Below, piece by piece: positions 1-53,284 of a DNA stretch of 53,284 nucleotides. Both the position numbers and the translations under genes were made by a program. The notes under the pieces were generated by a model, which was not told where the DNA came from, searched no databases, and saw only the letters and a list, made by a program, of their open reading frames with translations. This DNA is from Deltaproteobacteria bacterium (GTDB taxonomy: Bacteria; Desulfobacterota; GWC2-55-46; DRQE01). The stretch lies in assembly GCA_015492495.1 (NCBI GenBank), contig WGEY01000020.1:1-53284 (forward strand), given 5' to 3'. Every line of letters starts with the position of its first letter. Position 1 is the stretch's first letter.

Positions 1-1
1 C

Positions 2-91
2 CTGAGGCTTGTCGCCGCAGACAGGACGCTTCATCCACGTGTGAGGATGGGGGCAGGGGAGCTGCTCAAGGAAAAGGGGTGGGAGCAATAG
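2..91 (+). CDS. C-terminal fragment of an unidentified gene
   Basis: An open frame runs in from the left edge and gives 29 residues before a TAG stop at 89-91. The tail is rich in Arg, Leu and Lys and ends LLKEKGWEQ, which looks like a normal soluble protein C-terminus. I do not recognise the family. A short GC-rich inverted repeat (CCGGCG/CGCCGG-like, about 94-107) follows the stop. The frame could be chance, because only 87 coding bases are visible. Confidence 0.4.
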   Translation: MRLVAADRTLHPRVRMGAGELLKEKGWEQ

Positions 92-197
92 TTGCCGGCG
101 CTCGCCGGGAGGAAAGAAGACAGACCTATGCGGCAGCGCCGTGGCGGAAAAGATACGCCTTCTGCGGTGTGTGCGCGGTGGACGAAGAGAAAAGAAC

Positions 198-410
198 CTA
201 TCCGGCCTTCCCCTCTTTTCCCCTCCTTGTCTCGCCCTCGATCTTTTCCTTGTTCGGCGTGATGTCTATCTCGTCGTCGGCTGTGGCCTTCTTGAAGTTC
301 TTGAGGGCCCTGCCCAATCCGCTGCCTATCTCCGGGAGCTTGCCTACGCCGAAGAGTACGAGGATGATGACAAGTATGAGGATAAGCTCTGTCGTACCCA
401 AGCCAAACAT
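198..410 (-). CDS. tatA: Sec-independent protein translocase subunit TatA/TatE
   Basis: 70 residues. TatA oligomers form the variable pore of the twin-arginine pathway, which exports folded proteins such as cofactor-loaded redox enzymes. The protein shows the family layout: a short N-terminus (MFGLGTTELI), one hydrophobic helix at about residues 7-22, the FGVGKLPEIG hinge at about 20-29 (usual form FG.KLPELG), an amphipathic helix (LGRALKNFKKA), then a charged disordered tail. Length is normal for TatA; TatB would be longer. No Shine-Dalgarno sequence is visible. A TATAAA hexamer ends 8 nt before the ATG, but I see no matching -35 box. It is divergent from the TonB-like gene. TatB and TatC are not in the window. 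Confidence 0.9.
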   Translation of the reverse strand: MFGLGTTELILILVIILVLFGVGKLPEIGSGLGRALKNFKKATADDEIDITPNKEKIEGETRRGKEGKAG

Positions 411-430
411 AGTGTTCTTTTATACCCGAC

Positions 431-455
431 CTTCTCCGCTACGGAGGATTTTTTA
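431..455 (+). terminator. Small hairpin followed by a T-run
   Basis: CTCCG-cta-CGGAG followed by GATTTTTT reads as a short Rho-independent terminator on the plus strand, between tatA and the TonB-like gene. It could stop transcripts that enter from the left antisense to tatA. The stem is only 5-7 bp, so the call is weak. Confidence 0.35.
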
Positions 456-532
456 ATGTTCTGGTCGCAGGGTGGAATTTATTGTAAAATTAACCATATA
501 TCCAGTACCCATATTGACAGAAGAACACCATC

Positions 533-1441
533 ATGTCAACAAAAACATCACCGGACAAGTTTTTTTTCCTGCTCGTCTCGTTTCTGCTCCATGCCGGGCT
601 CCTATGGCTCTTTGTGTCGCCGGTGGGGCTAAGGCTGCTGGCGGGGCCCGTGCAGTCGAGGAATGAACCATTCTTTGTGGAGGTCGTGGAATTGCCGCCC
701 GATGCCGCGGGTGAACCCGTTGAGCCCGAACGGGTTACGCGCTATGCGGACAGGGCGATGAAGGTCAAGAAGGAGAGCGTCCCGGACGAGAGGCCGGTGG
801 CTCCACCCAGGGTAAGGACCGCAAGCCCTGCCTCTGTGCCCACCGGCGGGGTGGTGAGACGTAAAGGCAGGGCGGAAGGAAACAAGGGAGGTAAAGGAGA
901 GGAAGTAAATAGAGGAACCACGGCCGGCAGCGGGACGAAGCCGGTGAGGATACCTGGATCCGGCGGCGATGCCCTGGAAGAGGGGGACGCCGGGGCGGGA
1001 CGCTCCCAGGCAGGCCCTCTTAGGCTTTTCCCCTCAAAGGAGAGGCTTGCACAGCTTGCCGAGCCCGAGGCGCCCGCTGCAAGAAGGCACCTCCCGCAGG
1101 GAGGGCAGAAAGGGCGCAGGCGGTTCGCCCTCAATGCCTCGGAGCTTAAGGATCACAGGTACCTCCTGGACCTTAAGCGCAAGCTCGACCTCTTCTGGGA
1201 GTATCCGGCATCCTCGATAAGGGACGGGGAGCAGGGAAGGCTCCGTGTCGACTTCACGGTCGAGAGGGACGGCAGCATAAAGAACATACGGATAATAAAG
1301 TCATCCGGATATCCCGCACTCGACGATGCCGCCGTAACCGCGCTCAGGTTGTCCTCCCCGCTGAATCCACTTCCGGAGAGCTACCAGAAAGATAGGCTGA
1401 CCGTTCATGTGCAGTTCGAATACAAGCTGATCTACATGTAG
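533..1441 (+). CDS. TonB family energy-transducer protein
   Basis: 302 residues. TonB-type proteins sit in the inner membrane, span the periplasm and pass proton-motive energy from ExbB/ExbD to outer-membrane receptors. Seen here: a short cytoplasmic N-terminus, one transmembrane helix at about residues 10-28 (FFFLLVSFLLHAGLLWLFV), a long low-complexity linker rich in Gly, Pro, Arg and Glu (about 50-195), and a C-terminal TonB domain (about 205-300) with RVDFTVERDGSIKNIRI, SSGYPALDDAAV and a final FEYK. The linker is more Gly/Arg-rich than the classic Pro-Lys repeat. No exbB, exbD or receptor gene is adjacent, so the partner is unknown. The start is the first ATG in frame and precedes the membrane helix. 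Periplasmic envelope roles other than iron or cobalamin uptake are possible. Confidence 0.85.
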   Translation: MSTKTSPDKFFFLLVSFLLHAGLLWLFVSPVGLRLLAGPVQSRNEPFFVEVVELPPDAAGEPVEPERVTRYADRAMKVKKESVPDERPVAPPRVRTASPASVPTGGVVRRKGRAEGNKGGKGEEVNRGTTAGSGTKPVRIPGSGGDALEEGDAGAGRSQAGPLRLFPSKERLAQLAEPEAPAARRHLPQGGQKGRRRFALNASELKDHRYLLDLKRKLDLFWEYPASSIRDGEQGRLRVDFTVERDGSIKNIRIIKSSGYPALDDAAVTALRLSSPLNPLPESYQKDRLTVHVQFEYKLIYM

Positions 1442-1488
1442 GGGGCGGAGGGCGGGCGGCCTGCGTTCATGCGGTGGGTGCCCGAGTG

Positions 1489-2973
1489 TCATGTGCAATG
1501 GTCAGGGTTCGTCGGGGGGCTCCCGGTCCATCTCAGGACCGGCTCCCTCGCCGCCCTCGTCTCGTCGACACGGGCGGTCCCGGTGGTGTGGGGCGCGTTC
1601 TTGAGTAGATGCGGGTCCTCTTCGGCCTCCTTCGCGATCCGCTTCATGGCCTCTATGAACTCGTCGAGTGTCTGCAGGCTCTCCGTCTCTGTGGGCTCGA
1701 TCATAAGCGCACCATCGACGACCAGCGGGAAGTAGATGGTGGGCGGATGAAACCCGTAGTCCATGAGCCTCTTGGCTATATCGAGCGTCGTCACCCCGTA
1801 TCGCCGCTGGAGCCTGTCGGTAAAGACACACTCATGCATGCAGGTCCTGTCGTGTGGGAGATGGAAGTGCCCCTTGAGGCGTTCCTTCAGGTAGTTTGCG
1901 TTGAGGACCGCCATCTCGCCCACCCTCTTTAGCCCCTCCGCGCCCATCAGCCTTATGTATGCATAGGCCCTGACCATGACGGAGAAGTTCCCGTAAAAGG
2001 CCTTGAGCCTTCCTATGGATCTTTCCCTGTCGAACTCCAACGAGTATTCGTCGCCGTTTTTGCGGATCCTCGGGACGGGCAGATACGGCTCGAGCGCCTT
2101 TTTCACCCCTAGCGGACCGGAGCCCGGTCCGCCCCCGCCATGGGGGGTCGAAAAGGTCTTGTGGAGGTTGAACTGCACAAGATCCACCCCCATGTCCCCG
2201 AGCCTTGCAACTCCCATTAGTGCGTTCAGGTTCGCGCCGTCGCAGTATACAAAGCCCCCCTTCGAGTGCACGATGGAGGCGATCTTTTCGATATTGTCTT
2301 CAAAGAGCCCCAGGGTGTTGGGGTTTGTGAGCATCAATGCCGCGCACCCGTCGTCCATGAGCCTTTCTATGGCCTCCGGGGTAAGGATGCCGTCCCTGGA
2401 GGATCTGACCTCCACCACATCAAAGCCGGCGAGCCGGCAGGATGCGGGGTTCGTCCCGTGGGCCGTATCCGGTATGAGGACCTTGCGCCTCGCCTCTCCC
2501 TTGTCCCTGAAGTAGGCCGCGATCATGAGCATGCCGCCGAGCTCGCCCTGCGCGCCTGCAGCGGGTTGCAGCGTGACGGCGTCCATGCCGCTTATCTCGG
2601 CAAGATACCCCTCGAGTTCGTGCATGAGCTCCAATGCGCCCTGGCATAGCCCCTCGGGCTCGTATGGATGGAGCCTGGAAAAACCGCTCAGGCGCGAGGC
2701 GTCTTCACAAACCTTGGGGTTGTACTTCATGGTACACGAGCCCAGGGGATAGAAGCCCGTATCGACCCCGAAGTTTTCGTTTGAAAGGCGTGTGAAGTGC
2801 CTTACGCAGTCGAGCTCCGAGACCTCGGGGAAGCCCTCTATGTCACCTCGCACAGCCCCCTTCGGCAGGACCTTGTCGAGGTCGACCTCGGGCACATCGG
2901 CCGTGGGCGGCCTCACACCGGTCCTTCCTGGAGAAGATCTTTCGAATATCAGTAACTCCCGACCCTTTTCCAT
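1489..2973 (-). CDS. gcvPB: Glycine dehydrogenase (decarboxylating) subunit 2
   Basis: 494 residues. This is the pyridoxal-phosphate subunit of the two-chain P-protein. It decarboxylates glycine and passes the aminomethyl group to the lipoyl arm of GcvH. The PLP-binding lysine is K272 in QFNLHKTFSTPHGGGGPG, followed by the Gly-rich loop typical of the family. Other family blocks are LQPAAGAQGE at about 136 and DTAHGTNPAS at about 169. The gene is last in gcvH-gcvPA-gcvPB, 3 nt after gcvPA, so it is surely co-transcribed and translationally close. The C-terminal tail after about residue 455 is variable and probably disordered. It converges on the TonB-like gene with a 47 bp gap and no clear terminator. 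Confidence 0.97.
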   Translation of the reverse strand: MEKGRELLIFERSSPGRTGVRPPTADVPEVDLDKVLPKGAVRGDIEGFPEVSELDCVRHFTRLSNENFGVDTGFYPLGSCTMKYNPKVCEDASRLSGFSRLHPYEPEGLCQGALELMHELEGYLAEISGMDAVTLQPAAGAQGELGGMLMIAAYFRDKGEARRKVLIPDTAHGTNPASCRLAGFDVVEVRSSRDGILTPEAIERLMDDGCAALMLTNPNTLGLFEDNIEKIASIVHSKGGFVYCDGANLNALMGVARLGDMGVDLVQFNLHKTFSTPHGGGGPGSGPLGVKKALEPYLPVPRIRKNGDEYSLEFDRERSIGRLKAFYGNFSVMVRAYAYIRLMGAEGLKRVGEMAVLNANYLKERLKGHFHLPHDRTCMHECVFTDRLQRRYGVTTLDIAKRLMDYGFHPPTIYFPLVVDGALMIEPTETESLQTLDEFIEAMKRIAKEAEEDPHLLKNAPHTTGTARVDETRAAREPVLRWTGSPPTNPDHCT

Positions 2974-2976
2974 GTC

Positions 2977-4365
2977 TCAGCGCCTCGTTTCTTCGATACT
3001 CCGTGCAAAGAGCCCCTCGGCCACCTCGCCGTACCTGTCGATCTCCTCTTTGGTGTTCATCTCCGTTGCCGTAACGAGTATGTGGCGGTCGAGCTCGGGG
3101 TAGAACCTTCCGAGGGACAGACCGCCGACGATGCCGTGCTCAAGGAGCTCCTCGAGGAACCCTTCCGGATCGCCGTCCACCTCTATGACGAACTCGTTGA
3201 AACACGGCGAGGTGAATGCCGCACTTATCTCCTTTACGTCCAGTAACCTTTTCCTGAGGTACGCGGCCTTGGCGATGTTGAGCCTCGAAAGCTCCATGAG
3301 GCCCTTTCTGCCGAGGAGCACGAGGTAAACCGTGCAGGCGAGGGCTGAGAGCCCCTGGTTGGTGCATATGTTGGATGTGGCGCGCGCCCTTCTTATGTGC
3401 TGCTCGCGGGTGGCCAGTGTCAGGCAGAAGGCCCTTTTGCCGTTCCTGTCCACGGTCTGCCCCACGATCCTGCCGGGCATCTGGCGCAGGTAGCGCTCCC
3501 TGGTGGCCATGAAGCCGAGGTAGGGTCCTCCAAAGCTCAGGGGGCTTCCAAAGGACTGCCCCTCGCCCACGACTATGTCGCAGCCGAGTTCCCCCGGGGG
3601 TTTGAGTATGCCGAGGGAGAGGGGCTCTGCTACGGCAACGACCAACAAGCCCCCTTTATCATGGACCGCCCGGGAGAGGGCTTCGATCTCTTCGAGCGAG
3701 CCGAAAAAATTCGGATGCTGAACCACGAGGCAGGCTATATCGTCCTTGCATTCCTCGACGGCCTGGATCATCGTCGTCCCCTTTTCCGGACAATAGGGAA
3801 GTACCCGGGAAGACACACCACCGCCCTCGAGGTACGTAAGCGCCGTCTCTCTGTATTCGGGGTGAAGGGTCGAGCTCAGTAGCACATGGTTCTTTCCTGT
3901 TATGCGCCCGGCCATGAGGACGGCCTCTGCAACGGCCGAGGCGCCGTCATAGAGCGAGGCGTTGGAGACCTCCATCCCGGTCAACTGGCATATGAAGGTC
4001 TGGTATTCAAATATGCTCTGCAGGGTTCCCTGGCTTATCTCGGGCTGGTAGGGGGTGTATGCCGTGTAGAACTCGGAGCGCGAGATGATGTGGTCCACGG
4101 CAGAAGGGATATAATGGTTGTAGGCCCCGGCGCCGAGAAAACAGGAACAGTCGTCCGTCGAGGTGTTCCTGCGGCTCATGTCCCTGAGCAGTGAGCCGAC
4201 CTCCTGTTCACTCAGGGCCTCAGGCAGCCTCAGCGGCCTGGTGAGCCTCAGCTCCCCGGGCAGGACGTTCAGGAGTTCGTCGACCGAGGCTATCCCCACT
4301 ACTCCGCACATCCGGGCTATCTCTTCATCGGTATGGGGGATGCAGGTGAAGCCGCGTTTTTCCAA
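2977..4365 (-). CDS. gcvPA: Glycine dehydrogenase (decarboxylating) subunit 1
   Basis: 462 residues, the non-PLP-binding half of the two-subunit P-protein; it forms the heterotetramer with GcvPB. The N-terminus (HTDEEIARM, then LGAGAYNHYIPSAVDHI at about 101-117) and the block AYTPYQPEISQGTLQSIFEY are hallmarks of the family. The start ATG lies 2 nt after the gcvH stop codon, so the three genes are tightly packed. The two-chain form is typical of thermophiles, Gram-positives, Nitrospirota and many Desulfobacterota, whereas enteric bacteria use one long chain. Confidence 0.97.
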   Translation of the reverse strand: MEKRGFTCIPHTDEEIARMCGVVGIASVDELLNVLPGELRLTRPLRLPEALSEQEVGSLLRDMSRRNTSTDDCSCFLGAGAYNHYIPSAVDHIISRSEFYTAYTPYQPEISQGTLQSIFEYQTFICQLTGMEVSNASLYDGASAVAEAVLMAGRITGKNHVLLSSTLHPEYRETALTYLEGGGVSSRVLPYCPEKGTTMIQAVEECKDDIACLVVQHPNFFGSLEEIEALSRAVHDKGGLLVVAVAEPLSLGILKPPGELGCDIVVGEGQSFGSPLSFGGPYLGFMATRERYLRQMPGRIVGQTVDRNGKRAFCLTLATREQHIRRARATSNICTNQGLSALACTVYLVLLGRKGLMELSRLNIAKAAYLRKRLLDVKEISAAFTSPCFNEFVIEVDGDPEGFLEELLEHGIVGGLSLGRFYPELDRHILVTATEMNTKEEIDRYGEVAEGLFARSIEETRR

Positions 4366-4367
4366 TA

Positions 4368-4754
4368 TTACTTTTCTTCCTCGATGTATTTCTGGTATTC
4401 CTCGGCGGAGAGAAGGTCGTTTAGCTCCTCGGCGTTGCTCAGCTCGACCTTGATCATCCAGGCATCGCCGTAAGGGTCGTCGTTTATCACCTCGGGGCTG
4501 TCTATTATCGCGTCGTTCACCTCTACGACATTGCCGGTTACCGGGGAGTACAGGTCCGAGACGGCCTTCACGGACTCCACCACACCGAAGGGTTCATCCT
4601 TGGTAACACTGCCCCCCTCCTGCGGCAGCTCCACGTAAACGACATCTCCTAGAGAGTCCTGCGCGTAGTCCGTTATCCCCACGACCACGACGCTGCCCTC
4701 TTCCCTTACCCACTCATGCTCTTTAGTGTACTTGAGGTCCTTGGGAAATTCCAT
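4368..4754 (-). CDS. gcvH: Glycine cleavage system H protein
   Basis: 128 residues. This is the lipoylated carrier that shuttles the aminomethyl group between the P, T and L proteins. The lipoyl-lysine is K63 in GVVESVKAVSDLYSP, the standard motif. The N-terminus KYTKEHEWV is also diagnostic. A strong ribosome-binding site (AAGGAAAGGAGAGG) precedes the ATG. A -35/-10 pair lies about 60 nt upstream, so gcvH-gcvPA-gcvPB may be transcribed separately from gcvT. The L protein (lipoamide dehydrogenase) is not in this window. Confidence 0.97.
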   Translation of the reverse strand: MEFPKDLKYTKEHEWVREEGSVVVVGITDYAQDSLGDVVYVELPQEGGSVTKDEPFGVVESVKAVSDLYSPVTGNVVEVNDAIIDSPEVINDDPYGDAWMIKVELSNAEELNDLLSAEEYQKYIEEEK

Positions 4755-4816
4755 AAGCCACCTCTCCTTTCCTTAGTCTTTTTAATTTTTTCGTTCAGGG
4801 ACGAATGATCTATAGT

Positions 4817-4846
4817 AGTATAGCCCATCAGGAAAAAAATGCACAA
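4817..4846 (-). promoter_or_regulatory. Putative sigma-70 promoter of gcvH-gcvPA-gcvPB
   Basis: On the minus strand TTGTGC (4846-4841), an 18 bp spacer and TATACT (4822-4817) give a plausible promoter. The predicted start is near 4810, leaving a leader of about 55 nt with a good ribosome-binding site. No glycine riboswitch is recognisable in this short leader. Confidence 0.5.
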
Positions 4847-4903
4847 CCGTCGTGCAACGTTGTATGTGAATGTATCCCTCTTGGCCATTTACAGCTCGCA
4901 TGC

Positions 4904-4923
4904 CACCGGGGCACGGCCCGGTG
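4904..4923 (-). terminator. Hairpin directly after gcvT
   Basis: CACCGGG-gcacgg-CCCGGTG is a perfect 7 bp stem immediately downstream of the gcvT stop codon. There is no T-run after it, so it may only stabilise the mRNA end. With the separate gcvH promoter it marks a break between gcvT and gcvH. Confidence 0.35.
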
Positions 4924-6042
4924 TCAGCAGACCCCTGCCGCCCTCTCCTTATGCCTGTAGAACGGCGGCCTGACTATACGTGCCCTGCGTCCCTTTCCCC
5001 TTACCTCTACCTCTATCTCCATGCGGCCATCCATCCCGTCGGCGCCCGTCTCCACGTATCCCATACCAATGGGGCGGTTGAGGGATGGTGAGAATGTCCC
5101 GCTGGTGACCGTGCCGACGAGCCTCGCGTTCTTCAGTATCCTGTATCCTGCACGGGGTATGCCGTCCTCCTCCATCTCGAAACCCACAAGCTTCTTGCGG
5201 CCCCGGCTTTCCATCTGGCGGACGATTACGGCCCTGCCCATGAAGTCCCCCTTCTTAAGCGAGACGAACCTCTTCAGTCCAGCCTCCACAGGGGTGGTGT
5301 CTTCGTCCAGCTCACAGCCGTAGAGCGGATAGCCCATCTCGGTCCTCAGGCTGTCCCTTGCACCGAGTCCGCAGGGGAGTATTCCCGAGGCGCTGCCTGC
5401 GTCCATCAGTGCCTGCCATATCCTTGGAGCGGCCGAAGGGGCCAGGTAGATCTCAAAGCCGTCCTCCCCTGTGTATCCGGTCCTTGAGACTATAACGTCC
5501 TCTCCGCACAACACCGTGGAGGTGAAGTGAAAGCCCTTCAGATCGGAGAACCGGGTATCCGAAACCCTGCCAATCACCTCTTCCGCCCTCGGGCCCTGGA
5601 TCGCTATCTGTGCGTAGGCATCGCTTACGTTAGCTACCTTCACACCGGCGGGGACGTTCGCCCTTATCCAGTCATACACCTTTTCCGTATTCGATGCGTT
5701 TACGCAGAAAAGGTAGCTTTCGGGTCCGATCCTGTAGAGGATCGTATCGTCCTTCACTCCGCCCCTTTCGTTGCAGATGAGCGTGTACTGGCACTGGCCG
5801 TCGTTCAGGGACACCGGGTCGTTCGTTGTGATGTATGATACGGCCTCGAGCGCCCCGGTCCCAGAGACCTCTATCTCTCCCATGTGACTTACGTCGAAGA
5901 GTCCGCACGAAGAGCGCACGGCCCTGTGCTCCTCCATGAGCCCGGAGTATCGCACGGGCATCTGCCAGCCGGCGAACTCCACGAACCTTGCCCCCAGCCG
6001 CCTGTGGACGTCAAAAAGGGGTGTTCTCCTTATCTCCTCCAT
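4924..6042 (-). CDS. gcvT: Aminomethyltransferase (glycine cleavage T protein)
   Basis: 372 residues, the usual length. GcvT moves the methylene group from the H-protein lipoyl arm to tetrahydrofolate and releases ammonia. Diagnostic blocks are RRTPLFDVHRRLGARFVEFA near the N-terminus, CGLFDVSHMGEIEVSG, the folate-site run SRTGYTGEDGFEIYLAP and GLGARDSLRTEMGYPLYG. It stands upstream of gcvH but is separated from it by 169 nt that contain a hairpin and a promoter. The ATG at 6042 is the first in frame and begins MEEIRRTPL as in homologues; no strong ribosome-binding site is visible before it. Confidence 0.97.
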   Translation of the reverse strand: MEEIRRTPLFDVHRRLGARFVEFAGWQMPVRYSGLMEEHRAVRSSCGLFDVSHMGEIEVSGTGALEAVSYITTNDPVSLNDGQCQYTLICNERGGVKDDTILYRIGPESYLFCVNASNTEKVYDWIRANVPAGVKVANVSDAYAQIAIQGPRAEEVIGRVSDTRFSDLKGFHFTSTVLCGEDVIVSRTGYTGEDGFEIYLAPSAAPRIWQALMDAGSASGILPCGLGARDSLRTEMGYPLYGCELDEDTTPVEAGLKRFVSLKKGDFMGRAVIVRQMESRGRKKLVGFEMEEDGIPRAGYRILKNARLVGTVTSGTFSPSLNRPIGMGYVETGADGMDGRMEIEVEVRGKGRRARIVRPPFYRHKERAAGVC

Positions 6043-6099
6043 AGTCGTCTCGTGAAAACGGGCGTACCCTCCGCAGTTTGCTGCGGAGAGCTTCGTTTA

Positions 6100-6345
6100 C
6101 GATCGAACATGCAGCGCCTGTCCGCCGTACCTGGGACAGGCGGTAGTTCCCGTGGCAGCCAGGGGCTGTTTGAGTCCGGTGGATGTACCGAGCGGATCAA
6201 ACCGTCACTGACGGCTTGCCGCGGGGACAGCGGGTGTGTAAAAAGTTCCTTGCATGTCGAAGTTTCTCCACAGCTTGCCGTATAGGGCTTCAAACGTCCT
6301 TAGTACTTGAAGCTCCCTGCGGCTTGCCGCGAAAAGCTTCAAAGG
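6100..6345 (+). repeat. Degenerate copy of the AAGCTT-hairpin repeat family
   Basis: The left part (ATGCAGCGCCTGTCCGCC...GGACAGGCGG) resembles the left hairpin of the copies at 24.2 and 39.4 kb. The right part, TTGAAGCTCCCTGCGG...CCGCGAAAAGCTTCAAA, resembles their right hairpin. The middle is diverged, so the boundaries are approximate. Confidence 0.45.
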
Positions 6346-6492
6346 GGATCCTTTAGGAATGTTGCGTCCCGCCGGACGGAACGGCCTGCAAAATCCCCGC
6401 AAGCTCTGAGCGGGTCTTCAAATATTACCAAAAGACAAAACAATGTCAAAGTTTTTTTTGGAACGCCCTCAAGGGGCTCCCCGCGCGCCGTG

Positions 6493-6521
6493 TTGACAAA
6501 GTTATCCACGGTGGGTATGTT
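6493..6521 (+). promoter_or_regulatory. Strong sigma-70-type promoter of the aminopeptidase gene
   Basis: TTGACA (6493-6498), a 17 bp spacer and TATGTT (6516-6521). Transcription would start near 6528, giving a leader of about 140 nt before the aminopeptidase start codon. Confidence 0.75.
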
Positions 6522-6666
6522 ATATTGAAGACCGGCGGCGGAGAGGCTGGGGGGTCTTCAGATGCAGGGGCGGGAGAACCTTTGTATGCATTAAGCCGAT
6601 CCCAGATACATCTGCCGGGGTATCGGTCTGCCGCGACATTGCGTCTATAATCCGGAAGGGGCCTGT

Positions 6667-7785
6667 ATGATCGAATCGGTCAGGAACATCTTTACCGTAA
6701 ACCTCGGTGTCAGAAATAACGAGAGGGTGCTCGTCCTTACGGACACGATAAGAGAGGACGAGGCCGTAGATGAAGGGGAAAGGAAGAAGAGGGAGGCGTT
6801 GAGGAGGATCGCGCGGATGGTGGCAGAGGCCGGAAGGCGCTTTGCCGCGGTCTCGTACCTGGAGTTCCCGTCCACAGGTAGCCACGGCGCAGAGCCGCCG
6901 GAGGAGGCATGGAAGGCCGCCTTCGGCCAGGCGGTGGTCGAGAGGATGAAAGAGGAGGGCATATTCGAAGGGATACTTTCCAAGGATGCAGCCGGGGGTG
7001 ATCTCGAAAAGGCCCGATCCATCGTAAGGGAGCTTCGCATCCATGCGGTCGATTGCGTGATCGCCCTCACCAACTACTCCACGAGCCACACCGGCTTCAG
7101 GCAACTTCTTACTAGGTGTGCAGGTACAAGGTACGCCAGCATGCCGCTCTTTGAAGAGCACATGCTCGTCGGCGTGATGACCGCGGACTGGAAGGAGATA
7201 GAGAGGAGGACGCTTGTGCTCGTCGACCGCCTGGGCGGCGCAGACACCGTGCGCATAACCACACCCAACGGCACATCCATACGCTTCTCGATCAGGGGAA
7301 GGCCCGTCAAGGCCGATACCGGCATACTGACCGAGCCGGGCTCCTTCAGTAACCTTCCGGCAGGCGAGGCCTTCGTGGCACCTGTAGAGGGCACCGCCGA
7401 GGGCACAATGGTCCTGGACTGGGCCCCGACCAGGAGGCTCAGAAGCCCTGTCACGCTCAGGGTTACTAAGGGACTGGTCACGGATGTTTCGGGCGAAGAG
7501 GAGTTCGCCGATGAGTTGAGAAGGACGATAGCCGCCAATCCGCTCTGCGGCAACATAGCGGAACTCGGCGTGGGCACCAATGAAAAGGCCACGCATGCCG
7601 ACAACATACTGGAGAGCGAAAAGATACTCGGCACCATACACATAGCGCTCGGCGACAATTCGACCTTCGGCGGCAACGTCACGGTCCCCTTTCACCAGGA
7701 CTTCATCTTCTTTGATCCCACGGTGGAGGTGGAAAAGGAAGGCAGGAGGGAGCTTATTCTGAAGGAAGGATCCCTCCTTGTTTAG
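6667..7785 (+). CDS. M29-type leucyl aminopeptidase family protein
   Basis: 372 residues. M29 (AmpS/AmpT) enzymes are two-metal exo-aminopeptidases. The expected metal and catalytic residues are present: E234 in NLPAGEAF, E299 in NIAELGVGTNE, H325 in GTIHIALGDN, and H343 and D345 in PFHQDFIF. GDNSTFGGNVTVPFH is a strong family block. At 372 residues the protein is slightly shorter than the AmpS type (about 410), mostly in the N-terminal half. It is followed after 100 nt by an archaemetzincin gene, and one promoter near 6.5 kb may serve both. It is cytosolic, with no signal peptide. The natural substrate is unknown. Confidence 0.88.
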   Translation: MIESVRNIFTVNLGVRNNERVLVLTDTIREDEAVDEGERKKREALRRIARMVAEAGRRFAAVSYLEFPSTGSHGAEPPEEAWKAAFGQAVVERMKEEGIFEGILSKDAAGGDLEKARSIVRELRIHAVDCVIALTNYSTSHTGFRQLLTRCAGTRYASMPLFEEHMLVGVMTADWKEIERRTLVLVDRLGGADTVRITTPNGTSIRFSIRGRPVKADTGILTEPGSFSNLPAGEAFVAPVEGTAEGTMVLDWAPTRRLRSPVTLRVTKGLVTDVSGEEEFADELRRTIAANPLCGNIAELGVGTNEKATHADNILESEKILGTIHIALGDNSTFGGNVTVPFHQDFIFFDPTVEVEKEGRRELILKEGSLLV

Positions 7786-7885
7786 AATACGCTGAAAGGT
7801 TGTTTTTTGATGTGTCGCCTCAGGCGAGCGAGGGGGTCTTTCTGGATTTCCTCGTGTTACGGGCCGCCGAGGCAGGAGAGGCCCC

Positions 7886-8392
7886 ATGGCCATAGCTCTG
7901 GTAGCGGTGGGCAATGTGGACAGGAAGCTCATGGAATGGCTCAAAATGGGGCTGGAGGGGGTCTTCGACGAGGAGGTGTTCATCGCCGGGGGCATGGATG
8001 AGCCCGGGTATGCCTTCAACGAGACGAGGAACCAGTACAACTCGACGGCCATTCTCTCATCCCTCCATGAACTCGCGCGTGGGAGGCTCCTCGGCATAGC
8101 CGACCACGACCTCTTTGCCAACGGGCTGAACTTTGTCTTCGGTGAGGCGTGGGGCGGCGCGGCCATAATAGGGCTAGCCCGCCTCCGGCAGGAGTTCTGC
8201 GGCCTGCCGTGCGATGAAAATATCTTTAAAAAAAGAGTGCTTACAGAAGCAGTCCATGAGCTCGGGCATACATACGGCCTCGGCCACTGTGACGAGCCGG
8301 ATTGTGTCATGTTCTTTTCCAACACCCTGTCCGATACCGACAGAAAGGGCTTCTCCTTCTGCGGTAGGTGCAGGAGGCGGCTTCGGGGTTGA
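7886..8392 (+). CDS. amzA: Archaemetzincin family zinc protease
   Basis: 168 residues. Archaemetzincins are small zinc proteases with an extended metzincin site and a second zinc site. The full signature is visible near the C-terminus: HELGHTYGLGHC, then C four residues on (DEPDCVM, the Met-turn region), then FCGRC 17 residues after the Met. This matches HExxHxxGxxHC-x4-CxM-x17-CxxC. The domain before it (MAIALVAVGNVD... and LLGIADHDLFANGLNFVFG) is also typical. An AGGAGAG ribosome-binding site precedes the ATG. The physiological substrate is unknown for the family. Its position after an aminopeptidase suggests a peptide-degradation pair. Confidence 0.93.
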   Translation: MAIALVAVGNVDRKLMEWLKMGLEGVFDEEVFIAGGMDEPGYAFNETRNQYNSTAILSSLHELARGRLLGIADHDLFANGLNFVFGEAWGGAAIIGLARLRQEFCGLPCDENIFKKRVLTEAVHELGHTYGLGHCDEPDCVMFFSNTLSDTDRKGFSFCGRCRRRLRG

Positions 8393-8947
8393 TCCCAGGG
8401 TATTCCCTCTGGATTGCCCTCGATCCAGCGCCCGCTTTTCTGACCTACACCGTCTTTTTGCGTGCTCTCGCCCCGGGCAGGCGCATGCCGTGCATCTTCT
8501 TGCCTCTGTCGTAAGGTGCCGGGGCTCATTCCCTACACTAAAGCCCGTTTTCATACACAAAAATTTGCCACGGTTTGTTTTTTTCTAAATATAAGTAACA
8601 AAACGCCGATAAATAAACATGAGATTACTCTTCCTCGAACCTTCACCGGAGCGGGCATAAACCAATCTGTTATCCACTTAAACCCGAACAATTGAGTACA
8701 GCACACATCCTTCTTAAGAGCCGGAAGAGGACAAACAGGATGGGTTTGGTATGAAATTAAAGAGATCTTCACAGACGGAGTGCCTTGAAGCCGGTGGTTG
8801 CCGGGTGTCGGCCTGTGGCCGCTCATTCGGTCACCAACTCTCCGCGCCTGGTCGCCGTGCCGCGTTCTTCCGGCTCAGCCGTGATGGTACATCGATACCA
8901 ACGAGTCCGGTTTACTTTATACATCTACATCAACAGGCAGGTGTATT
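8393..8947. other. Long spacer with a FliA-type promoter
   Basis: No convincing gene lies in these 555 bp. The main content is a sigma-28-type promoter at 8586-8612 pointing right. Immediately after it an ATG at 8619 opens a 13-codon frame ending at 8660, which could be a leader peptide or chance. The remaining 290 bp up to the response regulator show no recognised riboswitch. Confidence 0.5.
8586..8612 (+). promoter_or_regulatory. FliA (sigma-28) type promoter
   Basis: TAAA (8586-8589), exactly 15 bp, then GCCGATAA (8605-8612) matches the classical sigma-28 consensus TAAA-N15-GCCGATAA in full. The direction is rightward, toward the response regulator at 8948 and the chemotaxis cluster beyond. 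FliA control of chemotaxis genes is well established in flagellated bacteria. The distance of about 330 nt to the first gene is long. Confidence 0.7.
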
Positions 8948-9604
8948 ATGGAGCAGGTCAAGGTCCTTGTAGTCGACGACTATCCATACCTGAGAAGAGG
9001 GGTGAGTACGGTCATTTCATCACACCCTGGATACGCGGTTGTGGGTGAGGCGGAGGACGGCTTCAAGGCCATGGAAGGTGTGGCCAGGCTGAGGCCGGAT
9101 ATAGTTATAATGGACATATCCATGCCCCGTCTGGACGGGATCCAGGCCACCCGGCGGATCACCGAAGAGTTTCCCGGTACAAAGGTCATAATACTCTCCA
9201 TGCACACAGACCCTCTTTATGCGCTCAGGTCCTTCAAGGCAGGCGCCATGGGCTATGTATTCAAGGGCTCGGACCCTGATGAACTTCTTCTGGCCGTTGA
9301 AAGGGTCATGGCGGGCAAGATGTATGCAAGTCCCCAGGTGTCCGAGGACCTTCTGGGCAGTTTCGTTGACATGATCAAGGTGGACAGCCACCTGGAGCCG
9401 TTCGACTCGCTCAGCCTGAGGGAAAGAGAGATCCTTGAGCTCATAGCCGGCGGTGCAAAGAGCAGGGAGATAGCCTCCAGGCTCTTCATATCGCTGTCCA
9501 CGGTAAAGACCCACAGGATCAATATCATGAGAAAGCTGGGTGTAAACGACACCGCGGGGCTCGTAAAGGCGGCGATCCGCATGGGCCTGGCCGGTACGGA
9601 TTGA
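8948..9604 (+). CDS. NarL/FixJ-type response regulator (orphan)
   Basis: 218 residues: a receiver domain (about 4-120) with phosphorylatable D56 in VIMDISMPRLDG and acidic pair DD at 10-11, then a LuxR-type helix-turn-helix (about 150-210) with LSLREREILELIAGG and STVKTHRINIMRKLGV. It is a transcription factor switched by phosphorylation. No kinase is adjacent. It is strongly similar along its whole length (also 218 residues) to the regulator at 20766-21422, which does have a kinase, so the two may share or compete for one kinase. It lies between a FliA-type promoter and the chemotaxis cluster. The ATG has AGGTG seven bases upstream. Confidence 0.92.
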   Translation: MEQVKVLVVDDYPYLRRGVSTVISSHPGYAVVGEAEDGFKAMEGVARLRPDIVIMDISMPRLDGIQATRRITEEFPGTKVIILSMHTDPLYALRSFKAGAMGYVFKGSDPDELLLAVERVMAGKMYASPQVSEDLLGSFVDMIKVDSHLEPFDSLSLREREILELIAGGAKSREIASRLFISLSTVKTHRINIMRKLGVNDTAGLVKAAIRMGLAGTD

Positions 9605-9838
9605 ACAGGCCGGGGTCAAAGGCCGCATCAACCCTTTGTGCAACATCGGCTCGTCCTCACGGTGGATTTGAGGCTCCACCCTTCTTCCTACCTTGAAATC
9701 AACCCCATCGACGCCTCAAAATCGGTTTTTTTACCGATTGTCTCCAACAGGCAAAGCCCCGATATGGATATGTACGATTCGAGATGTCTGAAATAGGCAC
9801 TTGGAACCGAGCCGCTCCGCGTAGACGGGATCAAGGAT

Positions 9839-10132
9839 ATGCCGGTAGTTTTCAGGAAGACCAAGAAAGAAGGCGTGCGCATTGTCATGAAGGGAAGGGT
9901 TGGTATCGAGGATGCCTCAGACCTCCTTTGTCGCCTTAAGGATGTCATCAACGGACCACTGACCATCGATATGGCCAATGCGGAGTCAATCGATACATCG
10001 ATCGTCCAGGTGATGCTTGCCGTCAGGAATGCTAAGAAGGACGCCTCGATGTGTGTAAGTAGGCCTCCTGTAGAGGTTGTCGAGGTATTGGAACAGGCGG
10101 GGCTTCGCGATGCGCTCGGTCCGGATTGGTAG
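9839..10132 (+). CDS. STAS-domain protein at the head of the chemotaxis cluster
   Basis: 97 residues forming one STAS domain, the fold of anti-sigma-factor antagonists. The phospho-site region reads ESIDTSIVQVML (about 49-60). D52-T53 sits where SpoIIAA-type proteins have Asp-Ser, and the form DT..(L/V)Q is common in STAS proteins encoded with chemotaxis genes. A threonine could still accept phosphate. The start ATG has AAGGA just upstream. The gene is 99 nt before a receptor gene and probably belongs to that operon. Its role is inferred to be protein-protein switching in the chemotaxis array. Confidence 0.75.
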   Translation: MPVVFRKTKKEGVRIVMKGRVGIEDASDLLCRLKDVINGPLTIDMANAESIDTSIVQVMLAVRNAKKDASMCVSRPPVEVVEVLEQAGLRDALGPDW

Positions 10133-10231
10133 GGTGGCTGGTGCCTGCCTGGCGCCGGGGACCCGTTTCGGGCCTGCATGATCATGGTATGTGCGCGGTG
10201 CCGCGGTTGAGCGGGGCAAGAGAGGTAAGAT

Positions 10232-11482
10232 ATGAAGGAACTCCATGATATTCAAAGGGTCTTCAGAAGGGTATGGGCAGCAAACATCCTGTTGCTTCTT
10301 ATACCGTTGACCCTTGCGTTGCTTTTCGTACAAAGCGCCCTCGCCATACTCTTTGCTTCCATCTTGTGCGTCTTTTCCGTAGCGGGCTCCTACATGTTCA
10401 TGAACAGGTCGCTTAAGGAATGGCACGGCACGCAAGAGAACGGTGATGACCGGGAAAGCGAGCCAGGCGCGTCTACTGCCGAAAAAGAGACACTTCTCGC
10501 CGTAAGCCGTGACTGTGTCGACATCATCCCGGTACTGGTCGGACAGTTAAAGGAGGTCGTCGAGCAGACGGAGTCCGCGGCCCTCGAAATAGGCAGGCGT
10601 TTTCAGGACATAGCCGACAAGGCGAACTCCCAGGCCGATATCGCTGCGACAACCATACGCAGCAGGGACGGCGAGGGCTCGGGCATGAGCATAGAGCAGA
10701 TACTCGATCTCGCCGGCAGGAGCCTTGAGGAGATGTCGGAGCGGGTCGTTAGGGCATCGGGCTCCACGCTCAAGGCCGTGGAGGAGATGGACGACGTGGC
10801 CGAGAATGTGAGGGTCATATCCCAGATACTTGAGGATATAGAGTACATAGCGGACCAGACGAACCTTCTTGCGTTGAATGCGGCCATAGAGGCGGCAAGG
10901 GCCGGGGAGCACGGAAGGGGTTTCGCCGTGGTGGCTGACGAGGTGAGAAAGCTATCTCACAAGTCCAACACATCGAGCGCAGGAATAAAGGAAGTGATCA
11001 AGAAGATAAACAAGCGCATAGAGGATGCCTCAAGGAGCATAAGGGAGATGGCCACAAGGGACGTCGAGGAGTCCGAGAAGGCGAGGGACGAGGTCAACCG
11101 GATGCTTGAAGATATCGTTCGTGCACATGATGGGCTTAAGTCTTCGATAGACCTATTAGCCGAAAGCAGCAGGGATATAGCCTCGGACATCTCCTCCATT
11201 GTTACGTCGTTACAGTTCCAGGACATCACCCGCCAGAGGATAGAACACGTAATAGAGCCCCTCGAAGAGATCAGGGCCGAGATGGACGGGGTTTTGGCCG
11301 GGGGCCCCGGAACGATGTTAGAGGGCGGCGGGGACAGGCTCGAGCGCCTCGTAGAGCGCTATACCATGGAGAAGGAACGGAGCACACTCGAGGTGGTCGC
11401 CGGAAAGAGGGCAGATGACGGCCGGGTTGTCCCAGCGAAGGCGGTTGGAAGCGAGTTGGGGGACAACGTGGAGTTGTTTTAA
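10232..11482 (+). CDS. Methyl-accepting chemotaxis protein without a periplasmic sensor domain
   Basis: 416 residues. Two hydrophobic segments lie back to back at about 18-36 and 38-56 with almost no loop, so there is no extracellular ligand domain. The signalling domain follows, with the hairpin tip [20 protein letters not shown] and [17 protein letters not shown]. The tip is of the DQTN type, unlike the FQTN type in the other two receptors of the cluster. It may sense membrane or intracellular conditions, or act as an adaptor for the array. The C-terminus ends DNVELF. The start ATG follows GAGAGGTAAG. Confidence 0.92.
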
Positions 11483-11582
11483 CGATGTGTATATTCGGAG
11501 GTTGTGCCGGCAGGGCAGGCAGAGGCCAATGTCCATGGCCTCTGCGGTTCCTTGTCAGGGCCGGGCAATGAGGAGGAAAGCC

Positions 11583-11951
11583 ATGAGCAAGACGATACTT
11601 ATCGTGGACGATGCCCCCACCATAAGACAGATGGTGAATTACGCCTTAGGGGGCGGGGAGTTCAAGATAGTGGAGGCCTGTGACGGAGAGGAGGCCCTTG
11701 CAAAACTCAAAAACGGTCTGAGACCAGATCTGGTGATAACCGACCTGAACATGCCGAAGATGGACGGCATAACACTTATAAAGAACATAAGGGAGCTTCC
11801 GAGCCACAGGTTCGTACCCGTTCTCATGCTCACCACCGAGTCTCAGCCGGCGAAGAAGAGGGAGGGCCAGGCCGCCGGGGCCTCCGGCTGGATAGTAAAG
11901 CCGTTTACGCCGGAACAGCTGCTCAAGGTGGTCGGAATGATGATCAGGTAG
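11583..11951 (+). CDS. cheY: Chemotaxis response regulator CheY
   Basis: 122 residues, a stand-alone receiver. It shows the acidic pair DD (VDDAPTIRQM), the phosphorylation aspartate in LVITDLNMPKMDG, the switch Thr in LMLTTES and the conserved Lys in WIVKPFTPEQL. The start at 11583 follows a strong GAGGAGGAAAG ribosome-binding site; the frame stays open further upstream but without family similarity. It lies directly before cheA and should be phosphorylated by it. The output is probably the flagellar motor or another motility machine; no motor genes are in the window. Confidence 0.93.
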   Translation: MSKTILIVDDAPTIRQMVNYALGGGEFKIVEACDGEEALAKLKNGLRPDLVITDLNMPKMDGITLIKNIRELPSHRFVPVLMLTTESQPAKKREGQAAGASGWIVKPFTPEQLLKVVGMMIR

Positions 11952-11984
11952 TTTCGGGCCATAGGGATCTTAAGGAGTGTAGCG

Positions 11985-14015
11985 GTGTCTGACAATACCA
12001 TGATTGATCTGGACAAGGTAAGGGAGACCTTCTTTGCCGAGTGTGAAGACCATGTTGCGGCCATGGAATCTTCCATACTGGAGCTTGAGGAGAACCCCGG
12101 TGACGGGGAGCTCCTGAACTGTATCTTCAGGGCGGCCCACTCCATAAAGGGCAACAGCGGATGCCTCGGCTTCCAGCAGATATATTCGTTTACCCACACG
12201 ATGGAGACGCTACTCGAGAGGCTAAGAAGCGGGGAGATGGAGGTCTCCGGAGACATCACCTCCCTCCTGCTCGAGTCTGTGGACTGCATAAAGGTTCTCG
12301 TGGATGCGGCGAGGGAAGGCAATGGATGCGCCGAGACGGTCGGTGACACGCTGAAGAGGCTGGAAGCACTTCTCTCGGAAGACGGCGGTGCTCAGGCAGG
12401 ACGAGACAGGACCCCGTGTCCACAGACTCGAACCCCCTCCGGTGCGGCACGCTACAGGATAGTCTTCGAGCCCGGCAGGGAGCTCCTCAAACGCGGCATG
12501 GACCCCCTGAAGATACTGCAGGAGCTTTCTACACTCGGCCAGTTCGTTGAGGTAAGGCCGGACCTGTCGAGGCTCCCCGGGATACACGAACTGGACCCTG
12601 AACTCTGCTACCTCTCGTGGGAGATACTCCTTGAAAGCGATGTAGAGGAGTCCGTGCTGCAGGGGGTCTTTGACTTTGTAAGGGATGAAAGCCGCGTGGA
12701 GATAACCCGGGTAGATCCCTGCGGTGCCGTTGAAACCGAGGGGGAGGACACAGGCCGATCCGTCCAGCCTGTGCCGGCGGACGCAGGCAAGGTACGAAAG
12801 GATGCAGGCACCGCCGGGGGCAGGGAACGGAAGGCATCCCAGTCTTCGGAGTCCACGACCATAAGGGTGGATACTGAGAAGGTCGACAAACTGGTCAACC
12901 TGGTGGGGGAGCTCCTCATCACCCAGTCCATGGTGAGCCAGTTGACCTCGGAGCTTGTCCAGAGCAGGTCTAATCCCCTCTTCAACGCGGTGGCCCAGCT
13001 TGAACGGAATACGATGGAGATACAGGAGACCGTGATGTCGGTGAGGATGCTCCCCGTGGGCAGTGTCTTCAACAGGTTCAAGCGCCTGGTCCGGGACCTT
13101 GCCGTTGCGAGGGAGAAGAAGGTAAGGCTCATGATCGAGGGCGAGGACACGGAGCTGGACAAGACGGTCATAGAGATGCTGGTCGATCCGCTTACGCATC
13201 TTCTGAGGAACAGCGTTGACCACGGCATAGAGGCCCCTGAGGTGCGCCGGACCGCCGGAAAGCCGGAGGAGGGCACGATCAGGCTCACGGCCTTTCATGA
13301 AGGGGGCAAGGTCATAATCACGGTGGAGGATGACGGAAGGGGGATAGACAGGGACGCGGTCTTGAAGAAGGCCGTGGAAAAGGGGCTCGTCGAAGACGGT
13401 GCGGCGCTTTCCGACAGGGAGGTGTACAGCCTCATCCTCATGCCCGGTTTTTCAACCGCGGAGCGGATCACCGACGTCTCCGGAAGGGGTGTGGGCATGG
13501 ACGTGGTAAAGAGGAACATAGAGGGTATGGGAGGTTCGGTGACCATAGAGACCGAACACGGGAGGTTCACGCGGTTCGTTCTGAAGCTGCCGCTTACGCT
13601 GGCCATAATCGAAGGGCTCACGGTCTCGGTCGGCGGGGAGAAGTTCATCATACCCATAACAACGGTCCTTGAGTCAAAGAGACCGTCGAGGAGCGAGGTA
13701 AAGACCGTCGAGTCCGAGGGCGAGGTCATGAACTTCAGGGGCAGCTACGTGCCCATCATAAGGCTCCACCGTCTGTTCGGCCTGAAAGGGGCCAGGCATA
13801 CGCCGTGGGAGGCGCTCGTGGTCGTCGTATCGGTGGACGGAAAGGAATACGGCCTTCTGGTTGATGAGCTTTTGGGCGAACAGCAGGTGGTCATAAAGGG
13901 GCTCGGAAGCCTCCAGGGGGTTCCAGGCATAGCCGGGGCCACCATACTCGGGGACGGCAGGGTGGCGCTCATACTCGACGGCGCAGGGATCATAAAGAGG
14001 GGGCTTGGCCTGTGA
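11985..14015 (+). CDS. cheA: Chemotaxis histidine kinase CheA
   Basis: 676 residues, starting at GTG after TAAGGAG. The Hpt domain (1-105) has the phospho-histidine H52 in AAHSIKGNSGCLGF. A central region of about 155-245 resembles the extra domain of CheA proteins from Geobacter-like bacteria rather than a classical P2. The dimerisation domain is at about 290-360. The GHKL kinase domain runs from about 365 to 540, with N-box HLLRNSVDHGIE, G1 box VEDDGRGID and G2 GRGVGMDVV. The C-terminal CheW-like domain is at about 545-676. It receives input from receptors through CheW and phosphorylates CheY and CheB. It lies 33 nt after cheY. Confidence 0.97.
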   Translation: MSDNTMIDLDKVRETFFAECEDHVAAMESSILELEENPGDGELLNCIFRAAHSIKGNSGCLGFQQIYSFTHTMETLLERLRSGEMEVSGDITSLLLESVDCIKVLVDAAREGNGCAETVGDTLKRLEALLSEDGGAQAGRDRTPCPQTRTPSGAARYRIVFEPGRELLKRGMDPLKILQELSTLGQFVEVRPDLSRLPGIHELDPELCYLSWEILLESDVEESVLQGVFDFVRDESRVEITRVDPCGAVETEGEDTGRSVQPVPADAGKVRKDAGTAGGRERKASQSSESTTIRVDTEKVDKLVNLVGELLITQSMVSQLTSELVQSRSNPLFNAVAQLERNTMEIQETVMSVRMLPVGSVFNRFKRLVRDLAVAREKKVRLMIEGEDTELDKTVIEMLVDPLTHLLRNSVDHGIEAPEVRRTAGKPEEGTIRLTAFHEGGKVIITVEDDGRGIDRDAVLKKAVEKGLVEDGAALSDREVYSLILMPGFSTAERITDVSGRGVGMDVVKRNIEGMGGSVTIETEHGRFTRFVLKLPLTLAIIEGLTVSVGGEKFIIPITTVLESKRPSRSEVKTVESEGEVMNFRGSYVPIIRLHRLFGLKGARHTPWEALVVVVSVDGKEYGLLVDELLGEQQVVIKGLGSLQGVPGIAGATILGDGRVALILDGAGIIKRGLGL

Positions 14016-14097
14016 CTGGCCCTGTGTCCGGACCGTGCACAAGGATCTCCGAGGTCCGGTGGGGAGCGTTTAACTTGCTACATTAAGGAGGGCGATC

Positions 14098-14634
14098 ATG
14101 TCCGGTAAAGGTGAAGAGACGGCGGTTGTCGGTGAGGGCCGCCAGTATGTGACGTTTCTCCTCGGCGAAGAGGAGTACGGCATAGACATCCTCAAGGTGC
14201 AGGAGATAATAGGGATCACCCCGATAACCACGGTTCCTTATCTGCCCGACTTTATCAAGGGGGTGATAAACCTGCGGGGTGTCGTTGTTCCGGTACTGGA
14301 CCTCAGGCTGAGGTTCAGGAGCGGGGAGGCCTCGTACAACGAGCGCACCTGCGTAATTATCATAAGGGTCGGCGAGAGGACCTTCGGAGCGGTCGTGGAT
14401 GCCGTCACAGAGGTCCTGGAGATCCCGGGGAATATGATAGACCCGTCGCCCGACTTCGGTTCCAAGGTCAGGACGGACTTCATCGAGGGCATGGGAAAGC
14501 TGGACGACAGGCTCATCGTGCTCCTCGACGTGGAGAGGCTTCTGAGCGAAGAGGAGATGAAGGGGCTGGAGAGTATCCCCGGCGATGAACCGGCGCGGGA
14601 CGGGGATGCAAAAGAACCCACGACCGCGGCCTGA
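14098..14634 (+). CDS. cheW: Chemotaxis coupling protein CheW
   Basis: 178 residues with one CheW domain at about 15-155. Typical blocks are YVTFLLGEEEYGIDILKVQE, the loop LPDFIKGVINLRGVVVPVLD and GAVVDAVTEVLEI. It couples receptors to CheA in the signalling array. About 20 residues at each end are charged and probably flexible. An AAGGAGGG ribosome-binding site precedes the ATG. It sits between cheA and the second receptor gene. Confidence 0.96.
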   Translation: MSGKGEETAVVGEGRQYVTFLLGEEEYGIDILKVQEIIGITPITTVPYLPDFIKGVINLRGVVVPVLDLRLRFRSGEASYNERTCVIIIRVGERTFGAVVDAVTEVLEIPGNMIDPSPDFGSKVRTDFIEGMGKLDDRLIVLLDVERLLSEEEMKGLESIPGDEPARDGDAKEPTTAA

Positions 14635-14670
14635 CGTGCGAAAAAACTTCAGGAGAAGGGGGTACGGACA

Positions 14671-15795
14671 ATGTTCAAGGACCTGTTTGGAAGCAGGAAG
14701 AAGGATGCAGACGATCTTAGGCTAAGAGAGGAGCTCCACAAGTTCCAGACCCTGGTCAACGTAACGAACGAGAACATATTCGTCTGCGATGCGAGCGAGG
14801 AGAACATCCTCTACTGGATGAACGATACGGCAAGAAAGAGTCTTCAGGAGATGAAGAAGAACCTCAAGGACGAGCTGAACATAGACGTGGACTCGATAAT
14901 GGGCGGAAGTATCCACAGGTACCACAAGGACCCTGAACGCATAAAGCGCATCCTGGAAGAGATGGCCCGAACCAACAACACCCACAGGATGGACATCCCC
15001 CTCGGCAGGTACACGCTCCAGACCAACGTCCACGTCCTGCGCTCTACATCCGGGGAGGTCGTAGGGTACGCCGCATGCTGGAAGGACGTTACCGCGGAGA
15101 GGAGCCTCAAGGACAAGATAAGGCAGGAGGAGAAGGCAGCGGCCCGGATATCCTCGGCCGTCGAGGAGCTCACCGCCTCTGTGCACCACAACGCGGACAG
15201 CGCCAAGACGGCCAAGGAGCTTGCAACCGAGGCCAGTAGGGTCGCCGCAAGCGGCGGCGAGGTGGCAGAGGAGCTGGTCCGCGCAATGGCCGAGATAAAC
15301 AAGAGCAGCCAGAGGATATCGGACATCACCACGGTCATAGACGAGATAGCCTTCCAGACGAACCTGCTTGCGCTGAACGCGGCGATCGAGGCGGCGCGTG
15401 CGGGGGAGCTGGGCAAGGGGTTCGCGGTCGTTGCCGCCGAGGTCAGAAACCTCGCCCACCGAAGCTCCCAGGCCGCAAAGGAGATCACCGCCCTCATAAA
15501 GGACAGCGTGTCAAAGACCGAAGAGGGCAACCGTATGGCCGAAAAGACGGGCGGCACACTCGGCGAGATAGTAGAGAGCGTTAAAAAGGTGGCTGACCTC
15601 ATAAGCGAGATATCGGCCTCGTCCGCGGAACAGGCGACCGGCATCGACGAGGTGAACAGATCCATACTGCAGTTGACGAGCACCATTGCAACGGATTCGC
15701 ACAAGCCGGCAGGGGCCGGAGGCAAAACCGGCATGCAGACCGCAAGTACGGGCAACCTGGCCCTTGCGCACCGCGAGGAGTTCGTAGAGATATGA
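14671..15795 (+). CDS. Soluble PAS-containing methyl-accepting chemotaxis protein
   Basis: 374 residues with no membrane segment. An N-terminal PAS-like domain (about 20-145; [19 protein letters not shown] ... [15 protein letters not shown]) leads into the signalling domain (about 150-335). The FQTN-type tip reads [20 protein letters not shown], followed by [20 protein letters not shown]. The C-terminal part after GIDEVNRS is shortened compared with usual receptors, and the last methylation helix looks cut down. The chain ends REEFVEI, very close to the GHEFVEM end of the next receptor. Cytosolic receptors of this kind report internal redox or energy state; any cofactor is unknown. RBS: AGGAGAAGGGGG. 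Confidence 0.9.
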
Positions 15796-15905
15796 GTAAG
15801 ACGATGGCCTTAAGTAGGTAGAGCGATGTTTGAAGCCATTGAGTAAGCTGCGGAGAATGTCCGCCCGCACTTGAGCACGTGAAGAGGCGCTTCACCGTGG
15901 AGCAG

Positions 15906-15924
15906 CCCGACGTCAGCCGTCGGG
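15906..15924. repeat. Hairpin upstream of the third receptor gene
   Basis: CCCGACG-tcagc-CGTCGGG is a perfect 7 bp stem, 47 nt before the start codon of the receptor at 15971. No T-run follows. It may tune mRNA stability or translation of this gene inside the cluster. Confidence 0.35.
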
Positions 15925-15970
15925 ACACCGGGGCATACCGTACTTAGCATTTGCCAGAGGAGGGACCGAA

Positions 15971-18004
15971 ATGAGAAAGGGTATCAAATTAAAACTCGGT
16001 CTGATCATGGGAGGTTTCATAGTCCTTATACTTGCGGCCGTTGGGGCCACATTCTGGACCGTGGGGCAGCTCAAGAGCGACGGAAAGGTGATCAACACGG
16101 CCGGCCGGCAGAGGATGCTCACCCAAAAGATGACCAAGGAGGTGGTGGCGCTTCTGGAAGGCAGGGCGGAAAAGGCCGAGGTGCTGTCCACCGTCGAGCT
16201 CTTTGACAGGTCCCTTAAGGCGTTGATCTCGGGTGACCCCGAAGAAGGCATCCCCCCTGCTGCCGAGCCGGAGATAGTCGCCCAGTTAGGCAAGGTCAGG
16301 GATATGTGGGATGGCTTCAAGGGCAACATTGAGGGCCTTGTCGAGGTGAACGATGAAAGAAACAAGGCTTATAACTATATCATGTCCCGTAACACCGCAC
16401 TCCTCGAGCTGATGAACGAGGCCGTCGGGGCCATGGAGAGGCACGGGCTCGACCCCAGGACCATCAACCTGGCCGGCCGGCAGAGGATGCTCACGCAGAA
16501 GATGGCAAAGGAGGCCCTTGCGCTTGAGCGCGGTGCTGTAAAGGCCGGGGACTTTCTGGCAACGGTGGCTCTCTTTGACAAAACCCTCAAGGGTCTCATA
16601 AGCGGGGATGCGGAGTTGGGCCTGAAGCCCGTAAGAAATCGGGCCGTCCTATCAAGTCTGCGAAAGGTGACCGAGGAGTGGGAGCCGTTCAGGGCCAATG
16701 CCGAAGCGCTGGTCGAGGTGACGAAACGGGGCGCAAGGCATTCGGATTACATCATGGCCACGAACGTCCCTCTTCTGAAGGAGATGAATACAGCCGTGGG
16801 CCTCTACGAGGCCTCAAGCGCCCGAAAGGTCTCGACACTTAAGACCATGCAGCTCGTCATCCTTGTAATCACGCTCGTAGTATTCGGTGCGGCGTGGCTT
16901 CTTCTCAACAGGATGATAATCAGTCCTGTAAAGAGGATAGCCGGGCTGACCCGGGCGGTGGCGGAAGGAGACCTCACCGCCGAGGATGTGGCTGTACGTT
17001 CGAACGACGAGTTGGGCGAGCTCGGCCGCTGTGTAAACGAGATGAAGGAGAACCTGAACAGGATGATATCCGGCATAAGAAGCGCGGCGATGCAGGTAAG
17101 CTCCGCATCCGAGCAGCTCGCCCTGGGCAATACCGAGTTCTCACAGCGCGTGACCGAGCAGTCGAGCTCACTTGAGGAGACGGCGTCCACCATGGAGGAG
17201 ATATCGGCCGGGGTGCAGCAGAACGCCGACACGTGCAGGGAGGCGAACAAGCTGGCCATGGACTGCCGGAACAAGGCCGAAGAGGGCGGGACGGTCATGG
17301 GCAGGATGATGAGATCGATCGAGGAGATAAACCAGAGCAGCAAGAAGATCTCCGACATCATAAACGTGATAGAGGAGATAGCGTTCCAGACGAACCTTCT
17401 GGCGCTGAATGCCGCTGTTGAGGCCGCGCGCGCGGGAGAGCAGGGCAAGGGGTTTGCGGTTGTGGCGGTGGAGGTAAGGAACCTGGCCCATCGCAGTTCG
17501 CAGGCGGCCAAGGAGATCACGGCTCTTATAAAGGAGAACCTTACCAAGGCAGAAACAGGCACGCAGTTCGCCGAGATGACGCACGCCAACCTCGAAGAGA
17601 TGATAACGAGCGTGAAGAAGGTTACGGACCTCATAGCCGAGATCAGCGCCGCCTCACAGGAGCAGGCGAGCGGTATCGAACAGGTCAACCGCGCCGTGAG
17701 CCAGCTCGACCAGGTCACGCAGCAGAACGCCGCACTGGTGGAGGAGTCGTCCACCACGAGCGAGGAGATGTCAGCCCAGGCGGTCCAGCTCTTGCAGCTC
17801 GTAAGCAGCTTCAAGGTCACCGAAGGGAGTTCGCGTGCGGGAGAGCCGGCACAGGAGCATGGATTCGAAGGCGGTAGCTTCTCGAACGTAACCCCCATCA
17901 GGCCGTCAAAGGAAGAATCAGGTGGTCCGCCGGCGGGCCCTTGGAGGCCGGAGAGTGCGGGCAAGGCCGTGGGTGACGAAGGCCATGAGTTCGTGGAGAT
18001 GTAG
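15971..18004 (+). CDS. Methyl-accepting chemotaxis protein with two tandem PilJ-type sensor domains
   Basis: 677 residues. TM1 is at about 9-28 and TM2 at about 294-313. The periplasmic part holds two copies of a PilJ/NarX-like four-helix unit. Copy 1 has [17 protein letters not shown] (41-57) and ends near 155; copy 2 has [17 protein letters not shown] (165-181) and ends near 280. Each carries LFD(R/K)(S/T)LK.LISGD. HAMP follows TM2 (about 314-366). The signalling domain has the FQTN-type tip [20 protein letters not shown]. The C-terminus ends GHEFVEM. In NarX/NarQ, GRQRMLSQ-like helices bind nitrate or nitrite, so an anion ligand is possible but unproven. cheR follows after 2 nt. Confidence 0.93.
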
Positions 18005-18006
18005 GT

Positions 18007-18840
18007 ATGGATATCGCCATAACGGACAAAGAGTTCAACCTCTTCCGCGAGATAATCTACAACGAGACGGGGATAAACCTCAAGGAGCACAAAAAGCCCC
18101 TCCTTGTATCGCGTCTTACCCGCAGGTTGATGGAGCTCGGTATAAACTCCTTCTCCGAGTACTACAGGATGGTTGTAACGGACAAGGGGGAGCTGGTGAG
18201 GCTGCTCGACCGTGTCAGCACGAACCTCACCGAGTTCTTCAGGGAGGCGAGGCACTTCGACTTCCTGCGGGGAGGATTCCTCGACGAGTTGAAGGAGCGT
18301 GCCAAAAGCACCGGGCAAAAGAAGATAAGGATATGGTCCGCCGCCTGTTCCACGGGCGAGGAGCCGTACTCCATAGCCATCTCCCTCTTGGAGGGGCTCG
18401 GCCGCGACAGCTCGTGGGACATAAAGATACTGGCAAGCGATATCTGCACCGAAGCGCTCGAGGCCGCTGAATGTGCCGTATACACCGAGGATAGGTTGCA
18501 GAAGGTGCCCCGTTGCCTTTGGAGCACCTATTTCCTGAGGGGACGCTACGGCTGTACCGGCAAGTACAGGGTCAAGGGCTTCGTAAGGGAGATGCTCGTA
18601 TTCAGGAGGTTCAACCTCAAGGAGAGGACGTGGCCCATAAGGGGCGGCTTCGATGCCATATTCATAAGGAACGTCCTGATATACTTCGACAGGCCCACCC
18701 AGGATGAGATCGTAGGCAAGCTGCTGCGTTACCTTAACAACGGAGGCTATCTTTTCCTGGGCCACTCCGAGACCATGCTGGGAAAAAGGGACGGTCTCAG
18801 GATGATTGTACCCAGCGTATACCGCAGGAGCAGTGAGTGA
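18007..18840 (+). CDS. cheR: Chemotaxis protein methyltransferase CheR
   Basis: 277 residues. CheR methylates glutamates on receptors using S-adenosylmethionine. The N-terminal helical domain (about 1-75) includes LKEHKKPLLVSRLTRRLMEL. The SAM site is RIWSAACSTGEEPYSIA, and RNVLIYFDRPTQ is another family block. There is no TPR extension. Its start lies 2 nt after the stop of the tandem-PilJ receptor, so the two are translationally coupled and that receptor is a likely substrate. Confidence 0.96.
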   Translation: MDIAITDKEFNLFREIIYNETGINLKEHKKPLLVSRLTRRLMELGINSFSEYYRMVVTDKGELVRLLDRVSTNLTEFFREARHFDFLRGGFLDELKERAKSTGQKKIRIWSAACSTGEEPYSIAISLLEGLGRDSSWDIKILASDICTEALEAAECAVYTEDRLQKVPRCLWSTYFLRGRYGCTGKYRVKGFVREMLVFRRFNLKERTWPIRGGFDAIFIRNVLIYFDRPTQDEIVGKLLRYLNNGGYLFLGHSETMLGKRDGLRMIVPSVYRRSSE

Positions 18841-18975
18841 AGACCGCGGTCCGGAACCCGGCCGGTCGGACGCATCTGCGAGCGGCCTTTTCGTAAGGGG
18901 TACGCGCGGGGATGTCTGCAACTCCCCGGGGTTGCCCCGGCAACCTGCAACAACTGTCCGAAGACGCGTCGCTAA

Positions 18976-20193
<1,218 letters not shown>

Positions 20194-20258
20194 ACAGCGG
20201 GCGCGCCTCTCCGTGGACCGGATGCGTGTTCAATGGTGTGGGAGAGGATGCCCGCTGT
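20194..20258 (+). terminator. Long inverted repeat after cheB
   Basis: ACAGCGGGC...CTCTCC (20194-20212) pairs with GGAGAG..GCCCGCTGT (20241-20258) around a loop of about 28 nt. It begins at the cheB stop codon and may terminate or protect the cluster transcript. There is no T-run, so the terminator call is tentative. Confidence 0.4.
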
Positions 20259-20295
20259 GTGCATGACCAGGCCGTGCAGTTCGGCCCCATGGGGC

Positions 20296-20403
20296 TCATT
20301 TCTTCGCAAGCAATGTGTAACCACAGTGGATGCAGACAATGCGTTCCGCCTCCTTAGGCACGAAGAATGCCTTCTTGCATGCCGGACATATTCTCAGATC
20401 CAT
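20296..20403 (-). CDS. Small zinc-ribbon protein (35 residues)
   Basis: A 35-residue frame with two CxxC knuckles: MDLRICPACKKAFFV and then IVCIHCGYTLLAKK. Knuckle spacing of 15 residues between the second and third Cys fits a zinc ribbon. The start has GGAAAGGAA about 10 nt upstream. It lies between cheB and the kinase/regulator pair, converging on cheB. I do not know a function. Small ribbons of this kind can be assembly or nucleic-acid-binding factors, but nothing here decides it. The regular cysteines make chance unlikely. Confidence 0.65.
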   Translation of the reverse strand: MDLRICPACKKAFFVPKEAERIVCIHCGYTLLAKK

Positions 20404-20765
20404 CGGGTCCGTTCCTTTCCAAGTATCCAGCTGTCGCATCTTATGATGGTATCAAGGGATGACGGATGTCCAGCGTTTGCCGGTGTCACATGGGTGTCTC
20501 CGCCTCTCTTGCCGACGAAGCCACCCGTACGCTTCGGCTGTGAAGCGGACGATGCCCTGAAGGAGGCGTATGTATTATCGAATCTTTTCCTTTACAGGTA
20601 AATAGCCATATCGGTTGGTTTTTAAGGTTCGTGCGGGATGGATTTCTGGTGGCCGGAGGGTGGTATCTCGTGTGTACTTTGTATGGTATGAGGGCGGGCG
20701 TATGGGACAGGTTGCGGTTGGATTCAAAAACCCTTGCGTTGCTGAAGAACCCCGCTTAGAGAGGG
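20404..20765. other. Spacer without a recognisable gene
   Basis: These 362 bp lie between the small zinc-ribbon gene and the response regulator. Part of it (about 20455-20500, GGGATGACGG...TTTGCCGG) resembles common intergenic repeat debris. No promoter with both boxes was identified. Confidence 0.4.
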
Positions 20766-21422
20766 TCATTCGAGCCTTACGAGCTTGTTCAGGACCGCCG
20801 CCTTGACCAGGCCGGCCGTATCATTGACCTTTAGTTTTTTCATTATGTTGACCCTGTAGCTCTTTATGGTGGACACCGAAAGAAAGAGTTTTTCCGCAAC
20901 CTGTCTGTTTGTATTACCTTCTGCTATCAGCTTGAGAACCTCCCTCTCCCTCAGGCTCAGGGAGCCGAAGGGGTCGGGGCTCTGTTCGCCCTTTATGATG
21001 TCCACGAAGTCGATCATGATCTCGTCCGCCAGGGGTGGGCTCGCGTAGATGAGCCCCGCCATCACCTTCTTCACCGCAAGGAGTATCTCGTCCGCATCTC
21101 CCCCCTTCAATATGTACGCCCTGGCCCCGGCTCGGAAGGCGTCCACGGCATACTGACGGTCCTGGTGCATCGATAGGATGATGACCTTTGTGTCCGGGTA
21201 CTCCCTGGCGATACGCTCGGTGACCAGTATGCCGTCCAGTTCGGGCATGGTGATGTCCAGGATGACTATATCCGGCCTGTGGATGGAGACCCCTTGCAGC
21301 GCCTTAAGGCCGTCATCCGCCTCGCCGACCACCGTGTAGCTGCTGTTGCTTGAGAATATGGACTTGATCCCGTTTCTTACGATCGGATGGTCATCAGCTA
21401 TGAATATCCTTACCTGCTTCAT
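20766..21422 (-). CDS. NarL/FixJ-type response regulator paired with the GAF/PAS kinase
   Basis: 218 residues. The receiver has D56 in VILDITMPELDG and the DD pair at 10-11. The LuxR-type helix-turn-helix is at about 150-210 (LSLREREVLKLIAEG, STIKSYRVNIMKKL). The start lies 4 nt after the stop of the upstream kinase, so they form a two-gene operon and a cognate pair. It is a close paralogue of the orphan regulator at 8948-9604, with blocks such as TKVIILSMH and VNDTAGLVKAA identical. Confidence 0.94.
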   Translation of the reverse strand: MKQVRIFIADDHPIVRNGIKSIFSSNSSYTVVGEADDGLKALQGVSIHRPDIVILDITMPELDGILVTERIAREYPDTKVIILSMHQDRQYAVDAFRAGARAYILKGGDADEILLAVKKVMAGLIYASPPLADEIMIDFVDIIKGEQSPDPFGSLSLREREVLKLIAEGNTNRQVAEKLFLSVSTIKSYRVNIMKKLKVNDTAGLVKAAVLNKLVRLE

Positions 21423-21426
21423 TCAT

Positions 21427-24039
21427 TCAAGCTCCTTCAGGCCAGTCTTCCTGCCTGTATCCCGGAAACTCGGCTATGATCTCGGTGCCTTTTCCGCGCT
21501 GAGACCTGATGGTCAGCGCTCCTTTCAAGGATTTGACCCTTTCCCTCATGAGCCTGAGCCCCACACCGCTACTTTGTCTTGAGCCCCTGCCTTTAGAAGG
21601 GAACCCGATCCCGTTGTCCCTGACCGAAAGCCTCAGGCGCTCTCCGTCCACCGAGCACCTCACATCGACCCTTGAGGCCGAGGAGTGCTTGACTACATTC
21701 TGGATGCACTCCTGCAGCACCCGGTATACGCACTGCTTGTATGCCTCCGGCAGCATCTCGACATCGCCTTCCATGTCGATATACCCTGTTATGCCCGCGG
21801 ACTCCAAGACGTTATTTACGTACCACGTCGCTGCATCTACCAGCCCCCTCTTGTCAATGAGCGACTCACCATAGGGGCTCACCGGATAAAGGTCGGAGCA
21901 CATGCCCCTTATGGCGCCGATCGTGCTCTCCAGCACCGAACAGACCTCGCCCAGCTTCTCTTTGGTTGCGGCCGGAGCGTCTTCCTTCAGGCACGTGGAG
22001 ATGGCCATCTTTATTGCTACGAGGTTCTGACCTATATCGTCGTGCAGTATCCGGGCGAACCTCTTGCGTTCCTTGTCTTCGAGCCTGGTTATCTCCATGG
22101 TGAGCTCATGCAGGTCCTTGTTGAGGATGTCCAGCTTGCGTGTCTTTGCCAGGAGCTCCTCTTCGGCGCGCTTGCGCTCGGTTATGTCTATGAAGGTCAC
22201 GACCGAGCCGGTAATATTGCCGTTTTTGCGAATGGGGTAGGACCAGTACTCGACCGGAAAGCACTTGCCGTCCTTGCGCCACAGGACTTCGTCGTCTGCA
22301 TGTGTCCCCTCGCCTTTTTGGAAGGCCCTGTATATACGGCAGTCGTCAACCGGGTAGGCCGATCCGTCGGGGCGCGTGTGGTGTATGAGCTCGTGCATGT
22401 TCCTGCCCAGTATGTCGCCGATCTCGTCGTAGCCCAAAAGCTTCAGGCACGCCGGGTTTGCGAATGTGCAGTTGCCGTCCAGGTCGAGCCCGTATATGGC
22501 CTCTGCAGTGGACTTCAACAGCAGCTCTATCTGCTCCTCCCGTTCGCGCAGGGCCTCCTCGGCGCGTTTGCGCTCCGTGATGTCCAGGATTATGGCAACG
22601 AAGACAGGTGTGGACTCAAAGGTGGAGGCCTGGACGTGGACTTCGACCGGATACACTGTTCCGTCCCTGCGCTTGTGGATGGTCGTAAACCTTACCCTTT
22701 TCTCCCTGCCGTCCAGCAGCGGCTCGAGCAGCCTGAGGAGCGATTCACGGGTGAACTCCGGCTTTATGTCCAGGGGGGTGAGGTCGCGGAACTCCTCGGC
22801 GGAGTAGCCGAGGTTTTTTACGGCTCCGTTGTTTACCTGGATGAAGCGCAGGGTCTCGGCGTTGAAGATGTATATTTCGTTGAGCGAATCATCGAGTATG
22901 CGGCCGAAGCGCGCTGCCATGGACTCAGCCCGCCTGCGTTCGGCCTGTGTTCTCAGGGACACGATGCCATAGGCCATGTCCTTGGCCAGCTCGTTCAGAA
23001 GGGAGACCTCCTCGTCGTTGAATGCATCCGGCTCTGATGCGTATATGTTGAGTGAACCGATGGTCTCCGAGTCGTCAACCAGGGGCAGGGCAATCGAGGA
23101 GGCGTAACCGCGCCTCTGCGCCTCGGCGCGCCAGGGCCTGTATGCATGATCTGCCGATATGTTGTTCAAGACAACGGGCCTGCCTTCGCGTATGGCCGTA
23201 CCGGTTGGACCGCGGCCCCGTGGGGTGTCCGCCCAGGTGATCTTCACGGTCTCCAGGTAGCCTTGCTCATACCCCGCCTGCGCCACGGGCTGTACGCTTT
23301 TCGCTCCGTCGTGCAAGGCATAGCCGACCCAAGCCAGCCGGTAGCCTCCTGTCTCCGTTATTATCCGGCATATCTCGTTGAGAAGCGAAGCCTCGTCCCT
23401 TGCGCGCACCAGCGCCTCGTTGCACTGGATCAGGACCTTGAGCGAACGGTTTACCTTGCGCAGCTCTTCCTCGGCCCGTTTGCGCCCTATCTCCGCCGAT
23501 GCCCTATCCGCGATGACCTCGAAGACATCCTGTGCCCTCGGCGGCAGCTCAAGCCTCTGGCGCGATATGGCGCAGAGTATTCCTATGGGAGCACCTTTCT
23601 TGTCCCTCAAAGGTGTTCCGGCGTACCCCTCGGCGCGCATCTCCACAAGTATCTTGTCCTGCGGGAACAGGTCACAGACGCCCTCGGGATAGATGCAGAA
23701 CCCCTTTTCAGAGACGTTTTCACAGGGGGTGCCGGGTAACCGGTAGGTGAGCGGTTCAACATGCCGACCGTCAAGCCTTATCGATATGGTCCTGACGCGG
23801 TCTTTGTCGACGAGTTCGCCGATGAGAGCGCAGTCGACACCGAGCCATTCGCAGAGGCTGTCCACGATCCCCTCGAAGAATTCCTGGCCGACACATCCGA
23901 CGGTACTTGCAACGAGCGTCTGCAACGTCCTGTCCGCCCGCCTGAGCTCAGCCTCCGATGCCTCCAGCTCGGCCACCCTGCGGCGCAGTCGCTCAAGTTC
24001 TTCGATGAGCGCGGCCCTATTTTCCGTGGTGTCTTTCAT
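21427..24039 (-). CDS. Multi-sensor histidine kinase (GAF-GAF-PAS-PAS, HisKA_3 type)
   Basis: 870 residues, with no membrane segment, so cytosolic. Order: a short coiled coil (about 10-40), GAF-like domain 1 (about 42-188), GAF domain 2 (about 210-366, with PTGTAIREGRPVVLNNI), PAS 1 (about 378-490) and PAS 2 (about 505-625), each PAS ending VAIILDITERKRAEE-like or VVTFIDITERKRAEE-like. Next comes a NarL-class dimerisation domain with phospho-histidine H666 in ARILHDDIGQNLVAIK, then a HATPase domain (about 770-866) with DNGIGF and GVGLRLMRERV. It phosphorylates the adjacent regulator. The ligands of the four sensor domains are unknown; no haem or flavin motif is evident. Confidence 0.94.
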   Translation of the reverse strand: MKDTTENRAALIEELERLRRRVAELEASEAELRRADRTLQTLVASTVGCVGQEFFEGIVDSLCEWLGVDCALIGELVDKDRVRTISIRLDGRHVEPLTYRLPGTPCENVSEKGFCIYPEGVCDLFPQDKILVEMRAEGYAGTPLRDKKGAPIGILCAISRQRLELPPRAQDVFEVIADRASAEIGRKRAEEELRKVNRSLKVLIQCNEALVRARDEASLLNEICRIITETGGYRLAWVGYALHDGAKSVQPVAQAGYEQGYLETVKITWADTPRGRGPTGTAIREGRPVVLNNISADHAYRPWRAEAQRRGYASSIALPLVDDSETIGSLNIYASEPDAFNDEEVSLLNELAKDMAYGIVSLRTQAERRRAESMAARFGRILDDSLNEIYIFNAETLRFIQVNNGAVKNLGYSAEEFRDLTPLDIKPEFTRESLLRLLEPLLDGREKRVRFTTIHKRRDGTVYPVEVHVQASTFESTPVFVAIILDITERKRAEEALREREEQIELLLKSTAEAIYGLDLDGNCTFANPACLKLLGYDEIGDILGRNMHELIHHTRPDGSAYPVDDCRIYRAFQKGEGTHADDEVLWRKDGKCFPVEYWSYPIRKNGNITGSVVTFIDITERKRAEEELLAKTRKLDILNKDLHELTMEITRLEDKERKRFARILHDDIGQNLVAIKMAISTCLKEDAPAATKEKLGEVCSVLESTIGAIRGMCSDLYPVSPYGESLIDKRGLVDAATWYVNNVLESAGITGYIDMEGDVEMLPEAYKQCVYRVLQECIQNVVKHSSASRVDVRCSVDGERLRLSVRDNGIGFPSKGRGSRQSSGVGLRLMRERVKSLKGALTIRSQRGKGTEIIAEFPGYRQEDWPEGA

Positions 24040-24182
24040 GTTGTCCGTTTCGTAAACAGGCTCTGATCCCGTGTGACGGCTGGCGACATCTCAGGTCGAA
24101 CGGCTGTGAGGGGGAATGGATTGTCAAACGAGACCACTTGCGCCTGTTTCAGAAGGGCCGTATCTTATGAATGCATGGCGAT

Positions 24183-24340
24183 TTAAAATGTACAGCGAGC
24201 GCCTGTCTGCGTGTGGATACGCGCAGGCAGGCATTCCCCGCAGCCCGCTGCGGGGTTAGCGAGCGAATATAAAAGACATCTTCCTTACATTTGAAGGTTC
24301 CCTGTCCGCCGACCGGCAGTCTCCGGAGACCTCGATTTAA
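24183..24340 (+). repeat. Dispersed intergenic repeat, copy A
   Basis: The copy begins with TTAAAATGTACAGCGAGCG, followed by a hairpin GCCTGTCTGCGTG...CGCGCAGGCAGGC (24201-24232), a second one CCCCGCAG-cccg-CTGCGGGG, then the core GCGAGCGAATATAAAAGACA and TTCCTTACATTTGAAGG. It is near-identical over about 110 bp to the copy at 39418-39562. No open frame is preserved, so it is a non-coding MITE- or REP-like element. Confidence 0.75.
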
Positions 24341-24563
24341 TTACATATTTTATAGATTTTCCTGTTTTATTTCAACTCAAATCAAACCCCGTATCCGAGC
24401 CTCGCCGTCCTCTCGCGTAAAGTAAGGGGTGCTTACTTCGCACCTTGAAGGCTTAGGGCAGGGACGCTGCCATGGTTCGGTTTATGGAGGTCGACGGGCG
24501 ATGATACATCTGAGCGTGCCTTCAGAGAGAAACCTCCGGTGTTGATCCGTATCAATGAAACGA

Positions 24564-24592
24564 TTGAGATTTCAGGCAAATTATTGTATAGT
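24564..24592 (+). promoter_or_regulatory. Putative sigma-70 promoter of the ferredoxin-NADP reductase gene
   Basis: TTGAGA (24564-24569), a 17 bp spacer and TATAGT (24587-24592). Predicted start near 24599, leaving a leader of about 100 nt. Confidence 0.6.
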
Positions 24593-24701
24593 AACAAAAG
24601 ATGAGCCCCGTTTTTTTGCAGTGTGACGTCGCAGTGAAGATGTCCTGCGAGCGGTATTATACGAACTTCCTTAAAAAGAGAGTGGGTAGGATCAGGATAG
24701 C

Positions 24702-25520
24702 ATGGTGACGCAGGGGCTTAATGCGGTAGTCAGCCAAAGGATAGAGGTATCCCCGTATCTTATAATACTGAGGGTTCAGCCCGACGGCTGGGAGTTGCCC
24801 GAGTTCATACCCGGGCAGTTCGCCGTCCTTGGCCTCCCGGGGTCTGCGCCTCGCTACAGGTTCTCAGATCCGGAGGCTGAACCACCCGAGCCGGACAGGC
24901 TCATCAAGCGCGCCTATTCCATCGCCTCATCCTCGGTCGAACGTGAGTACGCGGAGTTCTACATAACGCTTGTGGGCTCCGGTGCGCTGACACCGAGGCT
25001 CTTTGCCCTTAGGGTGGGGGACAGGCTCTGGCTATCTCCCAAGTTTACCGGCATGTTCACCCTCTCGGAGATTCCGGAAGATGTGAAAAACGTGGTGCTC
25101 GTTGCCACAGGTACAGGGCTTGCACCGTACATGAGCATGATGCGCACACAGCTCGAGCACGACCGTAACCGTCGCTTCGCCGTACTCCACGGCGCCCGCC
25201 ACTCCTGGGACCTTGGCTACAGGTCCGAGCTCATCACCATGCAGCGACTCTGTCCCAACTTCACGTACCTGCCGATCATAAGCCGCCCGGAGGATGAGCC
25301 CGTGGCCTGGAACGGCCCCACGGGCTATGTGCAGGACCTTTGGACCGGCGGAGGGCTGTGCAAGGCCTGGGGCTCAAGACCCGGGCCGGGAGATACACAC
25401 GTGCTTCTTTGCGGCAATCCGGTGATGGTCGAGGTCATGTCGGATATCCTATCCGGTGAGGGGTTCCGTGAACACACAAAGAAGACGCCGGGCGAGGTTC
25501 ACGTGGAACGGTACTGGTAG
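24702..25520 (+). CDS. fpr: Ferredoxin--NADP(+) reductase
   Basis: 272 residues. An FAD enzyme exchanging electrons between ferredoxin or flavodoxin and NADP(H). The FAD motif is RAYSIASS (R70-S77), with PGQFAVLGL before it. The NADP-binding motif is VATGTGLAPYMSM (about 134-146), and CGNPVMVEVM lies near the end. The chain ends in VERYW, the aromatic C-terminal cap seen in bacterial Fpr proteins. An extra stretch of about 20 residues (about 48-68) lies between the FAD-domain strands. The ATG follows AGGAT. It converges on the DUF72 gene. Confidence 0.93.
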   Translation: MVTQGLNAVVSQRIEVSPYLIILRVQPDGWELPEFIPGQFAVLGLPGSAPRYRFSDPEAEPPEPDRLIKRAYSIASSSVEREYAEFYITLVGSGALTPRLFALRVGDRLWLSPKFTGMFTLSEIPEDVKNVVLVATGTGLAPYMSMMRTQLEHDRNRRFAVLHGARHSWDLGYRSELITMQRLCPNFTYLPIISRPEDEPVAWNGPTGYVQDLWTGGGLCKAWGSRPGPGDTHVLLCGNPVMVEVMSDILSGEGFREHTKKTPGEVHVERYW

Positions 25521-25592
25521 GTCCTGGTCCGCTGCCGGGAATCCTTCAAGTGCAAAGAACCCCCGCTCGTACCGATGTGCGGCGCATCCTCA

Positions 25593-26306
25593 CTATTTTC
25601 CGCAGACAAGGGCCTTGAAGGCCGCTGCATCCTCGAACATGTAAACGTTGTTGAACATGAAGTAGCTCTCCTCTGCTGCGACAACTCCCCTCAATTCTTC
25701 CAGATCCTCCCGGCTGTACCTGTATCTGTAGCCCCCGATGCCGTGCAGGCGCCAGTAGCGTATCTTTCCGAAGGATGCCCTTGTCTTGAAGGGGTCCACC
25801 GCATGGACGAGTTCCAGTTCACTGCACACGGCCTTTATCTCCTTTTCATTCCATGCGCCGCGCGGCTCCCACACAAGGATCAACCCGTCCCTCTCGATCG
25901 TGGAAAAAAACCTCTTCATGTTTTTTTTGTTGCCGTCGGTGGGTGCGAAACTCGCCGGACACTGGAATACAACCACCCTGGTCCTCAGAAGTGTCGCGAT
26001 CTCCCTTGTCCTGCGCCATGCCTCAAACACCTCGTCGGTGGGCTTGAACGAGCCGAAGTTCCCTTCCCTGCCTGCAGGTACCGGCGTCCTGAGCCTTCTG
26101 TACGTAGGGCTCTTGGGCGTGTGTGTTATGAGCTGCCATGCCTTGAGCGTAAACTCGAAGCCCTCCGGGGCCGAATCCCGCCACCTTTGTACGGTCTTAA
26201 GATGCGGCGGCTCGTAGAAGGTCTTCTGTACCTCCACGACGTCGAAGGTCGAGTAATATCTTTTTCGGGATACGGGAAAGCCGCAGCATCCTATCCGGAT
26301 CTTCAT
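25593..26306 (-). CDS. DUF72 (YecE-like) family protein
   Basis: 237 residues. DUF72 proteins have a TIM-barrel fold and an unknown biochemical role. Family blocks: MKIRIGCCGFP at the start, VVEVQKTFYEPP, FEFTLKAWQLITH and the C-terminal FNNVYMFEDAAAF. The start at 26306 is chosen because AGGAGG lies just upstream and the family similarity begins there; the open frame extends 57 codons further without similarity. It converges with fpr. Confidence 0.87.
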   Translation of the reverse strand: MKIRIGCCGFPVSRKRYYSTFDVVEVQKTFYEPPHLKTVQRWRDSAPEGFEFTLKAWQLITHTPKSPTYRRLRTPVPAGREGNFGSFKPTDEVFEAWRRTREIATLLRTRVVVFQCPASFAPTDGNKKNMKRFFSTIERDGLILVWEPRGAWNEKEIKAVCSELELVHAVDPFKTRASFGKIRYWRLHGIGGYRYRYSREDLEELRGVVAAEESYFMFNNVYMFEDAAAFKALVCGK

Positions 26307-26518
26307 ATAGCCTCCTGGACCGTAGATGCACGGCGAGCGCCGCTTCGAGCCTGACCCGGAAGCTTCGGGTACAATAGTGCCCTGCCTCCGCTTCGAGGTC
26401 GGAGAATCTGTTCTTCTTTCAGCTCCATGGCCGTATATGAAACCTACACCCTTTCGTCTACGCCTGTCAATGTACATCCAAAGCCGCCTTAAAGGTGCAT
26501 GCGGAAGGCTCTAATCTA

Positions 26519-26548
26519 TTGACTTTACTCTCCAACTCTGATTATGAT
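26519..26548 (+). promoter_or_regulatory. Promoter placed for a leaderless ftsB-like mRNA
   Basis: TTGACT (26519-26524), an 18 bp spacer and TATGAT (26543-26548). The expected start point is near 26555, 2 nt before the ATG at 26557, and no ribosome-binding site is present. Confidence 0.65.
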
Positions 26549-26556
26549 TGTCATGT

Positions 26557-26865
26557 ATGGATGTAAAGGCCGGTAAGAAGACCTTTCTGATAGTCTTTGC
26601 AATCGCCGTTTTCGCCATAACGGTCTTTGCCGTAGCCGGTGAAAACGGGCTCATCGATGTCATAAGGCTCAAGAAGGAGCGTGACCGTATCCTCAGCCAG
26701 AACAGGGAGGTCGAACGCGAGAGCGAGAGGCTGCGCAGGGAGATAGAGCTCCTCAAGGCGGACAAGCGTTACATAGCCGAGATAGCGAGAAGGGAGCTGG
26801 GGATGATAGGCAAAAACGAGATTATCTACAAGATAGAAAGGACGGAAGACAGGGAAAGGGATTAG
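26557..26865 (+). CDS. FtsB/DivIC-like septum formation initiator protein
   Basis: 102 residues: a short cytoplasmic tail, one membrane helix (about 9-27, FLIVFAIAVFAITVFAVAG), a coiled coil (about 37-70, RLKKERDRILSQNREVERES) and a C-terminal ARRELGMIGKNEIIYKI segment. This is the FtsB/FtsL-type bitopic design. FtsB links early and late divisome proteins. The ATG at 26557 is preferred over a TTG at 26548, because that TTG overlaps the -10 box of the promoter at 26519-26548. The transcript would be leaderless. No enolase gene, the usual neighbour, is present. Confidence 0.82.
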   Translation: MDVKAGKKTFLIVFAIAVFAITVFAVAGENGLIDVIRLKKERDRILSQNREVERESERLRREIELLKADKRYIAEIARRELGMIGKNEIIYKIERTEDRERD

Positions 26866-27016
26866 CATAGCCGCCTGTGTTGCCGCCTCGTAATCAAGTA
26901 GTTCGTTCACGAAATATCCTGCCGATCGCCTCTTGTCATAAAAAGGGGTATGAACATCCGCACACGGAACACCCCGGGCCATCTGCCGACAAAAAATTCA
27001 CCGGAGAATTGACGCA

Positions 27017-27844
27017 ATGAAAAGACGTGTAAAGACAGCCGGGATTCAGATCGCACCATCCGGCGACCTCGAAGAGACCGTTGTACGCGCCGTAGGGCTC
27101 ATCAGGCTTGCAGCAGAAAAGGGCGCGGAGATCGTTTGCCTTCCCCAGCTCTTCAACCTGCCCTGGTTTCCGGCGAGCATAGACAAAAAGAAGTTGTCAC
27201 TGGCAGAGACAGAAGACGGCCTTACGATTACGGCCCTGCGGGAGGTCGCCTCATCCGAGGGTATAGTAGTCGTTGCGCCGATCTTTGAGAAGGACGGCGG
27301 CGACTACTTCAATACGGCCTTTGTGATCGGGACCAGGGGGAACATCCTCGGAAGGTACAGAAAGGTCCACATCCCGCAGATACCGCTGTGGGAGGAGCGG
27401 ACGTACTTCAGGCCCGGAGATACGGGTTTTCCGGTATTCGAGACCCCCTTTGCCAGGATAGGCGTTCAGATCTGCTGGGACGTCTTCTTCCCAGAGGGCT
27501 TCAGGGTGCTTGCGCTGAACGGCGCGGAGATCGTATTTGCCCCCACGGCCGCTGCATTCGAGCATTCCTGTCCGAAGTGGGAGAGGACTCTCGGGGCCGC
27601 GGCGCATGCAAACGGTTTTTTCATCTTCAGGGTGAACCGCTTCGGCGAGGAGGAAAAACAGGACTTCTACGGCGGAAGCTTCTGCGTTAGGCCGGACGGG
27701 GAGTTCGTCGTCAAGCCGGCGGGCTCGTCCGAGGGCATAATACTTGCCGACCTCGATATGAGCGAGATAGAGTCGGTCAGGAACGTGTGGGAGTTTCTCA
27801 AGGACAGGAGACCGGATACGTACAAGAGGATAATCGAACGATGA
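27017..27844 (+). CDS. Carbon-nitrogen hydrolase (nitrilase-fold) protein with a Glu-to-Gln change in the triad
   Basis: 275 residues, full length for the nitrilase superfamily and closest in layout to N-carbamoylputrescine amidase and beta-ureidopropionase types. The nucleophile is C153 in GVQICWDVFFPEG and the Lys is K116 in GRYRKVHIP. The catalytic Glu, normally in an (P/Q)ELF motif, is Q44 here: EIVCLPQLFNLPWF, codon CAG. The nearby structural Glu (E126/E127 in LWEERTYFRPGDTG) is present. The protein may have altered activity or be a binding protein. It overlaps argS by 4 nt (ATGA), so the two are translationally coupled. RBS: GGAGAA. Confidence 0.88.
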   Translation: MKRRVKTAGIQIAPSGDLEETVVRAVGLIRLAAEKGAEIVCLPQLFNLPWFPASIDKKKLSLAETEDGLTITALREVASSEGIVVVAPIFEKDGGDYFNTAFVIGTRGNILGRYRKVHIPQIPLWEERTYFRPGDTGFPVFETPFARIGVQICWDVFFPEGFRVLALNGAEIVFAPTAAAFEHSCPKWERTLGAAAHANGFFIFRVNRFGEEEKQDFYGGSFCVRPDGEFVVKPAGSSEGIILADLDMSEIESVRNVWEFLKDRRPDTYKRIIER

Positions 27845-29520
27845 AGGGTACCATTCGGGAGATAATCACAAAGGCCCTTGACGGCGCAATAGCCGGCGGC
27901 GCGCTGAAGACCAGGAAGCCGGTGATACTCGAAAGGCCGAAGAGGGAGGAGTTCGGGGACTTTTCGACGAACCTGGCGATGCTTCTCGCCCCCGAGGAGG
28001 GGAGATCTCCGAGGGATATAGCCTCGATCCTCGTTGAAGGGATAGCCGCATCCCCTGTGGTGGCGAGGTGCGAGGTCGCCGGCCCGGGCTTCATAAACAT
28101 CTTTCTCAAGAGGAGCTACTGGTATTCCATCCTCGCGGAGATACTCCGAAAGGGGGAGGGTTACGGTGATCTGGATACCGGCGGAGGAGAGAAGATACAG
28201 GTTGAGTTCGTGAGCGCGAACCCCACCGGACCGCTGCACATAGGACACGGCAGGGGCGCGGCCGTGGGGGATGCGTGCGCGAATGTACTGAAGGCCGCGG
28301 GCTTTGATGTGACCAGGGAGTACTACATAAACGACGTGGGCAGACAGATGGAGACCCTGGGGCGTTCTCTTTTTCTCCGCTACCAGGAGCTCCTCGGAAT
28401 GCCCGTCGAGTTCCCCGATGACTACTACAGGGGAGAGTACATGAAGGAGATCGCAAGGGACTTTTTAACGAAGTACGGCACAAGGTACAGGGATGCGAGG
28501 CCCGGAGAGCCCGGCGACGATTCCCTGCCGGTCTTTATCGAGTTCGCAAAGGACTCCATAATGTCAGGGATTAAAAAGGACCTTGCGGACTTTGGGGTGG
28601 GGTTCGATGTCTGGTACAGCGAAAAGGATCTCTTCGACAAGGGGCTCGTTGAAGAGACGCTGAAGGAGCTTGAAGGCAGGAATGTCCTTTACGAAAAGGA
28701 CGGTGCGCTGTGGTTCAGGACAACGGACTACGGGGATGACAAGGACAGGGTCCTTGTGAAGGCCGACGGCTCGACCACGTACTTTGCGTCTGATACCGCC
28801 TACCACAGGGAAAAGCTGAAGAGGGGGTTCAAGCGCATAGTGGACGTGTGGGGCGCAGACCACCACGGTTACCAGCCGAGGATGAAGGCGTTGTTCAAGG
28901 CCCTTGGTGAGGACGAGGAGAGGCTTAAGATCATCTTCATTCAGCTCGTAAGCCTCTCGAGGGGAGGGGTGCCGCTTAAGATGAGTACGAGGGCCGGCGA
29001 GTTCATAACCCTGAGGGAGGTGATGGAAGAGGTCGGCAAGGACGCCTGTCGCTTCTTTTTTCTAATGCGCAGACCCGATGCCCACCTGGACTTCGACCTT
29101 GAGCTTGCAAAGAAACAGGCTCCGGAAAACCCGGTCTACTACGTGCAGTACTGCCATGCACGGATAATGAGCATCATGGAGTTTGCAAGGGAGCGGGGTG
29201 TGGATGTGCCGGATGTGGTCGGCCCCGATACGTTGAAGGAGCTTTCGAGGCTCGACCAGAAAGAAGAGGTGGCCATAATAAAGCACCTTGCCGGCTTCGA
29301 GGAGGTCATAGAGAAGAGCGCCGTGGAGATGGAGCCGCACAGGGTAACATTCTATCTTCAGGAGCTGGCCGGCCTGTTTCATCCATATTACAACCGTAAC
29401 CGTGTTGTAACGGATGATCCGGGTCTAACCACCGCGAGGCTGCTCCTGTGCCGGGCGGTGGCCACCGTGGTCGCAAAGGGGCTCGGGCTTCTTGGGGTCT
29501 CGGCCCCAAAAAAGATGTAG
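27841..29520 (+). CDS. argS: Arginyl-tRNA synthetase
   Basis: 559 residues. This class I synthetase charges tRNA-Arg. The HIGH motif is SANPTGPLHIGHGRGAAVGD and the KMSKS equivalent is VPLKMSTRAGEF. The N-terminal Add-1 domain (about 1-100) and the C-terminal anticodon-binding DALR domain (RVTFYLQELAGLFHPYYNR) are complete. The start at 27841 is the ATG inside the ATGA overlap with the preceding gene; an in-frame ATG at 27787 lies inside that gene and lacks similarity. Confidence 0.97.
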   Translation: MKGTIREIITKALDGAIAGGALKTRKPVILERPKREEFGDFSTNLAMLLAPEEGRSPRDIASILVEGIAASPVVARCEVAGPGFINIFLKRSYWYSILAEILRKGEGYGDLDTGGGEKIQVEFVSANPTGPLHIGHGRGAAVGDACANVLKAAGFDVTREYYINDVGRQMETLGRSLFLRYQELLGMPVEFPDDYYRGEYMKEIARDFLTKYGTRYRDARPGEPGDDSLPVFIEFAKDSIMSGIKKDLADFGVGFDVWYSEKDLFDKGLVEETLKELEGRNVLYEKDGALWFRTTDYGDDKDRVLVKADGSTTYFASDTAYHREKLKRGFKRIVDVWGADHHGYQPRMKALFKALGEDEERLKIIFIQLVSLSRGGVPLKMSTRAGEFITLREVMEEVGKDACRFFFLMRRPDAHLDFDLELAKKQAPENPVYYVQYCHARIMSIMEFARERGVDVPDVVGPDTLKELSRLDQKEEVAIIKHLAGFEEVIEKSAVEMEPHRVTFYLQELAGLFHPYYNRNRVVTDDPGLTTARLLLCRAVATVVAKGLGLLGVSAPKKM

Positions 29521-29855
29521 CGCCGTTCGGTGTTCCGCGCCGTCCTTCCCACCGGTTCTTGGTATAGGCTTCGATCGTATAGGCTGCCGTCATCTTCAAA
29601 ATCTCGGGGAAAGCCGCTGGTTCAGTAAGGAGGGATACGTGTTCGGCGGCTGGCCAAGCGGGCCGTCGTGGATCTTTGTTAAAGAAAAAATTGACATATC
29701 TCTTGTTTTCTGTATAATTAGACTTCTTGCGTCCGGTTCGGGGTCCGCGGTTCTGAACGGCTTCTGGAACTCATCTTCTGTTCCGGGGCGTATCCGGCCG
29801 CCGGCAGCATGGGCGGACTTCAAAAATCCATTTTAGCGCAGAGGGGGTGTGATGT
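29521..29855. other. Spacer with the rpsU promoter
   Basis: 335 bp between argS and rpsU. Apart from the strong promoter at 29691-29718 and the leader of about 130 nt that follows, nothing is recognised. Confidence 0.5.
29691..29718 (+). promoter_or_regulatory. Strong consensus promoter of rpsU
   Basis: TTGACA (29691-29696), a 16 bp spacer and a perfect TATAAT (29713-29718), set in an AT-rich patch. Predicted start near 29725, giving a 5' leader of about 130 nt before the TTG start of rpsU. Confidence 0.85.
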
Positions 29856-30062
29856 TTGTCTGAGGTCAAGGTCATCGATGACCAGCTCGAAAGGGCACTT
29901 AAGATCCTTAAAAGAAAGCTCGCGCAGAACGGTACCTTTAAGGAGATAAAGAAGAGAAGGTATTATGAAAAGCCCAGTGTGAAGAAAAAAAGAAAGCGTC
30001 AGGAGGCTCAGAAGCGCCGCGTGAAGGCGATGAAGAAGGCTTCCAGGTACCGCGGCGACTAA
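29856..30062 (+). CDS. rpsU: 30S ribosomal protein S21
   Basis: 68 residues, highly basic. S21 sits on the platform of the 30S subunit near the anti-Shine-Dalgarno region. Typical parts: EVKVIDDQLERALKILKRKL, then KRRYYEKPSVKKKRKRQEA. The start is a TTG with GAGGGGGTG eight bases upstream. An ATG four bases earlier is out of frame and opens only a three-codon frame. A strong promoter lies upstream. Confidence 0.95.
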   Translation: MSEVKVIDDQLERALKILKRKLAQNGTFKEIKKRRYYEKPSVKKKRKRQEAQKRRVKAMKKASRYRGD

Positions 30063-30065
30063 TTG

Positions 30066-32054
30066 CTAAAGCCGTTCCTTGACAAGTCTTTCTACAACAT
30101 CAGGGTTTGCCAGAGTGGATATGTCGCCGAGCTCGTCGGTGCGGCCCATGGCAATCTTTCTTAATATCCTTCGCATGATCTTACCACTGCGGGTTTTGGG
30201 AAGCCCCGTTGCAAACTGTATCTTATCCGGTTTTGCAATGGGGCTTATCTCTTTTTTGACGTGGTCGAGGAGCTCGGCGCTGAGCTCTCCGGAGGGCTCG
30301 ATCCCCTCCTTCAGTACCACGAAGGCATAGATCCCCTCTCCTTTCACATCGTGCGGATAGCCCACCACAGCGGCTTCGGCCACCGCATCGTGTGACACCA
30401 GGGCGCTCTCTATCTCGGCTGTTCCGAGCCTGTGGCCTGACACGTTGAGTACGTCGTCGATCCTTCCCATCAGCCAGTAGTCACCGTCTTCATCCACCCT
30501 GGCCCCGTCGCCCGACATGTAGTATCCCGGGAAGCGGCTGAAGTAGACCTCCTTGGTCCTCTTGTGGTCCGTGTCACCGTACATGCCCCTCAGGATGCCC
30601 GGCCAGGGCCGCTCTATCACCAGATAGCCGCCCTCGTTCGTCTTGGCGGGCCTGCCGTCCTCGGTCAGTATCTTCGGTACAATCCCGAAAAACGGCCTTG
30701 TGGCAGAGCCGGGCTTGAGTGTGGTTGCCCCGGGCAGCGGGGTTATCAGTATTCCGCCGGTCTCCGTCTGCCACCAGGTGTCGACTATCGGCAGGCGCCC
30801 CTTGCCCACGACCTCGTGATACCACATCCATGCCTCGGGGTTAATGGGCTCACCCACCGTACCGAGGAGCCTTAGGCTCGAGAGGTCGTGCCTCGTCACC
30901 CACTCGTCACCGTGTCTCATCAGGGCTCGTATAGCCGTGGGGGCGGTGTAGAGGATGTTCACCCCGTGCTTGTCAACTATATTCCAGAACCTGTCGGGTT
31001 CCGGGTACGTGGGTATCCCCTCGAAGATGACCGAGGTCGCTCCACAGGCGAGCGGACCGTAGACTATGTAGCTGTGCCCCGTAACCCACCCTATGTCGGC
31101 CGTGCAGAAGTAGACGTCCTCATCCTTGTAGTCAAAGACCCACTTGAAGGTAAGGGCAGAGTATACGAGATAGCCCCCTGTTGAGTGGACCACGCCCTTG
31201 GGCTTGCCCGTTGAGCCGCTTGTATACAGTATGAAGAGCGGATCCTCTGAGTCCATTTCCTCGGGAGGGCATTCATCCGCTATATCCCCTGCCGAGAGCT
31301 CATCGTGCAACCACGTATCCCTTCCTTGCTGCATCCAGACCGGTCCGCCGGCCCGTCTGACGACGAGGACCGACCCGATCGTAGGACAGTTCTCCAGGGC
31401 CTTGTCTGCATTCTCCTTGAGAGGGATCCTCTTGCCCCCGCGTATTCCCTGGTCAGCGGTTATGAGGAGCGTGGATTCGCAGTCGCGGATCCTCTCTTCC
31501 AGTGAGGCGGAGCTGAAGCCGCCGAAGACCACGCTGTGGATGGCGCCTATCCTTGCACAGGCCAGCATGGCCACCGCAAGCTCGGGTACCATGGGAAGGT
31601 AGATGGTTACCCTGTCGCCCTTCTTGATCCCCTTCTTCTTCAGCACGTTCGCAAAGCGGCAGACCTCGCGGTGCAGCTCGCGGTAGGTGTAGCGCTTCGA
31701 GGTGCCGTCGTCGGCCTCCCACAGGATGGCCGTCTTGTCGGCCACAGGGGTCCTGAGGTGCCTGTCAAGACAGTTATACGATGCGTTCAGTTTTCCGTTT
31801 ATGTAGAACTTTACCTCGGGCTTGTGGAAGTCCCACTCCCAGACCTTTTCCCACTTCTTGCTCCACGTAAGTATGTAGGCCATCCTGCCCCAGAACCCCT
31901 CGGGGTCGTCGACCGACTCCCTGTACATGGTCTCATACTCCTCCATGCTCTTTATGTACGCATTTTTTGCAAAGTCGGGCGGAGGAGGGAAATGCCTCAT
32001 CTCCTCTGAAAGCACCTCGATTGTTTTTTCAGCGACCTTTTCCTGCAACTTCAT
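30066..32054 (-). CDS. acs: Acetyl-CoA synthetase
   Basis: 662 residues, normal length. The enzyme activates acetate to acetyl-CoA through acetyl-AMP. The phosphate-binding motif is [20 protein letters not shown]. The core WWQTETGG, the hinge region [20 protein letters not shown] and the C-terminal acetylation-site lysine in [15 protein letters not shown] are all present. The start follows ACGGAGGT. It converges on rpsU, its stop lying 3 nt past the rpsU stop. It allows use of external acetate or recycling of internal acetate. Confidence 0.97.
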
Positions 32055-32460
32055 ACCTCCGTTGGGTTGGACGTGGATCGGGTGAGAGAAAGCCTGTATG
32101 ATTCGGGGTCTTTAAAGCCATGGCTCGATACGCCCGCCGCTCAGCCGCGGAAGGGAAACGGTGTGTGTGATGCCGATACACCGTACCGGACAGCGTATGT
32201 CCATGACCTAAACATACACGAAGCCCACTGCGGTGTCAAGCCGTGGGCAGCTTCCCTCCAGGTCTGGAAAGAAAAGAATCTCGTATGACGGTATGGGGTC
32301 AAAAAGGCTTGCGGAGAGGTTTTGACCAGGCCGGGGTGTGGTGGCGCTGAACCATAGCCGGCGCCGTGAAGCCCACCGGCCTCCACCGCCAGCAATCGGG
32401 TAGACCTTGACACGACCATGTCTTTCCTGATAATTTTATGATCTTCATGTATCGGTCCTT
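32055..32460. other. Spacer between acs and tadA
   Basis: 406 bp between divergent genes. Only the tadA promoter (32407-32434) was recognised; the acs promoter was not located with confidence. Confidence 0.45.
32407..32434 (+). promoter_or_regulatory. Promoter upstream of tadA
   Basis: TTGACA (32407-32412), 16 bp and GATAAT (32429-32434). Predicted start near 32441, about 20 nt before the tadA start. Confidence 0.65.
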
Positions 32461-32952
32461 TTGAGTGTGTATGCCTTGAAGACAGAGCAGGCTGACAAGG
32501 GTTTCATGGCCGAGGCCGTGAAGGAGGCAAAGAAGGCCCTGGAAAAGGGAGAGGTCCCGGTAGGGGCGGTGGTCGTTCTGAACGGCGCTGTCATTGCAAG
32601 GGCGCACAACACAAAGGAATCGACTCACGATCCAACAGCCCACGCCGAACTCACAGCCTTAAGAAAGGCCGCAAGAAAGCTGGGGAACTGGCGTCTCAAG
32701 CATACGACACTCTATGTGACGCTTGAACCGTGCATCATGTGCATGGGTGCAATGGTCCAGGCAAGGGTCAGCAGGCTGGTATTCGCCTCGTTTGATCCAA
32801 AGGCAGGGGCATGCGGCTCGCTCTACGACGTGTCGAGCGACACGAGGTTGAATCACAGGATAAGGGTGACCTCCGGTGTCCTTGATGACGAGGCCGGCAG
32901 GCTGCTCAAAGGCTTTTTTACGCGTCTTAGAAGAAAAAAGGATGGTCGATAA
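32461..32952 (+). CDS. tadA: tRNA-specific adenosine deaminase
   Basis: 163 residues from the TTG start. TadA converts the wobble adenosine of tRNA-Arg(ACG) to inosine. The zinc and catalytic residues are in PTAHAELTALRKAAR (HAE motif) and LYVTLEPCIMCMGAM (PCxxC motif). ACGSLYDVSSDTRLNHR is also typical. The exact start is uncertain: GTG at 32467 or TTG at 32476 are alternatives, and no clear ribosome-binding site is present. A phosphomannomutase gene follows after 24 nt and is probably co-transcribed. Confidence 0.92.
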   Translation: MSVYALKTEQADKGFMAEAVKEAKKALEKGEVPVGAVVVLNGAVIARAHNTKESTHDPTAHAELTALRKAARKLGNWRLKHTTLYVTLEPCIMCMGAMVQARVSRLVFASFDPKAGACGSLYDVSSDTRLNHRIRVTSGVLDDEAGRLLKGFFTRLRRKKDGR

Positions 32953-32976
32953 TTTTGCTGGTGAGGAGGGCTTGAT

Positions 32977-34434
32977 ATGAAGATAGAGATCAAGGATCAC
33001 ATCTTTCGTGAGTATGACATCAGGGGGAAGTACGGGGAGGATCTGACCCCTGATATCGCCGAGTCGCTGGCAAAGGCATACGCACAGTATCTCAGGGAAA
33101 GGACCGGCAAGGAGAGGCTCAGGGTAAGCGTCGGAAGGGATGTGAGGCTCAGCTCGGGGGAGATAAAGAATGCGCTTCTGCTTGGGCTCATAGGGGCGGG
33201 CCTGAACTGCGTGGACATAGGCGAATGTCCCACGCCGCTTCAGTACTTCTCTCTCCATGAGCTCGATCTCGACGGCGGAATAATGATTACAGGAAGCCAC
33301 AATCCACCGAAGTACAACGGCTTCAAGATAAGCGTGGGCAAGGAGACGATTCACGGCGCGGAGATACAGCGCATCAAGGAGATAATGAAGGAGCACGCGC
33401 GGACCGGTGTCACCGGGGCAAGCCTCGTCAGGGGTATTGTTCAGAACGTAGACATAATCTCGAAGTACATCGACTACCACGTCAAGGGCTTCTCTTCCAC
33501 GCTGCCCGCCGAGGGGCTCGAGCGGCCCATAAAGATCGTGGTGGATGCAGGAAACGGGACCGCCGGACTGGTTGCGCCAGAGCTTTTGAAGAAGCTGGGT
33601 TGCGGGGTCATAGAGCTCTTCTGCAAGCCGGACGGCCGTTTTCCGAATCACCATCCCGACCCCACGGTCGTGGAGAACCTGAAAGGCCTCGTCGAAGAGG
33701 TCAAAAAACGCGGTGCCGACTTCGGGGTCGGTTATGACGGGGATTCGGACAGGATAGGCGTGGTTGACGAGAAGGGAAGAATAATCTGGGGCGACCAGCT
33801 CATGGTAATATTCGCAAGGTCCATACTCGAAAAGACCCCCGGAGCCACCATCGTGGGAGAGGTCAAGTGTTCGCAGACCATGTACGACGAGATAGAGAGG
33901 CTCGGCGGGAATGCGGTCATGTGGAAGACCGGGCACTCGCTCATAAAGTCGCGGATGAAGGAGCTCAAGGCCGCGATGGCGGGAGAGATGAGCGGACACA
34001 TATTCTTCGCCGACAGGTACCTGGGCTTTGATGATGCGATATACGCGACATGCCGCCTCGTGGAGATACTGGCCGAGAAGAGAAGGCGGAATCCTGAGAC
34101 CGTCTTTTCGGATCTTCTCAAGGGACTGCCCGAGACCTACACGACCCCTGAGATCAGGGTCAGTTGCCCGGAGGAGGAGAAGTTCCGGATAGTGGAGAGC
34201 CTCAAGGCCGCGGTCAAGGAGGGGGAGGAGGGGCTCAAGATAAGGAAGATCATTGATATCGACGGCTTGAGGATCGTCTTTGACGGCGGATGGGCGCTTG
34301 TAAGGGCGAGCAACACCCAGCCGGTGCTGGTCATGAGGTACGAGGCCGAGAGTCAGGAGTTGCTCGAAAGGTTCAAGGGGTTTGTCCGTTCAAGGATCGA
34401 GAGGGTCTGGCCCGGATGCACTATGCCGGCCTGA
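32977..34434 (+). CDS. Phosphomannomutase/phosphoglucomutase
   Basis: 485 residues of the alpha-D-phosphohexomutase family, AlgC-like. It interconverts hexose 1- and 6-phosphates for polysaccharide and lipopolysaccharide precursors. N-terminal FREYDIRGKYG is the hallmark of the bifunctional type. The catalytic phosphoserine is S107 in MITGSHNPPKYNG, the Mg site is GYDGDSDRIGVVD, the sugar loop is GEMSGHIFF and the phosphate loop is VRASNTQPVLVMRYEA. The ATG follows GGTGAGGAGGG. Confidence 0.95.
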   Translation: MKIEIKDHIFREYDIRGKYGEDLTPDIAESLAKAYAQYLRERTGKERLRVSVGRDVRLSSGEIKNALLLGLIGAGLNCVDIGECPTPLQYFSLHELDLDGGIMITGSHNPPKYNGFKISVGKETIHGAEIQRIKEIMKEHARTGVTGASLVRGIVQNVDIISKYIDYHVKGFSSTLPAEGLERPIKIVVDAGNGTAGLVAPELLKKLGCGVIELFCKPDGRFPNHHPDPTVVENLKGLVEEVKKRGADFGVGYDGDSDRIGVVDEKGRIIWGDQLMVIFARSILEKTPGATIVGEVKCSQTMYDEIERLGGNAVMWKTGHSLIKSRMKELKAAMAGEMSGHIFFADRYLGFDDAIYATCRLVEILAEKRRRNPETVFSDLLKGLPETYTTPEIRVSCPEEEKFRIVESLKAAVKEGEEGLKIRKIIDIDGLRIVFDGGWALVRASNTQPVLVMRYEAESQELLERFKGFVRSRIERVWPGCTMPA

Positions 34435-34521
34435 CCCGGCCCGCTATCGAACCACCCCACCGCAGGCAGCGGTAGGTAAGCATCACGAGCTGAATACACA
34501 AATGGATAACCCCTTAACATG

Positions 34522-34606
34522 AGAAGCTCCCCGCAGTTTTCTGCTGGAAGCTTCAATATTCAAGGGAAGGAAGATGTCTTTTGCATTCGCTCGCCGTGTA
34601 TTTTCA
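34522..34606 (-). repeat. Dispersed intergenic repeat, copy C (internally deleted)
   Basis: Read on the minus strand: TGAAAATACACGGCGAGCG, then AATGCAAAAGACATCTTCC, then TTGAAGCTTCC and the hairpin closing in GGGGAGCTTC. It matches both ends and the core of copies A (24.2 kb) and B (39.4 kb), but lacks the first hairpin block. The element can thus lose its middle while keeping its ends. Confidence 0.65.
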
Positions 34607-34616
34607 TATGCAACCC

Positions 34617-35276
34617 TCAAGGCCCTATCTCTTCCCCGTAATCAGGCAATAATAGGCTGAACGTATCCCGGTCGAGCCGCGGATTTAGTACGACCGAGTA
34701 GTACCTTATGGTGAGCTTTTTAGTTCCGTTCTCTATGACGAAGATGAAAGGGATTTTTGCACCCATTACCTTTCTGTAGTCACCCATGCTTACACTGAGC
34801 TCAGGGCTTCCGAGCCTTACAATCTCGGCAGGATTCCCGTCCCGGTCCGTGGTGGTCGTCCAGCCCTTCTTGTCTCCGAAGACAGCCCCGCCGGTGCCCA
34901 AGAGGATCGGTACCAGCTCACGCGGCCCGGCCGGGCCGGCAAGCGCCGGATCGTCCCATCGGCAGCCAGAGAGCCTTCCCCTGTAGTACAGCGTGCAGTC
35001 CTCCGAGTCTCCGGCTACGACCGCGACGATTCGGTTCATCGGGCCATAGACCTCGATCCTGATCTTGTCCGGGCTTTTGACAAGGACGGTCGCCCTGCCC
35101 TTTATATCCCTGGCAAGCTCAACCCTTGCTAAAGCCTTGAGCGATGTGGGAGCGGATGCAGCAGCACCTGTAAGGCCCTTTTCATCGTACGGCCGCATGG
35201 AGGGCCTGAATGAGCAGCCGGCGAGCAGGAGAAGCAGCAAGGGAAGGAGTGCGGTCTGGAGCCTATTCGGATTCAA
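34617..35276 (-). CDS. Outer-membrane lipoprotein, LolB/DUF4292-like
   Basis: 219 residues. The signal peptide has a lipobox: LLPLLLLLLAGC, lipid-anchored Cys at about residue 20. The mature part (LKALARVELARDIKGRATVLVKSP, IRIEVYGPMNRIVAVVAG) looks like the incomplete beta-barrel of LolB and related DUF4292 lipoproteins. LolB inserts lipoproteins into the outer membrane; whether this one does is unknown. The TTG start at 35276 overlaps the end of the TPR gene by 14 nt and starts just before the signal peptide. A longer in-frame extension inside the TPR gene is unlikely. The TPR protein is probably its partner. Confidence 0.72.
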   Translation of the reverse strand: MNPNRLQTALLPLLLLLLAGCSFRPSMRPYDEKGLTGAAASAPTSLKALARVELARDIKGRATVLVKSPDKIRIEVYGPMNRIVAVVAGDSEDCTLYYRGRLSGCRWDDPALAGPAGPRELVPILLGTGGAVFGDKKGWTTTTDRDGNPAEIVRLGSPELSVSMGDYRKVMGAKIPFIFVIENGTKKLTIRYYSVVLNPRLDRDTFSLLLPDYGEEIGP

Positions 35277-37029
35277 GTTCTTTTTTGAGGTTTTCGAGTT
35301 TGGTCTTGAGCGATTCGTTGTCGGGAGAAAGCCTGTATGCCCTTTCGTAGGCATCCATGGCCTTTTTCTTGTTACTCGACTTGAGGTAGGCATCCCCGAG
35401 GTGTTCCACCACAATGGCGTCGTCGGGCAGGTACTTTATCGCCCTTTCCAGCTCGGCGACGGCCTTGTCGAACTCCCCCTTCTTGTAGTAGACCCAGCCG
35501 AGGCTGTCTATGATGTGTCCGCTCTCGGGTTTTATGGCGAGCGCCCTTTTTATGTATCTTTCGGCCTCGTCGAGCTTTATGCCCCTTTCGGCCAGGGTGT
35601 AGCCTATATAGTTCAGGGCGTTGGCATGATCCGGGTTTATATCCACCACCTTGCGCATATGGGCCAGGCACTCGGACCACATCCCGGCCTCGTCATACAC
35701 CACGCCCAGCATGAAGTGCAGCTCCTCGTTCTCTGGGTCGAGCTTGATGGCCTCCTTCAGCGTGGCTATGGCGTCCTTGGTCCTGCCCGCCCTCCTGTAC
35801 ATGGATGAGAGGAGCCTGTAAAGCTCCGTGTCGCCGCCCTTTATGTCTATGGCCTGCCTTATGGCCGCTGCGGCCTCGTCGAGCCTCCCCTGGCGTTCGT
35901 ATATGAAGGCCAGATGTATCTTTGCATCGACGAAGACACCCTTTCCCGCCGGGATCTTCCCGAAGGTCTCCAGCGCCTTTTCAAGTTCCCCCTTTTCTTC
36001 GTATACCGTACCCAGGTAATACCGTACCTTCTCCCTTACCGGGTCTTCTTCAAGGATCTGACGGAACTCCTCTACCGCCTTGTCATAGTCTTTCTGCTCG
36101 AAGTAGATGAGACCTATCCTTGTCATTGCATCAAGGCGCGCCGTATCTATATTTTTCAGCTCTTCATACTGCCTTATCGCGTCGTCGAACCTCTTCTGCC
36201 GGATGAAGATGTTGCCCAACTTCTTCAGGATGGCGACGTCATGGGGCGATATCTTCAGGGCCTTGCGGTATGTGGTGATGGCCTCTTCGATCCTGTCGCT
36301 TCTCTCATAGACCAGCGCAAGCTCCAGGTACGCCGACAGGAAGCCGGGGTTTATCTCCACAGCCTCTTTGTAATGCCTTTCCGCCGCAGAGAAGTTTCCC
36401 CTCTCGGCTTCGATCCTGCCGATATAATAGTGGCCCATGACCGACTCTGGTAGCCTTTCGATGAGCCTTGCGAGCACCTCCAGCGCGCTTTCGTAATCAC
36501 TCCTCTTTGCGTGGAGCAGACCCAGTAGCAGATAGGGCTTCTGGTTGTCGGGCGCAAGCTCGATGGCCTTTTCGTATTCGTTTACGGCATCGTTGCCTCT
36601 GTGAAGTATCGAATAGAGCTCACCCAAGAAGAGCCTGGCCGGCAGGTAGTCAGGGGCGACATCCCTCGATTTTTCCAGGAGGTCGAGGGCGAGGTCCGTA
36701 TTGCCCATCCTGAGATAGAGGTGTGCCAGATCCGCATAGAGGAGCGGAGAGAGGGGATCCACGTCGATGGCCTTTTTGTAGTGCGTTATGGCCCCGCTTA
36801 TGTCTCCCTTTTTTCTCAGCATCTGGGCCATGGAGAAGTAATAGTACGCGTCGGCCGCGGTGTACTTCTTTACGTTGATCCTCGAAAATCTGGGTCTCGG
36901 GTGCCCACGTAGGGAGTCGAGGAAGCCGGCATCCGCCGGAGACGGGCCCACGCTCAAGGCGATGAAGGTCAGTGCCGAAACGGCAGATAAGAACTGTAGA
37001 AGGGTTCTTTTCCTGTTGGTCTTTTTCAT
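35263..37029 (-). CDS. Periplasmic tetratricopeptide-repeat protein
   Basis: 588 residues. The N-terminal signal peptide (about 1-34) ends in SPADAG. From about residue 55 to the end runs an almost unbroken array of 34-residue TPR units, roughly 14-15 of them, for example DAYYYFSMAQMLRKKGDIS and AIKPESGHIIDSLGWVYYKK. Such proteins are scaffolds for envelope or secretion complexes. It is followed by a LolB-like lipoprotein in an overlapping frame, and together they may form an envelope assembly module. The operon promoter is at 37143-37115. Specific partners cannot be inferred. Confidence 0.9.
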   Translation of the reverse strand: MKKTNRKRTLLQFLSAVSALTFIALSVGPSPADAGFLDSLRGHPRPRFSRINVKKYTAADAYYYFSMAQMLRKKGDISGAITHYKKAIDVDPLSPLLYADLAHLYLRMGNTDLALDLLEKSRDVAPDYLPARLFLGELYSILHRGNDAVNEYEKAIELAPDNQKPYLLLGLLHAKRSDYESALEVLARLIERLPESVMGHYYIGRIEAERGNFSAAERHYKEAVEINPGFLSAYLELALVYERSDRIEEAITTYRKALKISPHDVAILKKLGNIFIRQKRFDDAIRQYEELKNIDTARLDAMTRIGLIYFEQKDYDKAVEEFRQILEEDPVREKVRYYLGTVYEEKGELEKALETFGKIPAGKGVFVDAKIHLAFIYERQGRLDEAAAAIRQAIDIKGGDTELYRLLSSMYRRAGRTKDAIATLKEAIKLDPENEELHFMLGVVYDEAGMWSECLAHMRKVVDINPDHANALNYIGYTLAERGIKLDEAERYIKRALAIKPESGHIIDSLGWVYYKKGEFDKAVAELERAIKYLPDDAIVVEHLGDAYLKSSNKKKAMDAYERAYRLSPDNESLKTKLENLKKELESE

Positions 37030-37114
37030 AGATCCGTATTCCGCAAGGGTTTGACCGCGGTATGGGGAAACCGGTCTCCTGGAAGGTGAAAATCTCCCCT
37101 TTTTAACATTTTTA

Positions 37115-37143
37115 ATGATAACATCATTCGTTTATGTAGTCAA
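37115..37143 (-). promoter_or_regulatory. Promoter of the TPR-lipoprotein operon
   Basis: Minus strand: TTGACT (37143-37138), a 17 bp spacer and TATCAT (37120-37115). Predicted start near 37108, giving a leader of about 79 nt. Confidence 0.65.
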
Positions 37144-37289
37144 ATGCCACCGGGCCGAGGTGATTATTGAGGCGGGCAGAGGATGCACCGGTCGGCTTTC
37201 TCGTTCCACCGTTCGAGTTGTCTCTCGGGACGATGGGGGCAGGAAGACCGGAGAAAGATCGCCGTGTTCATTGAATGAATGGAGCCACT

Positions 37290-37565
37290 TCATGAGTGGC
37301 GAGCCCGGGCCGACTCTATCTTCTGGCGGACCAAGGGAGGAAGGTGGATGCCGTCTGTATCCATCTCAGAGAGGAGCTCTGCGAGCACCTCAACCTTCTC
37401 CTGGAGAGTAAGGTGCTTGTGAAGGAGGATGTGCTTTTCCCCCCTGAGTACAAAGCTCCCACCGGGGGTGTTCACTACACCCTTTTTCAGATCGTCGTAG
37501 TGCAGCCTTATGGAAAGCTTCCTGGCCGTCTCTTCAAGGAGGGCCAGGACCTCCTGTACCTTCAT
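37290..37565 (-). CDS. Small conserved protein of unknown function
   Basis: 91 residues from MKVQEVLALLEETARKL. Visible pattern: LHYDD....GVVNTPGGSFVLRGEKHILLHK, then a helix VEVLAELLSEM and DTDGIHLPPLVRQKIE. I recognise it as a small protein widespread in bacteria (pattern GG.C/F.l.g...i......EK...L...L......I..PP..R..) without an assigned role. The open frame continues 31 codons upstream, but the promoter at 37601-37573 puts the transcript start about 1 nt before the ATG at 37565, which fixes that start. It is divergent from trxA with only 133 bp between, and their promoters are back to back. Confidence 0.75.
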   Translation of the reverse strand: MKVQEVLALLEETARKLSIRLHYDDLKKGVVNTPGGSFVLRGEKHILLHKHLTLQEKVEVLAELLSEMDTDGIHLPPLVRQKIESARARHS

Positions 37566-37572
37566 ACCATAT

Positions 37573-37601
37573 ATAATGGCCCCATCGATGCTGCCTGTCA
37601 A
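37573..37601 (-). promoter_or_regulatory. Promoter placed for a leaderless mRNA of the small gene
   Basis: Minus strand: TTGACA (37601-37596), a 17 bp spacer and CATTAT (37578-37573). The start point would be near 37566, directly before the ATG at 37565. There is no ribosome-binding site. Confidence 0.65.
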
Positions 37602-37639
37602 GCGGTTTTGCTGTTTTGGCTTGGCCGTCAAAACAGCTA

Positions 37640-37668
37640 TTGACAACGCCCATTCCATGTTCTATATT
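37640..37668 (+). promoter_or_regulatory. Promoter of trxA
   Basis: TTGACA (37640-37645), a 17 bp spacer and TATATT (37663-37668). Predicted start near 37675, giving a leader of 24 nt with TGGAGGAG before the ATG. Confidence 0.8.
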
Positions 37669-37698
37669 TTTTATAAATCTATTTGGAGGAGCGCTGAT

Positions 37699-38025
37699 AT
37701 GTCAGAAAATGTACTTGAGGTTACGGATTCGAGCTTTGATTCCCTGATTCTTAAGTCCGATAAACCCGTACTCGTTGACTTCTGGGCGACGTGGTGCGCT
37801 CCCTGCAGGGCCATTGCACCGGTGGTGGAGGAGCTTGCCGAAGCCTACGCCGGAAAGATCAAGGTGGCCAAGATGAACGTCGATGAGAATCCCGCAACAC
37901 CCGGGAAATACGGCGTGAGGGGTATTCCAACGCTGATCCTCTTCAAGAACGGACAGGTCGTTGACCAGGTGGTTGGGGCGGTTCCAAAGAACCAGATAAA
38001 GGAACTGATCGACAAGGGCCTGTAG
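37699..38025 (+). CDS. trxA: Thioredoxin
   Basis: 108 residues. Cytosolic disulfide reductant, for example for ribonucleotide reductase. The redox site is FWATWCAPCRAIAPVV (C33, C36), and the cis-proline is in VRGIPTLILFKNG. The ATG follows TTGGAGGAG. The gene is monocistronic: its own promoter is at 37640-37668 and a textbook terminator at 38069-38103. Confidence 0.97.
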   Translation: MSENVLEVTDSSFDSLILKSDKPVLVDFWATWCAPCRAIAPVVEELAEAYAGKIKVAKMNVDENPATPGKYGVRGIPTLILFKNGQVVDQVVGAVPKNQIKELIDKGL

Positions 38026-38068
38026 TCGCCGTACTAAGGTGCACAAATAAAAATTGGAGTGACTTTTC

Positions 38069-38103
38069 AAGGCAGATACTATAAAATAGTATCTGCCTTT
38101 TTA
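38069..38103 (+). terminator. Rho-independent terminator of trxA
   Basis: AAGGCAGATACTAT-aaa-ATAGTATCTGCCTTTTT: a perfect 12 bp stem with a 3 nt loop followed by a T-run, 43 nt after the trxA stop codon. It is the clearest terminator in the window. Confidence 0.92.
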
Positions 38104-38109
38104 CTTTTC

Positions 38110-38133
38110 GGCCTCTAACGGAGGAGGCCTTTT
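38110..38133 (+). terminator. Second, smaller terminator-like hairpin
   Basis: GGCCTC-taacggag-GAGGCC followed by TTTT, directly after the main trxA terminator. It could be a backup terminator, or an attenuator in the leader of the TlpA-like gene. Confidence 0.5.
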
Positions 38134-38159
38134 GTACCGAAGCGGTGGAATTAGGTGTC

Positions 38160-38702
38160 ATGAGGATACGAAGCTGGCATCTTGCGGTTGTTGCCATTAT
38201 AATACTTGTCGGTTTGGGCTGCGGCAACGGCTCCAAAGGACAGGCCGACGGGGCGGTGGCTTCTGCGGTTGAAGAAGCGCGCGTAATGGACGGCGGCTTG
38301 GCCCCGCAGTTCACCCTCAAGACCTTTGACGGCGCCTTGCTCAGCATAGAGGATCTCAGGGGCAGCCCCGTTGTTCTGAACTTCTGGGCCTCGTGGTGCT
38401 ATCCGTGCAGGATGGAGGCCGCTGTGCTCGAGAACGCCTACCAGAGGTTCAAATCAAGCGGTGTCAAGTTCGTCGGCGTGGCCATAAGCGACTCGGAACA
38501 GGGTGCAAGGGCCTTTGTAAAGGAGTTCGGCGTAACCTACCCCAACGGCCTTGACAGCGACAACACAATCGCAACCGCATACCAGGTGTTCGTGATCCCC
38601 CAGACCATCATCCTGGACAGGGAAGGACGCGTGAGATTCGCCTTCACCGGCGCCATAACCGAGGAGAAGGTACTCTTGGAGGGGATCAGAAGGGTCCTCT
38701 GA
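38160..38702 (+). CDS. TlpA/ResA-like thiol-disulfide lipoprotein
   Basis: 180 residues. A short signal peptide with a lipobox (IIILVGLGC, C21) anchors it to a membrane facing the periplasm. The thioredoxin-like domain (about 45-180) has PVVLNFWASWCYPCRMEA (C80, C83), an AhpC/TSA-type layout and the cis-Pro region VFVIPQTIILDREG. ResA/TlpA proteins reduce apocytochrome cysteines for haem attachment or other envelope thiols, which fits the multihaem cytochrome at 46.1 kb. A GTG at 38145 in the same frame is an alternative start; the ATG at 38160 has AGGTG close upstream and gives a normal signal peptide. Confidence 0.88.
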   Translation: MRIRSWHLAVVAIIILVGLGCGNGSKGQADGAVASAVEEARVMDGGLAPQFTLKTFDGALLSIEDLRGSPVVLNFWASWCYPCRMEAAVLENAYQRFKSSGVKFVGVAISDSEQGARAFVKEFGVTYPNGLDSDNTIATAYQVFVIPQTIILDREGRVRFAFTGAITEEKVLLEGIRRVL

Positions 38703-38886
38703 ACAGCACATGCGTCTGTTTCACTGCAGGCGACCGGGCCTGCCCTGCACGCGTCCTCGCCCCCGAACGTTTCGTCCTTGTCGTTGCATATTTCCGGTAT
38801 CCCTGCTAAAATTGTCGACAGTTACGGTATCCCGACATTATCCTTGTCTTTTTTGCGGTTGAGCTCCGCAGGATCCGGCTCAGGCG

Positions 38887-39405
38887 ATGGATGTCCTTAC
38901 GGCGATAAGGGGCAGAAGATCTATCCGCAGCTTCAAGGGTGACGAGATCGAGCCTGAAAAGATAGAGGTTCTGAAGGACGCCCTTGTATGGGCGCCGAGC
39001 GCAGGGAACCTTCAGAGCAGGTTCTTCTACTTCGTTTACAACGACGATGTGAAAAGAAGGCTTGTCGGTGCGGCCCTGGGGCAGGGGTTCATACTCGAGG
39101 CCCCGCTCGTGGTTGTAGGCTGCGCCGATATCCGGAGGATAGCCGTCCGTTACAGGGAAAGGGGGGTGTACCTGTACTGCATAGAGGACCTTGCGTGCAG
39201 TATACAGAACATGATGCTGGCCGCATACAGCGAGGGGCTCGGCAGCGTATGGGTCGGGGCGTTTCACGAGAACGAGGTTGCGGGCATCCTGGAGATGCCG
39301 GAAAACCACAGGCCCCTGGCCATAGTCCCTGTGGGCTATCCGGATGAAGACCCCGTTCCGCCTGAGAGGGTTGCGCACAAGGATACGGTAAAGGAAGTCT
39401 TTTAG
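38887..39405 (+). CDS. Nitroreductase family protein
   Basis: 172 residues. FMN-dependent family, NAD(P)H oxidoreductase fold. Blocks: DVLTAIRGRRSIRSFKGDE (the FMN-binding Arg-Arg-Ser), WAPSAGNLQSRFFYFV, LACSIQNMMLAAYSEGLGSV and AIVPVGYPDED. It is a short form that resembles those in anaerobes. The natural substrate is unknown. It lies between the TlpA-like gene and the repeat in front of nrdJ. Confidence 0.9.
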   Translation: MDVLTAIRGRRSIRSFKGDEIEPEKIEVLKDALVWAPSAGNLQSRFFYFVYNDDVKRRLVGAALGQGFILEAPLVVVGCADIRRIAVRYRERGVYLYCIEDLACSIQNMMLAAYSEGLGSVWVGAFHENEVAGILEMPENHRPLAIVPVGYPDEDPVPPERVAHKDTVKEVF

Positions 39406-39417
39406 TCACTGCCGACT

Positions 39418-39562
39418 TGAAAATGCATAAGCGAGCGCCTGTCTGCGTGCGGCTACGCACAGGCAGGCATTCCCCGAAGCCCGCTTTGGGGTTAGCGAGC
39501 TAATATAATATAACTTCCTTACATTTGAAGCTTCCCTGAGCCCGCTCTAGGAAGCTTCAAAG
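39418..39562 (+). repeat. Dispersed intergenic repeat, copy B
   Basis: It starts TTGAAAATGCATAAGCGAGC, has the same first hairpin as copy A (GCCTGTCTGCGTG...CGCACAGGCAGGC), the core TTAGCGAGCTAATATAATAT and TTCCTTACATTTGAAG, and ends in a perfect 12 bp stem TTTGAAGCTTCC...GGAAGCTTCAAA (39524-39561). Copy A has lost most of this last stem. The final hairpin directly abuts the ribosome-binding region of nrdJ. Confidence 0.75.
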
Positions 39563-39574
39563 GGTCAGGTAGCG

Positions 39575-41329
39575 GTGGACGGACGGCTCATTGACGAGGC
39601 TGACCTGGAACTCTCCAAAAACGCCTTGACGGTCCTTGAGAGGAGATACCTTGAAAAGGACGAGAAGGGCAATGTAGTCGAGACCCCGCTAGAGATGTTC
39701 CAGAGGGTTGCAAGGAACATCGCCGAGGCAGAGAAGATATACGACAGGGATGCCGACGTGGAGGCCGCAGCAGAAGGGTTCTTCCGTCTGATGACATCCC
39801 TAGAGTTCCTGCCCAACTCTCCCACCCTCATGAACGCCGGCCGCAGGCTCCAGCAGCTTTCCGCGTGTTTCGTCCTGCCTGTTGAGGACTCCATAGACTC
39901 CATATTCGAGGCCGTCAAAAACACCGCCATAATCCACCAGTCCGGCGGGGGGACCGGGTTTTCATTCAGCCGCCTGAGGCCGTCCAACGACATAGTGGGC
40001 TCTACAGGGGGGCTGGCGAGCGGTCCGGTCTCCTTCATGCGGGTCTTTAATGCCGCGACAGAGGCCATAAAACAGGGTGGCACCAGGAGGGGCGCCAATA
40101 TGGGGGTTCTCAGGGTGGACCACCCGGACATCGTCTCCTTCATAACCGTGAAGCAGGATCCCACGGAGTTCCTGAACTTCAACCTCTCGGTCGCCCTGAC
40201 CGAGGAGTTCATGAAGGCGCTTAAGGATGGAAGGGATTACGCGCTTGTAAACCCAAGGACCGGCGAGGTGACTGAACGGAAGAGCGCGGAGGAGGTCTTC
40301 GCCCTTATCGTGAGATGCGCATGGAAGAGCGGTGAGCCAGGGGTTCTCTTCATAGACCGCATAAACGAAACGAACCCCACACCGCACCTCGGGGCCATAG
40401 AGGCTACAAACCCCTGCGGCGAGCAGCCGCTTCTGCCATACGAGTCCTGCAACCTCGGTTCCATCAACATGGCAAGGATGCTTAAAAGGGACGGCTGCGC
40501 GTGGAAGGTGGACTACGAGAAGCTCGCAAGGACCGTAGAGACCGCAGTGAGGTTCCTCGACAATGTAATAGACATGAACCATTATCCGGTAGCCGAGATC
40601 GAAAGGATGACCAAGGGAAACCGCAAGATAGGCCTTGGCATCATGGGGTTTGCGGACATGCTCGTCAGGCTGAGGGTCCGGTACGGGAGCAGGAAGAGCC
40701 TGGAGCTTGCCGAGGAGATAATGCGTTTCATAAGCGACCGCGCCTGGGAGGCATCGAGGATTCTCGCTGAAAAGAGGGGGCCTTTTCCGAACATCAAGGG
40801 GAGCGTATTCGACAGGCCTGGTACTAGGGCCGTGAGGAACGCCACCACCACCACGATAGCGCCCACCGGCAGCCTGAGCATAATAGCCGGCTGTTCATCG
40901 GGCATAGAGCCGTACTATTCACTGAGCTATACGCGGCATGTTCTGGGCGGGGTGGAGCTCACCGAGACCATCCCGCTCATAAAGGAGACGGCCGATGAGG
41001 AGGGTTTGCCCGGTGAGGAGCTCATGGAGTACATTCGAAGCGGCGGGGACCTGAAGAAGAGGGACGATCTGCCGGATTCGTTCAAGGAACTCTTTGTGAC
41101 CGCCTTTGACATAAGGCCGGAGGACCATGTAAGGATGCAGGCTGCGTTCCAGAGACACACCGACAACGCGGTGTCAAAGACCATAAACCTCCCGGCCGAT
41201 GCCCGGGAGGATGATGTGAGAAGTGCGTACATGCTCGCCTATGAGCTCGGCTGTAAAGGGGTCACCGTATACAGGAGCGGGACCAGGACCGAACAGGTCC
41301 TTACCTGCAAGAACTCGCTTTACTGTTGA
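39575..41329 (+). CDS. nrdJ: Adenosylcobalamin-dependent (class II) ribonucleoside-diphosphate reductase
   Basis: 584 residues. Class II reductases make deoxyribonucleotides with coenzyme B12 and work with or without oxygen. The GTG start gives [20 protein letters not shown]. Family blocks: [20 protein letters not shown] (with the first active-site Cys next), [54 protein letters not shown] and [20 protein letters not shown]. The chain is a short form; it ends [13 protein letters not shown] with two Cys, probably the redox pair that accepts thioredoxin electrons. The N-terminal ATP-cone seen in long forms is absent. No cobalamin riboswitch was recognised upstream. Confidence 0.94.
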
Positions 41330-41385
41330 GGCGGCCTGATCGACAGCAGGAAGCCCTGAAAGGGCCCGGGAATCATCATGGCAAG

Positions 41386-41409
41386 CCGGGCGTCCTTCCG
41401 AACGCCCGG
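41386..41409 (+). terminator. Hairpin after nrdJ
   Basis: CCGGGCGT-ccttccga-ACGCCCGG, a perfect 8 bp stem in the gap between convergent nrdJ and ubiT. No T-run follows, so it is a possible bidirectional stop at best. Confidence 0.4.
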
Positions 41410-41570
41410 TCGTGCGGTATGTGGCCGGCTTGGCCTGCGGCCTAAGGGTGTCACCGGGGACTGATGCGTCCTCCGGACCTTGTCAGATCAAGCGTCGGAG
41501 GTTTCCCCATCACGTCGTTCAAGTCGGGGGCCTGCTTCGCTATGACGACCCGGGCTTTCCGGTCCGGTGC

Positions 41571-42008
41571 CTACAGGCTCGCCAGAAGGTTCTTGAAGAG
41601 GATGGCGGCCGAGGTGTCCCCGTTTATCTCCAGTTTCCTTGAGAAAAAGACCGTGTCCGGATCGACCTTGCCCAGGAGGAGCGAGACAAGGACCTCCACC
41701 TCCCCCCTCATGACCACATCCGGCTCCTTGGCCATGTGCGGAACAACCCTTATCTCCCCGCCCTTTACGTGGAGGTAGAAGCGCTTTCCTATGTCCTTGG
41801 CCTCGAAGAGAAAGGCCTTGTCCTCGAGCTCGGCGAGCCTGGCCCTGAACCTCGGATGCTTCTCAACGACCGTTGAGATGAAGGCCCCGGCGCCTATCGC
41901 CTCGACCCACAGGGGCGTGAGCCTGAGCGGCACCTTCGCAAGCCTCATCAGCTCGGTCGAGTGTCTTGAAGCGCGCTCTTTGACGAGTTCCCTTATCTTC
42001 GATCTCAT
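41571..42008 (-). CDS. ubiT: SCP2-domain quinone biosynthesis accessory protein UbiT
   Basis: 145 residues. UbiT is the lipid-binding SCP2-type factor needed for oxygen-independent ubiquinone synthesis. The N-terminal VPLRLTPLWVEAI matches VPVKLTPFALKR of E. coli UbiT, and the C-terminal DPDTVFFSRKLEINGDTSAA parallels DPDTLFFQRRLVIEGDTELG, followed by KNLL. The SCP2 hydrophobic pocket would hold the quinone precursor. It is last in a minus-strand operon and overlaps ubiE by 4 nt (ATGA), giving translational coupling. It is shorter than the E. coli protein (174) at the C-terminus. Assignment rests on motif comparison from memory plus gene context. Confidence 0.85.
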   Translation of the reverse strand: MRSKIRELVKERASRHSTELMRLAKVPLRLTPLWVEAIGAGAFISTVVEKHPRFRARLAELEDKAFLFEAKDIGKRFYLHVKGGEIRVVPHMAKEPDVVMRGEVEVLVSLLLGKVDPDTVFFSRKLEINGDTSAAILFKNLLASL

Positions 42009-42754
42009 ACCTTTGTTCCTATGTGCACGGCGGCTATGCCGTTGAAGAGGTTGTGGTAGCGCACGTTGAAAAGCCCGGCCTCCTCCATTATCTTCTTCAA
42101 GCCCTCCTGGTCCGGAAACTTTCTTATGGACTCCGGCAGGTATACGTAGGCGTCGCGGTTGCCCGTGACGTTTTCACCGATGAACGGTATGACGTTGAAG
42201 GAGTAAAGGTCATAGAGCTTCCTGAGGACCGGGTTCGTCGGATGGGAGAACTCTAGACAGATGACATTTCCGCCGGGCTTGACGACCCGCGTCATCTCCT
42301 TGAAGGCCCTGTCCAGATGCGTCACGTTTCGTATGCCGAAGCCTACCGTTGCGCAGTGGAAGGTGTTGTCCGCAAAGGCTATCTCCTCGGCGTCGCCCTG
42401 GACGAACCGGATGTTCTTGAGATACCCCTTGTCGACGCACTTTTCCTCGCCGACCTGCAGCATCTCGGCGTTTATGTCGTAGACCACGACCTCGCCGCTT
42501 TCTCCCACCCTGTCGGCCAGAAGCATTGCGATATCGGCCGTGCCGCCGGCGACGTCTATGGCGCGGTCGCCCTCCCTGAGGCCGGACTTGCGCGCGACGT
42601 ACCTCTTCCAGAAGCGGTGGGTGCCCATGCTCATGAGATCGTTCATGAGGTCGTACCTTGATGCGACGGAGGTGAAGATGTCGTTCACCCTTGCCTTTTT
42701 CTCCTCCTCCGGGATCAGCTTGTAGCCGAAGTGTGTCTTCTTTTCTTCAGTCAT
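42005..42754 (-). CDS. ubiE: UbiE/MenG-type quinone C-methyltransferase
   Basis: 249 residues. A SAM-dependent enzyme that C-methylates the benzoquinone ring in ubiquinone synthesis or the naphthoquinone ring in menaquinone synthesis. Signature regions: YDLMNDLMSMGTHRFWKR, the SAM loop AIDVAGGTADIAMLLA, FGIRNVTHLDRAFKEM and VVKPGG, with GIAAVHIGTKV at the end. The SAM loop has GGTADI where most have GGTGDI. It sits 1 nt after ubiB and overlaps ubiT. The neighbours favour a benzoquinone product; a role for menaquinone cannot be excluded from sequence. Confidence 0.94.
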   Translation of the reverse strand: MTEEKKTHFGYKLIPEEEKKARVNDIFTSVASRYDLMNDLMSMGTHRFWKRYVARKSGLREGDRAIDVAGGTADIAMLLADRVGESGEVVVYDINAEMLQVGEEKCVDKGYLKNIRFVQGDAEEIAFADNTFHCATVGFGIRNVTHLDRAFKEMTRVVKPGGNVICLEFSHPTNPVLRKLYDLYSFNVIPFIGENVTGNRDAYVYLPESIRKFPDQEGLKKIMEEAGLFNVRYHNLFNGIAAVHIGTKV

Positions 42755-42755
42755 A

Positions 42756-44447
42756 TTACAACCCCAGGTCTCTTTCTCTCTTTTCCAGCCTTGACGATGC
42801 CCAGAGTCTGAGCCCTATTACGCCCGCCAGTATGAACCCGAGCGTGCTCGGAAACGGGAGATGAAGCAGCCTGGGGACCTCGTTGCCCGCAAATACGGCC
42901 ATGAGCGATGAGGCCAGTATGAGGGCCGAAAGGACAAGGCCTGCTGCGAGCCTTCTTCCCGCGGTGTTCACCTCATTGGAGAGTACCTCGAGCCTGTGGT
43001 GGACGAAGCCCACCTTTAGCTCGTCCTTTACCGCCGTTGTAAGGAGCGAGTGGAGCTGTCCAGGGAGGTCGAAGACCGTGGAGGCGAACTCCTCGGCGAA
43101 CTCCCTTCCGCTCTCGATGTAGGACTTCGGGGAGATCTTCTCCTTTATCATCCACCTGTAGATGAGCGGCCTCGCCACCTCCCACATGTTGATGTCCGGA
43201 TACAGCTGCCTGCCGACCCCCTCTATGATGACCATCGACTTCTGCAGGAGCAGTAGGTTGGGCTGCAGCTTCATGTTGAACCTCCGGGCGGTCTCTATGA
43301 GCTTCATAAGCAGCGCCGAGATGTTGATCTCTTCGAGCGTCTTTCCGAAGATGGGCTCGGTTATGTCCCTGAGGGCGTTTTCGAACTCCTGGAGGTCCAC
43401 GTCCTTTCCGATGAGCCCCATCTCCCTGTGGATCAGCGCCATCCTCCTGTAGTCCTGGCGCACTAGGCAGAAAAGGATCCCGGCGAGGTACCGCCTGAGG
43501 TTCCTGTCGAGCCTGCCCACGATCCCGAAGTCGAGGTAGACGATCACCCCTTCATCCGTTGTGAAGATGTTTCCGGGGTGCAGGTCCGCATGGAACGTGC
43601 CGAACTCGAAGACCTGTTTGAAGAAGGCCCTTAGGCCGTTTTTCGAAAGCTCCCTTATGTCGAGCCCCTTTTCCCTGATCCTTTCTACCTCATCCAGCGG
43701 GGTCCCGCTTATGCGCTCCATGGTGAGCACCTCTTTGCTCGTGTGGCTCCAGTACACCTCCGGGATCCTTACGTGCGGATCGTCCCTGAACATCCTTCTG
43801 AAGCACGCCGCATTGGAGCCCTCTATGGTCATGTCGAGTTCGTTGTGTATGACCCTGGAGAACTCGTCGACCACTTCGACCGGCCTGTAACGCCTCGAGG
43901 CGGGGATGTGCCTGTAGAGGAGCCTTGCAACGGTGTACATCACGGCTATGTCGGCGTCGACGACCTTTTCTATGCCGGGCCTGCGCACCTTCACCGCGAC
44001 CTCGGTTCCGTCGTGGAGTGTCGCGTAGTGTACCTGTGCGATGGATGCGGACGCCACGGGCGCCTCATCGAACGATGAGAACTTATCCGCAAGCGGGGCC
44101 TTAAGCGAGGCCTCGACCACCCTTTTAGCGTCCTCGAAGCCAAATGGTGGGACCGCGTCCTGCAGTTTCTTGAACTCCTCTATCCAGTCAGGCGGCAGAA
44201 GATCGGCCCTTGTGGATGCGACCTGGCCGAGCTTTATGAAGGTCGGCCCCAGCTCCTCGAGGACGCGGCGCACCCTCTCAGGCACGGTGAGCCCCCTGCC
44301 CGGCCTGGTCAGGATGAGGAGCCTGTGGAGGAATGAAAATACCGGGAATATCCTCAGCTCGGCCACAAGACCGCCGAAGCCGTATCTTATGAGAGTGGTG
44401 ATTATCTTGTTAAGACGGAGTATGTTTCTGAGGGTATTTATTCTCAT
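42756..44447 (-). CDS. ubiB: UbiB-type ABC1 atypical kinase
   Basis: 563 residues. UbiB proteins are membrane-bound ATPases of the protein-kinase-like fold that help extract or hand over lipid quinone precursors. The KxGQ motif is in FIKLGQVASTRADLLP, the ATP-Lys is in VAVKVRRPG, the catalytic and metal loop is GTFHADLHPGNIF and DFG is in VYLDFGIVGRL. Two C-terminal transmembrane helices (about 500-520 and 530-550, LVLSALILASSLMAVFAG) complete the family layout. It lies in the operon between the coiled-coil gene and ubiE. Confidence 0.95.
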   Translation of the reverse strand: MRINTLRNILRLNKIITTLIRYGFGGLVAELRIFPVFSFLHRLLILTRPGRGLTVPERVRRVLEELGPTFIKLGQVASTRADLLPPDWIEEFKKLQDAVPPFGFEDAKRVVEASLKAPLADKFSSFDEAPVASASIAQVHYATLHDGTEVAVKVRRPGIEKVVDADIAVMYTVARLLYRHIPASRRYRPVEVVDEFSRVIHNELDMTIEGSNAACFRRMFRDDPHVRIPEVYWSHTSKEVLTMERISGTPLDEVERIREKGLDIRELSKNGLRAFFKQVFEFGTFHADLHPGNIFTTDEGVIVYLDFGIVGRLDRNLRRYLAGILFCLVRQDYRRMALIHREMGLIGKDVDLQEFENALRDITEPIFGKTLEEINISALLMKLIETARRFNMKLQPNLLLLQKSMVIIEGVGRQLYPDINMWEVARPLIYRWMIKEKISPKSYIESGREFAEEFASTVFDLPGQLHSLLTTAVKDELKVGFVHHRLEVLSNEVNTAGRRLAAGLVLSALILASSLMAVFAGNEVPRLLHLPFPSTLGFILAGVIGLRLWASSRLEKRERDLGL

Positions 44448-44463
44448 CTGTTCAGGATGCCCT

Positions 44464-44865
44464 TTACCGCTCCATCATCTCTCTTCGTTCTTCTTCGAGC
44501 TCCTGTATCCTTTTTTCGAGCCTGTCCACCTTCTCCCTGGCCACGCGTATCATCTCCTTCAGGGTGGAGAGCTCGCTCTTCGTTGCGATGTCAAGCCTGT
44601 CGGTTATCGTCTCGGCGACCTCGCTCACCTCGCCCGCAACCTTCTTCTTACCCTCCGCAAGCAGAGCCACCAGCTCCCTTACGGCCTTTATGCCGTCCTC
44701 GACGATCCTGTTCTCGAGCCTTTGTTTGGGCTGAAGCTCCTGCTGCTGCCCTTCGGCCTCAGCCTCCTTTTCCTTGCCCTTTTCTTCGAGCTCATGGGCA
44801 AGCTCCCTTATCTTCTTTTCAAGACCTATGCCGATGAGAATAGCCTTGTCTATGAAGTCCGTCAT
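44464..44865 (-). CDS. Phasin/UbiK-like coiled-coil protein in the quinone operon
   Basis: 133 residues from MTDFIDKAILIGIGL, with AGGAGGAGGTACGTT before the ATG; the open frame runs 19 codons further upstream without support. The N-terminal hydrophobic helix (1-15) and the overall design resemble the short phasin-like family often annotated as polyhydroxyalkanoate granule proteins. The C-terminal half (about 86-125, ITDRLDIATKSELSTLKEM then VAREKVDRLEKRIQELEEE) is strikingly like the C-terminus of E. coli UbiK (RLDLVSREEF...REKLALLEQRISELE). UbiK is the coiled-coil accessory factor of the Ubi complex. Position between ubiV and ubiB suggests the same job here. That function is inferred. Confidence 0.7.
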   Translation of the reverse strand: MTDFIDKAILIGIGLEKKIRELAHELEEKGKEKEAEAEGQQQELQPKQRLENRIVEDGIKAVRELVALLAEGKKKVAGEVSEVAETITDRLDIATKSELSTLKEMIRVAREKVDRLEKRIQELEEERREMMER

Positions 44866-44918
44866 AACGTACCTCCTCCTTAATTGATGGACCCGGGCCT
44901 TGGCCGGACCCGGCTTGT

Positions 44919-45824
44919 TCATGATCGGGCGGAGATAGCGCCGTCCGCCAGGTAATCCTTGCCCGCTCCTGCGAGATACCAGCCGTTTACGAACTCCTCC
45001 TGATATATGGACCTGAGCTCCCTGAGCGCCTCCTCGGCCGTGAGCTGCCCATCGAGCCTCGCCCTGAAGACCTCCACGGTCTCTTTCGTGTGCCGGTGGT
45101 GCGGTGATATCCTCAACGCCTTTACCCCGTTTTTTCTCATATCCTCTACGAACCCCACCAGGGTTAAGGGCTTCGCGCTCAGGACCGAGGTGCCGTTTAT
45201 GGTGAAGACAGGCTCTCCCGAGAGGGTCTTTATCTCCATGCCGTCCGGATGGCGCGCGCAGTCATGCCTGCACTCGCTTTTTTTGAGGCCGTACGCCCTC
45301 GATGTATAACACCTCCAGGAGAAGGCGAGCGGGACCTTTCCGTGCGCAAAGAGCTCGGCCTCGACCCCGGTGTCATCTATGTTGTACCTCACCGATTCCC
45401 CGGAGAGTTCCACCGGGAATGTTATCCTCTTTATGCCCATGTCCATGAGAAACCTCACGGCCTCCCGGTTGTAGGTCTTTATGTGAGGGCCGGCTACAAC
45501 CTCCCTATGGCCCGGATCCGTGATGTTCATCACCGACATGTCGTTCGCCTCCACCGGGAATGGAAGGGCGCAGAGGTCCCTTACGAGGCCGAGCTCCTCT
45601 TCGTTCGATACGACGGCGAGGGTCGAGACCACGACCTTCTTGCCGGCCTGTTCGAGCATGGCCCCGATCGTCTCCACATCCTTGGGGCCGAGCCCTCTCT
45701 TCTTGGCACAGACGACCTCGCCGATATAGACCCTTTCCACGTCCATGCCAGCGACCTCTTCATAGAACCTTGTCAGTTGATCTTTCTTCCACTCGAAGAG
45801 AACGGGGCCCAGGGTAAGTTCCAT
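44919..45824 (-). CDS. ubiV: UbiV, U32-family iron-sulfur factor for oxygen-independent quinone hydroxylation
   Basis: 301 residues. UbiV pairs with UbiU to hydroxylate the quinone ring without O2, in E. coli using prephenate as oxygen donor. It begins MELTLGPVLFEWKKDQLTRF, closely matching E. coli MKYSLGPVLWYWPKETLEEF. The four cluster cysteines are C39 (IGEVVCAKKR), C172 (WRCYTSRA), C185 and C189 (KSECRHDCARHPDG). Spacing 13 and 4 is the same as C180, C193 and C197 of E. coli. VEANDMSVMN and VPLAFSWRCYT are other shared blocks. RBS: GAGAGGAAA. It is the first gene of the minus-strand operon ubiV-coiled coil-ubiB-ubiE-ubiT. Confidence 0.93.
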   Translation of the reverse strand: MELTLGPVLFEWKKDQLTRFYEEVAGMDVERVYIGEVVCAKKRGLGPKDVETIGAMLEQAGKKVVVSTLAVVSNEEELGLVRDLCALPFPVEANDMSVMNITDPGHREVVAGPHIKTYNREAVRFLMDMGIKRITFPVELSGESVRYNIDDTGVEAELFAHGKVPLAFSWRCYTSRAYGLKKSECRHDCARHPDGMEIKTLSGEPVFTINGTSVLSAKPLTLVGFVEDMRKNGVKALRISPHHRHTKETVEVFRARLDGQLTAEEALRELRSIYQEEFVNGWYLAGAGKDYLADGAISARS

Positions 45825-45927
45825 TTTCCTCTCAAGGTGAATACACGGCTTGGCCTCCCCGCGGATGGCTCCGGGAAGACGGCCGGATATAACAAAACAA
45901 TAAAGACTTTCTTGTGTTCGGAGGTTC

Positions 45928-45943
45928 CCTGCCCGCGGGCAGG
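45928..45943. repeat. 16 bp perfect palindrome
   Basis: CCTGCCCGCGGGCAGG between the divergent ubiV and cytochrome genes. It is preceded by GGAGGTTCC, similar to the edge of the dispersed repeat family (GAAGGTTCCCTG at 24.3 kb), so it may be a remnant of that element. It could also be an operator. Confidence 0.4.
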
Positions 45944-46081
45944 CGGCTTTGATCAGGAGACTGAACCGCGCTGGGTATAAGTATGCAACAGCAGATGCCT
46001 AAAAACAAGTTTTTTGTCCCTGTGCCGCGCGGACGGGTCGAATGCTGGAGTTCGGCGGTGGACGATTTCCTTAACGTTTTC

Positions 46082-46111
46082 TTGACAAGGCGGGGTTATT
46101 TTGGGTATCTT
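46082..46111 (+). promoter_or_regulatory. Promoter placed for a near-leaderless cytochrome mRNA
   Basis: TTGACA (46082-46087), an 18 bp spacer and TATCTT (46106-46111). The expected start point is near 46118, 3 nt before the ATG at 46121. Confidence 0.65.
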
Positions 46112-46120
46112 GTGGATGAT

Positions 46121-46678
46121 ATGTCAGCGAGCAGGCTTGCATACATCCTGATACTTCTGGCGATACTCTCGTTTCCGTTCCTGTCGGCCGCGGAGAGCCG
46201 CGGCGAATGGAAGGGGAACAGGTACGAGGAGCGCCGTCATCCGCAGCTCAAGTACGATGAGTACGGCCAGGTCGACCCCTCGCCCGATGTGGTTCCGCTC
46301 GAATACCTGCCCAGGGACAACTTCGGCTTCGTAGACTGGTCAAAGGCCATGCGCCAGGGGCTCATACAGCCGCGAAGCTCAATCTCTCCGGAGGGTGCCA
46401 AGGAGGAGCAGACCGTTCTGTACAACGAGGACGTCGTCCTGAGGCCCTCGAAGGTCTTCATGCCGGATGTGATCTTTCCCCATGATGCCCACAACCAGTG
46501 GCTGAACTGCGGAAACTGTCATCCCGGGATATTCAGGATGAAGAAGAAGGCCTCTGGCATAACCATGGCCAGGATATGGAAGGGCGAATTCTGCGGCCGC
46601 TGCCACGACAAGGTGGCCTTCCCTCTGAGGAACTGCTTCAGGTGCCATGCCGGCGAGAGGGCGATGAAGTTCAGGTAG
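46121..46678 (+). CDS. Triheme c-type cytochrome
   Basis: 185 residues from MSASRLAYILILLAILSF, a signal peptide or anchor (about 5-22). The C-terminal third carries three CxxCH haem sites: NCGNCHPG, FCGRCHDK and NCFRCHAG, with a possible axial His in FPHDAHNQW. The spacing is like small c7/c3-type cytochromes. The N-terminal 100 residues are not recognised. It is periplasmic and probably an electron carrier. The frame is open for 46 codons upstream, but the promoter at 46082-46111 lies inside that stretch, so the ATG at 46121 is preferred. It is inserted between ubiU and the ubiV operon, on the opposite strand. Confidence 0.88.
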   Translation: MSASRLAYILILLAILSFPFLSAAESRGEWKGNRYEERRHPQLKYDEYGQVDPSPDVVPLEYLPRDNFGFVDWSKAMRQGLIQPRSSISPEGAKEEQTVLYNEDVVLRPSKVFMPDVIFPHDAHNQWLNCGNCHPGIFRMKKKASGITMARIWKGEFCGRCHDKVAFPLRNCFRCHAGERAMKFR

Positions 46679-46691
46679 CCGACATCCCTCT

Positions 46692-47699
46692 CTACTTTTC
46701 CAGATAGCAGCCCAGCGTCTGGCTCGAACCCTCGAAGGTGGAGGTAACCTGCCTTTCCCATTCCCGCCGTATCCTGAACGAGGCTGGGGCTTCGTAGTAG
46801 GAATCGACCGCCTCCCGCACGATCCTCGTTACCTGTGCAACATAGCTCTTTGTCCTCTGGCGGCCCTCTATCTTGAGCGCCGTAACCCCGGCCTCGATGA
46901 GCCCGGGTATCACCTCGAGCGCATTCAGTGACTCGGGGTCTTCCATGGCATAGCTGGTCGTGCCGTCCGGCATCATGTAGCGGCCCTTGCAGCAGGTGGG
47001 ATACGGCGAGCTCTCCGTGGCCTCGAGCTCGTTCAAGAGGACGTTGTTCAGGGTGATGGACAGCCGGTCACCCTCACCCGTTGTGAATCGCACGAACCGC
47101 GAAGGCGAGCAAGCACCCTCCGTATTGGTCGACGCACCGGTGACGAAGCTCGAAAGGTAACACCTTCCCTCCACGTTTATGCACAACCCTCCCAGGCAGA
47201 AGGCCTCGAGCTCCACCTCGGTCCTCTGCCTTAGCAGGCTGATCTCCTCTATGGTGAGGACCCGAGGCAGAACGACCCTCTTTATGCCGAAGCGGCTCCT
47301 GTAGAAGTTTATGCTCTCGTAATTGGAGGCGCTTGCCTGCACGCTCAAATGGATGTTGATATCGGGGTACCTCCTTCTTGCGTAAGAGAGGACCCCGAGG
47401 TCGGCCAGTATGAGCGCATCCGCGCCGAGTAGGACCGCATTGTCCACAGAGCGCTGCCAGCGGCTGAAGGAATCCCTCTGGGGGAATGTATTTACGGCGA
47501 GGTAGAATTTTTTCCCTTTTGAGCGTACAAGGTCCACACCCTCTTCGAGCTCCTCCGGGGTGAAGTTGAGCCCCTCGAAGTTCCGGGCGTTGGTAGCGTC
47601 GTTGAAGCCGAGGTAGACCACGTCCGCACCGTTTTCGATCGCGGCCTTCAGTGAGGCGAGGTTGCCGGCGGGCGCCACTACTTCGACCTTTTCATCCAT
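46692..47699 (-). CDS. ubiU: UbiU, U32-family iron-sulfur factor for oxygen-independent quinone hydroxylation
   Basis: 335 residues. UbiU forms a heterodimer with UbiV. The match to E. coli UbiU is clear along the chain: APAGNLASLKAAIENGADVV, NARNFEGLNFT, VNTFPQRDSFSRWQRSVD, SVQASASNYESINFY, RVVLPRVL and IEGRQRTKSYVAQV, with QTLGCY near the end. The cluster cysteines are C173 and C180 (GLCINVEGRCYLSS), C197 (GACSPSRFVR) and C237 (PTCCKGRY), at the spacing of E. coli C169, C176, C193 and C232. U32 peptidase activity is not expected. It is transcribed on the minus strand but separated from ubiV by the plus-strand cytochrome gene. Confidence 0.94.
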   Translation of the reverse strand: MDEKVEVVAPAGNLASLKAAIENGADVVYLGFNDATNARNFEGLNFTPEELEEGVDLVRSKGKKFYLAVNTFPQRDSFSRWQRSVDNAVLLGADALILADLGVLSYARRRYPDINIHLSVQASASNYESINFYRSRFGIKRVVLPRVLTIEEISLLRQRTEVELEAFCLGGLCINVEGRCYLSSFVTGASTNTEGACSPSRFVRFTTGEGDRLSITLNNVLLNELEATESSPYPTCCKGRYMMPDGTTSYAMEDPESLNALEVIPGLIEAGVTALKIEGRQRTKSYVAQVTRIVREAVDSYYEAPASFRIRREWERQVTSTFEGSSQTLGCYLEK

Positions 47700-47775
47700 A
47701 CCTGCTTGTCGTCCTGGTTCGAAAGGGATAAGTACGGCGGGTGTGTTTATGAGGCGGTATCACCCACATCCCGCG

Positions 47776-47807
47776 GACCGCTCGTTCCAGGACACGCCGG
47801 AGCGGTC
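47776..47807 (-). terminator. Hairpin at the end of ssb
   Basis: On the minus strand GACCGCTC...GAGCGGTC forms an 8 bp stem that begins at the ssb stop codon. There is no long T-run, so efficiency is uncertain. Confidence 0.45.
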
Positions 47808-48222
47808 AGAACGGGATATCGTCCAGCTCCGCGGGCGGCGGCTCCTCTGCCACCTGCGGCTCGCCGGGTGCCCCGGCCGAAGCCCTGTCCCCGGGGCTTC
47901 CGAGCATCTGCATCTGGTTGGCCACGATCTCGGTCGTATAGCGCTTGTTGCCGTCGCGGTCCTCCCATTGACGGGTCTGGAGCCTGCCCTCGATGTAGAT
48001 CTGCCTGCCCTTGGAAAGGTACTCCCCGCATATCTCCGCAAGGCGGCCGAAGGCCACTATCCTGTGCCACTCGGTTCTCGTCTCACGCTGGCCGTCCTTG
48101 TTTGTACGGTTCTCGCTCGTTGCAAGACTGAAGTTTGCGACCGCGACACCGCCCGGCGTATAGCGGATCTCTGGATCCGCCCCTAAATTGCCCACGAGAA
48201 TGACCTTGTTTACTCCTGCCAT
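47806..48222 (-). CDS. ssb: Single-stranded DNA-binding protein
   Basis: 138 residues. The OB-fold is at about 1-108: [20 protein letters not shown], then [20 protein letters not shown], then [18 protein letters not shown] short linker and the acidic tip ELDDIPF follow, which docks repair and replication partners. The ATG follows GGGGGAGG. The promoter is at 48293-48265. It is divergent from the acyltransferase gene. Confidence 0.97.
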
Positions 48223-48264
48223 GACCTCCCCCTTTTTTAATCCTGAATGTTTTTATGGTATGAT

Positions 48265-48293
48265 AATGTATCATCTGTATGGATAAAGTTCAA
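48265..48293 (-). promoter_or_regulatory. Promoter of ssb
   Basis: Minus strand: TTGAAC (48293-48288), a 17 bp spacer and TACATT (48270-48265). Predicted start near 48258, giving a leader of about 35 nt with a strong ribosome-binding site. Confidence 0.6.
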
Positions 48294-48406
48294 GTCTTTA
48301 AGCGCCTGTGTAAATGGTGCAAAAAGCGCAGTAACGCTGAGGCGTAGCCTATCCGTCCACGGTCTTGAGCCGTCACTTGGCGGCAAAGTACGGGCTTGGC
48401 CGTGGA

Positions 48407-48434
48407 TTGACTAAAGGGGTTAAGAAAGTACAAT
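48407..48434 (+). promoter_or_regulatory. Promoter placed for a near-leaderless plsC mRNA
   Basis: TTGACT (48407-48412), a 16 bp spacer and TACAAT (48429-48434). Predicted start near 48441, only 7 nt before the ATG at 48448, and no ribosome-binding site is seen. Confidence 0.65.
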
Positions 48435-48447
48435 CTACAATTCGACG

Positions 48448-49143
48448 ATGTTTTTTCGAAACCTGGTCATATGGGGGCTCGGTGTTCCCATAACGTTCAT
48501 CCTGTTCCCCTTCGCGCTTGCGGGCTACCTCGTCGACAGGAGCGGCAACGCGGTTCATCGCGTCGGCACCCTTTGGATGAGGATAGCGCTCCTCCTTTCA
48601 GGGGTGCGCGTGGAGGTAAAGGGGCTTGAGAATATCCCCTCCGGGCCGGTGATACTTGTTGCGAACCACAAGGGCGCCTTCGACATACCGGCGCTGCAGG
48701 TGAGCCTGCCGCTTCAGTTCCGCTGGGTCGCCAAGAAGGGGCTCTTCAAGATCCCGCTGGTTGGATGGGCAATGAGCATGGCCGGTTACATACCGATAGA
48801 CACGCACGCGGGCAGGGCCTTTCTGAAGAGCATAAGGGCGACAGTGGAAAAGATCAGGGGCGGAACCTCGATCCTGGTCTTTCCCGAGGGTACGAGGAAC
48901 CCCAGGCCGGGGCTCCTGCCTTTTAAAAGGGGGGTCTTTCTGCTCGCCGAAAAGAGCGGTGCCCCGATTGTACCCATTGCCATAAAGGGTACGGAGAGTA
49001 TAATGAAGATCGGAAGCCTCGTCATAAGGCCCGGCAACGTGAGGGTAAGCATAGGTCCGCCCATAGAACCGGCCGGCCTGAAGGAAAAGGATCTGCAGGA
49101 GGCCACGAGAAGGGCCATTGAAAAGGAGCTCGAAGGCATCTGA
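48448..49143 (+). CDS. plsC: 1-acyl-sn-glycerol-3-phosphate acyltransferase
   Basis: 231 residues. Adds the second acyl chain to make phosphatidic acid. An N-terminal membrane segment (about 5-28) is followed by the catalytic motif VANHKGAFDIPAL (HxxxxD: H74, D79), the substrate motif VFPEGTRNPRPGLLPFKRG and the VPIAIKGTE block. All four acyltransferase motifs are present. The mRNA looks near-leaderless. RNase J follows after 118 nt. Confidence 0.94.
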   Translation: MFFRNLVIWGLGVPITFILFPFALAGYLVDRSGNAVHRVGTLWMRIALLLSGVRVEVKGLENIPSGPVILVANHKGAFDIPALQVSLPLQFRWVAKKGLFKIPLVGWAMSMAGYIPIDTHAGRAFLKSIRATVEKIRGGTSILVFPEGTRNPRPGLLPFKRGVFLLAEKSGAPIVPIAIKGTESIMKIGSLVIRPGNVRVSIGPPIEPAGLKEKDLQEATRRAIEKELEGI

Positions 49144-49261
49144 GGCGCCGGGCAGGGCGGTGGACATTTGACCGGGACCAGAGAGAAGGTCAGATAGGCC
49201 CCGTTTTGGCATCACCTAAGGGGCTCCCTGCTTTACATCTTTATACGACAAGGCAGGCAAG

Positions 49262-50923
49262 ATGGAGAAGGAAAGGCTTAAGATAATCCCCCTCGGCGGG
49301 CTCGGGGAGATCGGGCTCAACATGATGGTCGTGGAGTACGGAGACTCCATCATCGTCATTGATTGCGGCCTCATGTTCCCTGAGGATTACATGCTCGGGA
49401 TCGACCTCGTGATCCCGGACATAACATACCTATTGAACAACAGGGAGAAGGTCAAGGCCTTCGTCATAACCCACGGCCACGAGGACCACACCGGGGCGCT
49501 CCCCTTCGTCCTCAAAGAGATAAACGCGCCGATCTACGGAACCATGCTCACCATGGGGCTTATAGAGTCCAAGCTCGAGGAGTTCGGCCTTCTCGATGAC
49601 GTGGTCTTCGAGACCGTGAGGCCGAGGGACAAGGTATCCATAGGCCCCTTTACCATCGAATTCATCCGGGTGAGCCATTCGATCGTGGACGGAGTGGCGC
49701 TCGCCATAACCACCCCTGCCGGAACCGTGGTCCACACCGGGGACTTCAAGCTGGACCAGACCCCGGTCGACGGCGAGGTGACCGATTATGCGAGGTTCGC
49801 CGATTACGGCGAGAGGGGGGTCACGCTGCTTCTCTCTGATTCCACAAACGTCGAAAAGGAAGGACACACGCTTTCCGAGAAGGTCATCGGCTCGAACCTC
49901 GAGGAGATATTCAGAAGGTGTGACGGAAGGATAATAGTCGCGGCCTTCTCATCCAACATCCACCGCATCCAGCAGGTGATCAACACGGCCGTCAAGTTCG
50001 GAAGGCGGGTGGTCCTGAACGGCAGGAGCATGGTAAACAACGTGCGCATAGCAAGGGGCCTTGGTTATCTCAGTGCCCCCGACGGGCTCCTGGCCGATCT
50101 CAGGGAGCTACAGGGGCTGCCCCCGCAGAGGGTGGTGCTTCTGACCACCGGAAGCCAGGGAGAGCCCATGAGCGCCTTGACGCGCATGGCCATGGACAGC
50201 CACAAGCAGGTGAAGATACAGCCTGGTGATACGGTTGTCCTTTCGTCCAAGTTCATACCGGGCCACGAAAAGGCCATCTCCAACATGATGAACCACCTCT
50301 ACAGGCGGGGCGCCGAGGTCATCTACGAGAAGGTCTCCGAGGTGCACGTCTCTGGCCATGCGAGCCAGGAGGAGCTCAAGATAATGCTCAACATGGTCAA
50401 GCCACGCTACTTCATCCCCATACACGGCGAGTACCGCCACCTTGTGCGCCACGGCCGGCTTGCGGAGAGCGTGGGCATATCCCCTGAAAACGTCATAATC
50501 GCCGAGGACGGCGATGTCGTAGAGGTCTCAGATGAGGGCGCCGCGGTTACGGGAAAGGTCGAGGCCGGCAAGGTCTTCGTCGACGGCAAGGGTGTTGGTG
50601 ATGTAAAGGAGATGGTGCTCAAGGACCGCAGGCACCTCGCGCAGGACGGCATGGTCATAGTGGTCGTGGCGTTCAATGAAAGGACGGGCGAGGTCCTCTA
50701 CGGCCCGGACGTCGTAACGCGGGGCGTGGTCAGGGAAGAGGAGAGTACAGGCCTCATAGACGGGGCTAAGAGGACGGTACTCGAGACGCTCGACGGCATA
50801 AGCACCGAGGTGAGGTCAGACCCGCTCGAGATGCAGGAGGAGGTGAGGAGGTCCCTTAGGAGGTTCTTCAACAAGGCGCTCAAGAGAAGGCCGGTTATAC
50901 TCCCCGTCATCATAGAGATCTGA
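49262..50923 (+). CDS. rnj: Ribonuclease J
   Basis: 553 residues. A metallo-beta-lactamase/beta-CASP nuclease with endo- and 5'-3' exonuclease activity, central to mRNA decay where RNase E is lacking or supplemented. Metal ligands are in FVITHGHEDHTGALPF (H71, H73, D75, H76) and VVHTGDFKLDQ. The beta-CASP motifs include SGHASQEELKIML and PIHGEYRHL. The start MEKERLKIIPLGGLGEIGLN is typical. RBS: AGGCAGG. Confidence 0.97.
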   Translation: MEKERLKIIPLGGLGEIGLNMMVVEYGDSIIVIDCGLMFPEDYMLGIDLVIPDITYLLNNREKVKAFVITHGHEDHTGALPFVLKEINAPIYGTMLTMGLIESKLEEFGLLDDVVFETVRPRDKVSIGPFTIEFIRVSHSIVDGVALAITTPAGTVVHTGDFKLDQTPVDGEVTDYARFADYGERGVTLLLSDSTNVEKEGHTLSEKVIGSNLEEIFRRCDGRIIVAAFSSNIHRIQQVINTAVKFGRRVVLNGRSMVNNVRIARGLGYLSAPDGLLADLRELQGLPPQRVVLLTTGSQGEPMSALTRMAMDSHKQVKIQPGDTVVLSSKFIPGHEKAISNMMNHLYRRGAEVIYEKVSEVHVSGHASQEELKIMLNMVKPRYFIPIHGEYRHLVRHGRLAESVGISPENVIIAEDGDVVEVSDEGAAVTGKVEAGKVFVDGKGVGDVKEMVLKDRRHLAQDGMVIVVVAFNERTGEVLYGPDVVTRGVVREEESTGLIDGAKRTVLETLDGISTEVRSDPLEMQEEVRRSLRRFFNKALKRRPVILPVIIEI

Positions 50924-50968
50924 ACCGCGGTCCGCCGGCCACCGGCCCACGTTAATACCGCAATACTG

Positions 50969-51082
50969 CTTTACACCGTCAAATAGCCCCCCGTGGTTCT
51001 TCCCGCTTCCCCATTCCCGCCCTCGGGACGCTGAGTCTTTACATGGTGTCGGAATTCTTTACACTTTTTTCATATCCCCGAC
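50969..51082 (+). promoter_or_regulatory. Candidate activator-binding region for the sigma-54 promoter
   Basis: Upstream of the sigma-54 promoter, CTTTACAC or CTTTACAT occurs at 50969, 51037 and about 51057. The block GTGTCGGAATTCTTTACAC (51046-51064) has GTGT/ACAC arms around GAATTC, and GTCGG at 51048 is answered by CCGAC at 51078. Sigma-54 needs an enhancer-binding protein (PrsR in PEP-CTERM systems), and these repeats are the obvious candidate sites. Confidence 0.45.
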
Positions 51083-51123
51083 GGTCTTTTTGAATTGTTC
51101 TGTAGAATCAGCTGCTTATGTTT

Positions 51124-51140
51124 TTGGCATGAAATTTGCA
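51124..51140 (+). promoter_or_regulatory. Sigma-54 (RpoN) promoter of the PEP-CTERM gene
   Basis: TTGGCATG-aaat-TTGCA: GG at 51126-51127 and GC at 51138-51139 with the required 10 bp between, matching TGGCACG-N4-TTGCW with one change. Predicted start near 51150, about 38 nt before the gene. Sigma-54 control of PEP-CTERM genes through PrsK/PrsR is an established association. Confidence 0.82.
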
Positions 51141-51187
51141 TTTGGAGTGATGATAATTCTGGGTTCTGGTTAAGGAGGTAATTTATA

Positions 51188-51883
51188 ATGAAAAAAATCT
51201 TGTTGCTTCTCTTGATGGCGGTGGCCCTTGTCGCATGGCACGGAAAGGCCGGGGCGGTTACGGTCTACATGAACGACTTCGAAGGGCCGGTAGGGGCCGA
51301 GTGGTCGAACACATCGACCGATACAACGCCAGTGGGGTCCAGAAGGTTCCTCGGACAGTTCAATAACGAAACAGTGGGCCTCACGCTCACCGGGTTGCCC
51401 TCCCACACGGACGTAACCATCTCATTTGACCTGTTCCTGATAAACTCGTGGGACGGCAACGCCACCGGGTACGGTCCGGACATCTGGGGGCTGGATGTCA
51501 CGGGCGGACCAACGCTCCTCTATACGACATTCAGCAACCTCGACGAGGGCAACTTCTCCCAGTCCTATCCCGACACCTACCCGGCGGCCAGCCCGTATCC
51601 GGCCCATACCGGCGCGTCGGAGGTAGACACGCTCGGCTATAACTTCTACGGCAACTCGGTCTACAACCTGAGCTTCACATTCCCTCACACCGATGGCTCG
51701 ATAGTGTTCGACTTCTATGGCAGCGGACTCCAGGCTATAGGTGATGAGAGCTGGGGGCTTGACAACGTGAAGGTCGAGGTCGGCCCGTCCGTAGCACCGG
51801 TCCCAGAGCCCTCCACCGTGGTGCTGCTCGGAGCAGGGATTGCGGGATTGGCGGCCTTAGGGAGAAGGAAGAAGAGGGATTAG
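51188..51883 (+). CDS. PEP-CTERM sorting-domain exported protein
   Basis: 231 residues. The signal peptide is at about 1-23 (MKKILLLLLMAVALVAWHGK). The central part is rich in Thr, Asp, Gly and aromatic residues, beta-sandwich-like (MNDFEGPVGAEWSNTST, then YDFYGSGLQ-like strands), typical of secreted polymer-associated proteins. The C-terminal sorting signal is VPEPSTVVLLGAGIAGLAAL followed by GRRKKRD: the PEP motif, a membrane helix and basic residues. Exosortase (EpsH/XrtA) would cleave it during export with exopolysaccharide. No exosortase gene is in the window. It has its own sigma-54 promoter, a strong TAAGGAGG ribosome-binding site and a terminator hairpin. Confidence 0.93.
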   Translation: MKKILLLLLMAVALVAWHGKAGAVTVYMNDFEGPVGAEWSNTSTDTTPVGSRRFLGQFNNETVGLTLTGLPSHTDVTISFDLFLINSWDGNATGYGPDIWGLDVTGGPTLLYTTFSNLDEGNFSQSYPDTYPAASPYPAHTGASEVDTLGYNFYGNSVYNLSFTFPHTDGSIVFDFYGSGLQAIGDESWGLDNVKVEVGPSVAPVPEPSTVVLLGAGIAGLAALGRRKKRD

Positions 51884-51914
51884 ATCCTCCTCTTTTCCGC
51901 TCGCCTGCCTTAAC

Positions 51915-51948
51915 ATGCGCCCGCTGGACCAAAGGCCAGCGGGCGCAT
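51915..51948 (+). terminator. Strong hairpin after the PEP-CTERM gene
   Basis: ATGCGCCCGCTGG-accaaagg-CCAGCGGGCGCAT: a perfect 13 bp stem, 31 nt after the stop codon. The following TTACATTTCCC is only weakly T-rich, but the stem is very stable. Confidence 0.7.
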
Positions 51949-52014
51949 TACATTTCCCTTGCAAAGCCGGTTTTCTTGGCATAACATTTTTTGTCAGGCG
52001 GATTTTTGCGGCGA

Positions 52015-52083
52015 GCAGATCGCACGCAACGCCATCCCCGTAAATCCACCGTGATCTGCCGGTCATCCCCGGTGGTTTTCTTT
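52015..52083 (+). promoter_or_regulatory. Possible attenuator ahead of the DUF362 gene
   Basis: GCAGATC (52015-52021) can pair with GATCTGC (52053-52059). Separately CCACCG (52046-52051) pairs with CGGTGG (52070-52075), followed by TTTTCTTT. The two stems interlock and cannot both form simply, so an attenuator-like switch or just a terminator is possible. No known riboswitch class was recognised. Confidence 0.35.
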
Positions 52084-52120
52084 AAGCCCGTACCAAGGAG
52101 CCGAGCGGACAGAGGGGAAG

Positions 52121-53233
52121 ATGGAAACGAGGCAATCGATCGTATACTTCACGGACCTAAGGGCCGATGTGAAGCGCACGCTCATGGACAAGCTCGACTG
52201 TCTGCTCGAGCGGCTCGGCGTGGACACCCTCTACAGGAGGGGGCATATCGTTGCGATAAAGCTCCACTTCGGCGAGAAGGGCAACACCTCCTTCATAAGG
52301 CCGGTATTCGTAAGGAGGGTCGCGGACAGGATAAAGGGGACCGGGGCGAGGGCCTTCCTTACCGATACCAACACACTCTACGTGGGCACGAGGACCAACA
52401 GTGTCTCCCACCTCGAGACAGCCATTACCAACGGCTTCGACTACGCTGTGACAGGCGCACCCATAATAATAGCCGACGGGCTCAGGGGCGAGAGCACCGA
52501 ACACGTCCGGGTCGACGGCAGGCACCTCAGGGAGGTATGCATCGCAAGGGAGATAGCCTCGGCCGACGGGATCGTCTGTCTCACCCACTTCAAGTGCCAC
52601 GAGCTTACGGGCTTCGGAGGGGCGCTCAAGAACATCGGCATGGGATGCGCAGGCCGAGAAGGCAAGCTTGCCCAGCACTCGAGGTGCGCACCTAAGGTCG
52701 ACCCCGAGGGCTGCACCGCCTGCGGAGAATGCGTGGCGAGCTGTCCGGCCGATGCAATAGACATGGGGGCCAAGGCCGTTATAAGGGAAGGCAGCTGCAT
52801 AGGGTGCGGCTACTGCATCGCGGTCTGCCCGGAGGGTACAATAAAGGTTCAGTGGGACGAAACCACCGAGGCGCTGCAGGAGAAGATGGTAGAGCACGTA
52901 AAGGGTGCCCTCAAGGACAAGGAAGGGATGTGCGTGTACATAAACTTCCTTACGCAGATAAGCCCGGCATGCGACTGTTACGGCCACACCGACGCCCCGG
53001 TGGTGCCTGACATAGGTATACTCGCCTCCAGAGACCCGGTGGCCATAGACCATGCGTCCGCGGCCCTCGTCAACGCCGAGAGGGGGCTCAAGGGTTCGGC
53101 GCTCACAGATGGCTTCGAGCCCGGGGCCGACAAGTTCAGGGGGGTGCACCCGTCGATAGACTGGATGGTTCAGCTCAGATACGCCGAGCGGATGGGCATC
53201 GGCACGCTCAGATACAGGCTTGAAGAGGTCTGA
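52121..53233 (+). CDS. DUF362 protein with a 2[4Fe-4S] ferredoxin domain
   Basis: 370 residues. The DUF362 domain surrounds a bacterial ferredoxin insert. The cluster cysteines are C198, C201, C204 and C208 (GCTACGECVASCPADAI) and C226, C229, C232 and C236 (CIGCGYCIAVCPEGTI). The region HFKCHELTGFGGALKNIGMG and the later SRDPVAIDHASAALVN are DUF362 hallmarks. The function is unknown for the family; it is common in anaerobes. The ATG follows AGAGGGGAAG. It is cytosolic. Confidence 0.92.
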   Translation: METRQSIVYFTDLRADVKRTLMDKLDCLLERLGVDTLYRRGHIVAIKLHFGEKGNTSFIRPVFVRRVADRIKGTGARAFLTDTNTLYVGTRTNSVSHLETAITNGFDYAVTGAPIIIADGLRGESTEHVRVDGRHLREVCIAREIASADGIVCLTHFKCHELTGFGGALKNIGMGCAGREGKLAQHSRCAPKVDPEGCTACGECVASCPADAIDMGAKAVIREGSCIGCGYCIAVCPEGTIKVQWDETTEALQEKMVEHVKGALKDKEGMCVYINFLTQISPACDCYGHTDAPVVPDIGILASRDPVAIDHASAALVNAERGLKGSALTDGFEPGADKFRGVHPSIDWMVQLRYAERMGIGTLRYRLEEV

Positions 53234-53284
53234 AGGTCCGAGATCAGGGTCGCCGCGATATCCCGCACATACCGTGAAACACCG

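Follow-up and report, generated by a model that had tools for sequence, protein, structure and literature searches.

The window, a stretch of 53,284 nt from a genome of 2.26 Mb in 112 contigs (G000), carries on its forward strand a ten-gene chemotaxis cluster headed by a NarL-type response regulator. The start of the regulator at 8948 agrees with that of its relatives, which have the same first residue. The upstream gene ends at 8392, leaving an intergenic gap of 555 nt (8393–8947). The features of the gap and the cluster are as follows.

8565–8595 (+): weak sigma-70-type candidate, TTGCCA-N19-TATAAG, overlapping the sigma-28 site
8586–8612 (+): sigma-28-type promoter core; -35 TAAA at 8586–8589, 15-nt spacer, -10 GCCGATAA at 8605–8612
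8613–8947 (+): predicted long 5' untranslated leader
8619–8660 (+): 13-codon frame MRLLFLEPSPERA plus stop, at chance level and probably not expressed
8948–9604 (+): NarL/LuxR-type response regulator (Response_reg + GerE), first gene of the unit
9839–10132 (+): STAS-domain protein
10232–11482 (+): chemoreceptor with MCP signalling domain
11589–11951 (+): CheY-like receiver
11985–14015 (+): CheA with Hpt, dimerisation, HATPase and CheW domains
14098–14634 (+): CheW
14671–15795 (+): chemoreceptor
15971–18004 (+): chemoreceptor with PilJ-type sensor domains
18007–18840 (+): CheR
19078–20193 (+): CheB

At the far end of the cluster and in the opposite direction, a GAF-PAS histidine kinase and another NarL-type regulator are encoded (20766–24039, -); the latter and the regulator at 8948 share 57% identity. 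The preliminary description called the regulator at 8948 an orphan, which holds locally. However, a histidine kinase lies directly upstream of the regulator in two relatives (G011, and G049 on a separate contig), and the GAF-PAS kinase mentioned above is possibly its partner. Elsewhere in the window (51188–51883, +) lies a gene whose product bears a PEP-CTERM sorting motif at its C-terminus.

The sigma-28 core and the sigma-28 regulon of the genome

The sequence TAAATATAAGTAACAAAACGCCGATAA at 8586–8612 (+) consists of TAAA, 15 nt and GCCGATAA, with zero mismatches, as had been described before. A search of both strands of the window for TAAA-N14..16-GCCGATAA returned this site as the sole match, and 0 of 100 dinucleotide-shuffled windows contained one. 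When the 555-nt gap was simulated 20,000 times with a first-order Markov model, only one simulated sequence had an exact forward-strand match with a spacing of 15 or 16 nt. A chance occurrence of the core is thus unlikely. Its spacing falls within the 15–16 nt of sigma-28 promoters, and it lies upstream of and is oriented towards the regulator and the chemotaxis genes, in agreement with the preliminary description, though at a distance: the approximately 330 nt given there measured 335 nt from the end of the -10 element to the regulator ATG. Because relatives confirm the regulator start, a leader of about 330 nt is to be expected. The extended FliA consensus of Escherichia coli is TAAAGTTT-N11-GCCGATAA. 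The earlier wording "full consensus" is accurate for the 12 core positions but not beyond them: the regulon of this organism has G at position 5 and a spacing of 16 nt, the site T and 15 nt.

The genome encodes FliA (TIGR02479, 264 bits, cut-off 189.6) together with FlgM, the pair expected where sigma-28 promoters are used, as well as a flagellin and a second flagellin-type protein. The fliA gene that the preliminary description had proposed to look for, and whose absence it had named as a refutation, is therefore present, and its proposal that the organism is flagellated is supported by fliA, flagellin and flgM. The motif TAAAG-N15/16-CCGATA occurred 12 times in the genome, compared to one match for the reversed control, and a sigma-28 regulon clearly exists. 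Sites of this pattern were located 36 nt before flgM, 48 nt before a flagellar rod/hook-type gene and 165 nt before a PilJ-type chemoreceptor gene elsewhere in the genome, while flagellin had a variant site, TTAAG-N16, 122 nt before the gene. Not all of the 12 matches can be taken as functional, because some sit within genes or precede non-motility genes (mraZ and a HEAT-repeat protein). The sigma-28-like sequence before mraZ, TAAAGTGTTATGGATATCTTCCGATA (C76:26758–26783, locus L177), lies 48 nt from this gene at the head of a cell-division cluster; if it were real, the flagellar and division programmes would be linked.

We also compared the site with the organism's own form of the motif. Searching the genome for TAAA-N12..19-GCCGATA gave 10 matches, of which six had a spacing of N16, two N15, one N12 and one N18. 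The N16 spacing was clearly selected (P about 1e-6) and N15 weakly (P = 0.045 for at least two matches at N15 where 0.33 is expected). All six N16 sites had G at position 5, as had 18 of 18 clade flagellin promoters used to train a scoring matrix. The two N15 sites, namely 8586–8612 and a site on contig C36, both had T at this position; the window site is thus TAAAT-N15, as opposed to the usual TAAAG-N16-CCGATA. Agreement with this extended motif of the organism and its clade (TAAAG, mostly N16) was treated as a preference and not as a strict requirement.

The matrix was made from flagellin promoters of relatives, 18 of 30 flagellin loci being used. Rows with a wrong start or no clear site, the near-duplicates L083, L084, L100 and L101, and the organism's own locus (L088) were left out, as were, with no stated reason, further rows such as L095 and L097; L072, L076 and L079 were retained despite misplaced starts. 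On this matrix, whose choice of rows was biased towards the consensus, 8586–8612 scored 14.9, compared to 18.9–25.9 for the training members and 15.9 for the genome's flagellin promoter. With a first version of the matrix the site scored 13.6, and scores of at least 13 arise by chance about four times per Mb and strand.

The sequence ACGCCGATAA was found six times in the genome, and in our own reading of the coding frames two copies lie outside them, 8586–8612 and the C36 site. Each of the two is preceded by TAAA at a spacing of exactly 15 nt, with P(TAAA) of about 0.012 and 0.007. The C36 site (L067 2830–2856, -) is the only other exact TAAA-N15-GCCGATAA in the genome and is separated by 95 nt from the ATG of a downstream gene with GAF and adenylate/guanylate cyclase domains; among relatives of this cyclase, no sigma-28 site was found in G001, and G051 had a match at 9 of 12 positions. 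Taken together, 8586–8612 is an exact textbook core yet an atypical member of the organism's own set, and the evidence for it is somewhat weaker on the genome-wide view than within the window. It is conceivable, at rather long odds, that the two TAAAT-N15-ACGCCGATAA sites form a small sigma-28 sub-class apart from the TAAAG-N16 flagellar sites. Such a sub-class, differing from those sites in strength or timing, would couple the GAF-cyclase and a second chemosensory array that has a NarL regulator of its own to the assembly of flagella.

The regulator in relatives and the leader

The order regulator-(STAS)-MCP-CheY-CheA was common to G000, G001, G006, G008 and G011, with no STAS match found in the G006 cluster. 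In G001, G006 and G008, the nearest relatives with a cluster starting at this regulator, no sigma-28 site was found before the regulator. Their gaps measured 485, 776 and 675 nt, respectively (the G008 value starts at a tRNA gene), and alignment of the window gap with those of G001, G006, G008 and G037 yielded no shared block beyond short matches. Instead, G006 and G008 share a sigma-70-like TTGACA element, located at -297 and -267, respectively, relative to the regulator, which suggests that in the sister genus the regulator has a sigma-70 promoter followed by a long leader.

In other relatives, sigma-28-like sites were detected. Those of G011 and G049 were weaker, lying in G011 between the regulator and STAS (score 14.4) and in G049 just upstream of STAS (16.3), with a further one inside the G049 kinase gene (16.7). 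Among 30 regulator-family loci, the 700 nt upstream contained sites scoring at least 14 in G000, G018 (17.5), G041 (21.2) and G037 (24.0). Apart from G000, this amounts to 3 of 29 loci in sense, against 0 of 29 in antisense and 2 of 145 shuffles, an enrichment that comes from three loci, two of them of one genus. The G037 site lies 312 nt before the regulator ATG and is thus a second case in which a long leader separates a sigma-28 site from this regulator. The G037 leader (L063 864–1497) contains a repeat-like stretch, CATTGCGAACGATGTGAAGCAATCCC..., which may have lengthened it.

Two homologous chemotaxis clusters open with a sigma-28 site, in G050 (score 24.8, 29 nt before the first gene) and G055 (19.0, 39 nt). 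The G050 site (L163 3453–3480) faces an NtrC-type regulator, and the G055 site (L164 917–943) faces a GGDEF protein. Of 20 clusters from more distant members of the phylum, none showed a strong sigma-28 site within about 5 kb; the G189, G264 and G071 matches were left out of this set, and one cluster in it was only 1.2 kb long. Hits of at least 14 in this set numbered six in sense to one in antisense, and coding composition may explain part of the sense bias seen at the regulator loci, because these distant clusters show it as well. The search in relatives that the preliminary description had called for, which covered genomes from outside the genus of G000, thus had a mixed outcome: the exact position is absent from G001, G006 and G008, but sites occur before the regulator family in G037, G041 and G018 and before the homologous clusters in G050 and G055.

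The leader (8613–8947) was analyzed for coding and RNA signals. With the sigma-28 transcript start taken as about 5–9 nt after the -10 element, the ATG at 8619–8621 falls at the predicted start and opens a frame of 13 codons with a stop at 8658–8660, as had been pointed out before. This frame is unremarkable: an ATG in a 5-nt window is expected by chance in about 8% of cases, and its codon score was -0.19, compared to 0.28 to 0.58 for 12 window genes. A leader peptide was rejected on these grounds, and so was a 73-codon frame from 8751 (-0.42 per codon against the same gene range). A search of the leader against Rfam matched no family. Folding of the whole leader resembled that of shuffled sequence (z 0.32), and four pieces of it gave z from -1.58 to 0.97. 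Among 62 other genomes of the class, the only leader match was one of 31 nt in G001, within what appears to be the coding sequence of a DNA methyltransferase. A standard scan found no terminator-like site in the leader. A riboswitch or small RNA was likewise rejected, and the earlier suggestion that the leader might encode a small RNA or leader peptide found no support, neither a conserved or structured RNA nor a frame with coding signal having been found. Judging from the sequence, the leader is probably inert.

Interpretation of the site

We consider 8586–8612 to be probably a working sigma-28 (FliA) promoter of known kind, at an unusual distance and with an off-consensus fifth base. RNA polymerase carrying FliA would recognize TAAA-N15-GCCGATAA, initiate near 8619, transcribe a 5' untranslated region of about 330 nt and then the NarL-type regulator, and continue into STAS-MCP-CheY-CheA-CheW-MCP-MCP-CheR-CheB. 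Late flagellar genes wait for FlgM export. The chemosensory array would accordingly be made late, after hook completion and FlgM export. The sequence and rarity of the site, the presence of fliA, flgM and flagellin, further copies of the motif in the genome and the order of the genes were observed directly, whereas use of the site by FliA, transcription as far as the regulator and an inert leader are inferred. In the best reading, a probable, somewhat atypical sigma-28 promoter gives the regulator and the cluster a long, probably inert 5' untranslated region. Against this, the leader would be far longer than those of most other sigma-28 genes of the genome (36–165 nt).

Alternatively, the housekeeping sigma factor could transcribe the regulator and the cluster from the AT-rich TTGCCA-N19-TATAAG, the sigma-28 match being incidental. 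The candidate fits 10 of 12 hexamer positions, and the TTGACA elements of G006 and G008, in front of the same regulator and with no sigma-28 site, show a comparable arrangement. However, its 19-nt spacer is poor, no sigma-70 site was listed for 8393–8947 by a standard scan, and an exact 12-base sigma-28 core, observed in 1 of 20,000 simulated gaps, would be left unexplained. We regard this explanation as unlikely. Less likely still is the use of both promoters, with a basal sigma-70 start beside the sigma-28 start. Such a tandem was seen by eye, rather than scored by a tool, in G037 and G041, where TTGTAA-N17-TATACT and TTGAAA-N17-TATAAT, respectively, lie no more than about 50 nt downstream of the sigma-28 site. 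The two candidates also occur together in the window, but there the sigma-70 element, itself weak, shares nucleotides with the -35 element of the sigma-28 site, making simultaneous use doubtful. It is very improbable that the transcript from the site stops short of the regulator and yields a separate small RNA under sigma-28 control or a leaderless peptide of 13 aa: the leader is long, and sigma-28-dependent small RNAs derived from untranslated regions are described for E. coli (PMC10578931), but apart from the 31-nt match in G001 the leader has none of the terminator, Rfam, folding, homology or coding signals sought above.

If the sigma-28 promoter is used, the late flagellar genes of an uncultured lineage would include an extra chemosensory array and its transcriptional regulator, and control of the array would shift between relatives, being sigma-70-like in one genus and sigma-28 in others. 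The site reveals no new mechanism.

Comparison with known sigma-28 promoters

The FliA promoters of tar-tap-cheRBYZ and motAB-cheAW in E. coli resemble the window site in having TAAA near -35, a 15-nt spacing, GCCGATAA or GCCGATAT as the -10 element and chemotaxis genes downstream (PMC4183435). They differ at position 5, which is G or C in these promoters and T in the window, and the window leader of about 330 nt is a further difference. The table of E. coli FliA sites in the same paper includes some that have C or A as the fifth base; none of its accessible rows starts with TAAAT, as the window site does (PMC4183435). In that source, intragenic E. coli FliA sites more than 300 nt from a start codon are considered unlikely to drive ordinary mRNAs, a point against the window site.

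Also comparable is the sigma-28-type site of G037, which shares the regulator family, a distance of 312 nt to the ATG and a CheY-like gene next. It differs in its G at position 5, its score of 24.0 and FtsH as the upstream gene, and the remainder of its leader does not align with that of the window. Compared to the sigma-28 sites of the organism's own regulon, which are TAAAG-N16-CCGATA (TTAAG for flagellin) at 36–165 nt from the gene, the window site is TAAAT-N15 at 335 nt; it nevertheless has the same -35/-10 core as the sites before flgM, the rod/hook-type gene, the PilJ-type chemoreceptor and flagellin, and like them it faces late flagellar or chemotaxis targets.
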